The notes under the pieces are model-generated. The model saw only the letters and a program-made list of their open reading frames with translations, was not told the origin of the DNA and ran no database searches. The translations under genes were made by a program, and so were the position numbers. Positions 1 through 64,000 of a stretch of 64,000 nt of DNA are shown here, piece after piece. The DNA comes from Blastopirellula sp. J2-11 (GTDB lineage: Bacteria; Planctomycetota; Planctomycetia; Pirellulales; Pirellulaceae): positions 4,402,001-4,466,000 of the forward strand of contig NZ_CP097384.1 of NCBI RefSeq assembly GCF_024584705.1, written 5' to 3'. The stretch's first letter is position 1. Each line of letters starts with the position of its first letter.

Positions 1-952
1 CCAGCAGCGCATCTTTTTCTTCAATCCCAATCTCTTCCAGCACTTCATAAACCGCGCTGATCTGATTGACGACGTCGGGATTGCTGGCGTCGGCGACATG
101 CAGCAGCAAGTCGGCCTGACGCGCTTCTTCGAGCGTCGCTTTAAAACTGGCGATCAAACGGTGAGGCAAATTGCGAATGAATCCGACCGTATCGCTTAGC
201 AACACCGGTCCCCAGTGAGGAAGTTGCCAGCGACGCGTACGCGTATCCAGCGTGGCGAACAGCTTATCCTCGGCCAAAACTTGCGCTTCGGTCAGATAGT
301 TCATCAGCGTGCTTTTGCCGGCGTTGGTGTAACCGACAATCGAGATTGTCATAACGTTGCGGCGCGAAGCGACTTCTCGCTCGCGACGACCTTGGACTTT
401 CGCCAGATCGTCTTTCAAGTCGCGAATCCGCTTCTCGACCAGTCGGCGGTCGACTTCCAATTGCTTTTCACCCGGTCCACGCATCCCGACGCCCATCTTG
501 ATGCGGTCCAAGTGACTCCACATCCGTTTGAGTCGGGGAAGCGCATATTGCAACTGCGCCAGTTCGACCGCGAGCCGCGACTCATAGGTTTGCGCATGCG
601 TCGCAAAGATATCGAGAATCAGCTCGGTTCGATCAATCACCTTCAGCCCGGTTCCCTGCTCGAGATTGCGAGTCTGGGCCGGCGACAGTTCGTTATCGAA
701 GATGATGACGTCCGCTTCCGAAGCTTCCGCGCACAGCTTTAACTCTTCGACTTTACCAGAGCCTAGATAGGTCGCCGTCTCCGGCTTATCGCGGCGCTGC
801 GTCATTCTTCCTACGACTTCGGTGCCGGCCGTTGTCGCCAGCCCCGCAAGCTCGTCCAGAGGATCATCGCCGACGATCGTCTCGGGGAGAATGACTTTGA
901 CCAACACCGATTTTTCTTCGGCGACGCTTTGTTTCCGTTCTCGTTGAGTCAC
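1..952 (-). CDS. hflX: GTPase HflX, 3'-truncated by the window edge
   Basis: Ribosome-associated GTPase that splits stalled or heat-damaged ribosomes. The minus strand reads from a GTG at 952 (MTQRERKQSVAEEK) to the window edge, about 317 residues. Visible: the HflX N-terminal domain (residues ~15-180) with the family signature GMRGPGEKQLE near 157, a basic coiled stretch (~165-195), then the G domain with P-loop GYTNAGKST at 207-215 and the switch-II region DTVGFIRNLP near 254. The last part of the G domain and the C-terminal tail lie outside. No in-frame ATG was seen upstream, so GTG is the best start. It lies 123 bp downstream of the LysR gene on the same strand. Identity is very secure; the start codon is slightly uncertain. 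Confidence 0.95.
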   Translation of the reverse strand, partial: MTQRERKQSVAEEKSVLVKVILPETIVGDDPLDELAGLATTAGTEVVGRMTQRRDKPETATYLGSGKVEELKLCAEASEADVIIFDNELSPAQTRNLEQGTGLKVIDRTELILDIFATHAQTYESRLAVELAQLQYALPRLKRMWSHLDRIKMGVGMRGPGEKQLEVDRRLVEKRIRDLKDDLAKVQGRREREVASRRNVMTISIVGYTNAGKSTLMNYLTEAQVLAEDKLFATLDTRTRRWQLPHWGPVLLSDTVGFIRNLPHRLIASFKATLEEARQADLLLHVADASNPDVVNQISAVYEVLEEIGIEEKDALL

Positions 953-1075
953 GCGGCCTCGGGATACCGTTGTAAGGAATTGAAAAGATGTTCTGTCATT
1001 ATCTTATCCCACCACAAGAAACCTCCAAGAGTCTCTCGCGGCGGAAGTGGAGGGACGCAGGCCCCCCAAATAGGT

Positions 1076-1963
1076 TCACGCGGCGTTCGCAACACGATAT
1101 TTTCGCGTTACTTCCTTAAACCGTTCTACCAAACGACTTTGAAACCGGTAAGGATTCCAGGCCATCGCGATCGTTCGCTGCGGTTTCGGCGCGTGAAGCG
1201 AACTATAAATTCTCCGCCCATCCTGATCCAGACGGCGAGCCATCTGCGGAACCATCGAAACGCCATGTCCCAACGCGACCAACTCTTGCACGGTCGCCAA
1301 CTGACTCGTTTTCTCGACAGAAACGGGGTGAAACGACTTCTGCCGGCAGAACGAGACGATGTTATCCGACAAACAATGCGCCTCATCCAGCAAGATAAAG
1401 GGATACGGACGCACATCGGCGATCGTAATTCGCCTTTTGGTCGCCAGCGGGTGCCCCGCCGGCATCGCCAACAACAACTCTTCGTCAAACAACGCTTCGA
1501 TCTCAATATGCTGCATCGAAACCGGCAGCGCCAGCAGCGCCACATCCACTTCTCCTTGGGCGACCCGCTGCAATAATTTTTCGGTCACTTCTTCCTGGAC
1601 GGTTAGGGTCGACTCGGGCGAAGTCGCCGCGAACGCTTGCAACAGCCCCGGCAGAAAATAAGGGGCGATCGTCGGAATGGCGCCAATCCGAATTCGCCCG
1701 GTTCGCCCGTCGTCCGTAATCTCGGACTTCGTATCTTCGATCAGCGACAAGATCTGCTCGGCGCGTGACTGCAACAGCCGCCCTGCTTCGGTCAGCACGA
1801 TCGATCGGGATTGCCGCTCAAAGACCGGTTGCCCTAACTCTTCTTCCAATTTGCCAATCGAGCGACTCAGCGCCGGCTGCGAGACCAGCAGATCTTCGGC
1901 GGCCCGCGTGAAATTCTTCCACTCGGCCACTTTCAAAAAATAACGCAGCTGACTGATTTCCAT
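1076..1963 (-). CDS. LysR-family transcriptional regulator
   Basis: 295-residue LysR-type regulator. The start is placed at the ATG at 1963 ([14 protein letters not shown]), which is exactly where the family normally begins; the open frame extends 68 codons further upstream but that stretch has no LysR similarity. The winged helix-turn-helix occupies residues ~1-60 ([19 protein letters not shown] is the recognition region), followed by a linker helix and a two-lobed effector-binding domain. The effector cannot be told from sequence. The target gene is also unclear: there is no close divergent partner (the next plus-strand gene starts 605 bp away). A single-gene unit with hflX downstream is possible. 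Confidence 0.9.
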
Positions 1964-2568
1964 CGATTTTCTCGGCGCGCGATTCCAATAACCAATACGC
2001 ATTGTAAGCAGCCCAGCAATGCATTGAAAGCATCGTGGCGATCTACAGAAAGCGAGAGATCTTCGTAGCCCGAAATGCGAGTTTTTAAAGTTGCGATATT
2101 TGCCGAACGAATTCGGGTTGGCCCGGATAGCTCCGCTATCGGGGCCGACGAAGTCGGTAGGAGGCATCGAGCCGTGATCGGACCTGACAGCGGTGGTTGC
2201 CGCGCCGTTTAATATGGCGAAATGGCCTCGAACTGCTTACCAGGAACCAATGCCTCTTACGGCTGCGCCGCCCCGATAGCGGAGCTATCGCGGCCAACCG
2301 GGAAATTGCGACGAAATCGCTTCGTTATTCGTGCTTCGACATTCGTCACTTCCTGTTGATCGTCGTCGACAGCCAATCTGGGGGCGTATGCGGCGTTGGC
2401 CGCCGTTCGCAGCGGTTCCGAGTCGGATCATGCCGATAATGCGGTGGAGAATTAAGGGCAACACGCGTCCGTTCGTTGTGTGACGAATTCCTGCGGGATA
2501 TATTTGAGTTACGACTCGTTCTTCGTAAGACCCCCGCAGTAAGCACTCCATCAAAGGACTTCTCACGC
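1964..2568. other. 605-bp intergenic region with repeats and no gene
   Basis: Between the LysR gene (-) and the isomerase-like gene (+). No convincing coding region. It holds one copy of the dispersed repeat module A (cttcgtagcccg..., 2061-2100) and an inverted pair of ~21-bp sequences at 2125-2146 and 2270-2294. Promoters for both flanking genes must be here but no box stands out. Confidence 0.6.
2125..2294. repeat. Inverted repeat pair around GATAGCGGAGCTATC
   Basis: ggatagctccgctatcgggg at 2125-2144 is the reverse complement, with one mismatch, of ccccgatagcggagctatcg at 2271-2290. Each copy is itself a short palindrome (gatagc ggagc tatc). The pair is separated by ~125 bp and could be a mini-element or a REP pair. 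Confidence 0.6.
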
Positions 2569-3468
2569 ATGACTCGCATTGATCGCCGCTCCTTTCTGCA
2601 ATTCTCGGCCGCCGCCGCAGGCGCCTTCGCTTTGCCGACCTCGTCGCTATTGGCCGCCGACGCCAAAGCCCCGTTCAAGATTTCGCTCGCCCAATGGTCG
2701 CTGCACAAAGCGCTGAAGGGAGGCAAGCTCGATAACCTCGACTTCGCCAAAGTCGCCAAAGAAGAATGCGGCATCGAAGCGATTGAATACGTCAATCAGT
2801 TCTTCGCCGACAAAGCCAAAGACAAAAAATACCTGGGCGAAATGATCTCGCGCAGCGACGACCAGGGCGTCAAACGCCTGCTGATCATGATCGACGGCGA
2901 AGGGGACCTCGGCAATAGCGACGACGCCAAACGGACCGCAGCGATCGAAAAGCACTACAAGTGGGTCGAAGCGGCCAAGTTCATGGGCTGTCACTCGATT
3001 CGCGTGAACGCGCGGACCAACGCCAAGTACGAAGAAGGGATGAAACTGGCGGCCGACGGACTTCGCCGTCTCAGCGAATTCGCCCAGCCGCATGGGATCA
3101 ACGTCATCGTCGAAAACCATGGCGGCCTATCTTCGAACGGCGAGTGGCTCGCCGGCGTGATGAAGACGGTTGACCTGCCGAACTGCGGCACGCTGCCTGA
3201 CTTCGGCAACTTCCACGAATATGACCGCTACAAAGGGGTCGAAGAAACGATGCCGTTCGCCAAAGCGGTCAGCGCCAAGAGCCACGACTTCGATTCGGAA
3301 GGGAACGAAACCCACACCGACTACTTCAAGATGATGGATATCGTCGTCAAGAAGTTCGGCTATCACGGCTACGTCGGCGTCGAATACGAAGGCAACAAAC
3401 TGCCGGAAGTCGAAGGGATCATCGCGACCCGCAAACTTCTGGAACGTTGCGCCGAGAAGCTCGGCTAA
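2569..3468 (+). CDS. Tat-exported sugar phosphate isomerase/epimerase-like protein
   Basis: 299-residue protein of the xylose isomerase-like TIM-barrel (AP endonuclease 2) superfamily, very common in planctomycetes. The start at 2569 ([20 protein letters not shown]) is chosen because it gives a Tat signal (RRSFLQ) followed by a hydrophobic core and an Ala-Ala cleavage region, and an AAAGGA lies ~10 nt upstream. The barrel spans ~residues 35-299 with acidic/histidine metal-ligand candidates in strands such as [25 protein letters not shown] and GVEYEG. It probably acts on a carbohydrate outside the cytoplasm; the substrate is unknown. A strong terminator follows, so it is likely monocistronic. 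Confidence 0.85.
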
Positions 3469-3522
3469 CCGAACTTTGCTAGCACCTGAAATCGAGCGAC
3501 TGATTCTCGCGTAAAACATCTC

Positions 3523-3556
3523 AGCCCGCCCAAGCCACCACTTGGGCGGGCTTTTT
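3523..3556 (+). terminator. Rho-independent terminator
   Basis: Perfect 12-bp stem agcccgcccaag / cttgggcgggct with a 6-nt loop followed by a T-run, 54 bp after the isomerase-like stop codon. Confidence 0.92.
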
Positions 3557-3848
3557 GCTGCGCTGAACCGCCGGACGGGAAACTTTTTGAACTATTTTGG
3601 ACAAAATTGGAGGTCGAAACCGGGACAGTACCCTCAATCAGAAAAGGAGGACTGCTTAAAAGTTGTGCAACTCAACCCGTGCCTAAAAAACAGGCGCGAC
3701 TGCCGCCAAAACATGCAAGCTTTGCTATCAGCTGTAAGTGCTTGCACTGCAATCACTTCGATGCTGGTCTTGACTCGATGGCAAGGATTCTGGGATACCC
3801 TTTACCGTTGCGTTCACGGTGAAGGACTGAACGCCAATTTCCAATCGA
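3557..3848. other. Intergenic stretch, nothing recognised
   Basis: About 290 bp between the terminator and the next ribosome binding site. Short open frames occur but have neither a family match nor a good start. It presumably holds the promoter of the gene at 3865. Confidence 0.5.
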
Positions 3849-3864
3849 AAGGAAGGAGCCCGAT

Positions 3865-4470
3865 ATGCCCGATTTCCACCAACACGGCGGAGCTTACGCC
3901 AACCCGAGCCAACCGCAGACCGGCTATCCCCAAAACAATCCGTATGCCGCTGCGGCCCCGCAGCGACTAACGTCATCGTCGCAGCCGAGCCCGTTGTCGT
4001 CGTCGCCGCTGGCGTCGAACCCGACTCCCCCGATGAACCCGACCCATGCTGGCCCGGCCGCCCCGACAGCAACGATGGCGCCGCAAGCGTCAGTCGCCGA
4101 GAAGAAGCAGGAAGCGCTGCGAGTCGCTCGCGATTTGTTTCGCCAGTCGCCCGACTGGGTCACCTTCTTCCGCGAGATCCTCGGAGTCGAAGGGGTCGTT
4201 CGTCGCCTGTTCAACGTGCCGGAACAACTGAACGACTTCGAGCATTGCGAAGAGTACGGCGAAATCCAACTGATGATCGCCAAGCTGCGCGAACGAACCA
4301 GCGTTCAGGCCGAATCGAAAGAGCCGACCCGCGTGATCACGGTTCGTCTGCCGAAAAGCTTGCACGAGTCGCTACGCGTCGAAGCCCACACGCGTCGCAC
4401 CAGCATGAACAAGCTTTGCATTTCCAAATTGCTTCAGGTCGTCGATGACTCGATGATTCCGAACGACTAA
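3865..4470 (+). CDS. Ribbon-helix-helix protein with Pro/Ala/Gln-rich N-terminus
   Basis: 201 residues, preceded by a strong GGAAGGAG ~8 nt before the ATG. Residues 1-75 are low complexity (Pro, Ala, Ser, Gln) and probably disordered. Residues ~76-140 form a helical region (QEALRVARDLFRQSPDWVTF, then LREILGVEG-like). Residues ~155-190 (VITVRLPKSLHESLRVEA, then RTSMNKLCISKLL) match the Arc/HicB-type ribbon-helix-helix DNA-binding fold: a beta strand then two helices. This suggests a DNA-binding regulator. No HicA-type toxin gene is adjacent, so a toxin-antitoxin role is not supported. Confidence 0.65.
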   Translation: MPDFHQHGGAYANPSQPQTGYPQNNPYAAAAPQRLTSSSQPSPLSSSPLASNPTPPMNPTHAGPAAPTATMAPQASVAEKKQEALRVARDLFRQSPDWVTFFREILGVEGVVRRLFNVPEQLNDFEHCEEYGEIQLMIAKLRERTSVQAESKEPTRVITVRLPKSLHESLRVEAHTRRTSMNKLCISKLLQVVDDSMIPND

Positions 4471-4730
4471 CCCACCGCCAGGCCTTCCAAAAGTGACTCG
4501 ATTACGCCACGGGCGGCGAACTTTGGCACGGACGCCAATTCGAGATTAACTTGCGGAAGCCCTGACAGACTCGCTCCTTTCGGGAAATACTCGCGTCTGC
4601 GGCTGACACGTCGGTCCGCCGCGGCGCGATTTCCTGAGGCGAAAGCCGAACAAAAAAAGAATTGACTTTCGCCCTGCTCCGCGATAACCAAAAGGGATAG
4701 ACCCTTGTCCCCATCGTGGGAGAAATTCAG

Positions 4731-5087
4731 ATGGCGAAACAAGATGCGGCGGTGGCTGACGCCCCCGCGACTCAATCCGACACCAAGACCGACACACGCA
4801 ACAAGACGAAGCGCCAGCCGCCGTACGTCGTGATCTTGCACAACGACGACATCAACACTTTTGACTTTGTCATCGAGACGCTGCGCAAGGTGTTTGGCTA
4901 TGAGCTGGAAAAATGCCTCCAGCTGACGATCAACGTCCACAAGCAAGGTCGCAGCGCGATCTGGAGCGGCGCCCTGGAAGTCGCCGAGCTGAAGGTCGAC
5001 CAAATTCGCTCGCGCGGCGCCGATCCGCAAATGAAGAGCAAAGGGGCGCTCCCGCTGAGAGTGACCCTCGAACCGTTGCCCCAATAG
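4731..5087 (+). CDS. clpS: ClpS, ClpAP/N-end rule adaptor
   Basis: 118-residue adaptor that binds the ClpA N-domain and presents N-degron substrates to ClpAP. Residues ~35-118 form the ClpS core: PPYVVILHNDDINTFDFV is the characteristic segment in which the Asn-Asp-Asp motif contacts the substrate N-terminus, followed by INVHKQGRSAIWSGALEVAE. The N-terminal ~30 residues are a charged flexible tail. ATG 4731 is preferred over an upstream in-frame GTG (4716) because GGGAGA sits 7 nt before it. clpA is not beside it, an arrangement seen in many phyla. Confidence 0.92.
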   Translation: MAKQDAAVADAPATQSDTKTDTRNKTKRQPPYVVILHNDDINTFDFVIETLRKVFGYELEKCLQLTINVHKQGRSAIWSGALEVAELKVDQIRSRGADPQMKSKGALPLRVTLEPLPQ

Positions 5088-5136
5088 ACAGCCCGCTGCA
5101 AGCCGCCGCCGCCCAAATCCCTTCGCAGCCCATCCT

Positions 5137-5910
5137 CTTCGTAGCCGAATCACGAGTTTTGAGGCTGCGCTATTTAGCAATTCAGGAAGTGTTGAACACA
5201 GGTGAAGCACGTTCAAACAGGGTCCGAATCCACCGAAAATCGTCACACTAGCCCGCTGCGCGAGCGAGGGAATAGAGTTGGCGATCCTAACCCGGATTGA
5301 AGTGCGAGCCGCATTCCCTCGCTGGCGCTGCGGGCTAGTGTTCTGTCACGCGACAATTTTCGGGCGCCATGTTCTTATTAGCCGTAGTGCGTTAGCACCG
5401 GTTTCTGATGGGGACTCATTTGCGAAAGGCTATTGGTGACAGAAACCGCGGCTAACGCCGTGCAGCTGATTTCGTGGAAGCCGAAAATAGCGGTTTGACA
5501 GAACACTAGCCCGCTGCGCGAGCGAGGGAATAGAGCTGGCGATCCTAACACGGATTGAAGTGGCGAGCCGCTTTCCCTCGCTTGCGCTGCGGGCTAGTGT
5601 TCTGTCACGCGACAATTTTCGGGCGCCATGTTCTTATTAGCCGTAGTGCGTTAGCACCGGTTTCTGATGGGAACTCATTTGCGAAAGACACTTGGTGACA
5701 GAAACCGCGACTAACGCCGTGCGGCTGATTTCGTGGAAGCCGAAAATAGCGGTTTGACAGAACACTAGCCCGCTGCGCGAGCGAGGGAATAGGGTTGGCG
5801 ATCCTAACCCGGATTGAAGTGCGAGCCGTATTCCCTCGCTGGCGCTGCGGGCTAGTGTTCGCTTGATTCGAAATAGCGCAACTTCAAAGCTCGCGAAGCG
5901 GGCTACGAAG
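5137..5910. repeat. Composite palindromic repeat cluster (modules A, B, C)
   Basis: Fills the gap between clpS and aroA. The outer arms are module A: cttcgtagccgaatcacgag at 5137 (direct) and its inverted form gcgggctacgaag ending at 5910. Between them lies B-C-B-C-B. B is a ~95-bp hairpin starting ctagcccgctgcgcgagc at 5248, 5506 and 5765 and closing gcgctgcgggctag. C is a ~163-bp hairpin bounded by tgttctgtca / tgacagaaca whose arms carry agaaaccgcggctaacgccg and its inverse. The B-C unit is 258-259 bp and the copies are nearly identical. The same modules recur at about 2.1, 47.1-47.7, 56.3 and 62.1 kb. Confidence 0.85.
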
Positions 5911-7195
5911 AAAACTCAACTCCGGCTAGCCGCGACAGATCTTCAAAGTAGTGCGGATACGTCTTGGCGGTGCAGCCCGGGTTCAAAATCACGACGCCCG
6001 GCTGTCGCAATCCGACCAGCGCCAAACTCATCGCCATGCGATGGTCGTTGTAGGTCTCCACTTCAGCGCCTTGCAACTTGCCGGGAACGATCGTGATCCC
6101 GTCTTCCAGTTCTTCAACAATAGCCCCCAGCTTGCGCAGTTCAGACGCCAGGTCCCCAATTCGATCGGTTTCTTTGTGACGATTATGGGCGACGCCGGTC
6201 ACCGTGGTCGGACCATCCGCAAACAAGGCGACCGCAGCGAGCGTCTGCACGGTATCGCTGATCGCATTCATGTCAACGCAGATCCCTCGTAGGCGATTGC
6301 CAACCACTTTGATCGAGCTGGGCCCGTATTCGACCTGACAACCCATCTGCTCTAGACACTCGCAAAATGCGACGTCTCCTTGCAACGCGTCACGCGATAA
6401 CCCCTCGACGGTCACGCTTCCGCCGGTGATCGCCGCCGCCGCCCAAAAGTAACTCGCTGCCGATGCATCCGGTTCAATCGCATACTGACGCCCCACATAT
6501 TCGCCATGCGGAACGACCAATTGGGTCAAATCGCCGGCGTCGACGTTGACGCCAAAATCACGCATGACGGCGGTTGTCATATGAACATACGGCTTCGAAA
6601 CCAACTCGCCGACCACCTCCAGTGTGACTCCCTGGGCGGCGTAGGGCGCCGCCATCAACAGTCCGCTGAGGTATTGACTGCTGATATCGCCAGCGATCTG
6701 GGCGACCCCGCCGACCAACCCGACCGTCTCCACCACGACCGGCGGACAGCCGTTCTCCGCTTCGCTACGACACGGGACGCCGAGGGCGGTAAGCGTTTCC
6801 AGCAAGTCGCGAATCGGCCGCTCTCGCATCCGCTGGATACCGTCTAGCCGATAGCGTCCCTTTCCGGCGGTGACCATCGCGGTGAGAAAACGAATCGTCG
6901 TGCCGCTGTTGGCGACAAACAGATCCGCGTCGGACGACGGAATCACCCCGCCGCAACCGGCGACCTCGATCACGCGAGCGCTGCGATCATGCCGCACTTC
7001 GATCCCCAGTCGACGCAGACTGTCGATCATGACATGCGTGTCTTCGCTCTCCAAGGCGCCGGTCAACGACGATTTCCCCTGAGCCAGCGCCGCAATCACC
7101 AAGGCGCGATTCGTCAAACTTTTCGATCCCGGCGGCAGGATCGAACCGAGAATCGGCGGCGCAGGAACAATCTCAATCCGGCTAGTCACAGGCAC
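5903..7195 (-). CDS. aroA: 3-phosphoshikimate 1-carboxyvinyltransferase (EPSP synthase)
   Basis: 430-residue shikimate-pathway enzyme that transfers enolpyruvyl from PEP to shikimate-3-phosphate. Signatures in order: [18 protein letters not shown] (~residue 21, substrate-binding Lys and Ser), [16 protein letters not shown] (~91), [16 protein letters not shown] (~168), and [20 protein letters not shown] near 340, with the [10 protein letters not shown] motif near 385. The length is typical. The start is a GTG at 7195. The last two codons and the TAG stop (5903-5911) lie inside repeat module A, so the repeat supplies the stop codon. It is flanked by repeats on both sides and appears to be a single-gene unit. 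Confidence 0.95.
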
Positions 7196-7300
7196 GTCTC
7201 AACAGGTATGCAGGAAAGTCTGCCGCTATTTTAGCGGAAACCGGCCGCGTCAGCAGCGAGGGAATCCGCTCCACTACGGTTCTCAGCAAGTCGCCGAAGT

Positions 7301-7361
7301 AGAGAAAATGGGGTCAGGTCCCAATTTTGCTGCAAAATTAGGACCTGACCCCATTTTCTCT
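7301..7361. repeat. 61-bp palindrome of the GGGGTCAGGTC type
   Basis: Near-perfect inverted repeat: agagaaaatggggtcaggtc pairs with gacctgaccccattttctct, with an A/T-rich centre (aattttgc / tgcaaaatt). It is followed by a second partial arm (ctgaccccc ttttctct). It lies between aroA and the barrel gene, both on the minus strand. It resembles the palindrome at 57728 and may be REP-like. Confidence 0.85.
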
Positions 7362-7404
7362 ACTGACCCCCTTTTCTCTCGCCCCCCACTTTCCGACCTC
7401 TTTC

Positions 7405-9129
7405 TTAAAAGATGATCGTCTGCGAGATCGAAATGCCGTCTCGGCGATAAATCTGCGTGTCGGAGAAGTTCACGACGCCGAGGACCTCAAAAAAAGAACG
7501 CTGGCTCGTCTTGCGGAGGTAACGCAGCCCCAATCCCCAAACCGGATCGCCGGTCGGCGCCTCGTAGGCGATTTCGGGAATGATCGACTCATCTTCGTGA
7601 TGGCGAAAGTACTGTACGCCCAGCGCGACGCCGCTATTGGGGCCTACGGTTCGTCCCGAAGCGATCTGCACCAACGGATCGACTTCAAACGCCGTTCGCA
7701 GACGATTGTAGTTACCGCTTCCTGCTGGGTTCCAGCCGTCGCGAGCATAGAAGGCGTTGCAGTAGTAAACGCAATGATCAATACCGAGAAACTCGTGATC
7801 GAAATATCGCGTCAAGTTACTTTCCAGCACGAACAACTGGCCCGAGCCGATACCGGCTTCATCGCCAAACTTGAAAAGCGCACGGCCGGCGATCGTCACC
7901 GGGCCGTAGAACTTGGTTCGGCTGTAGGCCAAAAACTGCTGATCGCGTCCCGGAGCATCGGGCGTATTGACGGCCAAAGCGCTAAAGACGTGAAATACCC
8001 GATCGTAGTCCGCTTGGATGTTGACTCCGTACAATCCCGAATCGGGGTCGGCCGTATTTCGCACATCGGTCGCTGCGTAAATCCCCTGGACGTTGATGTT
8101 GCTGATGTTGCCCAGATAGATCGTATTCTTATTGACGACGACGCCTAACATTTCGTCGTTCATCAACAAACCGTTGTGCAGCGCAAACGGAAAACGCCCT
8201 GCGGTGACAACGACGTCGCGTACGGCGAACGGGTCGAAAAATCCGCCGAAGATGCTATCCAACTCGCCTTCAAACCAATAGCGAGTCGGTTCGCCGGTCG
8301 AGTTGTCGACGTATCCGGCCGGATCGTTGAATTGGTAATACGATCCGCCGGTGTTCCCCTTGCCCAACGGTCGAAACTGAAGATGAAACCGCTCGGTCCC
8401 GGTCAGTTGCAGATCGAAATCCGCGATGAGCTGATGGGCCAGTGCGTCTTGCCGCGCCGTCCCTTGTCTGAATGCGAGGGCTGCGAGCTCGTAGCTTCCA
8501 TAGCCGACAAAGCGCGGTTCCCAATTGTTGTATCCGCGCAGCCAGGTTAGATCCCAAACGCGAATCGGATCGTTCCCCAGAAACTCGGCGAACCAGGTAA
8601 CCGGCATCGGAGCGACGGTATCTTCCGGCAAGCGGAGCAGTTCGTAATGCTCCCCTTCTCCCTTGCACGGCCAGCCCAATCGATCCCCTTCGGGCGAATA
8701 GAGATAAGAGCCGCCGTGGTTCCAAAGCTCTTCCTCCAACGGAGGCAGATATTCATCGGCAGGATCAGGCGTCTCGACCGCTTCCGGAAAAGGTATCGAC
8801 ACATCCCAATATTTTTCAGCCGGCCCCAGCAACTGATCAGGGGCGATCATCTGAATCGGCGACAGCGTGGCGACTCGCGGCGGCTGGCTTTCGGCCGTAC
8901 CGCTCGAGAGAAGCATGGGGGCGACTTCTTCTTCCACATGCTGCGTCTGTCGCGACGACGTGGCCAAGCGATTCTCGCGACCACGAACCGGATTGATCGG
9001 AACCGCCGCCGTCACCGCCCAGTTCGGGAGCGGCTCTGGAATCTGTGCAGCGACGATAGACGGAAACTGCGTCAACCCAACTGCGGCCAGCGCAGCGGCG
9101 ATAAATTTGCGGATGGCTTGAATTCTCAC
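7405..9129 (-). CDS. Predicted outer-membrane beta-barrel protein coupled to cytochrome gene
   Basis: 574 residues. The N-terminus (KFIAAALAAVGLTQFPSIVAAQ) is a Sec signal peptide. The remainder is rich in Tyr, Phe, Gly and Asn with alternating hydrophobic strands, and the protein ends ...SISQTIIF, a terminal Phe as expected for the barrel-assembly signal. Residues ~150-200 carry a Trp-rich segment. I do not recognise a named family. The GTG start overlaps the TGA of the upstream six-haem cytochrome by 4 nt (GTGA), so translation is probably coupled and the two products may work together. A porin-like partner of the cytochrome is an inference from this context. Confidence 0.65.
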   Translation of the reverse strand: MRIQAIRKFIAAALAAVGLTQFPSIVAAQIPEPLPNWAVTAAVPINPVRGRENRLATSSRQTQHVEEEVAPMLLSSGTAESQPPRVATLSPIQMIAPDQLLGPAEKYWDVSIPFPEAVETPDPADEYLPPLEEELWNHGGSYLYSPEGDRLGWPCKGEGEHYELLRLPEDTVAPMPVTWFAEFLGNDPIRVWDLTWLRGYNNWEPRFVGYGSYELAALAFRQGTARQDALAHQLIADFDLQLTGTERFHLQFRPLGKGNTGGSYYQFNDPAGYVDNSTGEPTRYWFEGELDSIFGGFFDPFAVRDVVVTAGRFPFALHNGLLMNDEMLGVVVNKNTIYLGNISNINVQGIYAATDVRNTADPDSGLYGVNIQADYDRVFHVFSALAVNTPDAPGRDQQFLAYSRTKFYGPVTIAGRALFKFGDEAGIGSGQLFVLESNLTRYFDHEFLGIDHCVYYCNAFYARDGWNPAGSGNYNRLRTAFEVDPLVQIASGRTVGPNSGVALGVQYFRHHEDESIIPEIAYEAPTGDPVWGLGLRYLRKTSQRSFFEVLGVVNFSDTQIYRRDGISISQTIIF

Positions 9130-11102
9130 GGCGCCACCTCAATCGCGCCGGTCCATGAATCGATAACGACGATCTCCAGCAAGTGCTTCAAGTGCGGCGT
9201 GCCGATATGATCCAACAGCGTCGGCGGCAGGTGACGGAAATTCAAGCGTACATCCACCTGGTAGGTCCCGGGACAGTCAGGCGAAAACTTGTACGTTTGT
9301 CCGCGCGTCGACAACGGCGGCAAGCTCCCTTTGGCGATTCGAAACGTTCCGGGGCGGCCAAACGACGCCGATAACCCGTTGTTGGGTCTCAGCACATTGA
9401 CCGGCAAGATGTTTCGATTGACCGACAAGACGACCGTGCGATCGGTCCCCTTGTTCGACAAGGCGACAAACTTGTTTTGAAAATTCAAGAGATCATGATC
9501 GTACGGAATTTCGCCGGTAAGAACCTGATGACTATGATCGTCGCGCAGATCCGCGTTGTTGTCTAAGTCGCCCGACGCGAAGACGACGCGACCTTGCGGA
9601 TCTCGGACAGTGATTGCAACCCAAACCTGACGCTCCGCGGTAAAACCGGTCGGCAAACTATGTCCGGCCATGATGCTTTCGACATCAACACGGACGTCGG
9701 TCTTACGCCCCACCTTCGCGGTCGCCGGCGAATTGACATGGATCACGGCGGCGTTGCGGAGCACTTCGTAGCGTTTTGCATCCGCGATGCGTAGCGAGCG
9801 TCGATTCTTCTTGCGCAGCGACACCAAGGTTTCCTTTTGGTACGGCGTCAGACTGTCCCAATCGCGATAGTCGGTTTCGTACATCCAATCGAGCTTCTCA
9901 GGAAACTCGGTATCCGGCAGCAGCGAGTAGTCAGGGCCGGCGAACGTATGATCTGTCAAATTGCGCAGCGGCAAGCTGTCTTGCGGCATGCCAGGCACAA
10001 CCGCCGCATAGCCAAGCGGACGATTGCAATCGGCGACCGAGACGCCTTGCACGGGGCCCATGTGACATGACTGGCACGTTTGCCCCATCTTCGCGGCAGG
10101 GCTGTTTTGCCATTCGCTGAACGCTTCTTCCAACCGCACGCCGTCAGCGCTGGTCACGTCATGACATTCGCCGCAGAACTGCGATGATTTCATGTAGGGA
10201 AATCCGGCCGCCGGATGCGTACCGGTATCGGGACCGCTGACCGAATCATCAAACGGGCCAAACATGCAGGTGTCCAACACAGCGCCAGGCGTCACCGGCA
10301 CGCGACCAGAAGCTTTAAAGTGAACCGTATTGCGTCGATGACACGTGACGCAGGTGACTCCTTCCAGCGAAATCCGCGAACGATGCACGTTGCGCGTGCT
10401 GCCTGTCTCGCCCATCGCAATGCCGACCGGCGTGTGACAACGCGTGCAAAAGGTTCCGATCGTTCCGCCTGTTCGCTCGATTAACGTCAGCGTGAACGCT
10501 TCGAAGATGGGGCTCTGCTGACCGTAGGCGTGCATCGAGCGCGACCACTCGTCATATTGTTTGGGATGACACGAAGCACATTGCTGGGCGCTCGGAAAAT
10601 CCATTTCCGTGACCGGCGGCTTGCAATGGATGGGCAGCGTGAACTCGAGGGCGCCGTTGGTGATCCAGCGCTGGACCGTTTCTAATTGTCCGGCGCTTAA
10701 CCAGGCTGATTTTTCCGGCGGCATTTCTGGCTTGCGCGGCGCCGTCGAATCATCCGTTTGATGGACGTTCCAGTTGACGTAGTCCCACAACATCGAATCT
10801 TTGGGACTGCCGGGGACGATCAACTTGTTCCCGAACTTCTCGGCGTCGATCATCGCCTCGTAGCTGGAGAGATCGATGCGATCGGATTCGGGACGATGGC
10901 AACCTGCACATTTGTTCTGCAGGATGAGATAGACGTCGGGCCAGTCGCAATCATACGGGTAATTGCCCGGCGTGATGGTATGAGGGACCGCGACTGCTTG
11001 GGGCTGATGACCCGGCATGATCAATGACGCGACGCCGAGTGCGCCGATCAATAGCGCGACCAGGCCGAAGACGCGGCGACTCCGCGTAATACGTTGCAAC
11101 AT
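9126..11102 (-). CDS. Six-haem cytochrome c, membrane-anchored
   Basis: 658 residues from ATG 11102 (MLQRITRSRR); an in-frame upstream GTG (11162) would add 20 residues before the same hydrophobic segment. One N-terminal transmembrane/signal helix (VFGLVALLIGALGVASLI) puts the protein outside the cytoplasm. Six CXXCH haem sites: CAGCH 65, CASCH 175, CTRCH 219, CVTCH 251, CGECH 310, CQSCH 343. The first lies in a planctomycete-type cytochrome domain (residues ~50-155); the others form a multihaem c-type domain like cytochrome c554/NrfB-type carriers. Residues ~440-658 are a beta-rich C-terminal region without haems. Electron carrier; partner and substrate unknown. Coupled to the barrel gene downstream. 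Confidence 0.85.
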   Translation of the reverse strand: MLQRITRSRRVFGLVALLIGALGVASLIMPGHQPQAVAVPHTITPGNYPYDCDWPDVYLILQNKCAGCHRPESDRIDLSSYEAMIDAEKFGNKLIVPGSPKDSMLWDYVNWNVHQTDDSTAPRKPEMPPEKSAWLSAGQLETVQRWITNGALEFTLPIHCKPPVTEMDFPSAQQCASCHPKQYDEWSRSMHAYGQQSPIFEAFTLTLIERTGGTIGTFCTRCHTPVGIAMGETGSTRNVHRSRISLEGVTCVTCHRRNTVHFKASGRVPVTPGAVLDTCMFGPFDDSVSGPDTGTHPAAGFPYMKSSQFCGECHDVTSADGVRLEEAFSEWQNSPAAKMGQTCQSCHMGPVQGVSVADCNRPLGYAAVVPGMPQDSLPLRNLTDHTFAGPDYSLLPDTEFPEKLDWMYETDYRDWDSLTPYQKETLVSLRKKNRRSLRIADAKRYEVLRNAAVIHVNSPATAKVGRKTDVRVDVESIMAGHSLPTGFTAERQVWVAITVRDPQGRVVFASGDLDNNADLRDDHSHQVLTGEIPYDHDLLNFQNKFVALSNKGTDRTVVLSVNRNILPVNVLRPNNGLSASFGRPGTFRIAKGSLPPLSTRGQTYKFSPDCPGTYQVDVRLNFRHLPPTLLDHIGTPHLKHLLEIVVIDSWTGAIEVAP

Positions 11103-11298
11103 CTTGAGAATCCATCCCTTGAAGTTCCATCCATGAACGGCGCGCCGGGGCTTGGCGCACACATTCAGTAGGAATTTTCGGCCGATTCTCGTTGCGAATT
11201 TGATGTAATAGATGCTCGCAGCGCGATGCTCGCATCACACGCGACTCGCTCAATCGAAAGAGGCGGCCGAAACCGCAAAACCCGACCTAAAGGGGGAC

Positions 11299-13833
11299 CT
11301 ATAAAGATTTCTGGAGCTGCTCGACTTGCTCGACAAGTCCCTTGTCGCGTACTTTTTTCGCGGCGATTTCGGCGGTTTTAGCGACGGAGACCGCTTCGTC
11401 ACGACGTCCCGCTTTCAGCAAACGAGGTGCTAGCGTCAACGCATATTTGGCGACACGCTCCTGTTGCAACGAACCTTCGCTAGCAGCCGCTAGCTGAAAC
11501 GACTTGAGGTCCCACTCCAGCGGGTCGATCGAAAATCGCTTCGCCCAGTCGAGAACGATCTCGTTGCAGAGAGGCAATTCGCCCCCCTTGGCCGCTTCGG
11601 CCAGCGCGTAGCGGAAGGTCACAAATTGCAGTTGGGCGTCATCGCCAATCGACTTTCCTTCGCTGAGCAACTTTTTCGCGAGCGCCGTGTGGTCGCTAGA
11701 ACGCTTCGCATTGGCGAACGAACTCGCCCACTTCGCTTGAAACTTGGCGGTCGCGTCTGTCAGCGACGCGTCGCTGGGAACATCGACCTGCACCAACAAA
11801 TCGTCAGCCAGATCGTAATTGTCGGTTGCGACCAACGGCAAATCCCCCACGTCGGCGCCGGCTAGTTTCGCCTCGTCCCACATCGCTACAGCGCGATCGA
11901 CTCCACCTTCCGGAGCGACTAACAAGTAGCAACCGCGGATCAATTTTGATTGCGCGTCGTCCTCGGTCAGCCGTTCCGTCGCAAAGTGCATCGCCAGACC
12001 GGCGGGAAGTTCCGCCAGCGTGTAGCGTCGATTCTCTCCATTGACGCGAATGACCAAATAGTCAGCGCGATTTTCGACAATTCGCGCGACCGTCGAACCG
12101 ACGGTCAGATCGGTATCGGCGGTTAAACCGGCCATCTCTTCACTGACGGCGGTCCAAAAAAGCTGAACATGGTCGGCCAACTTTTGCAGCCGCGCAACCT
12201 TTTGTTGGTGAGCGGGCAAAACGGCTAGCGGCGCCGCTTCGGCCAGCATACGCTGGGCATCATCCGGTTTGCGCTCGACGAGCGCTTGTCTCGCGGCGGT
12301 CAACATTTGTCCTAATCGGACGGCGGCTGATTCTTGGTCATTGAAGACTGCGACCATCGCAGGCGGCGAAGACGTCTCGGGAGCCGCACCCGGTTCTTCG
12401 ACCGAGGTCATGACCGGCGCTGCGTTGCGCTGGCTCGGAGCGTATCGGCTCTTTTCATCGGCGAGTGCGATGTAAGTCGAAATGTCGGCGCCTTGTGCGG
12501 CCGCTTCTTTCCAAACGTCCATCGCGTGACCAGGATCTGCGATGTCGGAGAAGAGCAGAAACGAACCCTCGACCAGCTTCTTTTGCGCGTCGTCACCCGA
12601 GAGACCGTACAGCGCCAGCGCGCGGCGTAAACCTTCAGGCAAATTGGCCAGCTCGTACGATCGGTTCTGGCCTGCGACTCGCAAAACCAGGTGGGACGAA
12701 GTTTTGGAAGCGACGGTGAACTCGGTCGTGCCGACCTGCAATTGCTCGCCCCCTTGCAGCTTTTCCAGCGTGCTATCGACCGCATTATGGAAAGCGACCA
12801 GATTTTTGGCGAGTTGGTCGACTCGTTGAAATTCAGCTTCGCCTTGGTCCGTCTTATTCAGGGATGAGACGCCAGCCAGGGTCGTTTGCGCAGCCCCAAA
12901 ATTCTTCGCCGCCAACTGGCTCCAAGCGGCTTCGATCGCGGTCTGAAGTTGTTGCTTTTCCGCTGCGGTCGGTTGCGGCTTGACCGGAGGTTTCGGCTTG
13001 GGCATTTCGCCCATCGCTTCTAACCGCTCGCCGGGATCCCCCAGACCAGGAATCGAACCGGCCAATTCTTCCGCAGTAGGACGTTTTCCAGGCTTTCGCT
13101 TCGGCTTCTTTTCTTTCTCCAGTTCGACAACCTCGGTCGAGGATTCCATCACTGGAGAAACCGGCGCAACCGGTTCCGCGTCGGCGACTTCCTGGGCTTG
13201 TTGGTTGGATTGCCAAACAACGAATCCCCCGACGGCGCCGCCGGCTAATAACAGCACCAGGACGGCGGAGATCCAAAACATTTTGGAACCCCCTTTGGCG
13301 CGTGATTTTGCGCGTTTGGCGGTCGAAGCGCTGCGACCGCCGACTTGGACCGGCGCGTCGCTCCCACTAGGAGCCGTCTGTGGTCCACCGGCGGTTCCCA
13401 TAGGCGCGGACATCGGAGCGCCGCCGTAACCTCCCCCCTGAGAGGTTGGATAACCGGCCGGCGCCATGGGATTCGGCTGGTTCGGCTGCGCAGCAGGAGC
13501 GTAACCCGCATTTCCGCCGTATTGGGCTCCGCCGTACGGAGCGCCCCCATACTGGGCGTAGTACTGCTGCAGTTGTTGATCGTAAATTCCCTTTTGCGTC
13601 GGATTCTGCAAACAGGCGCGTGCCGCCGCGATTTCTTGCAAGATTTGCTGACGGGAACCTTCTTCCGCTCCACCATGTTGGGTTTGCACGCGCAGGAAGG
13701 CTTGTTCTCCCTGGGCGGAAATCAGCTGCGGATCGGTCTCGTAAGTCCGCAGGCCGAGCAGCGCGTAGTAGTCTGGGCGGCCATAAACGGAGAGTCCTAG
13801 CCAGCGGTAATACGGATTATTGGGATCGGTCAT
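11299..13833 (-). CDS. Large membrane protein with degenerate J-like N-terminus and internal duplication
   Basis: 844 residues from ATG 13833 (a TTG at 13842 is an alternative). Residues ~10-92 resemble a J-domain in layout (YYALLGLRTYETDP, IAAARACLQNP, KGIYDQQL) but lack the HPD motif. Residues 95-180 are Gly/Tyr/Pro/Ala-rich. One transmembrane helix is at ~184-207 (MFWISAVLVLLLAGGAVGGF), then an acidic/basic linker with a KKPKRKPGKRP patch. Two homologous ~165-residue units follow, each with a helical start, a VGxT...Y(E/T)LA(N/E)LP(E/A)GL segment, DDAQ(K/S)KL and AxxxGADI/V end. Function unknown; the protein is membrane-anchored with most of its mass on one side. Confidence 0.75.
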   Translation of the reverse strand: MTDPNNPYYRWLGLSVYGRPDYYALLGLRTYETDPQLISAQGEQAFLRVQTQHGGAEEGSRQQILQEIAAARACLQNPTQKGIYDQQLQQYYAQYGGAPYGGAQYGGNAGYAPAAQPNQPNPMAPAGYPTSQGGGYGGAPMSAPMGTAGGPQTAPSGSDAPVQVGGRSASTAKRAKSRAKGGSKMFWISAVLVLLLAGGAVGGFVVWQSNQQAQEVADAEPVAPVSPVMESSTEVVELEKEKKPKRKPGKRPTAEELAGSIPGLGDPGERLEAMGEMPKPKPPVKPQPTAAEKQQLQTAIEAAWSQLAAKNFGAAQTTLAGVSSLNKTDQGEAEFQRVDQLAKNLVAFHNAVDSTLEKLQGGEQLQVGTTEFTVASKTSSHLVLRVAGQNRSYELANLPEGLRRALALYGLSGDDAQKKLVEGSFLLFSDIADPGHAMDVWKEAAAQGADISTYIALADEKSRYAPSQRNAAPVMTSVEEPGAAPETSSPPAMVAVFNDQESAAVRLGQMLTAARQALVERKPDDAQRMLAEAAPLAVLPAHQQKVARLQKLADHVQLFWTAVSEEMAGLTADTDLTVGSTVARIVENRADYLVIRVNGENRRYTLAELPAGLAMHFATERLTEDDAQSKLIRGCYLLVAPEGGVDRAVAMWDEAKLAGADVGDLPLVATDNYDLADDLLVQVDVPSDASLTDATAKFQAKWASSFANAKRSSDHTALAKKLLSEGKSIGDDAQLQFVTFRYALAEAAKGGELPLCNEIVLDWAKRFSIDPLEWDLKSFQLAAASEGSLQQERVAKYALTLAPRLLKAGRRDEAVSVAKTAEIAAKKVRDKGLVEQVEQLQKSL

Positions 13834-14262
13834 GACGGACAAATCATCGTGAATGGGGGCGGGAATATATCAATGGGGCGGCGTCACGACGGGGAGTGCC
13901 TCTTCTCCGTAGACGACGATGCACCTGCAAAAGTTTTCTTTGGACCGGGGGTCCTAGACCTTTGGGGTGGCGATTCTATCCAAACTCTATCATAGTCGGC
14001 GGCGCCATTTCCTCTCAAATGCGTCGCGGCGCGGCAATACGACTATTTCTTTTTCACCAAAGTATCCCCTCAGGTTTCGCACAAAATTTTACATAAATCT
14101 GCCATAATCCACTTTACCCGTTTATCGCCGGCAGACGAGAGCATCGATTCGTCATCAAAGTTTCCTGAAAACTTTTTCGGGCCGCACGTCGTCATGGTTG
14201 GTGATTAGCAAAATGCGGTGCAACAGGGCAAACCCGCAAGTGATCAGGCATTAGGTAGAAAT
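13834..14262. other. Divergent intergenic region, no gene seen
   Basis: 429 bp between the J-like membrane gene (-) and the macroglobulin gene (+). It is AT-richer than its surroundings near 14040-14120 (for example acaaaattttacataaat), which fits promoters for one or both genes, but no confident -35/-10 pair was found. Confidence 0.5.
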
Positions 14263-17200
14263 ATGAACAAGAGAACCACCGTCAGGTTTCGCTTCGTCGA
14301 ATTTGCAATACTCTTGGCCATCGTCGGCGTGATGGGTGCGCTGTTGGTCGGACAACTAGGATCGTTCGCTGTGCAAGCTCAACCGATCGACTTCGCGCAA
14401 CTCGACAAGCTGTATAAAGACGGCAATTACAAAGAAGCGTACGAAAAGGGGCGCCCCCTCTTTTTAAACGCCGACAGCGACGCCAACGAGATTCGCTCTC
14501 ATCTCTACCAAATGATTAGCGCGCTGCAGCAATTGGCTCGCGTCGACGAACAGGCCGATTTCCTGGAAGAGGTTGTCGCCGCGCATCCCGAAAAGTGGCG
14601 CGTCATAGCGGCCGTCGCAGCGCAGTATCAAAGCGTCCAGCACTATGGACAAATGATTGACAACAAGTTCGTCCGCGGCGGCCGACGAAATCGAGGCCAA
14701 TGGACCAACAGCATCGAGCGTGATCGCGTTCGTTCTTTGCAACTCTATGAACAAGCTCTCCCCTTGGTAGCCAAGGATGATCAGAAGGGAGAGGTCGCGA
14801 CTTTCTATCAAGCGCTGGCGCAATTTGTCCTCAGTGGACGCAGCCACAACGAATCATGGCGTTTGCAATATCGGACCGAAACCGATGCGTTGCCCGACTA
14901 CGAAGAAGGCTATGGTCGCGGCGGGCAAGCGCAAGGCGCCCCCGTCGATGAAACCGGCGAACCGATCTACTACTCGGAGCCCAAGTCCTGGAAAGCGGCG
15001 GCCAACGACGGCGAGCGCTGGCGCTGGGCCCTGGCGATGACCGTCGAAAATTCGCCGAGTCTGAAAGGTTACGCGCTGCGACAACGGGCCGATTTCGCCC
15101 AGCAGCAATTTGGCGTGCAAACGCTGCAGCGTTTCGGCTTTTGGCCCCGCGGCGGACAACAACAGGACGAAGGCGCCGACACCGGCACGTACGCACTGCA
15201 CACGCTGAAAGAAAACGAAACGATCGCGCGTCTGGCCAACGGGGTCAAGCGATTTGAATTGCCCGACGAATTTAACCACGTCGCGCTCTACAAACAAATC
15301 ATGGAAGACCAATCAGGCTACGCCGAGTCGACCTACGATCAACTGGCCAGCATCTTTGAGAATCGTCGGCAGTATCCGCGCGCCGCCCAACTCTGGCGCG
15401 ACGCGATCGCCAAGTACGGTCCCGGCAACAACAACTATCGCAAGGATCGGCTGCAACAGATCGTCGGCAATTGGGGACAGTTCCAAGGAGGCGAGATCGC
15501 GCCCGCCGGACAAGGCGCCGAACTTCAATATCTGTTTCGCAACGGCAAAAAAGTGAGCCTGACCGCGTCGCCCATTGACGTCGAGAAGCTGCTTACCGAT
15601 GTGAAAACCTATCTGAAGTCAGACCCCGACCGCGTCGACTATCAGCAAATCAACATCCAAGACATCGGTTCGCGCATCATCCATCAAGGGGGCGGAAAAT
15701 ACGTCGGCAAACCGGTCGCCAACTGGAGCGTCGATCTCGCGCCGCGCGAGCAACACTTCGATCGCCGCATCACGATTCAGGCTCCATTGCAAACCGCCGG
15801 CGCCTATCTGATCAAAGCCAAGATGGAGAATGGCAACGAGTCGGATCTCGTCGTCTGGATCGCCGACTCGGCGATCATCTCGAAACGTCTCGACAAAGGG
15901 GTGCTGTACTATGTCGCTGACGCGGTGACCGGCAAGTCGTTGGCCGGCGTCAATGTCGAGTTCTTCGGCTTTCGCCAAGACAATATTCGCGGCACGAACA
16001 AGTTTCGCGTCACCACGAAAAACTTCTCGGAGAAGACCGACGCCAACGGCCAAATCAAACTCGATGCGACCAAACTGGAAGATCGCATGCAGTGGATCGT
16101 GATGGCGCGACCCAACCAACATGGCCTCGCCTACATGGGCTTTCAAGGCGTCTGGTTCGGCCAACGTCACGATCCCGAATATAACGCGACCAAAGCGTTT
16201 TTGATCACCGATCGCCCGGTCTATCGCCCTGACCAAACGGCCAACTTCAAGTTTTGGCTCGGACACGCACAGTACGACAAAGAAGGCGCTAGCGAGTTCG
16301 CCAACCGTCAGTTCAGCGTGAGGATCAACAACCCGCAAGGGGACAAGGTCTATGACAAGCAACTGACGACCGACGAGTTTGGCGGGCTGGTCGGCCAGTG
16401 GCCGATCCCCAGCGACGCCAAGCTCGGCTCTTATACGATCTACACCGATCACGGCGGCGGAAACTTTCGCGTTGAGGAATACAAGAAGCCGGAATTTGAA
16501 GTCAAAATCGACGCTCCGACCGAACCGGTCATGCTGGGCGAAAAGATTGAAGCGACCATCACCGCCAAATACTTTTTTGGCGCACCGGTCACCAACGCCA
16601 GCGTCAAATACAAGATCATGCGGACCGACTATCGGCAAGATTGGTATCCGATCGCTCCCTGGGATTGGTTCTATGGCAACGGCTATTGGTGGTTCGCCTA
16701 TGACTACAACTGGTATCCCGGCTACTCTCGCTGGGCCGGCTGCATGCGGCCTTATCCCTTCTGGCGTCCCTTCCCGCAAACTCCGCCCGAGTTAGTCGCC
16801 GAGCAAGAAGTAGAGATCGGCCCCGATGGCACGATCCAGGTTGAGATCGACACGGAGTTAGCCAAAGCGATTCATGCCGACCAAGACCACAAGTACACGA
16901 TCACAGCCGAAGTCCGTGACAAGTCGCGGCGCACCATCGTCGGCGCCGGCGACGTCTTGGTGGCGCGAGAGCCGTTCAAGGTCTTTACCTGGCTCGATCG
17001 CGGCTACTACCAAGTGGGCGACACCGTTCAGGCAAATATCAAAGCGCAAACCCTCGACGGCAAACCGGTCGCCGGTCCCGCCGAGTTGGTCCTGTACAAA
17101 ATCACCTACGACGAAGACCGCAAGCCGGTCGAGACCAAGGTGCAATCGTGGAACAAGAACGTCGGCGAAGAAGGGGTCGCTGACCTGCAGATCAAAGCTT

Positions 17201-20200
17201 CCGCCGCGGGACAATATCGTCTCTCGACGACGGTGACCGACTCCCAAAAGCATGCGATCGAAGGAGGTTTCATCTTCACGATCATCGGGGAAGGCTTCGA
17301 CGGATCGCAGTATCGCTTCAACCATCTCGAACTGATTCCTGATAAGAAGGATTACCAGCCCGGCGACACCGTCAAGCTGCAGATCAACACCGATCGCCCC
17401 GGCACGACGGTCCTCCTCTTCGTGCGACCGACCAACGGCATCTATCTGCCGCCGCAACGGCTGGAACTGGCCGGCAAGAGCACGGTCGTCGACATCGGGG
17501 TCGTCAAAAAGGATATGCCCAACTTCTTTGTCGAAGCGTTGACGATCTACGACGGCCAGGTCCATCAAGAGACGAAAGAAATTGTCGTTCCGCCCGAGAA
17601 ACGCGTGCTGAACGTCGCCGTCGCTCCCAATTCAGAAAAGTACAAGCCCGGTGAAGAAGCCAACGTCAAAATTACGTTGACCGATCATGCCGGCGAACCG
17701 TTTGTCGGATCGACCGTCGTTTCGATCTATGACAAAGCGGTCGAATATATCTCAGGCGGATCGAACGTCGGGGATATTCGCGAGTTCTTCTGGAAATGGC
17801 GCAGACACCACCAACCTTCGCTCGAAGATAGTCTCTCCAAAGCTTCCTACAACATCGTCCTGCCCAACCATACCGGCATGAGTTTCCTCGGCGTCTTCGG
17901 GCAAGGCGTCGCCGACGAGTTGAATTCGCTTGCCGATAATTTTGGGGGAGGAGCCGATAAACAAATGTTTCGCCGCGGCGGCATGGCAGGAGAGGCCATG
18001 CCGATGGCCGCGGCCCCCGGCATGATGATGGCGCGCGGCGCGATGGCGAAATCGGAAATGTCGATGGACGCCGCCGCCGAGCCCCAGGCAGACGCGATCG
18101 GTGGAGGCGCCGCCGCCCCGCCGATGGTCGAAGCGTCGGTACGGACCAACTTTGCCGATACGGCGCTGTGGGTCGGCGCGCTGACCACGAACAAACAGGG
18201 AGAAGCCGAAGTCTCGTTGAAAATGCCGGAGAACTTGACCACCTGGAAGGTCAAGACTTGGGCGATGGGCGACGGCACGCGTGTCGGCTCTGGCGAAGCG
18301 GAAATCATCACCACCAAGAACTTGCTGATTCGTTTGCAAGCTCCCCGCTTCTTTGTGCAAACCGACGAAGTTGTCTTGTCGGCCAACGTCCACAACTACC
18401 TGAAGACGGCCAAAGCGGTCCAAGTCTCGTTAGAAACGCCTGGCGGATTGCTTGAGCATCTTGATCCGTCGGAGCAGACGGTCAAGATCGAAGCCGGCGG
18501 CGAACTGCGCGTCGATTGGCGCGTGAAAGTGCTTTCCGAAGGAACCGCCGTCATTCGGATGAAGGCGCTGACCGATGAAGAATCGGACGCCGTCGAAATG
18601 AGCTTTCCGGCCAAAGTGCACGGCCTGCTGAAGACCGAATCGTGGGCCGGGACTGTTCAGCCCGAAGTCGATATGGCGACGCTCACCGTCACCGTACCGC
18701 AACAGCGCCGCATCGATGACAGCCGTCTGGTCGTCCGCTACACGCCGACTCTGGCCGGCGCGATGGTCGACGCGTTGCCCTACATGGTCGACTATCCGTA
18801 TGGTTGTACTGAGCAAACGCTCAATCGCTTCCTGCCGACCGTCATCACGCAAAAAGTGCTGCTCGATATGCAGCTCGACTTGAAGGCGATCCAAGAAAAA
18901 CGCAATAACCTGAACGCCCAAGAGCTGGGAGACGCCGCCGATCGCGCCAAACAATGGAAGCGATTTGAGCGGAACCCCGTCTTCGAGATCGAGACCGTAC
19001 GCAAGATGGTCGCCGATGGCGTCCAGCGCCTGACCGACATGCAAAACACGGACGGCGGTTGGGGTTGGTTCTCCGGCTACAACGAACGCAGCTACCCGCA
19101 TACGACCGCCGTGGTCGTGCATGGGCTGCAAGTCGCCCAAGAGAACGACGTCGCGATCGTCCCCAGCGTGATCAACGGCGGACTCGATTGGCTTTCGAGC
19201 TACCAGGCGACCGAAGTGCAAAAACTGCAAAACGCCGACGGCGAGAAAAAGCCCTGGAAGACGACCGCCGACAATACCGACGCGCTGGTCTACATGATCC
19301 TGGTCGACGCCGGCCGCGAAAACCGCGCGATGCGAGATTTCCTCTATCGCGATCGAACCCATTTGTCGGTCTACGCCAAAGCGATGTACGCGCTAGGCTT
19401 GCACAAGATGGCCGACGCCGACAAGTTGGCGATGGTGCAGCGCAACATCGAGCAATATCTGGTCACCGACATGGAGAACGAGACCGCCTATCTGAAGATG
19501 CCGGAAGACAACTACTGGTGGAACTGGTACGGCGATCCGATCGAAGCGAACGCCTACTATCTGAAGTTGCTCACCAAGGTCGATCCCAACAGCAAAACCT
19601 CGCCCCGTTTGGTGAAGTACCTGCTGAACAATCGAAAGCACGCAACCTACTGGAAATCGACACGCGACACCTCGTTGTGCATCGAAGCGATGTCCGACTA
19701 CTTGCGAGCGACCAATGAGCTGAAGCCGGAGATGACCGTCGAGATTTGGATCGACGGCCAGAAGAAAGAAACGACCGAGTTCACCAAAGACAATCTCTTC
19801 ACGGTGGACAACACGTTTGAATTGGTCGGCAAGAATGTCACCGGCGGCGATCACAAGATCGAAATTCGCCGCCAAGGCGAAGGCGCCGTCTACTTCAACA
19901 CCTATCTCACCAACTTTACGCTCGAAGACTTCATCACCAAGGCCGGCCTGGAAGTGAAGGTCGAACGACGTTACTACAAACTTGTTCCCGAGGAAAAAGA
20001 AGTGAAGGTCGCTGGCGATCGCGGTCAGGCCGTCAACCAACGCGTCGAAAAATATCGCCGCGAACCGCTCGAAACCGGCGCCCAGCTGACCAGCGGCGAT
20101 CTGGTCGAAGTCGAGCTCGTGCTGGAGTCAAAGAACGACTACGAGTACGTCATGTTCGAGGATCAGAAAGCGGCCGGGTTCGAGGCCAAAGACCTGCGCA

Positions 20201-20427
20201 GCGGATACAACGGCAACAGCCTGGGCGCTTACATGGAACTACGTGACGACCGCGTCACGTTCTTCGTTCGCCAACTGCCCCGCGGCAAGCACAGCCTAAC
20301 GTACCAACTGCGGGCCGAAATCCCCGGCAAGTTCAGCGCCTTGCCGGCGATCGCCGAAGCGATGTACGCACCGGAACTAGTCGGCAACTCGGATGAAATG
20401 AAAATCTCGATCATCGATCAACCGTAA
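14263..20427 (+). CDS. Alpha-2-macroglobulin family protein with thioester motif
   Basis: 2054 residues from ATG 14263 (MNKRTTVRFRFVEF); an in-frame GTG at 14218 would only add 15 residues. An N-terminal hydrophobic helix (FAILLAIVGVMGALLVGQL) exports or anchors it. Residues ~45-200 look TPR-like. Macroglobulin-like beta domains follow (AFLITDRPVYRPDQTANF is the MG2-type signature), a Met/Ala/Gly-rich loop near residue 1250 next to VRTNFADTALWVGAL, then the thioester domain with YGCTEQTLNRFLP near residue 1515 (Cys and Gln form the thioester), and alpha/alpha repeats (DGGWGWF). Family role: trapping of foreign proteases at the cell surface. An unusual Trp/Tyr-rich insert lies at residues ~788-840. 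No pbpC neighbour, unlike the enterobacterial type. Confidence 0.92.
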   Translation: MNKRTTVRFRFVEFAILLAIVGVMGALLVGQLGSFAVQAQPIDFAQLDKLYKDGNYKEAYEKGRPLFLNADSDANEIRSHLYQMISALQQLARVDEQADFLEEVVAAHPEKWRVIAAVAAQYQSVQHYGQMIDNKFVRGGRRNRGQWTNSIERDRVRSLQLYEQALPLVAKDDQKGEVATFYQALAQFVLSGRSHNESWRLQYRTETDALPDYEEGYGRGGQAQGAPVDETGEPIYYSEPKSWKAAANDGERWRWALAMTVENSPSLKGYALRQRADFAQQQFGVQTLQRFGFWPRGGQQQDEGADTGTYALHTLKENETIARLANGVKRFELPDEFNHVALYKQIMEDQSGYAESTYDQLASIFENRRQYPRAAQLWRDAIAKYGPGNNNYRKDRLQQIVGNWGQFQGGEIAPAGQGAELQYLFRNGKKVSLTASPIDVEKLLTDVKTYLKSDPDRVDYQQINIQDIGSRIIHQGGGKYVGKPVANWSVDLAPREQHFDRRITIQAPLQTAGAYLIKAKMENGNESDLVVWIADSAIISKRLDKGVLYYVADAVTGKSLAGVNVEFFGFRQDNIRGTNKFRVTTKNFSEKTDANGQIKLDATKLEDRMQWIVMARPNQHGLAYMGFQGVWFGQRHDPEYNATKAFLITDRPVYRPDQTANFKFWLGHAQYDKEGASEFANRQFSVRINNPQGDKVYDKQLTTDEFGGLVGQWPIPSDAKLGSYTIYTDHGGGNFRVEEYKKPEFEVKIDAPTEPVMLGEKIEATITAKYFFGAPVTNASVKYKIMRTDYRQDWYPIAPWDWFYGNGYWWFAYDYNWYPGYSRWAGCMRPYPFWRPFPQTPPELVAEQEVEIGPDGTIQVEIDTELAKAIHADQDHKYTITAEVRDKSRRTIVGAGDVLVAREPFKVFTWLDRGYYQVGDTVQANIKAQTLDGKPVAGPAELVLYKITYDEDRKPVETKVQSWNKNVGEEGVADLQIKASAAGQYRLSTTVTDSQKHAIEGGFIFTIIGEGFDGSQYRFNHLELIPDKKDYQPGDTVKLQINTDRPGTTVLLFVRPTNGIYLPPQRLELAGKSTVVDIGVVKKDMPNFFVEALTIYDGQVHQETKEIVVPPEKRVLNVAVAPNSEKYKPGEEANVKITLTDHAGEPFVGSTVVSIYDKAVEYISGGSNVGDIREFFWKWRRHHQPSLEDSLSKASYNIVLPNHTGMSFLGVFGQGVADELNSLADNFGGGADKQMFRRGGMAGEAMPMAAAPGMMMARGAMAKSEMSMDAAAEPQADAIGGGAAAPPMVEASVRTNFADTALWVGALTTNKQGEAEVSLKMPENLTTWKVKTWAMGDGTRVGSGEAEIITTKNLLIRLQAPRFFVQTDEVVLSANVHNYLKTAKAVQVSLETPGGLLEHLDPSEQTVKIEAGGELRVDWRVKVLSEGTAVIRMKALTDEESDAVEMSFPAKVHGLLKTESWAGTVQPEVDMATLTVTVPQQRRIDDSRLVVRYTPTLAGAMVDALPYMVDYPYGCTEQTLNRFLPTVITQKVLLDMQLDLKAIQEKRNNLNAQELGDAADRAKQWKRFERNPVFEIETVRKMVADGVQRLTDMQNTDGGWGWFSGYNERSYPHTTAVVVHGLQVAQENDVAIVPSVINGGLDWLSSYQATEVQKLQNADGEKKPWKTTADNTDALVYMILVDAGRENRAMRDFLYRDRTHLSVYAKAMYALGLHKMADADKLAMVQRNIEQYLVTDMENETAYLKMPEDNYWWNWYGDPIEANAYYLKLLTKVDPNSKTSPRLVKYLLNNRKHATYWKSTRDTSLCIEAMSDYLRATNELKPEMTVEIWIDGQKKETTEFTKDNLFTVDNTFELVGKNVTGGDHKIEIRRQGEGAVYFNTYLTNFTLEDFITKAGLEVKVERRYYKLVPEEKEVKVAGDRGQAVNQRVEKYRREPLETGAQLTSGDLVEVELVLESKNDYEYVMFEDQKAAGFEAKDLRSGYNGNSLGAYMELRDDRVTFFVRQLPRGKHSLTYQLRAEIPGKFSALPAIAEAMYAPELVGNSDEMKISIIDQP

Positions 20428-20464
20428 ACGGCCGAAAAAAGGGAGCGAAAAAAGGGGACGGGGG

Positions 20465-21996
20465 CAATCCTGTTCGGCACGCGATTTGCGCATCAAGATT
20501 GAGTTGTGTTTTGTCTTGCCAGATTGGCAGGGCGAACGTTTGTCTCGACCTTGGATGCGGTGATGTTTTATCGTGCGTAAGCCTTCTCAAAATCAGAACT
20601 CGGACGACCAGCAGCCAATCCATCTGCAAGGCCTGAAGTACTTCGCCAAGCTTCGACCGTTGCTAGCCCAGCTGCATGACGACGCGACTGCTCGCGACAC
20701 GGCGGGCAACCGAACTCTGCACTTCGACCAGTACTGCATGCTGGTGTTGCTTTACGTTCTGAACCCTGGCATATCGAGTCTGCGGGCGCTTTCGCAGGCG
20801 AGCGAACTCACGAAGGTTCAGGCGAAGCTCGGCAACGCGAAAGCGTCGCTGGGCTCGCTTTCGGAAAGTGCGCGGCTGTTTGAGCCGGAGCGGCTGAAGG
20901 CCATTATCGGGCAGTTGGCCGAGCAGGTACAAGCCGGAAAACTTGACTCCAAGACGGCGAAGTTCGCCCAAGGACTGATCGCGGTCGACGGCAGTGTGGT
21001 GAACGCGTTGCCTTCGATCATGGCCGCTTCGCTGCTCAAGCAGACGACTGGTTCGGCCGTCGTCCATTGGCGGTTGCACACGCATTTTGAGGTCGCCAGC
21101 TTCACGCCGCAATCGATTACCGTGACGCCTGACGGCGGCGGCGAACATGACGAGCGGGCGGTGCTCGCGCGTTCGCTAGACGCGGACAAGATCTACGCGA
21201 TGGACCGTGGCTACGCCAAGTTCAAACTACTCAACGCGATCGATCAGCGCGGCAGCAGTTACCTCTGTCGGCTGCGCGATAACTCGAAGTACGACGTGCT
21301 CGAAGATCGCCCGCTGATCGACGGCGATCGCGCGGCCGGCGTGCTGAGCGATCAGACCGTGCTGCTGGGCAAGACGAGCAAGTTGGAGGATCGCCCCGAT
21401 CACTTGGTTCGGCTCGTCTGCGTGAAGTGCACGCCGCACAAGAATCGGACCGGCGGCAAGGTGAAAGGATCGAAGGCGCCCAGCAGCGACGGCGTGCTGC
21501 GAATCGCGACGAACATGCCGTTCGCCCCGGCCGAGATCATCGCGATTCTTTATTCGTACCGCTGGACGGTCGAAATCTTCTTCCGTTTCTACAAGCAACT
21601 GATGGGCGGTGCGCACTTACTCAGCCATAGCAAAAACGGCATCGAACTTCAAGTCTACTGCGCGATGATCGCCTGCCTGCTGATGAGCCTGTGGGTCGGC
21701 GGCAAGCCGAGCAAACGAACGTTCGAGATGATCGGCTACTACTTCACCGGCCTGGCGAGTGAAGAGGAGTTGCTGGCCCACCTGACGAAAATCCGGAAGC
21801 AAGCCGCCGCGTCCGCAGAGGAAAAATCGTAGCGACAATTCCAAGAGTCCGCCGTAGAAGCGGTCTCCGCGTCGATGCTGCGCGGATGAAAAGCGAGTCG
21901 TTCGCTTGCACGACTCGCCAGCGTCGCGAAATTGCCTAAAGAGGTCGTGACTAGCTAGAATCAATGCCGGACACGGGAGCGTGCCGAACAGGATTG
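20465..21996 (+). mobile_element. IS4-family element, 1532 bp (type 3, copy A)
   Basis: Bounded by 18-bp terminal inverted repeats CAATCCTGTTCGGCACGC / GCGTGCCGAACAGGATTG. It encodes one 419-residue transposase. The left flank is ggacggggg and the right flank is cccccgacc: inverted-like rather than a direct duplication, unlike copy B at 32144, which has a clean 9-bp duplication. It lies 37 bp after the macroglobulin stop codon. Confidence 0.9.
20573..21832 (+). CDS. IS4-family transposase (1532-bp element, copy A)
   Basis: 419-residue DDE transposase beginning at GTG 20573. D1 lies in GLIAVDGSVVNALP, D2 in KIYAMDRGYAKF, and the catalytic Glu is in the IS4-type Y-(2)-R-(3)-E-(6)-K signature (YSYRWTVEIFFRFYK). 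The full-length reading frame is intact, so the element may be active. It differs from copy B at about ten residues (for example FEPERL versus FDPERL, SITV versus AITV, LTKIRKQ versus LAKIRQQ). Confidence 0.93.
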   Translation: MRKPSQNQNSDDQQPIHLQGLKYFAKLRPLLAQLHDDATARDTAGNRTLHFDQYCMLVLLYVLNPGISSLRALSQASELTKVQAKLGNAKASLGSLSESARLFEPERLKAIIGQLAEQVQAGKLDSKTAKFAQGLIAVDGSVVNALPSIMAASLLKQTTGSAVVHWRLHTHFEVASFTPQSITVTPDGGGEHDERAVLARSLDADKIYAMDRGYAKFKLLNAIDQRGSSYLCRLRDNSKYDVLEDRPLIDGDRAAGVLSDQTVLLGKTSKLEDRPDHLVRLVCVKCTPHKNRTGGKVKGSKAPSSDGVLRIATNMPFAPAEIIAILYSYRWTVEIFFRFYKQLMGGAHLLSHSKNGIELQVYCAMIACLLMSLWVGGKPSKRTFEMIGYYFTGLASEEELLAHLTKIRKQAAASAEEKS

Positions 21997-22001
21997 CCCC
22001 C

Positions 22002-22037
22002 GACCCCTTTTTATTAGCCGACCCCTTTTTATTAGCC
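22002..22037. repeat. Tandem 18-bp repeat gacccctttttattagcc x2
   Basis: Two exact 18-bp copies directly outside the IS right end. The reverse complement (ggctaataaaaagggg...) recurs at 37840-37856, again directly outside an IS end. Confidence 0.85.
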
Positions 22038-22630
22038 TGGCCTTTTTCAGCCAGCGTCTTCTCTTTCTACTGCTCCCAGACTCAGAAGCAAGGAAGCAAT
22101 GGAAATCGTTCCTCTTCATTCTTTGACTCGTTTTCGATGCGGCGGCCGATCGTCCGTGACTCTCCAAATAGAATGGGGGACGGCAGGGCATCAAGAATAG
22201 ATTCGACGTTCCTTGCTGTTCTGGCCTCAAGACAACAGAGAGGGAAGAGAAGACGCCGACTGTGGGCACGCGAAATAGACTGTTCGTCAGTGCCGCCTGG
22301 TCGCCTGTTCTGATCTTTCCTAAGACCTGCTGGTGCAGAAATCAGGAGGGAGCTCTCTTCTGCCCGACCGGGGGGAGGAGGGCTAAATTCCCCGTTTTTT
22401 TGAATTGTTATAGTAAGCTTCCGATTGACCGTACGACTGGTTAATGAGGAACTGGCCCACTATGCGCTGTTTGAGAGCTAAAATGCCCGATTAGAGTCGC
22501 TTTCAAGGCGTTAAGACGAGAGTGCTCCTTCATCTATTCTGCATTTCAATTTTTCTTTTCCCAGGCAAAGCAGGCGGCCGTTTCCTTCTCACCCCCCATT
22601 ATTATTCCCTATACTTAAGGTAAGTTTCTT
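22038..22630. other. 593-bp intergenic region, no gene seen
   Basis: No open frame with a credible start or family. It lies between the IS and the DUF1559 gene. The last 60 bp are AT-rich and probably carry the promoter of that gene. Confidence 0.5.
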
Positions 22631-23650
22631 ATGTCGCCTCGCGCATCCCACACAGCCAGAAGTGGCTTTACTTTGGTTGAGTTGTTGGTGGTCATCGCCA
22701 TTATCGGCGTGTTGATCGCATTGCTATTGCCTGCAGTGCAGCAGGCTCGGGAGGCCGCCCGCCGCATGCAGTGCGCGAATAATCTGAAGCAAATTGGCCT
22801 CGCTCTCCACAACTACCACGACACGTTTGGCTCGTTCCCCTCTGGCTATATCGACATTTCTGGCCGTACGGAAGTGGTCGACAACAAGGGGCATTGGTCG
22901 TGGGCCGCGTTGACCCTTCCGTTTATGGAAATGGGAAACGTGCACGATATTCTGAACGTCGGCCCAGCCTCCCCGTCCAACGTCCTGGACACCCAGCAAG
23001 AGGTCATGCAGGCACGCTACGCTGCATTCCGTTGTCCTTCCGATATCGGGCCCGATTTCAGCAGCACCACCGAATGCGCCGGCTGCTGTATCCAGAACAG
23101 CGGGAGTACGGAATTAGGGCATTCGTTGTCCAACTATCTCGGCATCAATAGTTCGGCGTTAGCTCGCGCGGATAAAGCTACTAACTACAACGATGGTACG
23201 ACCGGGGCGACCGGTATCTTCTATCGAAACAGCGACACGCGGTTGCGCGACATTACCGATGGAAGCAGCAACACCGTGATGGTGGGCGAGCGCTGTTATC
23301 GCATCAATACGACCGACTATCTGGCGGGAGAACTGTTCGCGACCCGCGACTATAACGGCGGCGGTCCGGCTCATCGAGACCGTGGGGGCATGGCGGATCA
23401 AGGGGCGAGCAGGATTCTGGTGACCACTTATCACTCTCCGAATAATATTTGGGAACATGCAGACTCCTACCCGAAGTGGGAGGAGTCTGGCTTAAGTAGT
23501 CTGCACCCCGGCGGAGTCCAGGTTTGCTTTGCAGATGGGGCGGTTCGCTTCCTGCCGGAAACCACCGCCAGCAATGTCAGCGGAACCACCGATACGGTCA
23601 TGGAATTTCTTGGCAGCATGTCCGATGGAAACGTGATCGGCGAGTACTAA
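22631..23650 (+). CDS. DUF1559 protein with prepilin-type N-terminus
   Basis: 339 residues. A type IV prepilin-like leader ([22 protein letters not shown] cleavage with Glu at +5) is followed by [21 protein letters not shown], the DUF1559 hallmark. The C-terminus carries the H-X9-DG motif (HPGGVQVCFADGAVRFL). The family is strongly expanded in planctomycetes; these are thought to be pseudopilin-like surface or secretion-associated proteins, but the exact role is not known. A small lipoprotein gene follows 127 bp downstream. The pair is paralogous to that at 30565/31642. Confidence 0.9.
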   Translation: MSPRASHTARSGFTLVELLVVIAIIGVLIALLLPAVQQAREAARRMQCANNLKQIGLALHNYHDTFGSFPSGYIDISGRTEVVDNKGHWSWAALTLPFMEMGNVHDILNVGPASPSNVLDTQQEVMQARYAAFRCPSDIGPDFSSTTECAGCCIQNSGSTELGHSLSNYLGINSSALARADKATNYNDGTTGATGIFYRNSDTRLRDITDGSSNTVMVGERCYRINTTDYLAGELFATRDYNGGGPAHRDRGGMADQGASRILVTTYHSPNNIWEHADSYPKWEESGLSSLHPGGVQVCFADGAVRFLPETTASNVSGTTDTVMEFLGSMSDGNVIGEY

Positions 23651-23777
23651 CCGCGCTCATTCTGAGCGTCCCCAGCCGGCGTCGATTGAGAAAGACGCCG
23701 GCCCGTCTAGTGAACTGCTTTACTCGTATTGCCGGACAGAGGAATTCGCGCCCGGCCTCAATCGGAGACTGAATCAA

Positions 23778-24224
23778 TTGATCGCAACTCGCCAACAAAT
23801 TCTAATCTCGTATGCACGACTGTCAGGCGTCGTCGCGCTTGTCTTGGCTGCGTTAACCGTGGGCTGTTCTAAACCGCCAGGCCCCGAGACAGGTTATGTG
23901 ACTGGAGTCGTCACGCTTGACGGTAAGCCCATCGATAATGCCACCGTTAAATTTGAACCTGTCAACGCGCGCCCCTCCGTAGGCTTTACCGACGCGGATG
24001 GCCGCTATGATCTTATCTATACGGCAAGCCGAAATGGAGCCGTACTGGGAGAGCACCAGGTTCGCATTACGACTGCCAACGACGCCGGCGGCGGCGAAGG
24101 GGGCCAACCCTTGGTCACGGCGAGCAAAGAAACCGTTCCCGTCAAATACAACGTAAAAACGGAGTTAACCGCCCAAGTGGACGCCGGCAGCAACACCATC
24201 AACTTCGACCTAAAGACGAAATAG
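23778..24224 (+). CDS. Small lipoprotein with transthyretin-like fold
   Basis: 148 residues from a TTG at 23778, with GGAGA about 9 nt upstream; no ATG is available. A signal peptide ends in a lipobox (LTVGCSK). Residues ~38-95 match the carboxypeptidase-regulatory/transthyretin-like beta sandwich (GYVTGVVTLDGKPIDNATVK, FTDADGRYDLIY). This class almost always follows DUF1559 genes in planctomycetes. Probably periplasmic or outer-surface; function unknown. The start codon is uncertain. Confidence 0.75.
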   Translation: MIATRQQILISYARLSGVVALVLAALTVGCSKPPGPETGYVTGVVTLDGKPIDNATVKFEPVNARPSVGFTDADGRYDLIYTASRNGAVLGEHQVRITTANDAGGGEGGQPLVTASKETVPVKYNVKTELTAQVDAGSNTINFDLKTK

Positions 24225-24236
24225 CCAGGCCGGGAT

Positions 24237-24342
24237 AAAAAGGGGACGGTTTTCTTCTGGCGTAGCGGCCAGGCTAGGTTGAAAGCTTCGTCCCTGCAGT
24301 CGCCCTCAAGAGCACCGGACGTAAAAGGACCCCCGTCCTTTT
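24237..24342. repeat. ~106-bp mini-element, copy 1
   Basis: Begins aaaaaggggacgg and ends cccccgtcctttt, so its ends are inverted. The core (gcgtagcggccaggctagg, ttgaaagcttcgtccctgca, gtcgccctcaagagcaccgg) recurs almost exactly at 26605-26707. No coding capacity. It is placed immediately before the orphan toxin-tip reading frame. Confidence 0.8.
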
Positions 24343-24706
24343 GTCGGCTGCAAGTGGGCGATTGCTTGCTGGAATTCCACGTTATGCCTTTGCAAAGCTT
24401 ATGGGCAAGCTTGGAAAAATAAACGAAGGTTATCTCGCCAGGGGAGTCATATTCGGTTCTCGATATTCCACTACGGGCCGCGGACGCGGGCCAAGATTCG
24501 GATCGGACTTGGACCTTCACTTCGCTAAAACCATTGGCGAGGGGGATGATAGCCTGGCCATGGCGGCTTTGAAATCAGCCATCGATGATTTTACAAAACG
24601 AACGAATATTCGAGTTGACGTCGGTGTAGCTAATTCGCCTGCGGAACTCAACTCTTGGTTGCGAACAGTTGTCAGACAAAACAATGCATATGAGAACTTG
24701 TGGTAA
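24341..24706 (+). pseudogene. Orphan toxin-tip remnant, nucleotidyltransferase-like
   Basis: 121 codons with no ATG; the frame opens inside the mini-element and only a TTG is available, so this looks like the C-terminal end of a larger gene cut off from its N-terminus. GSRYSTTGRGRGP...GSDLDLHF followed by TNIRVDVGVAN resembles the nucleotidyltransferase fold (G-S, then D-x-D, then a third Asp on a strand), although the spacing between GS and DLD is longer than usual. The next gene starts 8 nt after the stop, as for toxin/immunity pairs. Its status as a polymorphic-toxin tip is an inference. Confidence 0.45.
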
Positions 24707-24713
24707 TTGACTC

Positions 24714-25667
24714 ATGTCTAGCGACATTTTCGTGGCTCTTACTGTTGATGGCGAAAAACGCGATCATCAGACACTGTTTTGGTGGGGCGCCAATCGGCCC
24801 AACCCGCGAAACCCTCGTTACGAATTGCATATTACTGGGCCCGACGTTCGCAGGAGATTCTTTCATGCCAACGTCCCCCTCGGTAAGAGCGCCGCGCCTC
24901 CGAGAAGGCAATGCGGGCTACTCAGACTGGATCAGTATCCGTTTCTTTTCACTGACTTTGACAAGGTCCGAATCGAAATCGGTAAGTCGAGCCCCACGCA
25001 GATTTTGCTGGTGGCCAACACGGTCAGTGAGCTGGAATTTGATGACAACGAGATCATCATGCGAGGCGAAGTTCAGGAGGCCGATTCAGTCTTGCGAGAA
25101 CTCGAGGAGAGGGCTCTTTCACGATGGAAGACATGGAAGTGGAATGCCTGGGAATACCTCCGCAGTCAGTTTGCGCAGGATTACGAATCCCAAATCCCAG
25201 GTTTCTCCGTTGAAGTTCATCCCCGAGAAGATGGCCAAGGGCTTGAGTTTCGAGAACATACGTTTGGAAACCCATCGTTCCCTGCGGAGGTAATCGAGGG
25301 GGACTCGATTGAGTTATTCATGGATGGAGTTGAGCACGATTACCACGCTATTCTATTATTGGGACAGGACGCTTATTGTGCGATGAACCCGAACTTTGAA
25401 TTACGAATTCGTGGAGATGCGATTCGAAGCAGGTTTTTTTATCGAATCCCTGTCGGAAGCTATAAGGAGGGTTTTTTTGGTGGTGGATTGGTCTCTTACG
25501 AAGCAAAGGAAACAAGGTCTTTTTTTTCCGATTTCTGTAGTCTCCGCAATAGTTTTGGAGGAGGAGAGTCTGACAAGAGTATCCTGTTGATCAACAGTGT
25601 CTACGAACTAGTTGTCGAGGAAGATGAAATCATTGCTTTTGGGGACATTGTTCCATTAGGGCAATAG
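24714..25667 (+). CDS. Tandem-duplicated protein, candidate immunity protein
   Basis: 317 residues, start ATG 24714, no signal peptide or membrane helix. It consists of two homologous halves: residues ~5-123 (VALTVDGEKRDHQTLFWWG, YELHITGPDVRRRFFHANVP, ILLVANTVSELEFDDNEIIM) and ~200-317 (LFMDGVEHDYHAILLLG, FELRIRGDAIRSRFFYRIPV, ILLINSVYELVVEEDEIIAF), joined by a linker of about 75 residues. I do not recognise a named family. Its position 8 nt behind the toxin-tip remnant, its lower GC content and its acidic character fit an immunity protein. Confidence 0.55.
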   Translation: MSSDIFVALTVDGEKRDHQTLFWWGANRPNPRNPRYELHITGPDVRRRFFHANVPLGKSAAPPRRQCGLLRLDQYPFLFTDFDKVRIEIGKSSPTQILLVANTVSELEFDDNEIIMRGEVQEADSVLRELEERALSRWKTWKWNAWEYLRSQFAQDYESQIPGFSVEVHPREDGQGLEFREHTFGNPSFPAEVIEGDSIELFMDGVEHDYHAILLLGQDAYCAMNPNFELRIRGDAIRSRFFYRIPVGSYKEGFFGGGLVSYEAKETRSFFSDFCSLRNSFGGGESDKSILLINSVYELVVEEDEIIAFGDIVPLGQ

Positions 25668-26067
25668 ATAGATTGAGGTGGTGCCCGAAATGGAGGCGCG
25701 CTGGTGTCTTATTTTAGGCCAGCCCCTGTTCAAAAAAGTTTCCAGACAAAAGGCGTCCTGTGCAAAAAGTAAGTGCGCGAGATTGGACCGATGTGAAATC
25801 TCCGGCGATCACCATTCAATGTCAGGCGGAGCGCCGCGTATCTAGAATGTTCCAGCCGCCCGCCAGGATTCAGTGCGATTGCTTAACGATCAGCGCAGCA
25901 GGGGGCGGGGGTCTTTTTAAATGCCCGGTACATTCGAGGGTGACCACGGGACGTAGCGCATGTCTCCAACATGGCTGATGCGCCCGAAAAACCTCCGTCC
26001 CCTTTCCTTTCTCGTGCATGAATGAGTCTTCAACAGTCTCTGCATTCAAATTAGGTAGTTAGAGCGA
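25668..26067. other. 400-bp stretch without recognised gene
   Basis: Contains a short GC-rich stretch with gggggcgggggtctttttaa near 25900 that resembles the G-rich flanks of other mini-elements here. Open frames are short and unconvincing. Confidence 0.45.
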
Positions 26068-26526
26068 ATGAGATTCTTTCAATTATTTTTCTTGATGGTT
26101 AACGTCTCGGCAATTGGGTGCGGAGCTCCGCCATCGGCCCCGACGTTTCCGGCAATTGAAAGAGTCACCGCTCAGGTTCACTCATCTCGCGAAATGAGCG
26201 TCCCGGAAATCGAGAAGGTGGAGGTTCCCCCAGAAGACACCATGGAGGTTTTGCGAATGGTCCTTCCCGTCACCTTTAAGAAGGATGGAATTCGACCTCA
26301 CCTAAACTTCCACATTGCCGACGTGTATCTGCACCATAAGGACTCTTCGGTTACCAAGATTGAGGTACGATGTACGGGTCACAATCCTGCGGCGGTCACC
26401 GTCGACGGCAGTAACTATTTTTACGCCTCCATAGACGGTCCGGCTGATGGCGCCAGGGGACTTGTTGATCTACTGATGATGATTGATTTCAAAGAGAAGA
26501 AAAGCGAGCAAAGCGGAAACGATTAG
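26068..26526 (+). CDS. Hypothetical lipoprotein
   Basis: 152 residues, ATG 26068. The signal peptide MRFFQLFFLMVNVSAIGCGA ends in a lipobox with Cys at 18. The mature part is small and mixed alpha/beta, with no family recognised (EVLRMVLPVTFKKDG, ADVYLHHKDSSVTKIEVRC). It lies between the putative immunity gene and a second mini-element copy. It could be a lipoprotein-type immunity protein, but nothing in the sequence proves it. Confidence 0.55.
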   Translation: MRFFQLFFLMVNVSAIGCGAPPSAPTFPAIERVTAQVHSSREMSVPEIEKVEVPPEDTMEVLRMVLPVTFKKDGIRPHLNFHIADVYLHHKDSSVTKIEVRCTGHNPAAVTVDGSNYFYASIDGPADGARGLVDLLMMIDFKEKKSEQSGND

Positions 26527-26604
26527 GACGCAGCTGCCTGGAGGTTGCGGTAGGACCGCCCGTTGCCGGGCGGCCCCCGCGCAGATCTGTAGGGGTAAAA
26601 AGGT

Positions 26605-26707
26605 AAAAAGGGGACGTGGCGTAGCGGCCAGGCTAGGGTTGAAAGCTTCGTCCCTGCAGTCGCCCTCAAGAGCACCGGACGCAAAAAAGACCCCCGCCCC
26701 CCCTTTT
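26605..26707. repeat. ~103-bp mini-element, copy 2
   Basis: Same core as 24237-24342: aaaaaggggacg, gcgtagcggccaggctaggg, ttgaaagcttcgtccctgca, gtcgccctcaagagcaccgg, then gacccccgccc...cttttg. The copies differ by a few substitutions and indels. Confidence 0.8.
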
Positions 26708-26978
26708 GCCGGCCGCGATTGGTTGAGGCGGAATCAGGCGGCGGTGCGAATGTGGTTAGGGAACTGCAAAAAAATACGTAGCGAATTATTAAATGGTAGT
26801 TTTTCGTCCCTGTTATCTAAAAATATAAACTTCTGACGTTGGCACGACTCAAATAGGTTGCTTTCCACTGGCCCTGAGCTTTGGCGAATTTCGATACCGA
26901 CCCCCTTAACGGTATTTGCTGGAAAATCGGGCAGAGGTTAGATTCGTGCTCACTGATGCATGGGAGCGGTAAATCTGT

Positions 26979-27659
26979 ATGACCTCCGTTTATTTACTTG
27001 AGAAAGCCCCAACCTTTTCTAGCTTGGCGTTGAGTGGAGTGAACAATCTCCTCTCCCCAGGCGGTTCGATTTATCGACGACTTGGAGAGGGTGAATCATT
27101 GGGAGAGGAATGGGTACGGATTGATGTTGAGCATTACTTTGACGATCCTGACGACTTTGACGAACCCGCAGAGGCCGCCAAGACTCCATTCGTCGATATT
27201 ACATCGTTGCCTGCATTGAACCTGCTCTTTTTTTCCGAGCGAGCGAAATGTTGTCTTACGGTGTCGCTGGGAAATCGAGTCGAATGGCTTCCTGTTCGTC
27301 TGATCGCGGATGACGATACACAGTGTTACTTGATGAACGTACTGCAGGTCATTGATTGTCTCGATGTAGATCATTCCAGCATTGAATGGATTGGAGTTCG
27401 CCGTAAACCTACTGGTCGCTCAATCGCAAGCCGTATTCAAGCCTACTCCTTTTTTGAGGAGAAACTAAAGGGCTCGATTTTGTTTCGATTGCCAGAGAGG
27501 CCCTTTGCTCACGAAATCTATGTTACGGAAGAGTTTGTCAACAAAGTTCAGGAATGCAAGTTGATTGGCGCAAGCTTCACACAGGTTTGGCCTCCTGAAG
27601 ATCCCGAAATTGAGCGAAAGAAGTGGCTCGAAAAACGAGCACGAAAGGGCAAGCCGTAG
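26979..27659 (+). CDS. Imm11-like (DUF1629-like) immunity protein candidate
   Basis: 226 residues, ATG 26979, no signal peptide. The C-terminal half (SILFRLPERPFAHEIYVTEE, FVNKVQECKLIGASFTQVWP) has the pattern I associate with the Imm11/DUF1629 immunity family: phe-Arg-Leu, then 'hyVteefv...l.G..F..vw'. The N-terminal half is acidic (HYFDDPDDFDEPAEAAK). There is no toxin gene directly upstream, so it would be an orphan immunity gene. The family call is from memory of the motif layout only. Confidence 0.5.
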   Translation: MTSVYLLEKAPTFSSLALSGVNNLLSPGGSIYRRLGEGESLGEEWVRIDVEHYFDDPDDFDEPAEAAKTPFVDITSLPALNLLFFSERAKCCLTVSLGNRVEWLPVRLIADDDTQCYLMNVLQVIDCLDVDHSSIEWIGVRRKPTGRSIASRIQAYSFFEEKLKGSILFRLPERPFAHEIYVTEEFVNKVQECKLIGASFTQVWPPEDPEIERKKWLEKRARKGKP

Positions 27660-27710
27660 ATGTCGTAGGCAGAATATCGAATGATTCTAATTCGGCACGG
27701 CTGACGCACA

Positions 27711-28670
27711 CTAACTCTTTCCCAGTCCAAGGATTTCCGCGAGGAAGTTCACGTTCCAGCCCGCCATACGTCTTCGCATGACGACGCTTTCCTTGCTTTT
27801 GTGTTGTTTGGTCAGCGACACGGCCATGCGTTTGAGCCACGCCAGATTCTCCGCCGCGATCCGATTTCTCAAGCGACTGTCGTCTTCGCGGAACGTCACG
27901 TCGAGCGTCCAGTGGAGCGAATTCTCGATTCCCCAGTGGCCGCGAACGGCGGCGGCGAATTGCTTCGCGTCCGGTTTCAACGAGCTAATATAATATCTCG
28001 TATCGCACGTTTCTCGTCCATTCTCTTGGCTGATGCGAATTGCGACGCCGATCGTTTTCAAGCCGCGCCAATCTTCGCCCGCAGGCACTTCGTCCGGCAA
28101 CTTCAGCTGATAGTAAAACAACTTGTCGAGGCGGCCGTGCCCTTTCGCTTCTTCCGCGTGACGCTCGACCTTCACGCGATCGAAATCATTTTCCAACTGC
28201 GTCGTGATGTAGTCGCGGACTTGCTCGTGCAGTCGTTCTTGGTTTCCTTTGAGCGCGAGAACGTAGTCTCCCTTGCCGGCGATAATCTTCTCGGCGACGT
28301 CACGTTGGCAGCCTGCCGCGTCGAGCGTGACGATCGCTTTACGAACGTCGATTTGCTCGATTAGTTCGGGAAATACGACGATTTCATTCGACTTGTCAGC
28401 AGCCGCCATTTGCCCGAGACTGACGCCTGCCCGGACCGCCCAGGCGCTCACCAAGCAAAGCGGCCCGAGTCCTTTCCCGCGATCATGAGATCGTCGCAAC
28501 GTCTTGCCGTCGATCGCAATGATCTCGCGGGCATCATCGTCGGTTGTCGCTGCCTGCCGCATCGCAGTCAGCCATTCGTCGAAGCATTGTTGAAACGCAC
28601 TCGGCTTGAGCAGCGCGAGCAAGCGACCGATCGTGTCGTGCGAAGGAATGCCGCCTGGCAGTTCGAGTGG
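27711..28670 (-). pseudogene. ISAs1-family transposase, N-terminus lost
   Basis: About 319 codons of an ISAs1 (H-repeat) DDE transposase: GGIPSHDTIGRLLA, D1 in EIIAIDGKTLRRS, D2 in AIVTLDAAGCQRDVA, Glu in HWGIENSLHWTLDV with FREDDSR after it, and the normal C-terminus (NFLAEILGLGKS). The family normally has another ~60-80 residues before LELP-GIPSHDT; here the similarity stops at 28670 where an aaaaaggggacgg sequence begins, 19 bp from the 1623-bp IS. The first dozen residues of the open frame come from that junction. Not expected to be active. Confidence 0.88.
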
Positions 28671-28765
28671 TAAAAAGGGGACGGCGTTGAATGGCACTGT
28701 CAAAATTCAATCTGCGCGTAAGTTGATCTTGGCTTGAGCGGGATTTCTTTTTATACCCGATCAAG

Positions 28766-28859
28766 CTTGAAGTTATTCAAGTTTTTCGCCCTCCCAGGCG
28801 ATGTTGTTTACGCCCTCCTTGGTTTCACTTGCCGTGATTCGACCAAGGAGGGTTTTTTT
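28766..28859 (+). promoter_or_regulatory. Serial hairpins blocking read-through and hiding the transposase RBS
   Basis: First hairpin cttgaa-gtta-ttcaag followed by TTTTT (28766-28786). Main hairpin ccctccttggt (28813-28823) / accaaggaggg (28842-28852) followed by seven T and then the transposase ATG at 28860. The GGAGG ribosome binding site is inside the 3' arm. A shorter stem (TCAC/GTGA) extends into the loop. Read-through transcripts would terminate or be untranslated. Confidence 0.8.
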
Positions 28860-30284
28860 ATGGCTGCTTTACCAAATTCTGAATCGCCATGCAGCTCCGA
28901 TTTTCAAAAGATCACCGACGCTTTCTTGGCGCGTGAGGGATTGCCATTTGCCGATCTCCTCTCGGCCGAGCGGATTGCGGAAGTCTTCGCCAAGCATCGA
29001 AACCTGTTCGGCTTGGGGGCCGTTTACAGCACCGCCGTGATGGTCTGGTCGTTTCTTGGTCAAGTGCTGCGCGACGGCAAAGAAGCTTCTTGTCAATCCG
29101 CGGTGGCGCGTGTCGTGACGTACTGCATTCAGCGCGGCGAGCAGCCGCCGACCTCAGACACCGGCGACTATTGTCGCGCGCGGGCGAAGCTTTCCGAACA
29201 GGCGCTCCACGAACTGGCCGCCGCCATTGCTGCGGACGTGGAGTCGGCCGCTGATCCAAGCTGGCTGTGGAAGGGGATGCACGCCAAGCTGGTCGACGGC
29301 TTTACGTTCAACATGCCGGACACGCCAAAGAACCAGGCCGAGTATCCGCAACAGAAAGGGCAGAAACCGGGATGTGGATTTCCCGTTGCCCGCGCGGTTG
29401 CGATCGTTTCGCTAGCGACGGCGTGCGTCATGGATGCGGCGATCGGCCCTTACCAAGGAAAGCAGACCGGAGAAACCGCACTGCTGCGTTCGCTGCTTTG
29501 GCGGTTCACCAAAGGAGATGTCGCCGTGATGGATCGCTACTACTGCTCCTTCATGATGATCGCGGCGCTCGTTGGCCAGGGAGCTCAGGTCTGCGCTCGC
29601 AAGCATCACTTGCGACATAGTGATTTCCGGCGCGGCATGCGATTGGGAAAATACGATCACCAGATCTTGTGGGAACGCCCTCAACGCCCGAAGTGGATGG
29701 ACGTGGAAACGTACCAGTTAATCCCCCCGACGCTTATCTTGAGAGAGATTCGTTACTGGGTTGTCGAGAAAGGTCGTCGCACGAAATCATTGACGGTTAT
29801 CACGACGCTGCTGGCTCCTCGCCAATACGACAAGCAATCGATCGCCGACCTCTACGGCTTTCGCTGGAACGCGGAAACGGACATCGGCCACATCAAGACT
29901 TCGCTGAACCCGTGGCAGGTACGCTGCAAATCTCCCCAGATGGTTCGCCGTGAACTCTGGGCGACGCTTCTGGCCTACAATCTGATCCGCACGACTGCGG
30001 CCGGCGCCGCTTTCGTGCACCAAAAGCTTCCCCGTCAGATCAGCTTTACCAACACCTGCCAATACCTCTTGTCGACTTGGATGCTGACCGCCGCTGGACA
30101 GCTGAGCGCTGCAACCTTCTCGCTGCAAATGGAAATCGCGCTCCAGCACATCGCACGCTGCGAGGTCGCCAATCGCCCCGGGCGACAGGAACCACGCGTC
30201 CTCAAACGAAGACCGAAGCAGTACGATCTAATGCAAAAGCCGCGAAACGTCCCGCGGACCGAAATCGCTAAAGGATGCACCTGA
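28860..30284 (+). CDS. IS4-family transposase (1623-bp element, copy 1)
   Basis: 474 residues from ATG 28860, 8 nt after GGAGG. DDE residues: D1 in KLVDGFTFNMPD, D2 in GDVAVMDRYYCSF, Glu in the Y-(2)-R-(3)-E-(6)-K motif (YGFRWNAETDIGHIK). It also has QKPGCGFPVARAV, shared in form with the 1567-bp element's transposase (QKPGCGFPLTRIV), so the two are relatives. Frame intact. Confidence 0.93.
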   Translation: MAALPNSESPCSSDFQKITDAFLAREGLPFADLLSAERIAEVFAKHRNLFGLGAVYSTAVMVWSFLGQVLRDGKEASCQSAVARVVTYCIQRGEQPPTSDTGDYCRARAKLSEQALHELAAAIAADVESAADPSWLWKGMHAKLVDGFTFNMPDTPKNQAEYPQQKGQKPGCGFPVARAVAIVSLATACVMDAAIGPYQGKQTGETALLRSLLWRFTKGDVAVMDRYYCSFMMIAALVGQGAQVCARKHHLRHSDFRRGMRLGKYDHQILWERPQRPKWMDVETYQLIPPTLILREIRYWVVEKGRRTKSLTVITTLLAPRQYDKQSIADLYGFRWNAETDIGHIKTSLNPWQVRCKSPQMVRRELWATLLAYNLIRTTAAGAAFVHQKLPRQISFTNTCQYLLSTWMLTAAGQLSAATFSLQMEIALQHIARCEVANRPGRQEPRVLKRRPKQYDLMQKPRNVPRTEIAKGCT

Positions 30285-30564
30285 AGCGACTTACGTTTGA
30301 CAGTGCCATTCACCATAGTCCCCTTTTCTTTTTCTCGCGCAATTAACCCTTCTCTTCACTGCGCCAGCTCCCCCCACAAGTTTCATGTCTACGCGCCGTT
30401 TTATGAGGGTTTGATGAATTGTCGTCAGACTGCGCGAAGAACGATTGTGCGACGGCCATTCGCTTTGTTCTATTGGCCGCGTCGACGCCCAAGCAACCGC
30501 CAACAGCGACTCGACATTCCGTTCAACGCAGTTGTTTTTCATCTGTTTCTGAAGAGTTGTTGAA

Positions 30565-31539
30565 ATGAAACTTGATCGTTTGTCCAAAAAGAAGACTGCT
30601 CGCCGTGGTTTCACCTTGGTGGAACTGCTTGTTGTCATCGCGATTATCGGCGTGCTCATTGGGCTGCTATTGCCGGCCGTCCAGCAAGCCCGCGAGGCGG
30701 CCCGGCGAATGCATTGCCAGAATAACCTGAAGCAGATCGGGCTGGCGCTGCACAACTATCACGATACCTACCAGAGCCTATCCTCCGGCAATCAAGGCTC
30801 GGCGCATGCGGATGGCGAGAGTTACAGCGGACATGGCTGGACATGGCACTCCAACATCCTGACATTCCTCGAACAAGGGACGCTCTTCGACGCGATCCAG
30901 GGTTCTGACGGGTTTGGCAACGAATCGGGGAGCCAAAACTCTGGGAAACCATTGATAGTGCGTGACACGATCGTTTCCGTGTTCTGGTGTCCTTCCCAGG
31001 AAGACGTCACCAATGGTCCTTCGAAGAATGGGTATCAGCCCTCCAATTACAACGGCAACATGGGGACCCGGATCGGGAACGGAAATGACGACTGCGAGTG
31101 CACAGGCGTAATGAATCTCGACGAAATGAGGTCGGACCCTTGGGGCTGCATGAATGGAAACGGGATTTTCTACGTCGACAGTAAGACTCGGTTTCGAGAT
31201 GTGCGTGACGGTCTGACCAACACGATCTTCGTAAGCGAGGTTGTCGACACCGGCGGCGACACCATGGGCCATTATGGGGTCGGCAGCGACCGGCGCGCCA
31301 TCTTCTCTACCGGGGCTGACGGCAATCCGCCTGTCGAGATGTCGGAATATTTGATCGCCGCTGAAGGCAATGATCCGATCAACGGCGGCTCTGAAGAAGC
31401 GGCAGGCAGCTGGCACGCCGGCGGAGCCAATTTCGTCATGGGAGACGGGAGCGTCCGATTTCTTTCGGAAAACATGGACATGGCGACCTACCAGGGGCTC
31501 AGCACCCGCTCTGGGGGCGAAGTCCTGGGCGCGTTCTGA
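30565..31539 (+). CDS. DUF1559 protein with prepilin-type N-terminus (second cassette)
   Basis: 324 residues, ATG 30565. Prepilin leader ([20 protein letters not shown]) and [21 protein letters not shown], with the C-terminal H-X9-DG motif [17 protein letters not shown]. The N-terminal 70 residues are close to the protein at 22631 but the central domains differ, as usual for this expanded family. It is followed by a lipoprotein gene, so the two-gene layout is repeated on both sides of the toxin debris and IS elements. Confidence 0.9.
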
Positions 31540-31641
31540 TCTGAAGCATGTATTGCAAACAAGCCGCGCCGCCGCTCGTGCAGCGGCACGGCTCCTAAGC
31601 TGCAAACTGAACATCATTCAAGCTGCATTGCGAGTTGTACA

Positions 31642-32121
31642 GTGAAGTCAAACCAAGCTGGTCGCCTGGCGGCGGCCTTGTCGGTGATCCTGCTGAGTCT
31701 GCCAGGCTGCAGCGCCCCTAGTGATCAGCCGGATCTGGGGCAAGTGAGCGGAACCATCACGCTTGATGGAAATCCGCTCAGCGGAATTGTCGTCGTCTTT
31801 CAGCCTGATAACGGCCGTCCGGCCCATGGCCGCACCGATGCGGAGGGGAAGTATGAGCTGACCTACATTCGCAATACCCGGGGGACCAAGATCGGCCACA
31901 ATCGCGTGGAAATCGCACCGAGCGAAGAAGCGGATGAGCCTGACGACGCGGAACCGGACGCCGAAAGTCCCCAAGTCAAGCGGCGGGGCAAAGCGGGGAA
32001 GCCGAAAATTCCAACTCGGTACAACACGCAGAGCGAACTCGAAGCGGACGTGCAGCCGGGCGCAAACACCTTCGATTTTGACCTCTCGTCGCAACGCAGC
32101 AGATCCGGCAGGAGGAGATAA
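31642..32121 (+). CDS. Small lipoprotein with transthyretin-like fold (second cassette)
   Basis: 159 residues from a GTG at 31642. The signal peptide ends in a lipobox (LSLPGCSA). The beta sandwich QVSGTITLDGNPLSGIVVVF ... RTDAEGKYELTYIRN matches that of the lipoprotein at 23778; the C-terminal third is charged and low complexity (EEADEPDDAEPDAES, VKRRGKAGKPK). Surface-located and of unknown function. The start codon is not certain. Confidence 0.78.
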   Translation: MKSNQAGRLAAALSVILLSLPGCSAPSDQPDLGQVSGTITLDGNPLSGIVVVFQPDNGRPAHGRTDAEGKYELTYIRNTRGTKIGHNRVEIAPSEEADEPDDAEPDAESPQVKRRGKAGKPKIPTRYNTQSELEADVQPGANTFDFDLSSQRSRSGRRR

Positions 32122-32143
32122 CGCGGCAAAAAGACCCCCGTCC

Positions 32144-33675
32144 CAATCCTGTTCGGCACGCTCCCGTGCCCGGCATTGATTCTAGCCAGTCACGACCTCT
32201 TTAGGCAATTTCGCGACGCTGGCGAGTCGTGCAAGCGAACGACTCGCTTTTCATCCGCGCAGCATCGACGCGGAGACCGCTTCTACGGCGGACTCTTGGA
32301 ATTGTCGCTACGATTTTTCCTCTGCGGACGCGGCGGCTTGCTGGCGAATCTTCGCCAGGTGAGCGAGCAACTCTTCTTCATTGGCCAAGCCGGTGAAGTA
32401 GTAGCCGATCATCTCGAACGTTCGTTTGCTCGGCTTGCCGCCGACCCACAGGCTCATCAGCAGGCAGGCGATCATCGCGCAGTAGACTTGAAGTTCGATG
32501 CCGTTTTTGCTACGGCTGAGTAAGTGCGCACCGCCCATCAGTTGCTTGTAGAAACGGAAGAAGATTTCGACCGTCCAGCGGTACGAATAAAGAATCGCGA
32601 TGATTTCGGCCGGGGCGAACGGCATGTTCGTCGCGATTCGCAGCACGCCGTCGCTGCTGGGCGCCTTCGATCCTTTCACCTTGCCGCCGGTCCGATTCTT
32701 GTGCGGCGTGCACTTCACGCAGACGAGACGAACCAGGTGATCGGGGCGATCCTCCAACTTGCTCGTCTTGCCGAGCAGCACGGTCTGATCGCTCAGCACG
32801 CCTGCGGCTCGATCGCCGTCGGTCAGCGGGCGATCTTCGAGCACGTCGTAAGCGGCGTTGTCGCGCAGCCGACAGAGGTAACTGCTGCCGCGTTGATCGA
32901 TCGCATTGAGCAGTTTGAACTTGGCGTAGCCGCGGTCCATCGCGTAAATTTTATCGGCATCGAGCGAACGCGCGAGCACCGCTCGTTCGTCGTTTTCGCC
33001 GCCGCCATCCGGCGTTACGGTGATCGCTTGCGGCGTGAAGCTGGCGACTTCAAAGTGCGTATGCAGTCGCCAATGGACGACGGCCGAACCAGTCGTCTGC
33101 TTGAGCAGCGAAGCGGCCATGATCGAAGGCAACGCGTTCACCACACTGCCGTCGACCGCGATCAGTCCTTGGGCGAACTTCGCCGTCTTGGAGTCAAGTT
33201 TTCCGGCTTGTACCTGCTCGGCCAACTGCCCGATAATGGCCTTCAGCCGCTCCGGATCGAACAGCCGCGCGCTTTCCGAAAGCGAGCCCAGCGACGCTTT
33301 CGCGTTGCCCAGCTTCGCCTGAACCTTCGTGAGTTCGCTCGCCTGCGAAAGCGCCCGCAGACTCGATATGCCAGGGTTCAGAACGTAAAGCAACACCAGC
33401 ATGCAGTACTGGTCGAAGTGCAGAGTTCGGTTGCCCGCCGTGTCGCGAGCAGTCGCGTCGTCATGCAGCTGGGCTAGCAACGGTCGAAGCTTGGCGAAGT
33501 ACTTCAGGCCTTGCAGATGGATTGGCTGCTGGTCGTCCGAGTTCTGATTTTGAGAAGGCTTACGCACGATAAAACATCACCGCATCCAAGGTCGAGACAA
33601 ACGTTCGCCCTGCCAATCTGACAAGACAAAACACAACTCAATCTTGATGCGCAAATCGCGTGCCGAACAGGATTG
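32144..33675 (-). mobile_element. IS4-family element, 1532 bp (type 3, copy B)
   Basis: Same 18-bp termini as copy A but in opposite orientation. Flanked by a 9-bp direct duplication cccccgtcc at 32135-32143 and 33676-33684. It lies 23 bp after the lipoprotein stop and at the edge of a broken reading frame on the right. Confidence 0.92.
32308..33567 (-). CDS. IS4-family transposase (1532-bp element, copy B)
   Basis: 419 residues, intact. Same catalytic motifs as copy A: AVDGSVVNALP, YAMDRGYAKF and YSYRWTVEIFFRFYK. It differs from copy A at about ten positions, so the two copies are not from the last transposition event. Confidence 0.93.
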   Translation of the reverse strand: MRKPSQNQNSDDQQPIHLQGLKYFAKLRPLLAQLHDDATARDTAGNRTLHFDQYCMLVLLYVLNPGISSLRALSQASELTKVQAKLGNAKASLGSLSESARLFDPERLKAIIGQLAEQVQAGKLDSKTAKFAQGLIAVDGSVVNALPSIMAASLLKQTTGSAVVHWRLHTHFEVASFTPQAITVTPDGGGENDERAVLARSLDADKIYAMDRGYAKFKLLNAIDQRGSSYLCRLRDNAAYDVLEDRPLTDGDRAAGVLSDQTVLLGKTSKLEDRPDHLVRLVCVKCTPHKNRTGGKVKGSKAPSSDGVLRIATNMPFAPAEIIAILYSYRWTVEIFFRFYKQLMGGAHLLSRSKNGIELQVYCAMIACLLMSLWVGGKPSKRTFEMIGYYFTGLANEEELLAHLAKIRQQAAASAEEKS

Positions 33676-33684
33676 CCCCCGTCC

Positions 33685-33990
33685 CCTTTTTTCGGCCCAC
33701 ACCGCTTGCAGCGCATGAATCACCACTCGCTCTCCTTCTGCACTAGCAGAGGTACGCTGTTGCCCCAGCCAATACATCCCCTGCTGCTGCATCTTCTCCG
33801 GCGTGAAGCCGCTGACAATTTCCGCCCAAGCTACCGGAAGGCTGGTGACCTGAACCGACGCTTGGTGCGGTAGGCATTCCCAACCGGTGAAGCTTTGGCT
33901 GCGGAGATAGCAGGCGGGGACTTGGATGGACAAAGGACCGATCGTTTGCGTGGGATTGATAGGAGAGTCTCCCGAGGATGAGCACTGAAA
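33685..33990 (-). pseudogene. Gene fragment broken by IS insertion
   Basis: An open frame without a start codon (only a TTG at 33933) runs into the 1532-bp IS at its 3' end. The native part reads for example GPLSIQVPACYLRSQSFTGW and SLPVAWAEIVSGFTPEKMQQ; I do not recognise the family. The frame is closed upstream by a TAA at about 33991. Best read as a remnant truncated at both ends. Confidence 0.35.
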
Positions 33991-34334
33991 TTATTGGAAT
34001 GGGGGTGGGTAAATGGGCAAATACTCTATCGATCGGTGTACAAAAACACGACTTTAGATCCTCAAATGGCTTGAACTACGGTATGATCGGGATCGCGATC
34101 GAAGTCATCCCCCCAGGATCGCAAAAGCTTTCCCCGCAGAGGCTACTTAACAGCTTAAAGAGGGGAGATTGGCTGAAAAGGGCCGCTGGCACCCAAGCAT
34201 CACCTGTTTGTCAGTACCAACCAGTCGACTAGGTCTGTTTTCCCCAGCGTGTTGCCCCCATGTGACTGAATCGCGTTCTTCCTTTGGACCATTAAAATAA
34301 GCGGAGCCTGGTGGTAATGCCTCCTAATTAGCCT
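33991..34334. other. Intergenic stretch beside the toxin locus
   Basis: Contains an 84-codon plus-strand frame opening at an ATG at 33978 (MSTEIIGMGVGKWANTLSIG) with a GAGG only 3 nt before it; no family recognised, and I do not call it a gene. Composition is lower in GC than the chromosome on either side. Confidence 0.4.
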
Positions 34335-34916
34335 CTACACCATTTCTTGGGCAATTGTGGCGATTCTATCTAATTGCCACTGCGCCTCTTGTTCGGCAGC
34401 ACGATTCGCTTGTTGTGCAATGCCCGGACGGTCAGAGAAATTGTTCTTGTAATGTTTTATGATTTCATGGCGAATACTCCTGGCCAATTCCTTGACCGTT
34501 AATTGGCTCCGGTCAGTGACCATATATCCCGCCTCCTTCAATTGTCGTTTACAGCAGCAAACTAAAGTATCTAAAACGATGCATCCAAGCTCCCGAGAAA
34601 GAATTGCCTCACCGCTTCCTCGCGGAACAACAGCGACATCCGCATGCAAGAATGCATCGCAAGATTTGCTGACGACATCGAATAAGTTGCGACCATTAAA
34701 AAAACCACGCATTAGTGTAATTACAGCAAGGGCATCATGCTGTAAAGGATTCTGTGATCCAATCACAAGAATGCCATGTTCGGCAAAATCACACGACAGT
34801 ATATTTACAATATCTCCCGATACCTTATTGAGTACGTCATTCAGAATAGGCACAGGAGAACTTGCTCGCGCATAACGATTCTGTGCCTCTTCAATTACCT
34901 GGGGTAAAGTCTTCAT
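34335..34916 (-). CDS. Probable immunity protein of the Hint toxin
   Basis: 193 residues, ATG 34916, 18 nt after the toxin stop codon and on the same strand, the standard toxin-immunity order. No signal peptide or membrane helix. Mostly helical with conserved-looking Cys residues (LDTLVCCCKRQL), and segments ILVIGSQNPLQHDALAVITL and RNLFDVVSKSCDAFLHADV. I do not recognise a family. The immunity assignment rests on position and on the lower GC content shared with the toxin tip. Confidence 0.6.
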   Translation of the reverse strand: MKTLPQVIEEAQNRYARASSPVPILNDVLNKVSGDIVNILSCDFAEHGILVIGSQNPLQHDALAVITLMRGFFNGRNLFDVVSKSCDAFLHADVAVVPRGSGEAILSRELGCIVLDTLVCCCKRQLKEAGYMVTDRSQLTVKELARSIRHEIIKHYKNNFSDRPGIAQQANRAAEQEAQWQLDRIATIAQEMV

Positions 34917-34934
34917 TCGATTGTCACGTTCGGT

Positions 34935-37763
34935 TTAGGGAAACGCATTGCGCCCCTGAGAAAATAGTTTCAATAGTTCGTCTGTTGTTCCAGATTCTTT
35001 GATTAATTGTCCAAGTCCGAAGATTTTTTTTGCTGCTTCTGAATTGGCTAGCTGTCCGCCAGCCCCCCCTCCGCCCATTTTTAAATCAACCAGGAATCCG
35101 AGACTTTCTTTACCCTTTCTTGTCGGATCAATAACGAGAAAATCGCCTAGACTTGCTTTTTGGTTTGTCCGGTAGATTTGCAAATTTGGCTTAGCATCAC
35201 GAAGTCTCGTAACAAAGTTCAATTCGTGTCCACTTATGCGGAATACGCGATTATCAACAACATTATCAGCCAGTTGCCGTGACCGTTTTAAGCGGACAAA
35301 ATCGGCGGCCGAGCATGTATTGTGGACGATGGAACCGAGGCTACCAACGCGATAGACGTGCTCGTTCGTCTCCAGGTTATATAGAAAGCCGGCATACTGA
35401 ACTGACTTGATCTCCACAACTCTTCTTGTACCGGAGAGCGTGTCAAGCATCTCACCGGCACGGAGATTGCTTACTTCGACAAACTTTTTACGATCGGACG
35501 ACCAATAGGCATGATTGGCAGTGACTGTAGTTGGTTCAAATTGCCCCTCAACGCTTAACAGAATAACGTTACTGTTCTTGTCAGCCTCATGCCGAAAAGT
35601 TCCCGTGACAACAGTGCCTAGCCCAGACGGAACCTTAGGGCAGTTCGCGACCTCGACAACCTCGGCGTCACCGACTGCTCCCATCTCATGCAATTCTAAA
35701 TAAATCGATCGGCCCGGTTTCGCTCCTGCCGCTTCGATCCAATCAAGCGGACGCAATAGTTCAATCCAAAGCTGGCCACCGCCATCTTTCTCCATTCGCA
35801 GAGAAATTCGCCGCCAAGTCTCCGGGTCAGGCTCAAGTTCTTCGACCTGCTCACGCAACGGATTTTTCCCGGCGACACGTTGCCCCAGTTTGATTTGCGA
35901 GATCGGCGTGGCGACTTGTTCCGGTAGGCGACTGACCGAATTGTTCGCTGGAGCAGGCGCCGCCGCCCCAGGAAGATTCCACGCGAATCCGAGCGTCGCC
36001 GCGATCAACAGGCAGAACAGCAGCCAAGTTTTCGCCAGCCAGCCGAAGCGGTTAGATTTACTGTTCAGATCGATCATGTCGCGGTCCTCTTTGGCTTGGA
36101 TTAGGTCTTTCGGTTCTTCGGCAGGAAGCAATCTATGTGGAGGAGGTGGGCCGATTGCCGTTTGAGTCTTCTGCAGTTCGGCGTCTGGCGACTTGTCGAC
36201 GCTCTTATTGGAACATGATTCTGCAGGGCTGGGCAATAGTTCGACCGGAGCCGAGGTGCGTCTTGTCAGCAGTTCACGACTAAGTAGCGTTACATCCGAT
36301 TCGATCGGCCGCGAATGCGAATCGGGCTCCGCCAGATCGCAGCCCTCCTCGGCCTCTGGTTCGTAGCCGTCCTCGAAATCCTCCTCCCACTCGTCCGCTT
36401 CAAAGAGTCGGTCAACTGCGATTGTTTCGCCTTCCTCTTTTCGCCGACGGCGTCGCTCCAGCGAATGGAGTCCCACCCAGCCGACAACGCCGAGTCCAAC
36501 CCAATAGACCGCCGACGAGTTCCAGCCGAGTCCGCTGTCGGCTTCCTCGGGATCGGGGATCAGCCCGACCACCGCGACCGCCGAGGCGTTTTGCTGGTCG
36601 ACGTAAGCGATCACCACCGTATCGCCGCTAAAGCACATGGGGACGCCGGTCAGCTTTTTGCCGACCCAACAAGCCTGCGACGAGATGGTTTGGGCGACGC
36701 GCGAGTTGCCGCCGATTCGCTTGGCGGTTTGCTGGACAATATCCACACTATTTCCGACCAGCTTGGTGCCGGTCTTGGCCGCCGCTCCGGCCGCTTTGTT
36801 CGCAAACTTGGCGGCGCCTTCGATGGCGTTGACGGCCTTGCCAACCCCTGCCAGGGCCGAACCTGCTTTCGCTGCTTTCGCCGCAGCCGCAGTATACTTT
36901 GCGGCTTGCCCGAGGAGAGGAACTGCCCCCGCAAAGCTTAGGCCTGCTTCGACGTAGTTACGATTGTAGAGGTGGATAAAGCCATTGATGCCATCCGCAA
37001 CGTTTCCGACAGGGCCAGGAATAAAGCCTGCAGCATCCAGGCCAAATTGCACCCAGCCTAGCCAATCGACGGGCTCACCTTCAGAAGGGGTCGGGGAGGC
37101 GACTTGCGTCTCTGGGTAAGAGGTCGTTTGCGGGTTCGAGGTCACGCTATTGGGCGTATTTCCAGTACCTTGAAAATCGCTATAGGAATGAGAGCGAAAG
37201 ATATTGCCGGAGCCAAAACTGTCCGTGACGATCGTACCACTGGAAGTTGTCCCGCTGGAACTCGTTTCGTCAAAAGTCCCATCATCCTTGAAGGTGGTGG
37301 TGTTCTCCTGCGTGTGGGTTCCGCTAAAGGAATATCCACCGTCACTATCTGCGGCACTCGCAGTTTCTGTGTATTGCGAACTGGAATAGCTGATAGTGGA
37401 CTCTTGGTACTCCCCACCGGTGTCGTCTAGATCTTGATTGCTGTCAATATCGGAAGAGGCGCTCGTCGAATAACTATTGGTGCTGGATTGCGTCACTGTA
37501 GTAGTGTATTCCATAGCACCGGTTTCGGTCTTCTCGGGGATACTGTCGTAAATCTCGACCAACATTTGCAGGTAGTCTTGATTGCCTCCCCCTTCGCCGG
37601 AAATGGTGTGTGAACCCGTCACCGTGTAGGTCGAGTCGGTGTCCTTCTGGGAATAGCTCCCACTCGCCGAACCTTCGCCAGCGATCTCCTGCGTATAGCT
37701 CCCTGATTCTTTATAGGAGGAATTATATTGTTGATCCTCTATCTCGGAAAAAGAGATCTCCAC
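34935..37763 (-). CDS. Polymorphic toxin with Hint domain and C-terminal toxin tip, 5'-truncated
   Basis: 942 codons from a GTG at 37763; the same Ser/Thr/Tyr-rich frame stays open to a TAG at 37842-37844 with no start codon, so the true N-terminus has been lost where the ggctaataaaaaggggg element and an IS begin. Residues 1-225: Ser/Thr/Gly repeats (SGSYTQE, YSSSQYTETAS). 235-330: hydrophobic Ala/Gly-rich pre-toxin region. 377: Hint start CFSGDTVVIAY. Two membrane helices interrupt the Hint domain (~418-434 followed by RRRRRK; ~572-598). Hint C-terminal part ~740-815 (TVTANHAYW, FLYNLETNEHVYRV, IVHN). After the VHN junction, 816-942 is the toxin tip; DFLVIDP...GFLVDLKMGG resembles a PD-(D/E)XK nuclease core. 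Confidence 0.8.
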   Translation of the reverse strand: MEISFSEIEDQQYNSSYKESGSYTQEIAGEGSASGSYSQKDTDSTYTVTGSHTISGEGGGNQDYLQMLVEIYDSIPEKTETGAMEYTTTVTQSSTNSYSTSASSDIDSNQDLDDTGGEYQESTISYSSSQYTETASAADSDGGYSFSGTHTQENTTTFKDDGTFDETSSSGTTSSGTIVTDSFGSGNIFRSHSYSDFQGTGNTPNSVTSNPQTTSYPETQVASPTPSEGEPVDWLGWVQFGLDAAGFIPGPVGNVADGINGFIHLYNRNYVEAGLSFAGAVPLLGQAAKYTAAAAKAAKAGSALAGVGKAVNAIEGAAKFANKAAGAAAKTGTKLVGNSVDIVQQTAKRIGGNSRVAQTISSQACWVGKKLTGVPMCFSGDTVVIAYVDQQNASAVAVVGLIPDPEEADSGLGWNSSAVYWVGLGVVGWVGLHSLERRRRRKEEGETIAVDRLFEADEWEEDFEDGYEPEAEEGCDLAEPDSHSRPIESDVTLLSRELLTRRTSAPVELLPSPAESCSNKSVDKSPDAELQKTQTAIGPPPPHRLLPAEEPKDLIQAKEDRDMIDLNSKSNRFGWLAKTWLLFCLLIAATLGFAWNLPGAAAPAPANNSVSRLPEQVATPISQIKLGQRVAGKNPLREQVEELEPDPETWRRISLRMEKDGGGQLWIELLRPLDWIEAAGAKPGRSIYLELHEMGAVGDAEVVEVANCPKVPSGLGTVVTGTFRHEADKNSNVILLSVEGQFEPTTVTANHAYWSSDRKKFVEVSNLRAGEMLDTLSGTRRVVEIKSVQYAGFLYNLETNEHVYRVGSLGSIVHNTCSAADFVRLKRSRQLADNVVDNRVFRISGHELNFVTRLRDAKPNLQIYRTNQKASLGDFLVIDPTRKGKESLGFLVDLKMGGGGAGGQLANSEAAKKIFGLGQLIKESGTTDELLKLFSQGRNAFP

Positions 37764-37863
37764 TTCGTTGGTTGCTCGACCGTTGCTATATGAATTGCTA
37801 AAGCTGCTGCTGGTATCATGGCGATACTCATGACTACTTGGCTAATAAAAAGGGGGCGGGGGT

Positions 37864-39430
37864 GAATGGCACGAGCTTAACTCTAAGCCGCTGTTGCGTA
37901 ACGATTTCGAGGCGTTTGCATTAGTTTATACGCTTTCGGCCGCCGTTTAAGTTCTCGTGGTTCATTCCGGTCAGGGCGAGCGCCGACTTCCAGTTGGCGG
38001 ATCGTTTGCAAGAGGTTTTCCCACTGGGACTCTTGTTGCTTCGTGTTCCAGCGGAGTGCGGCGGCGAACTCTTCGATCGCTTGCATCGCTCCGGTAAAGC
38101 TGAGCCGCCACGGAGGCAGGCGAAATTTCAACGCCGTCGCCAGCATCGCGGCCCGCACCAGATTGTAGCCGATCATGTGGCAGTGAAGTTCCTTCACAAC
38201 CATCGCCGGACTTTTGCAGCGGAGGTGGTCCATTTGCATTTGCGTTTTCAAGCTCCGGATATGCAACTCCGCTTGCCAGCGGCGACGATACAAATCGGCC
38301 AAGTCTTCCGCTCGATAAACGTCAGCCTGTAGCAGCGTCGTCGCCAACGTGATTTGACGCGTCCGAAATCCGCGCTGCGTGACTTGATATCGCAAGTGAC
38401 GTACGAGAATCGACGACGGGTAGCTTTCATATTCCCGCTGCGTCATCCACGTCGGCCGCTGCGGCTTCGAATAGCTCACGACCTGATCGCAGTCCCCTTG
38501 GCGCAAGCCTCGGCGAAAGTCGATTTTGCGAAGATGGTGCGCGCGAGCCACGATATCGATCCCGCGCAGTTCCGATAAAGCGAGCAGCCAGAAGCTGGCG
38601 TAGTAACGATCGGCGAGCACGATTTCTCCCGAGTGAAACTGCGACAAGAGCGTTCGCAACAGTGACGTCTCGCCTGTCTCCTTGCCGGCGTAACGTCCCA
38701 TCGCAAACATCGTCGCCGCGCCGGTCGCTAACGAAAAGAGATGCACGATCCGCGTCAAGGGGAAGCCGCAGCCAGGCTTCTGGCTTTTCATTTGCGGATA
38801 GGCGGTTTGATTCGCGCGGGTGTCAGCCATCGTGACGGTCGTGCCGTCGACGATGACCACTTCGCGTCCCTGGAACCGCCAATCGCCGACGCCAGCTTCA
38901 TCGCACTTTCGCGCCGTCCAAGCGAGCAGTCGTTGAAACAATGCAATCGGCAAGCGGCGCCGCGCTTGGCAATAGGAAGTGGTGTCGCCGCTGCAGCGCG
39001 GCAGCCCCTGCGCCATTCGCCAGGCGTTGAGACGAGTGACGACTTGCTGACAACTATGATCGGCTGACAGCGTCTGCATGACGAACATCCACACGACGAC
39101 CATCGGCGAATAGATGCGCTGCCGAAACGAGAAGCCGATCTCTTGACAGATCGCGGTGACAACGCCGTTGGGCAGCAGCAACTCGCTGACGAAGATCGAA
39201 ACGTTACGGAACTTGCTTTGAACTTCCTGCGGCGAAGCGTTAAACTGATCAGACACGGCGGGGCCTCCTGAAACGGCGATTGTTACACCACCAATTCAGC
39301 GAAGCTCCGCCGTCTTTTCAAATCATCTCGCTAAGTTGCAGTGACGAGCACCTGCTGTCGCAAGATCTTGCGACAGCACCTTTCGACGGTTACCGCATCC
39401 TGGGGCGGAGGCTTTAAGCTCGTGCCATTC
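37864..39430 (-). mobile_element. IS4-family element, 1567 bp (type 1, copy 1)
   Basis: 17-bp terminal inverted repeats GAATGGCACGAGCTTAA / TTAAGCTCGTGCCATTC. 11-bp direct duplication ggggcgggggt on both sides (37853-37863 and 39431-39441). The same length, and an identical predicted transposase, as the copy at 57775. A 26-bp perfect palindrome (arms TGCTGTCGCAAGA) lies at 39353-39378 between the right end and the transposase start. Confidence 0.93.
37883..39256 (-). CDS. IS4-family transposase (1567-bp element, copy 1)
   Basis: 457 residues from a GTG, with AGGAGG 7 nt upstream. D1 in VVIVDGTTVTMADT, D2 in EIVLADRYYASF, Glu in Y-(2)-R-(3)-E-(6)-K (YRRRWQAELHIRSLK). Intact and identical in protein sequence to the copy at 57949, so at least one copy moved very recently. 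Confidence 0.95.
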   Translation of the reverse strand: MSDQFNASPQEVQSKFRNVSIFVSELLLPNGVVTAICQEIGFSFRQRIYSPMVVVWMFVMQTLSADHSCQQVVTRLNAWRMAQGLPRCSGDTTSYCQARRRLPIALFQRLLAWTARKCDEAGVGDWRFQGREVVIVDGTTVTMADTRANQTAYPQMKSQKPGCGFPLTRIVHLFSLATGAATMFAMGRYAGKETGETSLLRTLLSQFHSGEIVLADRYYASFWLLALSELRGIDIVARAHHLRKIDFRRGLRQGDCDQVVSYSKPQRPTWMTQREYESYPSSILVRHLRYQVTQRGFRTRQITLATTLLQADVYRAEDLADLYRRRWQAELHIRSLKTQMQMDHLRCKSPAMVVKELHCHMIGYNLVRAAMLATALKFRLPPWRLSFTGAMQAIEEFAAALRWNTKQQESQWENLLQTIRQLEVGARPDRNEPRELKRRPKAYKLMQTPRNRYATAA

Positions 39431-39511
39431 GGGGCGGGGGTCATTTCCAGGTTTTCATTTGTCGCGGTCACACTGGAAAACCCCCGACACGCGATCAATG
39501 ACCCCCGTCCC
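39431..39511. repeat. 81-bp palindromic mini-element between two IS
   Basis: Begins ggggcgggggtcat and ends atgacccccgtccc (inverted, with one mismatch) with an inner ttccagg/ctggaa pair. The 1567-bp IS adjoins its left end and the 1623-bp IS its right end. Confidence 0.75.
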
Positions 39512-39588
39512 GAATGGCACTGTCAAAATCCCCTCGGCGCATAATCTGACCTTGCCTGGAACCCGATTTCTTTTTATATCCGGTCAGG

Positions 39589-39682
39589 CTTGAAGCGATT
39601 CAAGTTTTTCGCCCTCCAAGGCGATGTTTTTAATGCCCTCCTTGGTTTCACTCGCGGTGAATCGGCCAAGGAGGGTTTTCTC
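39589..39682 (+). promoter_or_regulatory. Serial hairpins before the transposase start (copy 2)
   Basis: Same plan as copy 1 with changed bases: cttgaa-gcga-ttcaag-TTTTT at 39589-39609, then ccctccttgg (39636-39645) / ccaaggaggg (39666-39675), TTTT and ATG at 39683. The loop sequence differs (ttcac-tcgcg-gtgaa) but still pairs. Confidence 0.8.
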
Positions 39683-41107
39683 ATGGCTGCTATAGCAAAT
39701 TCCGGCTCGTCCGGCTGCTCCGATTTTCAGAAGATCGCCGACGCTTTTCTCGGACGCGAGGGGTTGCCGTTCGCTGACGTTCTTTCGCCCGAACGGATCG
39801 CGGAAGTTTTCGCCAAGCATCGAAATCTTTTCGGCTTGCGGACCGTCTATTCGACTGCGGTGATGGTCTGGTCGTTCCTCGGTCAGGTGCTCCGCGATGG
39901 GAAAGAAGCCTCTTGTCAATCAGCGGTCGCGCGCATTGCGACCTACTGCATTCAGCGTGGTGAGCGGCCGCCGACCTCAGACACCGGCGACTATTGTCGC
40001 GCTCGGGCGAAGCTGTCCGAGCATGCGTTGCACGAACTGACCACTGCCATCGCAGAAGACGTTGAGTCAGCCGCCGATCGGGCTTGGCTGTGGAAAGGGA
40101 TGCACGCCAAACTGGTCGACGGCTTCACGTTCAACATGCCTGACACGGCGAAGAATCAAGCCGAATATCCGCAGCAGCAAGGGCAGAAGCCAGGCTGCGG
40201 ATTCCCGGTCGCCCGGGCGGTTGCGGTTCTTTCGCTGGCGACCGCCTGCATCTTGGACGTGGCGATCGCCCCCTATCAAGGAAAGCAGACCGGCGAAACG
40301 GCGTTGCTCCGTTCGCTGTTTGGGCAGTTCCGCAAAGGGGATGTCGCCGTGATGGATCGCTACCACTGCTCCTTTATGATGATCGCGGCGCTGCTGAGCC
40401 AAGGCGTCCCGGTCTGCGCTCGCAAGCATCACTTGCGGCATAGCGACTTCCGTCGCGGCGTACGACTTGGCAAATACGATCATCTGATCTTGTGGGAACG
40501 TCCGCAGCGGCCGACGTGGATGGATGTCGAAACGTACCAGTCGATCCCGCCGACACTTACCTTGCGAGAGATTCGCTACTCGGTTGTCGAGAAAGGACGC
40601 CGCACCAAGTCGCTGATGGTGATCACGACGCTGCTCGATCCCGATCAGTACGACAAACAATCGATCGCCGACTTGTACGGCTTTCGCTGGAATGCGGAAA
40701 CCGACATTGGCCATATCAAGACATCGCTCAACCTGTGGCACGTGCGCTGCAAGTCGCCGGCGATGGTTCGCCGCGAACTGTGGGCGACGCTGTTGGCGTA
40801 TAATCTGATTCGCACGACCGCCGCCGGGGCGGCGCTAGTTCACCAGAAGCTGCCGCGTCAAATCAGCTTCACCAGCGTCTGCCAATACATCTTGTCAGCC
40901 TGGATGCTGACGGCCGCCGGTCAGATCGACCAGCGGCAATTCGCCCAGCAAATCAAGCTCGCGTTTCAGCACATCGCCAACTGCGAAGTCGCCAACCGCC
41001 CCGGCCGCTTGGAACCGCGGGTGCTAAAACGAAGACCAAAGCAATACACGCTGATGCAAAAGCCGCGAAAGGAATTGAGGAAGGAACTTGCTAAACGATG
41101 TACGTAG
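39683..41107 (+). CDS. IS4-family transposase (1623-bp element, copy 2)
   Basis: 474 residues from ATG 39683. Motifs KLVDGFTFNMPD, GDVAVMDRYHCSF and YGFRWNAETDIGHIK are kept. The frame is intact but many residues differ from copy 1, mostly conservative, so the two copies were separated long before the 1567-bp element spread. Confidence 0.93.
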   Translation: MAAIANSGSSGCSDFQKIADAFLGREGLPFADVLSPERIAEVFAKHRNLFGLRTVYSTAVMVWSFLGQVLRDGKEASCQSAVARIATYCIQRGERPPTSDTGDYCRARAKLSEHALHELTTAIAEDVESAADRAWLWKGMHAKLVDGFTFNMPDTAKNQAEYPQQQGQKPGCGFPVARAVAVLSLATACILDVAIAPYQGKQTGETALLRSLFGQFRKGDVAVMDRYHCSFMMIAALLSQGVPVCARKHHLRHSDFRRGVRLGKYDHLILWERPQRPTWMDVETYQSIPPTLTLREIRYSVVEKGRRTKSLMVITTLLDPDQYDKQSIADLYGFRWNAETDIGHIKTSLNLWHVRCKSPAMVRRELWATLLAYNLIRTTAAGAALVHQKLPRQISFTSVCQYILSAWMLTAAGQIDQRQFAQQIKLAFQHIANCEVANRPGRLEPRVLKRRPKQYTLMQKPRKELRKELAKRCT

Positions 41108-41367
41108 AATGAGTTAGGGATGACAGTGCCATTCACCATAGTCCCCTTTTAGTTTTAGAAGTAGTCCGGCGCCCAACCCCCCCCTAAAAATCTCCCCCAA
41201 TCGAGGTTGACTCGCCGCCCTCTTGTAGTATAAATTTGTACAGTTATCCGGGCGTCGGTTCGGCTCTGCTTTTCGGCGTGTTTTCTGGCGCCTACGGGAT
41301 GCGTCGGGATCAGTTCGCGGGGGCGTTTGGCCGGGGATAGGGCTAAGCGTCAGGGGAGGGAATTGAG

Positions 41368-42867
41368 ATGTCGATGGTCTTAATCGAGTCTGCTTCCAAT
41401 CCAACCAACCAAATAATATCGGATGAAGCGTGTTCGCCGTTGCTGGGGTTGGATGTTGCAAATCAAGGGGGCAATCACCACAAGCCGGGGGACTTGGCTG
41501 CTTCCGGTTCGGAAGTGGATCGGTCCCCGAACCAAGCGGAGGAACCTTTGGAGGGGCTGACCACGGCCCAGTTAATGGCGCGGCAAGCGCCGCGGGCCTG
41601 GTTGTTGCCGGGGATGCTGGCTCGGCATGAGGCGGCGGTGATTTTGGGCCCCAGCAAATGCATGAAGACCTCACTGGCGGTCGATCTGTGCGGCGCGCTC
41701 GCGAGCGGCGGCAAGTTTTTGGGCCAGTTCGCGGCGGAGCGGGCGTTTCGCGTCGGCTTTGTCGGTGGTGAAGGGGCCGAGCAGGTGGTGACCGACCTTG
41801 CGCCGCGCTGGAGCACCGCGGCGCAAGTCGACTTGTCGACGCTGGATCGACTGGTTTGGGGGCTGAACATGGCTGAGCTTGGCGATCCGGTGAATTTGCG
41901 GCGGCTAACCGCTTGGATCGAGCGACACCAGTTGGAAGTGGTGTTGATCGATGCGGCCGATTTCTCGACCGCGACGCCGCGAGCCCAGGCCCGGCAACTA
42001 CGCGAGTTGGTTCGCTGCTGTTTAGAAGCCGGCGCCACGCCGATTCTCTGTTGCCCAACGCGAAAAGAGTTGCCGCCGCGGGCATTAAGCGCCGCCGATC
42101 TGGCCAGCGCCGCGTGCCACGCCGTTGCGCGGCAATGGCTGCTGGTCAATCGCCGGCAAGCGTTTGAGCCGGGAAGCGGGCGACACCAGTTGTGGTTGAC
42201 GCTAGGCGGCGCGGGGCAAAGCCGCTTGTGGGGCGTCGACATTGACGAAGGTCAAGAGACCGAACAGGCAGGGCGCAAGTGGGAAGTGCTGCTGCGCGAC
42301 GTGCCGGCCATCGAAGAAGAAACGGCTCAGTTGGCCGCCAAAGCGCAGGCCGATCACTTGCGTTGGAAACTGCGGGGAGCGATGTCGCAAATTGATCCAG
42401 CTCAGGCGACCAAGCTGAAGATCCGCGAGCAGAGCGGGATGAGCGGCGCCAAGTTCGGCCCGACTTGGCAGCGTCTGGTCGACGCCGGTGAAATCCGACT
42501 CGCTTCGAATAGCGATCCCCACATGCGCCAGTGGGAGCCCCGCTATCGCCTGGTCGATCTAGCGGAATGCAACGATCGCGATTCGGCCGAGTTCGACCCG
42601 CTCGACGATACCTTCCTCACTATGACGACCGCCGAACTACTGGGCTACGCCGAAAAAGCAACGCCGCCGAGTCCAGACCAGCACGCCGACCAGCCGAGCT
42701 GTTCGTCGAGCGAAGCAGCGGAAATCGCCCCGCGCCACGATCGCCTGCCGACGCCCGAAAATAGGTCTCGCGAGAGTCCACTCGAAAAAAATTCGCAGGC
42801 AAGTCCAGTCCACTCCCCCCGCAAGGCGCGGAAACGACGCGCGAAAGTGCGAAGGCGGAGAAGGTGA
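41368..42867 (+). CDS. RepA-like RecA-fold ATPase
   Basis: 499 residues, ATG 41368 after AGGGGAGGG. Walker A GPSKCMKTSLAVDL (~residue 95), Walker B LEVVLIDAADF (~190), layout as in RepA/DnaB-like AAA_25 ATPases of plasmids, phages and integrated elements. Residues ~310-400 form a winged-helix-like region (KIREQSGMSGAKFGPTWQRL). The C-terminal ~80 residues are Ser/Pro-rich and end in a very basic tail (RKARKRRAKVRRRRR). Likely a DNA-related motor or relic of a replication module; no primase, integrase or origin was seen nearby. It follows the IS cluster and may belong to the accessory island. Confidence 0.75.
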   Translation: MSMVLIESASNPTNQIISDEACSPLLGLDVANQGGNHHKPGDLAASGSEVDRSPNQAEEPLEGLTTAQLMARQAPRAWLLPGMLARHEAAVILGPSKCMKTSLAVDLCGALASGGKFLGQFAAERAFRVGFVGGEGAEQVVTDLAPRWSTAAQVDLSTLDRLVWGLNMAELGDPVNLRRLTAWIERHQLEVVLIDAADFSTATPRAQARQLRELVRCCLEAGATPILCCPTRKELPPRALSAADLASAACHAVARQWLLVNRRQAFEPGSGRHQLWLTLGGAGQSRLWGVDIDEGQETEQAGRKWEVLLRDVPAIEEETAQLAAKAQADHLRWKLRGAMSQIDPAQATKLKIREQSGMSGAKFGPTWQRLVDAGEIRLASNSDPHMRQWEPRYRLVDLAECNDRDSAEFDPLDDTFLTMTTAELLGYAEKATPPSPDQHADQPSCSSSEAAEIAPRHDRLPTPENRSRESPLEKNSQASPVHSPRKARKRRAKVRRRRR

Positions 42868-42902
42868 AGCAGCGACGATTGTTGCCGCAAAAGCAAATTG
42901 AG

Positions 42903-42933
42903 GCGTGCCACGGCTCACTGAGCCGTGGCACGC
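42903..42933. repeat. REP-like hairpin GTGCCACGGCT / AGCCGTGGCAC
   Basis: Perfect 13-bp arms gcgtgccacggct and agccgtggcacgc around a 5-nt loop, 35 bp after the ATPase stop. No T-run, so it is a weak terminator at best. Confidence 0.8.
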
Positions 42934-43338
42934 GATTCCTCTTTGCTTGCAGAGGCCAGGCGCGAACCCCCTCTCCCAGAGACCTCTCCTTTCCAATGAA
43001 TGCGATTACGATAATCCGCCGCGCGGATTCACCAAAACTTCAAGCCGGCGTCAACGGCCTGCGGATTTGGCGATGTCGAGACGGCGCACCTTGGAAGAGA
43101 GTGAAATACGGGGTGAGAAGGGACGATTCTGTGCCTTTGACCGCGTGACCTACTCGCTCTCTTCACAAATTTCCCGCGGCGTACCCCCTCACGACGACGT
43201 CAAAAGGAAAAGGTTCGACAACGAAACGTTGCTGTCAAAATCGCAGATGTGTTATGCTAAGGGTCTGACTTCGCTCCCCTCCTCACCCCGACTGGGGTCG
43301 GATTCCAGCCCTACAAAAGTTCCTTGATCGAGCCCAAA
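42934..43338. other. Intergenic region before the tRNA-like sequence
   Basis: About 400 bp without a credible gene; open frames read as shadows. A small ccccgactgggg hairpin occurs near 43297. The promoter for the tRNA-like RNA and/or HNH gene should lie here. Confidence 0.45.
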
Positions 43339-43409
43339 CGACTGTAGCTCAACCAGGCAGAGCACCCGTAGAAGCGGTTAGAAATCGGTTCGAACCCGAT
43401 CAGTCGTCA
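43339..43409 (+). tRNA. Atypical tRNA-like sequence, anticodon not assignable
   Basis: A 71-nt cloverleaf-like sequence. Acceptor stem acgactg / cagtcgt (7 perfect pairs), D arm gctc / gagc with GG in the loop, T arm atcgg-ttcgaac-ccgat (perfect, with the canonical TTCGA loop). The anticodon arm is abnormal: acccg / cggtt contains a C-T mismatch and leaves a six-base loop (tagaag). No encoded CCA. It ends 26 nt before the HNH gene. It could be a degenerate tRNA, an unusual functional tRNA, or a tRNA-like element of the HNH transcript. Confidence 0.6.
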
Positions 43410-43435
43410 TCGACAATAACCTCAGGGAGAGATGG

Positions 43436-44029
43436 ATGTCGGCAATTCTCGAGCGTCCAACGCTCGTTCTCAATCGAAACTGGCAACCCGTTGGGGTCGC
43501 CTCGGTGGCCCGCTCGTTGACCAAGGTCTTTAGCGGTACGGCGAGGATCGTCGATCCGCTCAGCTACCAACTGTACGACTGGGAAGATTGGTCGCAACTT
43601 GTCCCGAACAAGGACGAGCCGTTCATCTCGTCGCAACGGCTGAGGATTCGCGTTCCGGAAGTTGTCACGCTGGTCAACTACGATCGCGTCCCGCGCAATA
43701 CGGTGACGTTCAGTCGTCGTAACGTGTTCAAGCGCGACAACTATACGTGCCAATATTGCGGCTCGCGTCCGGGGAGCGAAAGCTTGACGATCGACCACGT
43801 CCTGCCGCGTGCGCAAGGAGGCGAGTCGAGTTGGGAGAACTGCGTGTTGGCCTGCGTCGAATGCAATCATTCGAAGGCGAACCGCACGCCGCTCCAGGCG
43901 CGAATGCCGTTGCATTCGATCCCGGTCCGGCCGCGCTGGTCACCGGTGTACGCCGCTCGCCGCGTCCGGATTGAATCGTGGGCCAAGTTCATCAGCGAAG
44001 CGTACTGGGATACCGAACTGGGCGCCTAG
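43436..44029 (+). CDS. HNH endonuclease
   Basis: 197 residues, ATG 43436 with AGGGAGAG upstream. The N-terminus LVLNRNWQPVGVASVARSL is characteristic of a widespread chromosomal HNH family. The nuclease core is CQYCG (zinc pair), then SLTIDHVLPRAQGG (catalytic DH), NCVLACVECNHSKANRTP (second zinc pair CxxC and the N-H of HNH). Cytoplasmic; the natural role of this family is not established. It is followed by a strong terminator, so the transcription unit is probably just the tRNA-like sequence and this gene. Confidence 0.9.
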   Translation: MSAILERPTLVLNRNWQPVGVASVARSLTKVFSGTARIVDPLSYQLYDWEDWSQLVPNKDEPFISSQRLRIRVPEVVTLVNYDRVPRNTVTFSRRNVFKRDNYTCQYCGSRPGSESLTIDHVLPRAQGGESSWENCVLACVECNHSKANRTPLQARMPLHSIPVRPRWSPVYAARRVRIESWAKFISEAYWDTELGA

Positions 44030-44056
44030 ACGCGTGCGGAACATGGAAAAACGCAA

Positions 44057-44090
44057 ACAGCCGTCCGAGTTACTCGGACGGCTGTTTTTT
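44057..44090. terminator. Bidirectional terminator between HNH and caspase-like genes
   Basis: Long stem acagccgtccgagt / actcggacggctgt with a tiny loop and T-run (A-run on the other side), between two convergent genes. Confidence 0.92.
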
Positions 44091-44116
44091 AGCGAACGAC
44101 TATACCAAGCGCCAAG

Positions 44117-45721
44117 TTAACCTTTGTTGGCGACGACCGGGGGCGTTTCGACAAGATGCTGCGATTCGAGCTTCACAAGTTCGACGTAATCTTCCCTTGC
44201 CTCTGCGTCCGCCATCACCGCCAGATTGATCGCTAGGGCGCGCGTTTCCAACCAGTATTGAAGACGTTCGAGTTTTACAATTTCGAGTTCGAAATTCTCT
44301 CGTTGCTCGTCCAGCTCTTCGATCGCGCTATCGATTTCTTGGAGCTTGGCGTAGTTCTCATTCTCGAGAATCGCTTGCTTTACGACATCTGCTTCCTCGG
44401 CGAGTAGACGCGCCGTTTCAGGGTGCCAAGGACTGCCGATCTCGGGCCAGCGATGCTGGATCGCTTTAGCGATTTCGCGTTTCGCCGTCCCCAACTCCTG
44501 CTTTTTGTCGCGGAGATCTCCATCGACCTTTTTCTTTTCTTCTCGAATTCGCTGGATCGCTTCCTCGACTTCTTTGCCGCGATCGGCGCCGACAAGCTCA
44601 TACCGTTGGCTGAGACCTTCGATCACCGCTCGTTCGCAGGGATCGGCCGACGCCAACAACACTTCAATCGGAGAATGGCTCGACAGCAAACCGTCTCGAC
44701 CAGTCGTGGCCGAGTAATGTCGCAAGAAAGCGTCTGAAGTCCGCGTGGGGATGTCGATCGTGTCGGCGTTCAGCACAGTATAGGCATGCGCCTCCAACAG
44801 TGAACTGCGTCCGTCTTGATCAAAATCAGGTCGCGTCACCGACTGACCTGTGCGGGTCTCTCCGGTCAGCGCTTCCCAGAAATACGAAGAGTATTCTCGA
44901 TACTCGGCTTGCTGGATGTTTGGCGTACAACCAGCGGCGACCCGATCAGGCACCGTGGAAAAGAACCCGCAGCGCGGATGTTCGGCCATCCCCTTTTCTG
45001 GATCGCCCCCTTTGAAAATCAAGTTGCCGAAACCTCCGCTATAGCATTGCACCATGACGGCGATCACCGGCGCGTCGGCCGGCAGTTCGTCCAGCTTTTC
45101 GGTCCACTCGGTGACCGTCATCTCCTGGGAGTTCCAAAGATGCGTCCGATTGTTGACGAGCGGCTTGGCTCGCTTCTTTGGCTCCTCTTTATTGGAATCG
45201 CCTTCTTTCTTCTTCTCCGATTTCTTCTCCCCTTTCGCAGGTTCTTCTTTGGTCGGCTTCGAGCGACCGCCGTGCCCTGTAAAATAGAAGACCAAACGGT
45301 CTTCTGCCGAGAGACGCTCTGCGAGATCTTGGAGCGACTTCTCAATCATTTCCGGCTCGGCGGCGCCGCTGACGCCGGGGATCGAACTCGAGCGATAGTT
45401 GAACTGGACGCCGTTGCTGGGCCCCACAATCTCGGCCAGCAGCGTACGGAGATCTTCCTCGCCGCGCGTGACATCTTCGTACTGCAGATCGGCCTGCGGA
45501 TTGTCGCCGTCGTCGAACAGGATTTGATGCTCCAGTTGATCCAGCCCCAAGCGAGCGAGGGACCGCTGAAAGTAAAGAACATTATTCTCTAAGGATATCT
45601 GACTGCTCTTGGCGACAGGCCCTCCCCCCACCGTAAAGAAATGATCGGCGGCTTGGACGGACGCAGCGTGCAGCGCGAGTAGGCATAGCCCTACGCACAA
45701 AGAAGATGTCATTCGAACCAT
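44117..45721 (-). CDS. Secreted caspase-like (C13/C14-type) cysteine protease
   Basis: 534 residues from ATG 45721 (MVRMTSSLCVGLCLLALHAA), chosen because it gives a clean signal peptide ending AASVQA-A; the frame is open 20 codons further. The catalytic dyad is visible: His in VFYFTGHGGRS (~residue 152) and Cys in VIAVMVQCYSGGFGN (~225). Between them lies a Lys/Glu-rich low-complexity insert (KGEKKSEKKKEGDSNK). After the protease domain (to ~370), the C-terminal ~160 residues are predicted coiled coil (VEEAIQRIREEKKKVDGDLR; ELDEQRENFELEIVKLERL). Exported, with unknown targets. A single-gene unit convergent with the HNH gene. Confidence 0.82.
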   Translation of the reverse strand: MVRMTSSLCVGLCLLALHAASVQAADHFFTVGGGPVAKSSQISLENNVLYFQRSLARLGLDQLEHQILFDDGDNPQADLQYEDVTRGEEDLRTLLAEIVGPSNGVQFNYRSSSIPGVSGAAEPEMIEKSLQDLAERLSAEDRLVFYFTGHGGRSKPTKEEPAKGEKKSEKKKEGDSNKEEPKKRAKPLVNNRTHLWNSQEMTVTEWTEKLDELPADAPVIAVMVQCYSGGFGNLIFKGGDPEKGMAEHPRCGFFSTVPDRVAAGCTPNIQQAEYREYSSYFWEALTGETRTGQSVTRPDFDQDGRSSLLEAHAYTVLNADTIDIPTRTSDAFLRHYSATTGRDGLLSSHSPIEVLLASADPCERAVIEGLSQRYELVGADRGKEVEEAIQRIREEKKKVDGDLRDKKQELGTAKREIAKAIQHRWPEIGSPWHPETARLLAEEADVVKQAILENENYAKLQEIDSAIEELDEQRENFELEIVKLERLQYWLETRALAINLAVMADAEAREDYVELVKLESQHLVETPPVVANKG

Positions 45722-46036
45722 CGCAAACCTGTTCTCATAGAAGTCAGAGATTTTGACAAATAATGCGCAACGCCAATCCAACGTTTCGCGATAACATGCG
45801 GCTGTTAACGCAACTCTCTACGTGCAACCTAGTTACTTACCACCGCGAACAGTCGCCTGTCGCCGCGCTGCTTGCACCAACCAGATCCGCAGCAGAATGT
45901 ATCGCGCTCCGGCGAATAATGCGGCGAGTTTCCTGCGACGTCGGACGAGTTCAATGGGCGATAGAAGTCCGGCGCACGACGCATGATCAACAAATCACGA
46001 TTGTAACTTGTGTGTGAACGCAATGCAGTTTTTGGT
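45722..46036. other. Intergenic region upstream of the caspase-like gene
   Basis: 315 bp between the caspase-like gene start and the MOSC gene stop, both on the minus strand. No gene recognised. Confidence 0.5.
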
Positions 46037-46504
46037 TCAATGATTTTGCGAAGAATTCGTAGAGAGAGTCACCATGTCGTGCGCCGCGACCTCTCCCGCT
46101 TGAATCACCATCGCGAACCAACCTGTTAGCTTTTCGCGATTCGGTCGCGTCTTTCCGGTCAGCGGATGTTGCGCGTAACAGGGCGCCCAACGGCGAGTCA
46201 AACGCACGATCACTTCGCCTAGCTGAACCTCGGCGCCTTCGACCAATTGACCAAGGCGAATGCCGGCGACCGTGATGTTCTCCCCTACGCTTCCCGGCGG
46301 CGCCGGCTCATCATCGATCGTTAGCTGGTCATATAGCTCGACATCAAACAGACTCACGGCTCGCTCGTTAGTCTCATGCTCGAGATAACGATGCTTATCA
46401 CCGACGATCCCCTGCTGCGTCAACTCGATCGTTGCAACCGAGTAACGGGGAATGCCCCCGGATGTTGAAGTGCAAACCGCGATCACCCTGCCTGTCGCAT
46501 TCAT
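46037..46504 (-). CDS. MOSC domain protein
   Basis: 155 residues, ATG 46504. Fits a stand-alone MOSC beta-barrel (related to the molybdenum cofactor sulfurase C-terminal domain and YiiM): GIVGDKHRYLEHETNERAVS, PPGSVGENITVAGI, QLGEVIVRLTRRWAPC. The Cys in RRWAPCY corresponds to the conserved MOSC cysteine. It starts 6 nt after the kptA stop codon on the same strand, so the two are probably co-transcribed. The substrate is unknown; MOSC proteins act in metal-sulfur or N-hydroxylated substrate chemistry. Confidence 0.82.
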   Translation of the reverse strand: MNATGRVIAVCTSTSGGIPRYSVATIELTQQGIVGDKHRYLEHETNERAVSLFDVELYDQLTIDDEPAPPGSVGENITVAGIRLGQLVEGAEVQLGEVIVRLTRRWAPCYAQHPLTGKTRPNREKLTGWFAMVIQAGEVAAHDMVTLSTNSSQNH

Positions 46505-46510
46505 TTTGAG

Positions 46511-47059
46511 TTATTCCAAAATAGTTAAGTAAGCAGGGGGAACTTCGTCTGTCAGCCAAACCTGGTTGGGCGTCACGTAAAACAAATAACCATCGGCATG
46601 CATTCGTCGAGCTGCGATTTGCAACAACACCGGCTTACCCCGTCGTTGCCCAACGGCGCTGGCCGCTTGCGGATCGTGATGAAGATGAACGTGATGGCGT
46701 TTCATTTTTTTCAGCCCTGTCTCCAGAATAATCGCGACCGACGTCTCCGGCGTTCCATGCAGCAACACCTCAGGCGGCACGGCTGTTTCATAGCCCAGCT
46801 CCACTTCGACCGAATGCCCTTGCGCCGCGCGGATCCGTCGCCCGTCCGCTGAAAACAGGAAACGCCGCTTATCGTTTCGCGTCACGACTTCTTGCAGCTC
46901 CGCCAAGGTCAACGGCCGACTTTCGCGATTGATCGCGGCGAGCAACGCGTCGACTTCGATCCAACCCTGCTCATCGAGTTCGATTCCAATTTTATCGGGC
47001 TGATGTCGCAGCACCAAGCTAAGAAATTTGCTCGTCTTTATAAGCTGTTTCTCGTCCAT
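46511..47059 (-). CDS. kptA: RNA 2'-phosphotransferase Tpt1/KptA
   Basis: 182 residues from ATG 47059 (MDEKQLIKTSKFLSLVLRHQ), the family-typical start; a GTG at 47068 would add three residues. The protein removes a 2'-phosphate from RNA using NAD+. Expected active-site basic residues are present: the VLRH motif, RIRAAQGHS, LLHGTPE, KRHHVHLHHDP. The N-lobe is winged-helix-like and the C-lobe is the NAD-binding ADP-ribosyl fold. Bacterial substrates are uncertain. It lies just upstream of the MOSC gene, and the nearby pncB-nrtR-pncA operon is another NAD-related unit, but this may be coincidence. Confidence 0.93.
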   Translation of the reverse strand: MDEKQLIKTSKFLSLVLRHQPDKIGIELDEQGWIEVDALLAAINRESRPLTLAELQEVVTRNDKRRFLFSADGRRIRAAQGHSVEVELGYETAVPPEVLLHGTPETSVAIILETGLKKMKRHHVHLHHDPQAASAVGQRRGKPVLLQIAARRMHADGYLFYVTPNQVWLTDEVPPAYLTILE

Positions 47060-47128
47060 CTCTTTCACTGAATCTCTATCTTGAATGATTGAAGTTAGGC
47101 AATGGAAAATTGCCGCCGCCTATTTACT

Positions 47129-47692
47129 CTTCATAGCCCGAAGCGCGAGCTTTGAGGTTGCGCTATTGGGCAATTCAGGAAGTGTTGAACACGGGTGAAG
47201 CACGATCAAACAGGTTCCGAATCCACCGAAAATCGTCACACTAGAGCGCTTTTCAGCAAGCTGAACAAAGAGTCCTCTGTCGTCTAGCTTCTCCCCCAAA
47301 ATCAGCCGCACGGCGTTAGCCGCGGTTTTTGTCTCCAATTTTCCGTCGACAAAGAGTTCCTGTCAGAAACCGCGGCTAACGCCGTGCGGCTGATGTCGAT
47401 ACGTGCCGCGCAGCGCCGTCTTCACTTTCAAGCGTTGGAAAATCAAAATGGGTCAGCTAGCGGAAAACCGTCACACTAGCCCGCCAGCGCCAGCGAGGGA
47501 CTAGAGTTGGCGATCCTAACACGGATTGAAGTGGCGAGCCGTATTCCCTCGCTGGCGCAGCGGGCTAGTGTGACGGTTTTCCGCTTGATTCCCATCGTGT
47601 TTTACCGCTCTTCATCCGTGGCTTTGCCGTGTTCGATTCTTCTATTCTGTCAAAAAAGCGCAACTTCAAAGCTCGCGCTGCGGGCTACGAAG
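47129..47692. repeat. Composite palindromic repeat cluster (modules A, C, B)
   Basis: Module A at 47129-47168 (cttcatagcccgaagcgcga) and its inverted form at 47655-47692 (ending cgggctacgaag) enclose a module C hairpin (cggcgttagccgcggttttt / agaaaccgcggctaacgccg, ~47305-47392) and a module B hairpin (ctagcccgccagcgccagcg near 47477 / gctggcgcagcgggctagtg ending ~47571). The stretch after the left A (gcaattcaggaagtgttgaa, then cgaatccaccgaaaatcgtc) is almost identical to that at 5177-5245. No gene in this ~650-bp gap. Confidence 0.85.
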
Positions 47693-47713
47693 AGGGATGC
47701 TTGCCCCATTTTT

Positions 47714-48331
47714 CTAGGGGGCGATGTCAGCGCTTTGAATCAGGGTGACGCCGTGCGCTTTCATCTCCTCCAAAGCGGCGTTCACATCGCCGGGGCTTAA
47801 ATCAACGCCGCGACACGCGTCCACAATCAACCATACGCGGTATCCCAGGTCGATCGCGTCGAGCGCCGTATATTTGACGCAATAGTCTGTCGCGAGTCCC
47901 GCGAGATAAAGTTCGGCGACTCCCTTGGCTTGCAGCCAGTCATGCAAACCGGTGGCGTGTCGGCGATCGTTGTCGAAAAAGCCGCTATAGCTATCGACTT
48001 GCGGATCATCTCCTTTGTAGGCGACATGATCGATCGCACTCGTCTGCAAGTCATCTGAAAATTCGCTGCCCTTCGTCTGTTGAATGCAATGATCCGGCCA
48101 CAAGATCTGCGGTAGTCCATGCAAGTCAATCTGCTGGCCGACCGCGTATCCGTGATGTTGACTCGCGAAACTTTCGTGCTTAGGCGGATGCCAATCTTTG
48201 GTCGCGACGACCAGGTCAAACTTTCGCAGACAAGCGTTAATGATCGGCACAATTTGATCTCCCTCAGCGACCGCCAGACTGCCGCCGGGAAGAAAGTCCT
48301 TTTGCACGTCGATCAGCAATAAAGCGCGCAT
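47714..48331 (-). CDS. pncA: Nicotinamidase/isochorismatase-family hydrolase
   Basis: 205 residues from ATG 48331 (MRALLLIDVQKDFLPGGSLA) preceded by AAGGAG; the frame is open 12 codons upstream. It hydrolyses nicotinamide to nicotinate in NAD salvage. The catalytic Asp is in LIDVQKDF, the metal site in TKDWHPPKHESF, the catalytic Lys in DHVAYKGDDPQ, and the cis-peptide/nucleophile Cys in LAGLATDYCVKYTALDA. It is the last gene of the pncB-nrtR-pncA operon, with a 13-bp gap to nrtR. Confidence 0.93.
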   Translation of the reverse strand: MRALLLIDVQKDFLPGGSLAVAEGDQIVPIINACLRKFDLVVATKDWHPPKHESFASQHHGYAVGQQIDLHGLPQILWPDHCIQQTKGSEFSDDLQTSAIDHVAYKGDDPQVDSYSGFFDNDRRHATGLHDWLQAKGVAELYLAGLATDYCVKYTALDAIDLGYRVWLIVDACRGVDLSPGDVNAALEEMKAHGVTLIQSADIAP

Positions 48332-48344
48332 GTTCACCGGCTCC

Positions 48345-49034
48345 TTACAATTCGAAGTGAAATCCATTTTTGACGAGTTGCTCGTACTTCTCGCGATTGA
48401 AACGATAAAGCCGAGCCGCGCGATGCGAAACGTCGCGTTCCACTTCCTGCAAGTCTTCTAGTACACCTAGCCCCAACGCCTTCTTGCGAAAGTTCCGCTT
48501 GTCGAGCGAGCGTCCGAGCACCGTCTCGTACATCCGTTGCAATTGCCGGAGCGAAAACTTCTCCGGCAGCAGTTCAAATCCAATCGGCTGATAGCGAACC
48601 TTCCCTTGCAATCGCTCTTGCGCCATTTGCAAAATTTGCTCGTGATCGAACGCCAGCGACGGCAGGTCATCGAGTTCAAACCATGCGGCGGCTCGCGCGT
48701 CGGTCGCCGCTTCAACCTGGTGATCTTTCAAATTTACCAGCGCGTAATAGGCGATCGTAATCACGCGGGTACGAGGATCACGATCGACCGCGCCAAAGGT
48801 GTAAAGTTGCTCCAAAAAGAGATCGCTAACGCCGGTCTCTTCTTGCAACTCACGCAGCGCCGCTTGATCGAGCGATTCGTCCATCTCGACAAAACCGCCC
48901 GGCAACGCCCAACGCCCTTCGTACGGATCGGCGTCGCGTTGGACCAACAGAATTTTCAGGCCGTCTTCATCCAGACCGAAAATCACGCAGTCGACCGTGA
49001 CCGATGGTCGAGCATATTCGTAAACAAACGACAT
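48345..49034 (-). CDS. nrtR: NrtR-type Nudix regulator of NAD metabolism
   Basis: 229 residues. Residues ~1-145 are a Nudix domain and ~155-229 a winged helix ([37 protein letters not shown]), the NrtR architecture: an ADP-ribose-sensing repressor of NAD biosynthesis genes. The Nudix box [20 protein letters not shown] + ETG keeps all consensus Glu residues, so hydrolase activity is possible in addition to sensing. It sits 3 bp after pncB and 13 bp before pncA. The candidate operator is at 50534-50554 before pncB. Confidence 0.9.
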
Positions 49035-49037
49035 GGC

Positions 49038-50510
49038 TTAAACCTCCTCGCGCCAACCATGAGCCTCGCGAATCATCTGTTCGCGTTGCCGGAACAGCTT
49101 TTTATCGATCCCCACCGGATAACTGTGCGGATTTAAAAGCCGCAACACGCTGGGGTGAAATTGCTCAAGCTGAGCTTTGGTTCTCGCTTGCATCTCGGCC
49201 AACGGGGGCGATGTGTAGACGACTTCGCCTTGACGCATGACCGGCAGCAATAGCGACTCGCTCTCCAGCTTCGCCGGCAATTTCTTCCGGCGAAGCGGAT
49301 CGGCCGGGTCGAAAATCGCATTCAAGTCAGGCTCGCCCAGCAGTTCGTCGTACATCAGATCGCCGGCGACTTGACCAGCTTGCAGAAAGCGCCGCACTTG
49401 CAAGCGGCCAGGAATGGTCGTTTTGATCCGTTGCTCCGAGAGCTTGATGCGATGCTCCCACTGGCCCGCTTCGTTTTGAATTGCGGCCAGTTTGTAAACG
49501 CCTCCCAAAGCTGGCTGATCATAGGCGGTCGCCAAGCGGGTGCCGACTCCCCAAATCGAAATCTTGGCGCCTTGCTGTTTCAAGCTCTGGATGACATGTT
49601 CATCCAAGTCGCTGCTGCCGACGATCGCCGCTTCGGGAAAGCCGGCGTCATCCAGCAAACGACGAGCTTCGATGCTTAGATAAGCGAGATCGCCCGAGTC
49701 GAGCCGGATGCCGGCCAGTTTGTGCCCCCGCTTCCGCAGGTCTTGCCCCACTTCAATCGCATGGCGGACGCCGTCGAGCGTGTCGTAAGTGTCGACCAAA
49801 AAGACGCAGTTGTTGGGCATGACTTCGGCGTAGTCAGCAAACGCTTCCCGTTCGTCTCCGTAGGCCATCACCCAGCTATGAGCGTGGGTCCCTCGTACCG
49901 GAATTCCCAGCAGCTTGCCCGCGAGCACGTTGGAAGTCGCCGCGGCGCCGCCGATATACGCCGCTCTCGTACCGGTGAGGCCGCCATCGATCCCTTGGGC
50001 ACGCCGCAAGCCAAACTCCAGCACCGGCTGGCCGCGAGCCGCCTGGCAGATGCGAGCCGACTTGGTGGCGACCAACGTCGAAAAGTTGATCAGATTCAGC
50101 AGAGGAGTTTCCAACAACTGAGCGACCAGCAGAGGAGCGGTAACACGCACCAACGGTTCGTTCGGAAAGACGAGCGTCCCCTCCGCGATCGCATCGATAT
50201 CGCCGGTAAAGCGAAGCTTCGCCAGGTAAGCGAAGAATTCTTCCTCGAACAAAGGACGATCGTCATTCCCACGGAGCGTGGCCAGATAGCTCAAATCGTC
50301 GTCGTCAAACCGAAATTGTCGCACGTAATCGAGGGCCAATTCCAAACCGGCGGCGACCGCATATCCCCCGCTGAACGGCAGTTTTCGGAAGAAAAGCTGA
50401 AACGTCGCCATGCGATCCGCACGCCGCTGCTTCCAGTAGCCGTAAGCCATCGTGAGCTGATACAGGTCGGTCAAGAGTGCGAGCGACCCACGATAGAGGG
50501 TAGGCAACAT
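49038..50510 (-). CDS. pncB: Nicotinate phosphoribosyltransferase
   Basis: 490 residues from ATG 50510 ([20 protein letters not shown]) with GGAGG 8 nt upstream. It converts nicotinate + PRPP to nicotinate mononucleotide. Signatures: [14 protein letters not shown] at the N-terminus, [14 protein letters not shown] (~175), [20 protein letters not shown] with the catalytic His region, [16 protein letters not shown] and [14 protein letters not shown] (phosphoribosyl binding). The length is that of the longer PncB group. First gene of the NAD-salvage operon; the product of PncA is its substrate. Confidence 0.95.
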
Positions 50511-50533
50511 GATTTTCGCCTCCGAAGGAACCA

Positions 50534-50554
50534 ATAGTGTCTTCTGTACACTAT
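50534..50554. promoter_or_regulatory. 21-bp palindrome, candidate NrtR operator
   Basis: ATAGTGT-N7-ACACTAT, perfect 7-bp arms, centred about 34 bp upstream of the pncB start. Size and position fit NrtR sites, which are ~21-bp palindromes before the operons they control. The match to a published NrtR consensus was not computed. Confidence 0.75.
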
Positions 50555-50728
50555 AGATACCGCACTCGAGCGGCCAGGTTCGCCGTGAACCGAAATATTC
50601 CGAAAAAAAATGCGGGCATCCAGGCCAAGAGACCTGTTGACGGTTTGGCGTAAGTCCGTTTCTAATCGTCCCTTTGACTGGCGCCTGAGCCTTTTTTTCC
50701 CACTGCGAGATCTTGGTAGGTTTTCTCC

Positions 50729-51058
50729 ATGTCGCTCGTTTCCCCCTCTGCTTTGCCCTTGGAAGCGGATCCTATGCACGAAGCAGCCCCCGAAGTCACT
50801 GCTCTGGTCACCGGCGAACTGTCGGACGACGGAGATGTGGATGACTACGACACCTTCGATGATGATGACTTCGACGATGATTTCGACGAAGACTTTGAAG
50901 ATTTCGAAGACCAGGAAGAGCTTGGCGACGGATTCGACGACGACTTATTGTCCGATGACGATGATGACGACGCCGATCCCTCGATCTTTGAAGAAGAAGA
51001 CGACGAAAAAGAGGACGAGGAAGAAAAAGAGGACAAAGAGGACGACGACAAAGACTAA
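50729..51058 (+). CDS. Small extremely acidic protein
   Basis: 109 residues, ATG 50729 with GGTAGG upstream. After a neutral N-terminus ([20 protein letters not shown]) the protein is almost only Asp and Glu, with some Phe and Lys (for example [20 protein letters not shown]). No fold can be predicted; likely disordered. It is divergent from pncB and ends before a bidirectional terminator. The coding frame is credible because of the RBS, the terminator and the strongly biased composition; a repeat-rich non-coding origin cannot be excluded. Confidence 0.6.
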
Positions 51059-51108
51059 CGCAAGCCGCTCTGCGTCGTCTGACGCGGCGTCGCGTCTGAG
51101 CATCCAAC

Positions 51109-51140
51109 AAAAAAGCCCCGCATTTTGCGGGGCTTTTTTT
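51109..51140. terminator. Bidirectional rho-independent terminator
   Basis: aaaaagccccgca / tgcggggcttttt with a short TT loop region, located between the acidic-protein gene (+) and the FHA gene (-). Confidence 0.93.
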
Positions 51141-51168
51141 CATGTTTTTCGTTCGGATGGCAAAGATA

Positions 51169-51579
51169 TTATTCGCCGCCAAATCGTCGCGAACTGCTGT
51201 TGATGCCGGCTCGCTCTAACAACGACTTGCTGAGAATGTCTTCCATCACATTCTCTTCAGCCGGCGGCGGCCCAACGGCGCCTAGTTCGGATGGATCATA
51301 CTTCAGTTCGTACTCATGCTTCGCGATCGCGATCTTATCACCGGGATCGATCCGCTTTTCGCCGGTCTGAACGCGCTGGCTGTTGACCTTCGTGCCGTTA
51401 CGGCTGTTTTGATCGATTACGAACCAGTACCCTTTGTTCACATAGAGTTGGCAGTGATTGGACGAAACGTTTTTGAATCGCAGCACGATATCACACGTTT
51501 CTCGCCGTCCAACCAACAAACTTTTCTTCAGCAGGGGAATAGGATCCCCCCCGCCCACAGGAATGAGCTCACCAAACAT
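51169..51579 (-). CDS. FHA domain protein
   Basis: 136 residues from ATG 51579 (MFGELIPVGGGDPIPLLKKS), preferred over an ATG at 51627 because GAGG lies 8 nt before it. Nearly the whole protein is one forkhead-associated domain that binds phosphothreonine peptides: LLVGRRETCDIVLR (conserved Gly-Arg), VSSNHCQLY (Ser and His of the binding site), NSRNGTKVNSQRV. The C-terminal ~40 residues are a tail (EENVMEDILSKSLLERAG). No kinase gene adjacent. Divergent from the radical SAM gene at 51650. Confidence 0.92.
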   Translation of the reverse strand: MFGELIPVGGGDPIPLLKKSLLVGRRETCDIVLRFKNVSSNHCQLYVNKGYWFVIDQNSRNGTKVNSQRVQTGEKRIDPGDKIAIAKHEYELKYDPSELGAVGPPPAEENVMEDILSKSLLERAGINSSSRRFGGE

Positions 51580-51649
51580 TGACGTGCCTCTTCGAAGTGC
51601 CTCTTCGATTTTCGTCCCTTGGCCCATGACGAAAATTATTTAAGATGAG

Positions 51650-52675
51650 ATGAACATTGGCCTTACGGATCACTCTAACACCTTCAAGAAAGCAGTCAAC
51701 AATCCGTTGGTCCTTACTCCCCCCCAGACAAATCCCGATTGGCGACTCGCCGGGCATCGCTACTATTCGTATAACTTCTTTCTGCGTAAGAAGTTTGGGC
51801 AGCGCATCCAAAAAGTTAGCGTCGATGCAAAATTTACTTGCCCCAATGTGGACGGTTCGGTAGCCAAAGGGGGTTGTACCTTTTGTGACAATCGTAGCTT
51901 CAGCCCCAGCCGCCGAGTTCCGATTCGCAAGATCACCGACCAAATCGACGACGGTATCCGCCGCCTCAAGATGCGCTACAAGGTCGAACGGTTTATCGCC
52001 TACTTTCAACCGGCGACCAATACGTACGCTCCGGTCGAACGACTCCGTCCGCTCTACGAGCAGGCGGTGTCGCACGAGAAGGTTGTCGGCATGGCGATCG
52101 GCACGCGGCCCGATTGCGTCCCTGCACCGGTGATGGATCTGCTGGCCGAAATGGCGGAACGTACCTATCTGACAGTCGAATATGGCCTGCAAACGATCCA
52201 CAATCGCTCGCTCGATTGGATGAACCGCGGACATCACGTCGACGCGTTCTACGACGCCGTCGAACGCAGCCAGGGGCTCGGCTTTGAAATCTGCGCCCAC
52301 GTCATGCTAGGGCTCCCCGGCGAATCGCACGCAGACATGATGGCGACCGCCCAAGCGATCGCCCAGTCGCCGATCCAATCGGTCAAAATCCACAATCTTT
52401 ACTGCGTCAAAAAAACGCCGCTGGCCGATCAAGTCGCCGCCGGCGAGGTTCGCCTGATGGAGTTGGACGAGTACGCAAGCACGTTGGTCGATTTCCTCGA
52501 GTTGTTGCCGCCGCACATGCTGGTCGAACGGACGATCGGCGACGCTCCGCCTGACTACTTTGTCGGCCCCTCGTGGTGTCTCGACAAACCGACCGCGCTC
52601 AAAACGATCGCCGCCGAGCTGGAGCGCCGCGATACCTGGCAAGGCAAGCTGGTCCCGAGCGGCGCCGATGCTTGA
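51650..52675 (+). CDS. Radical SAM protein, YhcC/TIGR01212 family
   Basis: 341 residues, ATG 51650. Family features: GHRYYSYNFFLRKKFGQRIQ followed by the cluster motif CPNVDGSVAKGGCTFC (cysteines C-x11-C-x2-C), then QPATNTYAPVERLRPLYEQA and ICAHVMLGLPGESHADMMAT. Binds a 4Fe-4S cluster and SAM. The exact reaction of this family is uncertain, with roles in tRNA/histone-acetyltransferase-like context proposed for relatives. Divergent from the FHA gene. Confidence 0.9.
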   Translation: MNIGLTDHSNTFKKAVNNPLVLTPPQTNPDWRLAGHRYYSYNFFLRKKFGQRIQKVSVDAKFTCPNVDGSVAKGGCTFCDNRSFSPSRRVPIRKITDQIDDGIRRLKMRYKVERFIAYFQPATNTYAPVERLRPLYEQAVSHEKVVGMAIGTRPDCVPAPVMDLLAEMAERTYLTVEYGLQTIHNRSLDWMNRGHHVDAFYDAVERSQGLGFEICAHVMLGLPGESHADMMATAQAIAQSPIQSVKIHNLYCVKKTPLADQVAAGEVRLMELDEYASTLVDFLELLPPHMLVERTIGDAPPDYFVGPSWCLDKPTALKTIAAELERRDTWQGKLVPSGADA

Positions 52676-52680
52676 ACGAT

Positions 52681-52858
52681 GTAGGGTGCGCCTGGACGCA
52701 CCAAACCCTGCCGATAGTCGCCGCTTCCCGCTCACATGGCGACCGAAAATTTAGCCATGACGGAACACTAGTAAGTTGCGTTACCACGCGAATGAATTGG
52801 ACGCCGCTTAGGCAATTCTTGGTGCGTCCAGACGCACCCTACGAAGACGCACCCTACG
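52681..52858. repeat. MITE-like inverted repeat (gtagggtgcgcc...)
   Basis: 24-bp terminal arms, gtagggtgcgcctggacgca at 52681 and its inverse tgcgtccagacgcaccctac ending at 52842, with one mismatch, then a second half arm (gacgcaccctacga, 52845-52858). Non-coding interior of ~115 bp. Confidence 0.85.
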
Positions 52859-52874
52859 ATGACAGACGCTCCGC

Positions 52875-54464
52875 ATGTTGCGGCCCACCATGAATGAGGC
52901 GAATTCCGCTGACTGCACTTCCGCTTCGTCTCCACGACGTGGTTGGATTCCGTTTGCGCTGGAATCGTTAGCGATCACGCTGCTGTTCGCCCTTTACGTT
53001 GCGGCCCTCGGTCCCGAGGTCAACGAACCGCACTATCTCTGCAAAGCCAAGCAGTACTGGAATCCCGCCTGGTTGCCGCACGACTTTTTTCTGTCGGCGC
53101 CGGGCGCTCACTACACGTTCTATTGGACGCTTGGCTGGCTGACCCTCTTCTTTCCGCTGCCGGTCGTCGCTTGGATCGGGCGCGTCATCTCGTGGTTAGC
53201 GTTGGCCGCCGCGTGGAGACGTCTGAGCTTTTTGGTCATTCCACACCGGTGGTGCAGCATCGCCACGGCGGCGATCTGGCTGGTGACGCTGCACTATGGG
53301 CATCTCGCCGGCGAATGGGTCGTCGGCGGCGTTGAAGGGAAAACATTCGCCTATCCCTTTGTCTTGATCGCACTGGGACTAGCGATCCAAAACCGCTGGA
53401 ACCCGGCCTGGGTTTCGTTGGGAATCGCCAGCGCGTTTCATATTTTGGTCGGAGGCTGGGCCGTGGTCGCCCTCGGCGTCGCGTGGCTCTTGGTGGGACG
53501 AAAATCGGCGCCATTTTTGACGATGCTGACGGGCTTGATGGGGGGAGGTCTGATCTCGCTGCTGGGGCTGGTCCCTGCTCTGCTGCTAACGGCCGGACTG
53601 CCTGCCGACATGCAAAGCGAAGCGCACCAGTTGTACGTCTTTTATCGCTTACCGCATCATCTGGTCGTGCATCGGATGGATTCGTTGCGGCAAATCTGCT
53701 TTGGCGCCGTCGCCGCCGGTTGGGCGGTATTCGCCTGGACTTCGCGCCGCAACAGCAGCGCTGTGCTAGTCAACTCTTTTGCCTTCGGCAGCTTGTTGAT
53801 CGCAGCAGCCGGACTGGCGATCGACCAAATCTGCTGCTATTGGTTAGGCGACTACGATCTGGGCGCCAAGCTGCTCCGTTTTTATTGGTTTCGTCTCAGT
53901 GACGTCGCCGTGCCGCTCGCGTTTAGTTTGAGCGTTGGGCTGCGTCTCTTCGTCGCGGAGCAGCAACCGCATCGATCGGCGCTGCGATCCGCATCGATCG
54001 CGGTTGTCTTGTTGGCGACGACGATCGGCTTGGCGCTGCGCGTCCAGTCACGGCTCACTGCGCCGATGCCGCCGGCAGATGAGATGGCTTCGGTCTCGGA
54101 CTACGCCGCCTGGCGAGCGATGTGCGGCTGGATTCGGGAAAACACGTCGGACAGCGCCACCTTTTTGACGCCGCTGAACCAAGGGACGTTCAAGTGGAGC
54201 GCCCAGCGAAGCGAAGTCGTGACGCACAAAGATATTCCGCAAGAAGCGGAAAGCTTGCTCGGCTGGAAAGAGCGCCGCTGGCGCACCAATCGGTACGAAC
54301 GACTAACGACCGATCAGATTCGGATGTTGAGTCGCGACTACCAAATCGACTACGTTGTAGTCGACAAGCAGGCGCGTCCGACCTTTCAAGGTTGGGATTT
54401 CCCGCGCGTTTATCCGGCCGACGAGCATTCCGATTCTCCCTATGAAATCTTTCGCATCCCATAG
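52875..54464 (+). CDS. Polytopic membrane protein
   Basis: 529 residues from ATG 52875 (an ATG at 52890, MNEANSADCT, is an equally good start). About 9-10 hydrophobic helices between residues ~25 and ~395, for example LAITLLFALYVAALG, LSIGIASAFHIL-like and MGGGLISLLGLVPALLLTAG, then a soluble C-terminal domain of ~130 residues (CGWIRENTSDSATFLTPLNQ, IDYVVVDKQARPTFQGWDFP). The layout recalls GT-C-type or DUF6798-like planctomycete membrane proteins, with EVNEPHYLCKAKQYWNPAWL near the first loop. Function not known. Its end overlaps the Nudix gene by 23 nt, so the two are co-transcribed. Confidence 0.75.
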   Translation: MLRPTMNEANSADCTSASSPRRGWIPFALESLAITLLFALYVAALGPEVNEPHYLCKAKQYWNPAWLPHDFFLSAPGAHYTFYWTLGWLTLFFPLPVVAWIGRVISWLALAAAWRRLSFLVIPHRWCSIATAAIWLVTLHYGHLAGEWVVGGVEGKTFAYPFVLIALGLAIQNRWNPAWVSLGIASAFHILVGGWAVVALGVAWLLVGRKSAPFLTMLTGLMGGGLISLLGLVPALLLTAGLPADMQSEAHQLYVFYRLPHHLVVHRMDSLRQICFGAVAAGWAVFAWTSRRNSSAVLVNSFAFGSLLIAAAGLAIDQICCYWLGDYDLGAKLLRFYWFRLSDVAVPLAFSLSVGLRLFVAEQQPHRSALRSASIAVVLLATTIGLALRVQSRLTAPMPPADEMASVSDYAAWRAMCGWIRENTSDSATFLTPLNQGTFKWSAQRSEVVTHKDIPQEAESLLGWKERRWRTNRYERLTTDQIRMLSRDYQIDYVVVDKQARPTFQGWDFPRVYPADEHSDSPYEIFRIP

Positions 54465-55113
54465 CCCCGATTCCTTCGCGTGGATCGATCCGCTTAGCGA
54501 GCAACTCGCCGGCGCCCTCCCCTCGCAACCTTTCCCTGGCCCCCTCTCGCCGCAGTTGGTCTATTCGCGCCACCACGGACCTCCCCGGCATGACGCGCGT
54601 TTGGCCGCGGTCTTGATTCATCTGTTCCCTCACGATGGGGTTTGGTCGTTGCCGCTGGTCCGCCGCGCCGATGTCGGCGACGTCCATTCAGGTCAAATCG
54701 CTTTGCCTGGCGGCATGATCGAAGTCGCCGAAACCGCGGTCGACGCCGCTCGCCGCGAGTTCTTCGAAGAGACCGGAGTCGAAGTCTCCGCCGATCAGAT
54801 CGCTGGCGAACTATCCCCGGTCTATATCTACGTCAGCAATTTTTGGGTTCGCTGCTTTGTGTCGATCGGCGCCGAGGTCACCGCATGGTCCCCTTGCGAT
54901 CGTGAAGTAGCGGAACTCATTTTTCTGCCGATCGCCGACCTGGGAAACGATCAGATTCGTTCAACCATTCAGGTGAATCGCCGCGGACTGCAGCTGACCG
55001 GGCCTGCGTTGGAGATCAGCGGCAGCCAACTTTGGGGAGCGACTTACCACATTTTGATGAACTTCGTCCTGGCCTTGCAGCTGCGGCAAGAGGAATGCCG
55101 AGCCGCTGGCTGA
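54442..55113 (+). CDS. CoA-type Nudix pyrophosphatase
   Basis: 223 residues, start ATG 54442 inside the end of the membrane protein gene. Nudix box GGMIEVAETAVDAARREFFE + ETG is complete (G-x5-E-x7-REFFEETG), preceded by the CoA-Nudix signature VHSGQIALPGG. The family hydrolyses CoA and its derivatives to phosphopantetheine plus 3',5'-ADP. The length is normal for NudL. Translationally coupled to the upstream gene, and 110 bp ahead of argC. Confidence 0.88.
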   Translation: MKSFASHSPDSFAWIDPLSEQLAGALPSQPFPGPLSPQLVYSRHHGPPRHDARLAAVLIHLFPHDGVWSLPLVRRADVGDVHSGQIALPGGMIEVAETAVDAARREFFEETGVEVSADQIAGELSPVYIYVSNFWVRCFVSIGAEVTAWSPCDREVAELIFLPIADLGNDQIRSTIQVNRRGLQLTGPALEISGSQLWGATYHILMNFVLALQLRQEECRAAG

Positions 55114-55223
55114 ACCTTGGCGGCCTCCCCGTGTCTCCCAGGCCACGAAGTTCTATACTGAAGCGAACTAAACAGCGATCGTCCCACTTGGCGGTCTTCT
55201 TCGATTTGGGGAAAGCACGAAAA

Positions 55224-56240
55224 ATGACCATACGCGTTGGCATTCTTGGCGCAACAGGGTACACCGCATTTGAACTCGCGCGGATTTTGCTGCGCCACAG
55301 CGACGTGCAGATTACCGCATTGACGACGCGTCAAGACGATCGCCCGCACGTCTCGTCGGTGCATCCCCAACTCACAGGCCGATTGGATCTTCCGCTGGAG
55401 AATCTATCGCTGGATCAACTCGCCGAACGGTGCGACTGTATTTTCGGCTGTTTGCCGCACGCCGCGTCCGCGGCCGTCGTACCGGGCCTGCTCGAGCGCG
55501 GGATGAAAGTCGTTGATCTGAGCGCCGATTATCGTTTGCGCGATGTCGTCGTCTACGAAAAATGGTACGGCGAGAAACATCCTGATCCGGCGCGGTTGCC
55601 AGAATCGATTTACGGGTTGCCGGAACTGTTTCGAGATCCGATCCGCGGCGCCGACCTGGTCGCCAACCCCGGCTGCTATCCGACTTCCGCTACGCTGGCG
55701 CTGGCTCCGCTGCTCAAAGCCGGCATGATCCAGCCGACCGATATTGTGGTCGACGCCAAAAGCGGCGTCAGCGGCGCCGGGCGAACGCCGAAACTGGGCA
55801 CGCTCTTTCCCGAATGTAACGAGAGCTTCGCGGCTTACGGCGTCGGCACGCATCGCCATACGCCGGAGATTGAACAAAACCTGGGCCAAGCTTCGGGCCA
55901 GACTTGCAGCGTCATTTTCACGCCGCATCTGGTTCCGATGGATCGCGGCATCCTCAGCACGTGCTACGCCAAGCCGACCGCCGCGGTGACGACCGCCGAA
56001 GCGATCGACGCTCTGCGTCAGTTCTACGTCGATGAGCCGTTTGTGCAGGTCGTGGATGGACTGCCGGCGACCAAGCATGTCAGCGGGACGAACTACTGCC
56101 ATCTGACGGCTCGCGTGGTCGGCGAGCGAATCATTGTCCTGTCGGTAATCGACAACCTGATCAAAGGAGCGTCCGGCGCCGCGGTGCAAAACTTCAATTT
56201 GATGTACGATTTTGCCGAGACGACCGCCCTGACGAACTAA
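55224..56240 (+). CDS. argC: N-acetyl-gamma-glutamyl-phosphate reductase
   Basis: 338 residues from ATG 55224 (MTIRVGILGATGYTAFELAR); the frame is open upstream but without similarity. Third step of arginine synthesis. Dinucleotide-binding GATGYTAFEL, the catalytic Cys in VANPGCYPTSATLAL (~residue 149), the HRHTPEIEQNL segment, and the C-terminal NLIKGASGAAVQNFNLM. The length is standard. argJ follows 261 bp later on the same strand, separated by a palindromic repeat. Confidence 0.96.
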   Translation: MTIRVGILGATGYTAFELARILLRHSDVQITALTTRQDDRPHVSSVHPQLTGRLDLPLENLSLDQLAERCDCIFGCLPHAASAAVVPGLLERGMKVVDLSADYRLRDVVVYEKWYGEKHPDPARLPESIYGLPELFRDPIRGADLVANPGCYPTSATLALAPLLKAGMIQPTDIVVDAKSGVSGAGRTPKLGTLFPECNESFAAYGVGTHRHTPEIEQNLGQASGQTCSVIFTPHLVPMDRGILSTCYAKPTAAVTTAEAIDALRQFYVDEPFVQVVDGLPATKHVSGTNYCHLTARVVGERIIVLSVIDNLIKGASGAAVQNFNLMYDFAETTALTN

Positions 56241-56281
56241 CGCGTTCGACTTGGCGATATGGAAAACTTTGCTCCGCATTT

Positions 56282-56437
56282 CTCTTCGTAGCCCGAAGCG
56301 CGAGCGAGGGAAATGCGGTTAAACAAAATGACGAATGTCGAATGAATGATGAGTTCACGAGATTATTCATGCTTCGAGCTTTGTTAGACATTCGTCCTTA
56401 GTCATTCGTCATTTCCCTCGCTCGGGCTACGAAGAGG
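56282..56437. repeat. Palindromic repeat with module A ends between argC and argJ
   Basis: ctcttcgtagcccgaagcgc at the left and ctcgggctacgaagag at the right are inverted copies of module A fused to gcgagggaaatg/catttccctcgc; the interior has a second inverted pair (atgacgaatgtcga / attcgtc...cattcgtcat). Confidence 0.8.
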
Positions 56438-56501
56438 GAAAGCGGTACAAACTTCAAAACATTCACTCGATACCGTTGAAATCAATATAAGTGACGGCGA
56501 A

Positions 56502-57710
56502 ATGGACGAACCCACCAAACAGATCGTGATTCCGGCTGGATTTCGCTTCGCGGGAGTCCATTGCGGACTGAAGCGGAACCCGAACAAGGAAGATATCTCC
56601 TTGATCGTTTGCGACGCGCCGGCGACCGCCGCAGGCGTCTATACCACCAACAAAGTCTTCGCCGCACCCGTTCGTTGGGATCGCAGTCGGACGCCTTCGG
56701 ATAAAATTCGCGCCGTCATCACCAACTCGGGCAACGCCAACGCTTGCACTGGAGAGCAGGGAGAGAAAGACTGCGCCGAGATGGCTGCGATCGTCGCCGA
56801 GCAGATTGGCGCTTCGGCGGACGAAGTCTTGGTGATGTCGACCGGCATCATCGGCGTGCCGCTGCCAATGGAAAAGATTCGCCACGGAATCGCCGCCGCG
56901 GCAGGTCAAACCGGTGTCGAAGCGCCTGCCTTTTTGGAAGCGGCGCGCGGCATTTTGACCACCGACAACGGGATCAAGATCGCTTCGCGCACGGCCGAAA
57001 TCGACGGCCGCACCTTTAAGATCAGCGGCATGTGCAAAGGCGCCGGCATGATCGCCCCCAACATGGCGACCATGCTGGGCATCGTCCTGACCGACGCGCC
57101 CCTTTCGACCGAGCAGACCCAAACGCTGCTCAGCGACGTCGCGGAAGAGACATTCAACTGCATTCGCGTCGACGGGCACATGAGCACCAACGACACGTTG
57201 CTGATGCTGGCCAGCGGCGCCGAAGGAGGCGCTCCGCTCACCGATTCGCAAGTCGCTCAATTGCGATGCGAGCTGAAAGCGGCGTGCGAAGAAATGGCCA
57301 AGCTGATCCCGGCCGACGGCGAAGGGGCGACCCATCTGATCAAGGTGGATGTCGAAGGGTGCGCGACGCGCGAGGATGCCAAGAAGATTGCAATCGAAGT
57401 GGCCGACAGCCCGCTGGTCAAAACGGCGATCACCGGCGGCGACCCCAACTGGGGCCGGATCGTTTCGGCCGTCGGCTATGCCGGCGTGACGTTTGATCCG
57501 CTGAAACTGGAGCTCCGTCTGAATGACATTCTGCTTTATCAGACCGGGACGCCGGTCAAGTTCGACGCGAAGACCGTCTCGAGTTCGATCAAAGGAAGTT
57601 TTGAGACGCACGTCCAACTGACCCTGTTCGAGGGAGACGCCGGCGCACGCGTTTGGGCGAGCGATTTGACGGTCGAGTACGTGAAATTCAACGCCGATTA
57701 CTCGACGTAG
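56502..57710 (+). CDS. argJ: Bifunctional glutamate N-acetyltransferase/ornithine acetyltransferase
   Basis: 402 residues, ATG 56502. Recycles the acetyl group in arginine synthesis (and may make N-acetylglutamate). Autocleavage region CKGAGMIAPNMATMLGIVLT with the nucleophile Thr of MATML near residue 188; oxyanion-hole Thr-Gly region VLVMSTGIIGVPLP; AVITNSGNANACTG near 70; C-terminal NWGRIVSAVGYAGV. Length typical. With argC it supports a cyclic arginine pathway. A 47-bp palindrome arm and an IS follow at once. Confidence 0.96.
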   Translation: MDEPTKQIVIPAGFRFAGVHCGLKRNPNKEDISLIVCDAPATAAGVYTTNKVFAAPVRWDRSRTPSDKIRAVITNSGNANACTGEQGEKDCAEMAAIVAEQIGASADEVLVMSTGIIGVPLPMEKIRHGIAAAAGQTGVEAPAFLEAARGILTTDNGIKIASRTAEIDGRTFKISGMCKGAGMIAPNMATMLGIVLTDAPLSTEQTQTLLSDVAEETFNCIRVDGHMSTNDTLLMLASGAEGGAPLTDSQVAQLRCELKAACEEMAKLIPADGEGATHLIKVDVEGCATREDAKKIAIEVADSPLVKTAITGGDPNWGRIVSAVGYAGVTFDPLKLELRLNDILLYQTGTPVKFDAKTVSSSIKGSFETHVQLTLFEGDAGARVWASDLTVEYVKFNADYST

Positions 57711-57727
57711 TGTTGAAGTCCGAGAGG

Positions 57728-57774
57728 AAAAGGGGGTCAGACCCCAGTTTCGCGGCGAAACTGGGGTCTGACCC
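57728..57774. repeat. GGGGTCAGACCCC-type palindrome interrupted by IS
   Basis: aaaagggggtcagaccccag, tttcgc/gcgaaa centre, ctggggtctgaccc; the rest of the right arm (cccttttcc) is found after the IS at 59353. Removing the IS and one copy of the duplicated gggtctgaccc restores a perfect palindrome of ~26-bp arms. Confidence 0.9.
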
Positions 57775-59341
57775 GAATGGCACGAGCTTAAAGCCTCCGC
57801 CCCAGGATGCGGTAACCGTCGAAAGGTGCTGTCGCAAGATCTTGCGACAGCAGGTGCTCGTCACTGCAACTTAGCGAGATGATTTGAAAAGACGGCGGAG
57901 CTTCGCTGAATTGGTGGTGTAACAATCGCCGTTTCAGGAGGCCCCGCCGTGTCTGATCAGTTTAACGCTTCGCCGCAGGAAGTTCAAAGCAAGTTCCGTA
58001 ACGTTTCGATCTTCGTCAGCGAGTTGCTGCTGCCCAACGGCGTTGTCACCGCGATCTGTCAAGAGATCGGCTTCTCGTTTCGGCAGCGCATCTATTCGCC
58101 GATGGTCGTCGTGTGGATGTTCGTCATGCAGACGCTGTCAGCCGATCATAGTTGTCAGCAAGTCGTCACTCGTCTCAACGCCTGGCGAATGGCGCAGGGG
58201 CTGCCGCGCTGCAGCGGCGACACCACTTCCTATTGCCAAGCGCGGCGCCGCTTGCCGATTGCATTGTTTCAACGACTGCTCGCTTGGACGGCGCGAAAGT
58301 GCGATGAAGCTGGCGTCGGCGATTGGCGGTTCCAGGGACGCGAAGTGGTCATCGTCGACGGCACGACCGTCACGATGGCTGACACCCGCGCGAATCAAAC
58401 CGCCTATCCGCAAATGAAAAGCCAGAAGCCTGGCTGCGGCTTCCCCTTGACGCGGATCGTGCATCTCTTTTCGTTAGCGACCGGCGCGGCGACGATGTTT
58501 GCGATGGGACGTTACGCCGGCAAGGAGACAGGCGAGACGTCACTGTTGCGAACGCTCTTGTCGCAGTTTCACTCGGGAGAAATCGTGCTCGCCGATCGTT
58601 ACTACGCCAGCTTCTGGCTGCTCGCTTTATCGGAACTGCGCGGGATCGATATCGTGGCTCGCGCGCACCATCTTCGCAAAATCGACTTTCGCCGAGGCTT
58701 GCGCCAAGGGGACTGCGATCAGGTCGTGAGCTATTCGAAGCCGCAGCGGCCGACGTGGATGACGCAGCGGGAATATGAAAGCTACCCGTCGTCGATTCTC
58801 GTACGTCACTTGCGATATCAAGTCACGCAGCGCGGATTTCGGACGCGTCAAATCACGTTGGCGACGACGCTGCTACAGGCTGACGTTTATCGAGCGGAAG
58901 ACTTGGCCGATTTGTATCGTCGCCGCTGGCAAGCGGAGTTGCATATCCGGAGCTTGAAAACGCAAATGCAAATGGACCACCTCCGCTGCAAAAGTCCGGC
59001 GATGGTTGTGAAGGAACTTCACTGCCACATGATCGGCTACAATCTGGTGCGGGCCGCGATGCTGGCGACGGCGTTGAAATTTCGCCTGCCTCCGTGGCGG
59101 CTCAGCTTTACCGGAGCGATGCAAGCGATCGAAGAGTTCGCCGCCGCACTCCGCTGGAACACGAAGCAACAAGAGTCCCAGTGGGAAAACCTCTTGCAAA
59201 CGATCCGCCAACTGGAAGTCGGCGCTCGCCCTGACCGGAATGAACCACGAGAACTTAAACGGCGGCCGAAAGCGTATAAACTAATGCAAACGCCTCGAAA
59301 TCGTTACGCAACAGCGGCTTAGAGTTAAGCTCGTGCCATTC
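57775..59341 (+). mobile_element. IS4-family element, 1567 bp (type 1, copy 2)
   Basis: Ends GAATGGCACGAGCTTAA / TTAAGCTCGTGCCATTC, with an 11-bp duplication gggtctgaccc at 57764-57774 and 59342-59352. Contains the 26-bp palindrome (57827-57852) upstream of the transposase. Opposite orientation to the copy at 37864. Confidence 0.95.
57949..59322 (+). CDS. IS4-family transposase (1567-bp element, copy 2)
   Basis: 457 residues, GTG start at 57949 after AGGAGG. Identical protein to 37883-39256. A short inverted pair acggcgg (57890) / ccgccgt (57944) can fold the start codon into a stem with the RBS in the loop. Catalytic motifs VVIVDGTTVTMADT, EIVLADRYYASF and YRRRWQAELHIRSLK intact. Confidence 0.95.
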   Translation: MSDQFNASPQEVQSKFRNVSIFVSELLLPNGVVTAICQEIGFSFRQRIYSPMVVVWMFVMQTLSADHSCQQVVTRLNAWRMAQGLPRCSGDTTSYCQARRRLPIALFQRLLAWTARKCDEAGVGDWRFQGREVVIVDGTTVTMADTRANQTAYPQMKSQKPGCGFPLTRIVHLFSLATGAATMFAMGRYAGKETGETSLLRTLLSQFHSGEIVLADRYYASFWLLALSELRGIDIVARAHHLRKIDFRRGLRQGDCDQVVSYSKPQRPTWMTQREYESYPSSILVRHLRYQVTQRGFRTRQITLATTLLQADVYRAEDLADLYRRRWQAELHIRSLKTQMQMDHLRCKSPAMVVKELHCHMIGYNLVRAAMLATALKFRLPPWRLSFTGAMQAIEEFAAALRWNTKQQESQWENLLQTIRQLEVGARPDRNEPRELKRRPKAYKLMQTPRNRYATAA

Positions 59342-59516
59342 GGGTCTGACCCCCTTTTCCTCTTCCCTTTCTTCTCCTTGCTAGCACTGCATTGCCGGCG
59401 GCGAAATCGCCCTGTCTTCGATTGAGCGATAGCGGTACACTCTCGCATCAGTCGTTGACTTTGCGACGTGCTGCGCCAGCTTGATATATCTTCCGCCTAG
59501 AAGGATGGATCGCCCG

Positions 59517-61058
59517 ATGAGTATGGAAGCCAACCCGCGAAAACTGACCGTCGCTATGATCGTGCGCGATGCGGCTGACACGTTGGCCGCTACGCTCGAC
59601 AGCATCTTAGGGATCGCCGACGAAATCGTATTGGTCGACACCGGCTCGCAGGACGACACCATCGCGATCACCCAATCGCACGGCGTCACGGCGATTGAAC
59701 GAAAATGGGAAGATAGCTTCAGCGCGGCGCGCAACTTCGCACTGACCCAAGTGACCGGCGACTGGGTATTGTGGCTCGATGCGGGCGAAAAGCTGGATGT
59801 CGAAGACGCCCAGAACCTGCGTCAATTTGTCAACGCAGAAGCCGATCCGTCGCTCGCTTACGTGATGATCGTCAAGGTTCCGCAAGCGGCCGGGGGAATT
59901 GGATCCGAACAAATCGGCAAGATTCGCTTGTTGCCAAACAAGGGAAACATACGCTTTGAAGGCCGAGTGCGTGAAACGCCGCTCGTCTCGCTGGCCGAGT
60001 GCGAAATGCAGTTGGCCGCACTTCCCTTTCCGATTCGCCGTGATCTGATCGAACATGATCCGCAGCGCAAGAGCCGTAAAGCGGTTCGCGATATTCAGCT
60101 GGTCAATTTGGAAATCCATGAGATTGGCCCCAGTGCTCGCCTGTTGATCTGCATGGCCGAAGCGATGCAAGCCCTGGGCGATCACAAGAACGCGCTGACG
60201 TTCTATCAACAAGCGGGACAACTCGCCGAGCCAAATTCGACCGACTCGCTCGAATCGTATTACGGCATTTTGACCGCCTTCGACGAACAAGAGAACGGTC
60301 TGGAAAACCAGATTCAGACTTGCCTGGCGGCGCTCGAAACCTATCCGCTCGACGCCCAACTGCTGTGCGCGATGGGCGGCTATCTGCAGTCGCAAGGACA
60401 CTTGGAACTGGCGATTCGCTCGTTTGAAACCGCCTACAAGTATGGCCAGATCAATCCCGAGACCTGGCACATCGAAGACATCGATCAGATCGCCGTTTCG
60501 TGTTATGCATTGGCGACGCAACTCGCCGGCCAGCCGGAGCAGGCCGAAGAGATCTTGAATCAGGCGCTGGTCGAGCACCCCAGCTCGATCCGACTACGTC
60601 GCCAATTGATCGACATGCATGTGAAGTATGCGCGGCGCACCGAAGCGATGAACCAAGTCCAATTGCTCCCCGAGAGCTTCCCCAATCGCGAAGCGTATCG
60701 CAGCGCGGTTCGCGGAGCAGCCGCCGCCGCACAAAAGAACTGGGTCGCCGCTCGACCTTATCTGGAAACCGCTTACCGTAACGGTTGCCGCGAGCCGCTT
60801 TGCCTGCGTTGGCTTAGCATTTCGCTACTAGCGTTGGGTTTGCAAGACGAAGCGATCGAGATCTTGCAAGTCTGGCGCACGCTCGACACGACTTCGCTCG
60901 AACCGCAACAACTGCTCGGTTCGATCGAACAGGCGAACTCGAATCTGACCGTGCCCGGCGAATCGCGCACGATTCGCGTCGACTCGAGCGAAACGTCGTC
61001 GAAGAAAGCCCATGCCGCCGCCGAAGCGGCGACGCAGCGTGATACGAATTGCATCTAA
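59517..61058 (+). CDS. Family 2 glycosyltransferase with TPR repeats
   Basis: 513 residues from ATG 59517 (MSMEANPRKLTVAMIVRDAA); upstream in-frame ATGs at 59481 and 59505 are possible. The N-terminal ~220 residues have the GT-A fold: TVAMIVRDAADTLAATLDSI, EIVLVDTGSQDDT, then VLWLDAGEKLD, where the usual D-x-D reads DAG-E. Relatives (SunS-like) transfer sugars to proteins or lipids. Residues ~225-480 are TPR-type helical pairs (ALGDHKNALTFYQQAGQLAE, SQGHLELAIRSFETAYKYGQ). The tail is Ser/Ala-rich. Cytoplasmic; donor and acceptor unknown. Confidence 0.85.
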   Translation: MSMEANPRKLTVAMIVRDAADTLAATLDSILGIADEIVLVDTGSQDDTIAITQSHGVTAIERKWEDSFSAARNFALTQVTGDWVLWLDAGEKLDVEDAQNLRQFVNAEADPSLAYVMIVKVPQAAGGIGSEQIGKIRLLPNKGNIRFEGRVRETPLVSLAECEMQLAALPFPIRRDLIEHDPQRKSRKAVRDIQLVNLEIHEIGPSARLLICMAEAMQALGDHKNALTFYQQAGQLAEPNSTDSLESYYGILTAFDEQENGLENQIQTCLAALETYPLDAQLLCAMGGYLQSQGHLELAIRSFETAYKYGQINPETWHIEDIDQIAVSCYALATQLAGQPEQAEEILNQALVEHPSSIRLRRQLIDMHVKYARRTEAMNQVQLLPESFPNREAYRSAVRGAAAAAQKNWVAARPYLETAYRNGCREPLCLRWLSISLLALGLQDEAIEILQVWRTLDTTSLEPQQLLGSIEQANSNLTVPGESRTIRVDSSETSSKKAHAAAEAATQRDTNCI

Positions 61059-61071
61059 AGCATGTTGGCCG

Positions 61072-62013
61072 CTAGTTGCCGCCGACTCGCTTTAGAACGG
61101 TTTCCAACGTCTGACGCAGCACTTGACCGCTGTGACGCAGTTGCTGCATTTCCTTGGGCCAGAGGTCAACCTCAAACGTACCGGCGACGCCGTCGCGCCC
61201 CACCAACGTCGGGACGCTGAGCGCGACGTTACGGATGCCGTAGCAGCCGTTTTGCACGCTGGAAACAGGCAAGACTTGATTCTTGTCGAGCGCGATCGCT
61301 TCGATCACATCGCGAATCGCGATACCGACGGCGAACCCGGCGCCCCCCTTTTTCTTGATCACTTCGGCGCCGCTGCCGCGAGTGCGGGTAAACAGCTCAG
61401 TCGCTTTATTAGGCGTCCAGCCGGGGAACTTGTCGAGCGGCAAGCCGTTGACCGTTGCGGCCGACCAGACCGGCAACATGCTGTCGCCGTGCTCGCCCAG
61501 GATGAGCGCCTTGACTTGCGTCGGCGGGAGCTTCATCTCTTGCGCGATCAAGGCGCGAAAGCGAATGGTGTCTAACTGCGTACCGAGCCCGATCACGCGG
61601 CTGGTCGGCAGATTGAGTCGCTGTGCCGCCAGATACGTCAGAATGTCGACCGGGTTCGAGACGACAAAGCAGATCGCATCCTTTTTGACGCCGGCGCTTT
61701 TGACGCTGTCCAAAATCGAAAGGAACAGATCGACGTTGCGGTTGATCAGATCCAAGCGGCTTTCGTCCGGCTTGCGGCGAAGCCCCGCCGTGATGCAGAT
61801 CACGTCGCTATCAGGGATATGCTCGTATCCGCCCGAGGTGATGACCTGATCGGCGACGCTGGGAGCGCCATGCAGCAAGTCCAAAGCGTGTCCGCCGGCA
61901 AGATCGGCATTGAGGTCCAGGAGCGCGATTTCGCGAGCGATGCCGCCGCACTGCAGCGCAAACGCCGCACACGAACCAACCAAACCGCCGCCGCCGATGA
62001 TGCTAACTTTCAT
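61072..62013 (-). CDS. Lactate/malate dehydrogenase family protein of the microcompartment locus
   Basis: 313 residues from ATG 62013 (MKVSIIGGGGLVGSCAAFAL). NAD-binding GGGGLVGS, LLDLNADLAGGHALDL (Asp for the adenosine ribose), catalytic NPVDILTYLA and the His in LILGEHGDSMLPVWS (with Asp in LGTQLDTIRFR). At the specificity loop the sequence is TAGLRRKPDESR, i.e. Arg at the position that is Gln in lactate and Arg in malate dehydrogenases. In PVM-type microcompartment loci a dehydrogenase of this family accompanies the aldolase and shell genes; here it is the last gene of that minus-strand cluster. The substrate should be treated as open. Confidence 0.88.
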   Translation of the reverse strand: MKVSIIGGGGLVGSCAAFALQCGGIAREIALLDLNADLAGGHALDLLHGAPSVADQVITSGGYEHIPDSDVICITAGLRRKPDESRLDLINRNVDLFLSILDSVKSAGVKKDAICFVVSNPVDILTYLAAQRLNLPTSRVIGLGTQLDTIRFRALIAQEMKLPPTQVKALILGEHGDSMLPVWSAATVNGLPLDKFPGWTPNKATELFTRTRGSGAEVIKKKGGAGFAVGIAIRDVIEAIALDKNQVLPVSSVQNGCYGIRNVALSVPTLVGRDGVAGTFEVDLWPKEMQQLRHSGQVLRQTLETVLKRVGGN

Positions 62014-62056
62014 GACTCTCAACCTGTCAGGGAGTGATCTGCTATTGTTGCTAACT

Positions 62057-62208
62057 CTTCGTAGCCCGAAGCGCGAGCCTTGAAGTTCCGATTTTGAGAA
62101 CCAATTGGACACTAGCCCGCAGCGCAAGCGAGGGAATACGGCTCGTCACTTCCATATCCCTGTTTGTATCGCCAACAGCATTTCCTCGCTTGCGCTGCGG
62201 GCTAGTGT
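62057..62208. repeat. Module A + module B hairpin between microcompartment genes
   Basis: Module A at 62057-62095 (cttcgtagcccgaagcgcga) and a module B palindrome at 62109-62208 (cactagcccgcagcgcaagc / gcttgcgctgcgggctagtg, 20-bp arms or longer). The ~285-bp gap between the aldolase and dehydrogenase genes holds no gene. Confidence 0.85.
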
Positions 62209-62297
62209 GACGATTTGCGACTTGATTCCGACCGTGTCTTACCGCTACAAAACCGTGTGTCGCCGTGCTCTATGTCATAACTTCAAAAAACGACGTC

Positions 62298-63161
62298 CTA
62301 CGAGCGTTTCGACAACTCGGCCATCACGCGGCTGGTGATCGCCTGAATCAACGCTTCTTGATCGCCGGCCACGGGAGCGGCCGCTTTGTTGGCGTTGGGG
62401 CCCATCGCGGGAGGAGCGGGAAACGCTTTACGTTCAATCAGCGAATCTTTCCAGCTGTCGCGGAAGATGTCGTTGGCGCAGATGTCGCAATCTTTGTACT
62501 CCTCGGTGTTGCGCGGATCGCTCCACCCCCAACGCTGCTTCAGGTCGAGCAGTTCGCGTTCTTTCTCTTCCGAGAAGAACTCGACGCGGCCCAACTGCTT
62601 CGCCAAGATCAGCATGCGGCAATAGGCGTCCAAAATTTCGGTCCACCAGTAGGCGCGCTCGACGGTCTCGCCGTAGCTGACCGTGCCGTGATTCGCCAAC
62701 AAGATGATGTTGGTCTTGTCGACGAACGGTAGGATCGTTTCGGCGAAGGCTTTGCCGCCGGGAGTTTCGTACTTGGTGATCGGCACGTCCCCCAGAAAGA
62801 CTTCGACTTCCGGCAGAACGCATTGCGGGATCGGCTCGCGGGCAATCGCGAACGCGGTCGCGTGCGGCGGATGGCAATGGACGACGCTCTTGATGTCGGC
62901 GCGACGCTGATAGATCTCCAAGTGCAGCAACGCTTCGCTCGATCGCGGCTTGCTGCCGGCGATCTGTTTGCCGGTCATGTCGATCGTCGCGATGTCTTCC
63001 GGCTTCAGGAAGCCTTTGGACTGCATCGTCGGCGTGCAGAGAATCTCGTTCTCGCTGACGCGGACGGTGATGTTGCCGTCATTGGCGGCGGCGAATCCTT
63101 TGTTGTAGATTCGACGGCCGATTTCACAAATGTCTTGCTTGATTCGGTGAACGTTCATCAT
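62298..63161 (-). CDS. Class II aldolase, fuculose/rhamnulose-phosphate type, microcompartment-targeted
   Basis: 287 residues, ATG 63161 (a second ATG directly follows). Zinc-dependent class II aldolase: GNITVRVSENEILCTPT, SSEALLHLEIY (catalytic Glu region), VVHCHPPHATAFA (two zinc His) and LLANHGTVSYG (third His). Known PVM microcompartments degrade L-fucose and L-rhamnose through such an aldolase, giving dihydroxyacetone phosphate and lactaldehyde. The C-terminus extends past the normal end by a Pro/Ala linker and an amphipathic helix (DQEALIQAITSRVMAELSKR) that looks like an encapsulation peptide. Upstream are the pentamer shell gene and further locus genes beyond the window. Confidence 0.9.
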   Translation of the reverse strand: MMNVHRIKQDICEIGRRIYNKGFAAANDGNITVRVSENEILCTPTMQSKGFLKPEDIATIDMTGKQIAGSKPRSSEALLHLEIYQRRADIKSVVHCHPPHATAFAIAREPIPQCVLPEVEVFLGDVPITKYETPGGKAFAETILPFVDKTNIILLANHGTVSYGETVERAYWWTEILDAYCRMLILAKQLGRVEFFSEEKERELLDLKQRWGWSDPRNTEEYKDCDICANDIFRDSWKDSLIERKAFPAPPAMGPNANKAAAPVAGDQEALIQAITSRVMAELSKRS

Positions 63162-63223
63162 TGCTTGTCTGCTCGCTCTATTAGGAGACAGGGTCGCTAG
63201 TCAGTTTTGGGGTGACTAGTCAA

Positions 63224-63514
63224 TTATTGGTCACGTAAATGGACGGTATCGAGAATCGCCGCGTTGTACGCGTCGACCGGTTTCAGTTCAGGATAAAACG
63301 GTTGGGCCGCTTCTCCCCCTTCGCTGAGCGCGATTCTTTCGCCAACGCCCGCCGAAAAGGAGTCGTACACCACCAAAAACTCCGCCTCCAGCAGATCGGT
63401 CTCGCCGCGCAAATCCTCCAGCAGCAGCGGTACGGCCAGTTTGAGCTGGGCGCCCTGCAAGCTGGGGTGAACGCGACTAAGCGTCACCTTGCCGACGATT
63501 TCTGCGATTCGCAT
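63224..63514 (-). CDS. EutN/CcmL-type microcompartment pentamer (BMC-P)
   Basis: 96 residues, ATG 63514. MRIAEIVGKVTLSRVHPSLQ and the central FLVVYDSFSAGVGERIALSE match the EutN/CcmL fold that caps the vertices of the icosahedral shell. The length is typical. It lies 25 bp after the RpiB-like gene and 62 bp before the aldolase, so it is in the same unit. No hexameric (BMC-H) shell gene is in the window, so the rest of the locus must be to the right. Confidence 0.93.
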   Translation of the reverse strand: MRIAEIVGKVTLSRVHPSLQGAQLKLAVPLLLEDLRGETDLLEAEFLVVYDSFSAGVGERIALSEGGEAAQPFYPELKPVDAYNAAILDTVHLRDQ

Positions 63515-63539
63515 GAGTTCTTCGTCTTCGTGGTAGTAA

Positions 63540-64000
63540 CTATCGCAACAGCGCTGCCGGCGCTGCGACAGTCTGATACAGGTGAATCGTTTCTATGAAC
63601 TTGGCGATCTCGTCACGAGCGATCTTGCTAGGATCGACCGCGATGACATTCGCCGCCGTTTGCGGTAAAACGCGCTCGAGTGTCGCGATCGAGTCGACCG
63701 ACACCGCACGAATTTCGGTATCGCGATTCGCCGCACAACAAGCCGCTTCGGGCGACTCGGTTAGCAAAACCACGATCTTGTCTTGTTGGACGGCCAGCGC
63801 CGCTTGCTTGACCGTTGACGTCAAATCAATGAAGACGCCCACCGGCCCGCGTTCGCGCCAGGACGTGACGCCGCTGGCGGCGAAGGCCAACACTTCGACC
63901 GGTTTTTTGGCTCGTTGGGCCGCTTCGCTATCACGTCGCAGCTGGACGCCGCGATCACGCAATGCGTCGCGAACCGCCGGAGTCACAATCGCCGTGGGAG
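63540..64000 (-). CDS. Microcompartment-locus protein with RpiB-like region, cut by window edge
   Basis: At least 153 codons; a GTG at 63986 exists but the frame stays open to the edge (TAIVTPAVRDALRDRG), and that segment is typical of the middle of a domain, so the start is probably outside the window. After a linker (RRDSEAAQRAKKPV) the C-terminal ~115 residues resemble a sugar-phosphate isomerase B (LacAB/RpiB) fold: IVVLLTESPEAACCAANRDT followed by EIRAVSVDS and ANVIAVDPSKIARDEIAKFI. It may be one of the conserved but uncharacterised genes of planctomycete microcompartment loci. Catalytic activity cannot be judged from this part. Confidence 0.65.
   Translation of the reverse strand, partial: PTAIVTPAVRDALRDRGVQLRRDSEAAQRAKKPVEVLAFAASGVTSWRERGPVGVFIDLTSTVKQAALAVQQDKIVVLLTESPEAACCAANRDTEIRAVSVDSIATLERVLPQTAANVIAVDPSKIARDEIAKFIETIHLYQTVAAPAALLR

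Follow-up and report, generated by a model that had tools for sequence, protein, structure and literature searches.

The palindromic locus at 5137-5910 of the window, the 64-kb stretch of DNA analyzed here (G000:C1:4402001-4466000), is very probably a nest of three mobile systems: two pairs of REPs and class 3 transposases, together with MITEs that insert at CTAG. The evidence read in the sequence itself comprises the REPs flanking both transposase genes, the concordance between REP type and protein tree, the match of the MITE ends to an IS630-family element, and the empty sites. From these we infer that the class 3 enzymes act on the A/B and C repeats. The first-pass annotation had described one composite family with A modules as its ends, moved by one enzyme; this was not borne out, and the modules belong to at least three systems.

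Organization of the locus and related assemblies

The modules at 5.1-5.9 kb are arranged in the order A, B, C', B, C', B, A, and modules A, B and C were found at all five positions previously proposed in the window, exactly or within a few bases. The repeat unit in 5137-5910 measures 258 or 259 bp, and its copies are 96% identical to each other, in agreement with the tandem 258-bp unit described as almost unchanged. The A ends are indeed inverted to each other (5145-5175 against 5871-5901, 81% complementary). The features are as follows.

5138-5176, plus strand: left A module; a REP-like core on a GTAG foot (TTCGTAGCC...), followed by TTTGAGGCTGCGCTATTT
5245-5341, unstranded: B REPIN 1; two inverted class 3 REPs, ACACTAGCCCG...CGGGCTAGTGT; the same element flanks the RAYT1 gene
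5335-5509, plus strand: C' MITE copy 1; 175 bp from CTAG to CTAG, with ends of IS630 type, placed at the CTAG of B
5377-5470, unstranded: C REPIN inside C' copy 1; REP pair of class 3 transposase 2, one arm diverged
5503-5600, unstranded: B REPIN 2
5594-5768, plus strand: C' MITE copy 2
5762-5858, unstranded: B REPIN 3
5871-5909, minus strand: A module, right; gives the TAG stop codon to the adjoining aroA-like ORF
5903-7195, minus strand: aroA-like ORF; TAG stop, within 5903-5910, from the right A module
47134-47170, plus strand: A module, left, of the second composite
47241-47479, plus strand: C2 MITE of the second composite; CTAG-AGCGCTTTTC...CCGTCACA-CTAG, with a C REPIN inside at about 47301-47394
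47473-47571, unstranded: B REPIN of the second composite
47660-47692, minus strand: A module, right, of the second composite
56285-56433, unstranded: GTAG-footed REPIN; A core continuing into B-type GAGGGAA, holding another insert (TGACGAATGTC...)
62058-62208, unstranded: A module, then B REPIN (62109-62208)
2062-2310, unstranded: A module, then another palindromic insert (GGTTGGCCCGGATAGC...GCTATCGCGGCCAACC, 2116-2299)

The A module at 2061, formerly listed as a lone copy, is present but not alone, being followed by the palindromic insert at about 2116-2299. Compared with B. marina DSM 3645, the window formed largely collinear aligned blocks that were 83-93% identical. Two further genomes of the same genus were available (G018 and G107). 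The gap between clpS and aroA in two same-genus genomes measures about 40-45 bp and holds neither the element nor a decayed gene; the refuting outcome named in the first-pass annotation, similarity through unrelated gene decay, was not observed. By eye, the aroA-like gene stops with its own TAA in G018 and with its own TAG in G107.

REP cores A, B and C in the genome

A and B, which had been treated as independent modules, share one 17-nt core, (C/G)TAGCCCGnnGCGCnAGC. They are told apart by the continuation after it, TTTGAAGT or GAGGGAAT, and some GTAG-footed copies continue as B does. Nor is the C spacer a simple module: what lies between the B copies is a separate unit, C', with its own ends. 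The feet are GTAG in A, CTAG in B and TCAG in C.

With up to three mismatches, the A-core pattern matched 158 sites in the 6.43 Mb single-contig genome (two for the reversed pattern) and the B-core pattern matched 164 (none reversed), these two sets overlapping because GTAG-footed repeats that continue like B match both. The C-core pattern had 130 sites genome-wide, again with none for its reversed form. The proposed dispersed, non-coding palindrome family was therefore recovered across the genome, and with more than 100 sites for each core the modules are not single-copy elsewhere. Used as a query, the 774-bp locus matched the genome at least 109 times, far beyond chance, with scores computed for 40 of 251 initial candidates. 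Copies were examined in 128 blocks of the genome (449 kb) that cover 136 clusters from 266 listed positions, a part of all sites. The resulting numbers, at least 31 C', 72 B and 14 C2, are lower bounds biased to good matches; a copy was counted if it covered 95% of the query (C', B) or 85% (C2), with lengths extended to the query ends.

The nearly perfect B hairpin at 5245-5341 (97 bp) had a folding energy of -38.3 kcal/mol as single-stranded DNA (z -8.96), and none of 200 shuffles was as good. For single REP hairpins, folding did not surpass that of shuffles (z between -1.3 and +0.7), which agrees with the weaker class 3 structure reported in PMC6006769. Among 245 distinct matches to the B core, stem positions 4 and 20 were C-G in 182, A-T in 23 and A-G in none, and the other 40 were further combinations, 37 of them non-standard pairs. 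Taking the majority per locus, the figures were C-G 52, A-T 5 and A-G 0 of 62. In 46 distinct C-type sequences, hand-picked among the matches listed, 95.3% of the cells in the C hairpin were paired compared with 89.8% after shuffling, and covariation reached 0.149 versus 0.052. None of 500 shuffles was as high, and slid versions gave at most 0.031. The pairs changed on both sides (two) and the further pair types (seven) were equalled in 118 and 60 of the 500 shuffles, respectively.

In the B. marina assembly (G080:C1), the region near 459400-459900 (L196) contains N gaps that share one starting point within B hairpins, which suggests that sequencing halted there. The assembly also contains there what resembles cloning-vector sequence, with a pUC-type polylinker.

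RAYT1 and the flanking REPs

The first-pass annotation assumed an enzyme encoded elsewhere and suggested a search for RAYT-type transposases; two candidate RAYT-type genes were found, each flanked by modules. A profile search for Y1_Tnp in the own genome gave eight matches, two of which (L037 and L038) are flanked by A or B modules. Of the others, one had an 11-base match only, and five had no module at all in the flanks. L038 adjoins a 93-aa fragment.

RAYT1 (L037, G000:C1:4474388-4474876) is situated 8.4 kb beyond the window, between two full B REPINs that lie about 100-115 bp off on either side. Its protein scored 30.1 bits against Y1_Tnp (cut-off 23) and has NHVH, WT and YVIEGQ; in an alignment of 11 sequences, N95, H96, H98, W133, Y154 and Q159 were invariant. 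It carries all parts of the class 3 HuH signature (NHVH, W[TA], and Y and Q separated by four residues), and its gene stands between secondary structures that recur in the genome, as in class 3. The full set of class 2 TnpA-REP marks (GT[AG]G foot, WQ, YIxNP) was not found: WT and YVIEGQ stand in the protein, and the foot is GTAG in A-type repeats, CTAG in B and TCAG in C.

B. marina has an orthologous RAYT1 gene, matched in two pieces, at the same place and likewise between B elements. No RAYT1 orthologue was found at the corresponding place in G018. In 30 RAYT1-like loci drawn from the family, there were 103 B-type core matches versus two for the reversed control, and nine of these loci had no B-core match. 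A fragment matching class 3 residues 9-44 was also seen inside a B-like inverted repeat at G000:C1:502700 (L207).

Class 3 proteins across the phylum

The tree was built from 52 class 3 proteins, which remained from 60 loci after removal of five repeated places, L263, L265 and then L071 (96 aa). Loci with at least two B matches and no C match were labeled B-type, and those with at least one C match and fewer than two B matches C-type; the reversed B pattern also matched in 4 of 53 loci. With these thresholds, 20 of the 52 loci were B-type, 10 C-type and 22 neither. The half of the tree with RAYT1 comprised 18 B, 6 neither and no C, and the other half comprised 10 C, 2 B and 16 neither. REP type needs nine changes on this tree, compared with a mean of 23.2 for shuffled labels and none of 200 shuffles as low, a result that concerns the clustering of the label on the tree only.

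Across Planctomycetota, the B-type core was detected within 500 bp of 62 of the best 80 class 3 genes among 393, compared with 3 of 80 for the control. In the same best 80 of 393 loci, it was present on both sides in 52, and its density was 2.48 per kb near the genes versus 0.20 farther away. Sorted by order, again for the best 80 of 393, the core was near the gene in 18 of 24 Pirellulales, 18 of 24 Planctomycetales, 5 of 5 Gemmatales, 3 of 3 Isosphaerales, 1 of 2 Brocadiales, 1 of 1 Phycisphaerales and 16 of 21 records without an order. CnAG was the commonest foot near class 3 genes (102 of 245 readings), GTAA and TTAG were also frequent, and the feet in relatives include CAAG, CCAG and GTAA.

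The family scans for class 3, B cores and C cores were performed on one sample of 149 family genomes. A class 3 match was found in 20 of the 29 genomes with at least 10 B cores versus 38 of 120 others (p = 5e-4, kinship between genomes being ignored, as in all Fisher and Mann-Whitney tests, label shuffles and pair counts of this study). The other nine of the 29 core-rich genomes had no class 3 match.

RAYT2 and the C repeats

RAYT2 (G000:C1:2136641-2137123) is the second class 3 gene of the genome. The C scan across the family placed two exact C sites of the own genome (2136420 and 2137205) on either side of a class 3 match near 2136650. Its locus (L205) shows a C hairpin at 1854-1949, a single C REP at 2007-2038, the 160-aa gene at 2141-2623, and a second C hairpin at 2639-2731. 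The W motif is W-S, where the class 3 signature has W[TA].

C cores occurred in 8 of the 10 genomes with a RAYT2-like gene (at least 59% identity) versus 23 of 139 others (p = 5e-5), and C-core counts were higher in those 10 than in the 139 (p = 1.3e-7, or 1.3e-6 without the own genome). Two RAYT2-like genomes, G083 and G109, had no C sites; no class 3 match was found in G115 (41 C sites) or G048 (13). B. marina has 26 C sites, yet its best match to RAYT2 is 37% identical. A further class 3-like gene at G000:C1:190135 (L206:2635-3054) was considered as a partner and dropped because it has no flanking repeats. Its Y motif appears weak by eye, and it is possibly an orphan or domesticated copy.

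C' and C2, two units bounded by CTAG

C' is 175 bp long including both CTAGs, has its own ends and carries the C REPIN inside. At least 31 near-complete copies, with 94-99% identity to the query copy, were present in the 449 kb examined. CTAG stands at both ends of 29 of them, and the other two have a single-base difference within the first four positions.

Empty sites were read by comparison with B. marina. At 4306k, the B. marina sequence CGGG-CTAG-TGTCC corresponds to CGGG-CTAG-[C']-CTAG-TGTCC in the own genome, and the surrounding B is recognizably the same element; this empty B site is what is expected if the TA within CTAG is duplicated on insertion. At 4199k, B. marina has B without C', and the own genome has C' plus a further small palindrome. 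C' was thus gained at a pre-existing B at two sites. A third site, 4049k, has C' within unique DNA, where the B. marina sequence shows CTAG alone. Four sites (4029k, 4034k, 5603k and 5647k) were unreadable, being too diverged or gapped in B. marina. At G000:C1:4029400-4029650 (L320), a sequence of about 40 bp (GGAAAAACAAAGCGATCCAGTCCTGTCCAACCTTTCGAGC) is repeated directly in tandem; the B. marina stretch compared lacks these repeats.

The end pattern of C' was detected in 64 of the 241 family genomes scanned for it, with at most one control match per strand per genome. One relative (G182) contains a complete IS with two reading frames and with ends CTAGTGGTCCGTCA / CTAGTGTTCTGTCA that match those of C'. 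The larger protein of this IS (L363) belongs to the IS630 family (NF033545, E 2e-40, above cut-off; DDE_3), and G008 encodes a similar IS630-like protein beside a C'-type end. These were the two cases of an IS630-type gene at C'-type ends in 27 loci scanned. The IS with matching ends anticipated in the first-pass annotation was therefore found for C', in a relative and not in the own genome. In the latter, the end-pattern search with up to three mismatches, which a diverged partner would escape, revealed no autonomous IS630 with C' ends. One candidate, a pair of C' ends 1.7 kb apart (G000:C1:2611116-2612819; L339:617-2320), proved to be a C' copy into which an IS4-family IS has inserted. This IS (474 aa) occupies the apex of the C REPIN and is accompanied by what looks like a 10-bp direct repeat, GGCGTTAGCC, as for an IS that has landed in a REP hairpin. 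IS481 as mobilizer of C' was dropped once the IS630-family IS with matching ends had been found.

Going by the title of Tenzen and Ohtsubo (1991), IS630 reportedly prefers the TA in CTAG. TA duplication has been reported for its relative ISY100 (PMC2170065). Given the match to IS630-family ends and the TA/CTAG target, the best reading of C' is an IS630-type MITE carrying a C REPIN. C2 appears to be a similarly built MITE that is also flanked by CTAG and has different ends. Among its copies, at least 14 in number, nine have CTAG at both ends, three (the window copy included) have the right-end variant CCGTCACA into CTAG, and two are otherwise deviant.

Sorted by eye, 24 of the 31 C' copies had a B-type core on the left, the right or both sides, and seven had unique DNA. 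The window holds 77 CTAG, by proportion several thousand genome-wide, compared with at least 97 C-footed B-type cores in the blocks. A share of 24 among 31 copies for B feet is thus far above proportion, with the caveats that the blocks were chosen because they contain A, B or C matches and that some copies, for instance in the arrays at 722k, 3378k and 4407k, may have arisen by duplication and not by separate insertion. C' was also seen to supply the TAG stop codon of a lipA-like gene (L340:880-884).

Since CTAG bounds most copies of B, C' and C2 alike, B could itself be taken for a CTAG-inserting IS630-type MITE, with its class 3 neighbor incidental. We consider this very unlikely: its core flanks 62 class 3 genes in the best 80 of 393 loci, in several orders, and the control did so in 3 of 80; relatives with CAAG, CCAG or GTAA feet show that CTAG is not required; and ACA/TGT stands outside the CTAG in most of the 72 listed B copies, those in unique DNA included.

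Inserts between A modules

The inserts bracketed by A modules differ, comprising B, C2, B-C' arrays, the TGACGAATGTC element and the GGTTGGCCCGGATAGC element. At 56 kb and 62 kb, the same intergenic place in B. marina holds different inserts. The palindromic element of 2116-2299 (GGTTGGCC...GGCCAACC) recurs in A...A frames at G000:C1:465391, 2189636, 2365285 and 3677737, where the A-to-A spacing is 255-256 bp. The A...A frame may be either an old REP pair that was later filled or a mobile unit.

A single composite transposable unit with inverted A ends, moved whole by one enzyme, would account for the A copies that face each other at many sites, such as these recurring elements, and for the A-type ends around different inserts in the window. 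It is nevertheless highly improbable, because the REP core of B is also in A, because B, C' and C2 occur without A and with their own ends, because B and C flank different transposase genes, and because the A...A inserts are not the same. Retention of the palindromes chiefly for a structural role in RNA or DNA (as terminators, mRNA 3' ends, or sites for gyrase or the nucleoid), with mobility minor, is hardly credible despite the strong hairpins, the positions directly 3' of genes and the stop codons from two elements, since the sites differ between species that are about 90% identical and near-complete C' copies still resemble the query copy so closely.

Proposed origin of the locus

We favor the nest of three systems, in which RAYT1, a class 3 TnpA-Y1 HUH transposase, would be the cognate enzyme of the A and B REPs, with B as an inverted REP pair. 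By analogy with TnpA-REP, RAYT1 may act on single-stranded DNA, where it would recognize the hairpin together with the 4-nt foot (CTAG for B, GTAG for A) and would copy or move REP pairs in trans. C would be the REPIN of the second class 3 enzyme, RAYT2. The C' and C2 MITEs probably insert at CTAG, in unique DNA as well, and C' would do so mostly at the CTAG foot of B, which would produce B-C' junctions with a common CTAG. The BCBCB array most likely arose from one B-C' pair via unequal recombination or slippage.

A more speculative and rather unlikely reading goes further. REP feet would serve as landing pads that couple HUH copying, as the source of new CTAGs, to the homing of IS630-type MITEs, and the compound with its MITE-borne REPIN could be spread by either enzyme class, as a self-assembling multi-enzyme mobile repeat.

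Comparison with known systems

Class 3 TnpA-Y1 proteins are described in the relevant portions of PMC6006769 (Quentin et al., 2018) as having NHVH, W[TA] and Y....Q in about 160-180 aa, occurring mainly in Planctomycetes and being flanked by atypical or weak repeated secondary structures. RAYT1 and RAYT2 are alike in motifs (RAYT2 with W-S at the W motif), size, planctomycete host and flanking repeated structures. The same account left the origin and behavior of class 3 open, possibly as an intermediate between insertion sequences and REP systems, and called REPs species-specific (PMC6006769). Compared with what that account gives, two clades here are tied to two REP families, and one core extends across orders. 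It printed the class 3 foot as CnGA (PMC6006769), whereas CnAG was read here, along with GTAA, TTAG and others.

The many palindromes, the inverted pairs, the REP-flanked Y1 HUH gene and the GTAG foot in A resemble the REP/REPIN-RAYT systems of Pseudomonas and E. coli. However, the protein here is class 3 and not class 2, the foot is variable, and the core is conserved between orders. C' resembles IS630 or Tc1-mariner MITEs in its IS630-like ends, CTAG target and apparent TA duplication; it differs in its cargo, a REPIN that belongs to another transposase, and in its landing on REP feet.

GTAG-tagged REPs, including GTAG repeats in Planctomycetes, were reported in 2013 (PMC3733652, main text); that main text contains none of the words Pirellula, Blastopirellula, Rhodopirellula and CTAG. 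Our search of the open literature for an earlier account of these repeats gave PMC6006769 and PMC3733652 as the relevant sources, each as represented by the sections cited. All parts of the locus are of known kinds. What appears to be new, judging from sequence comparison, is the two REP-transposase pairings, the phylum-wide REP core, and the use of REP feet as MITE landing sites.

Two class 3 genes with two distinguishable REP families in one genome would make cognate recognition testable by REP swaps. The mosaic palindromes in planctomycete intergenic DNA may be explained by target-site choice, in that a CTAG foot suits MITEs that insert at CTAG.
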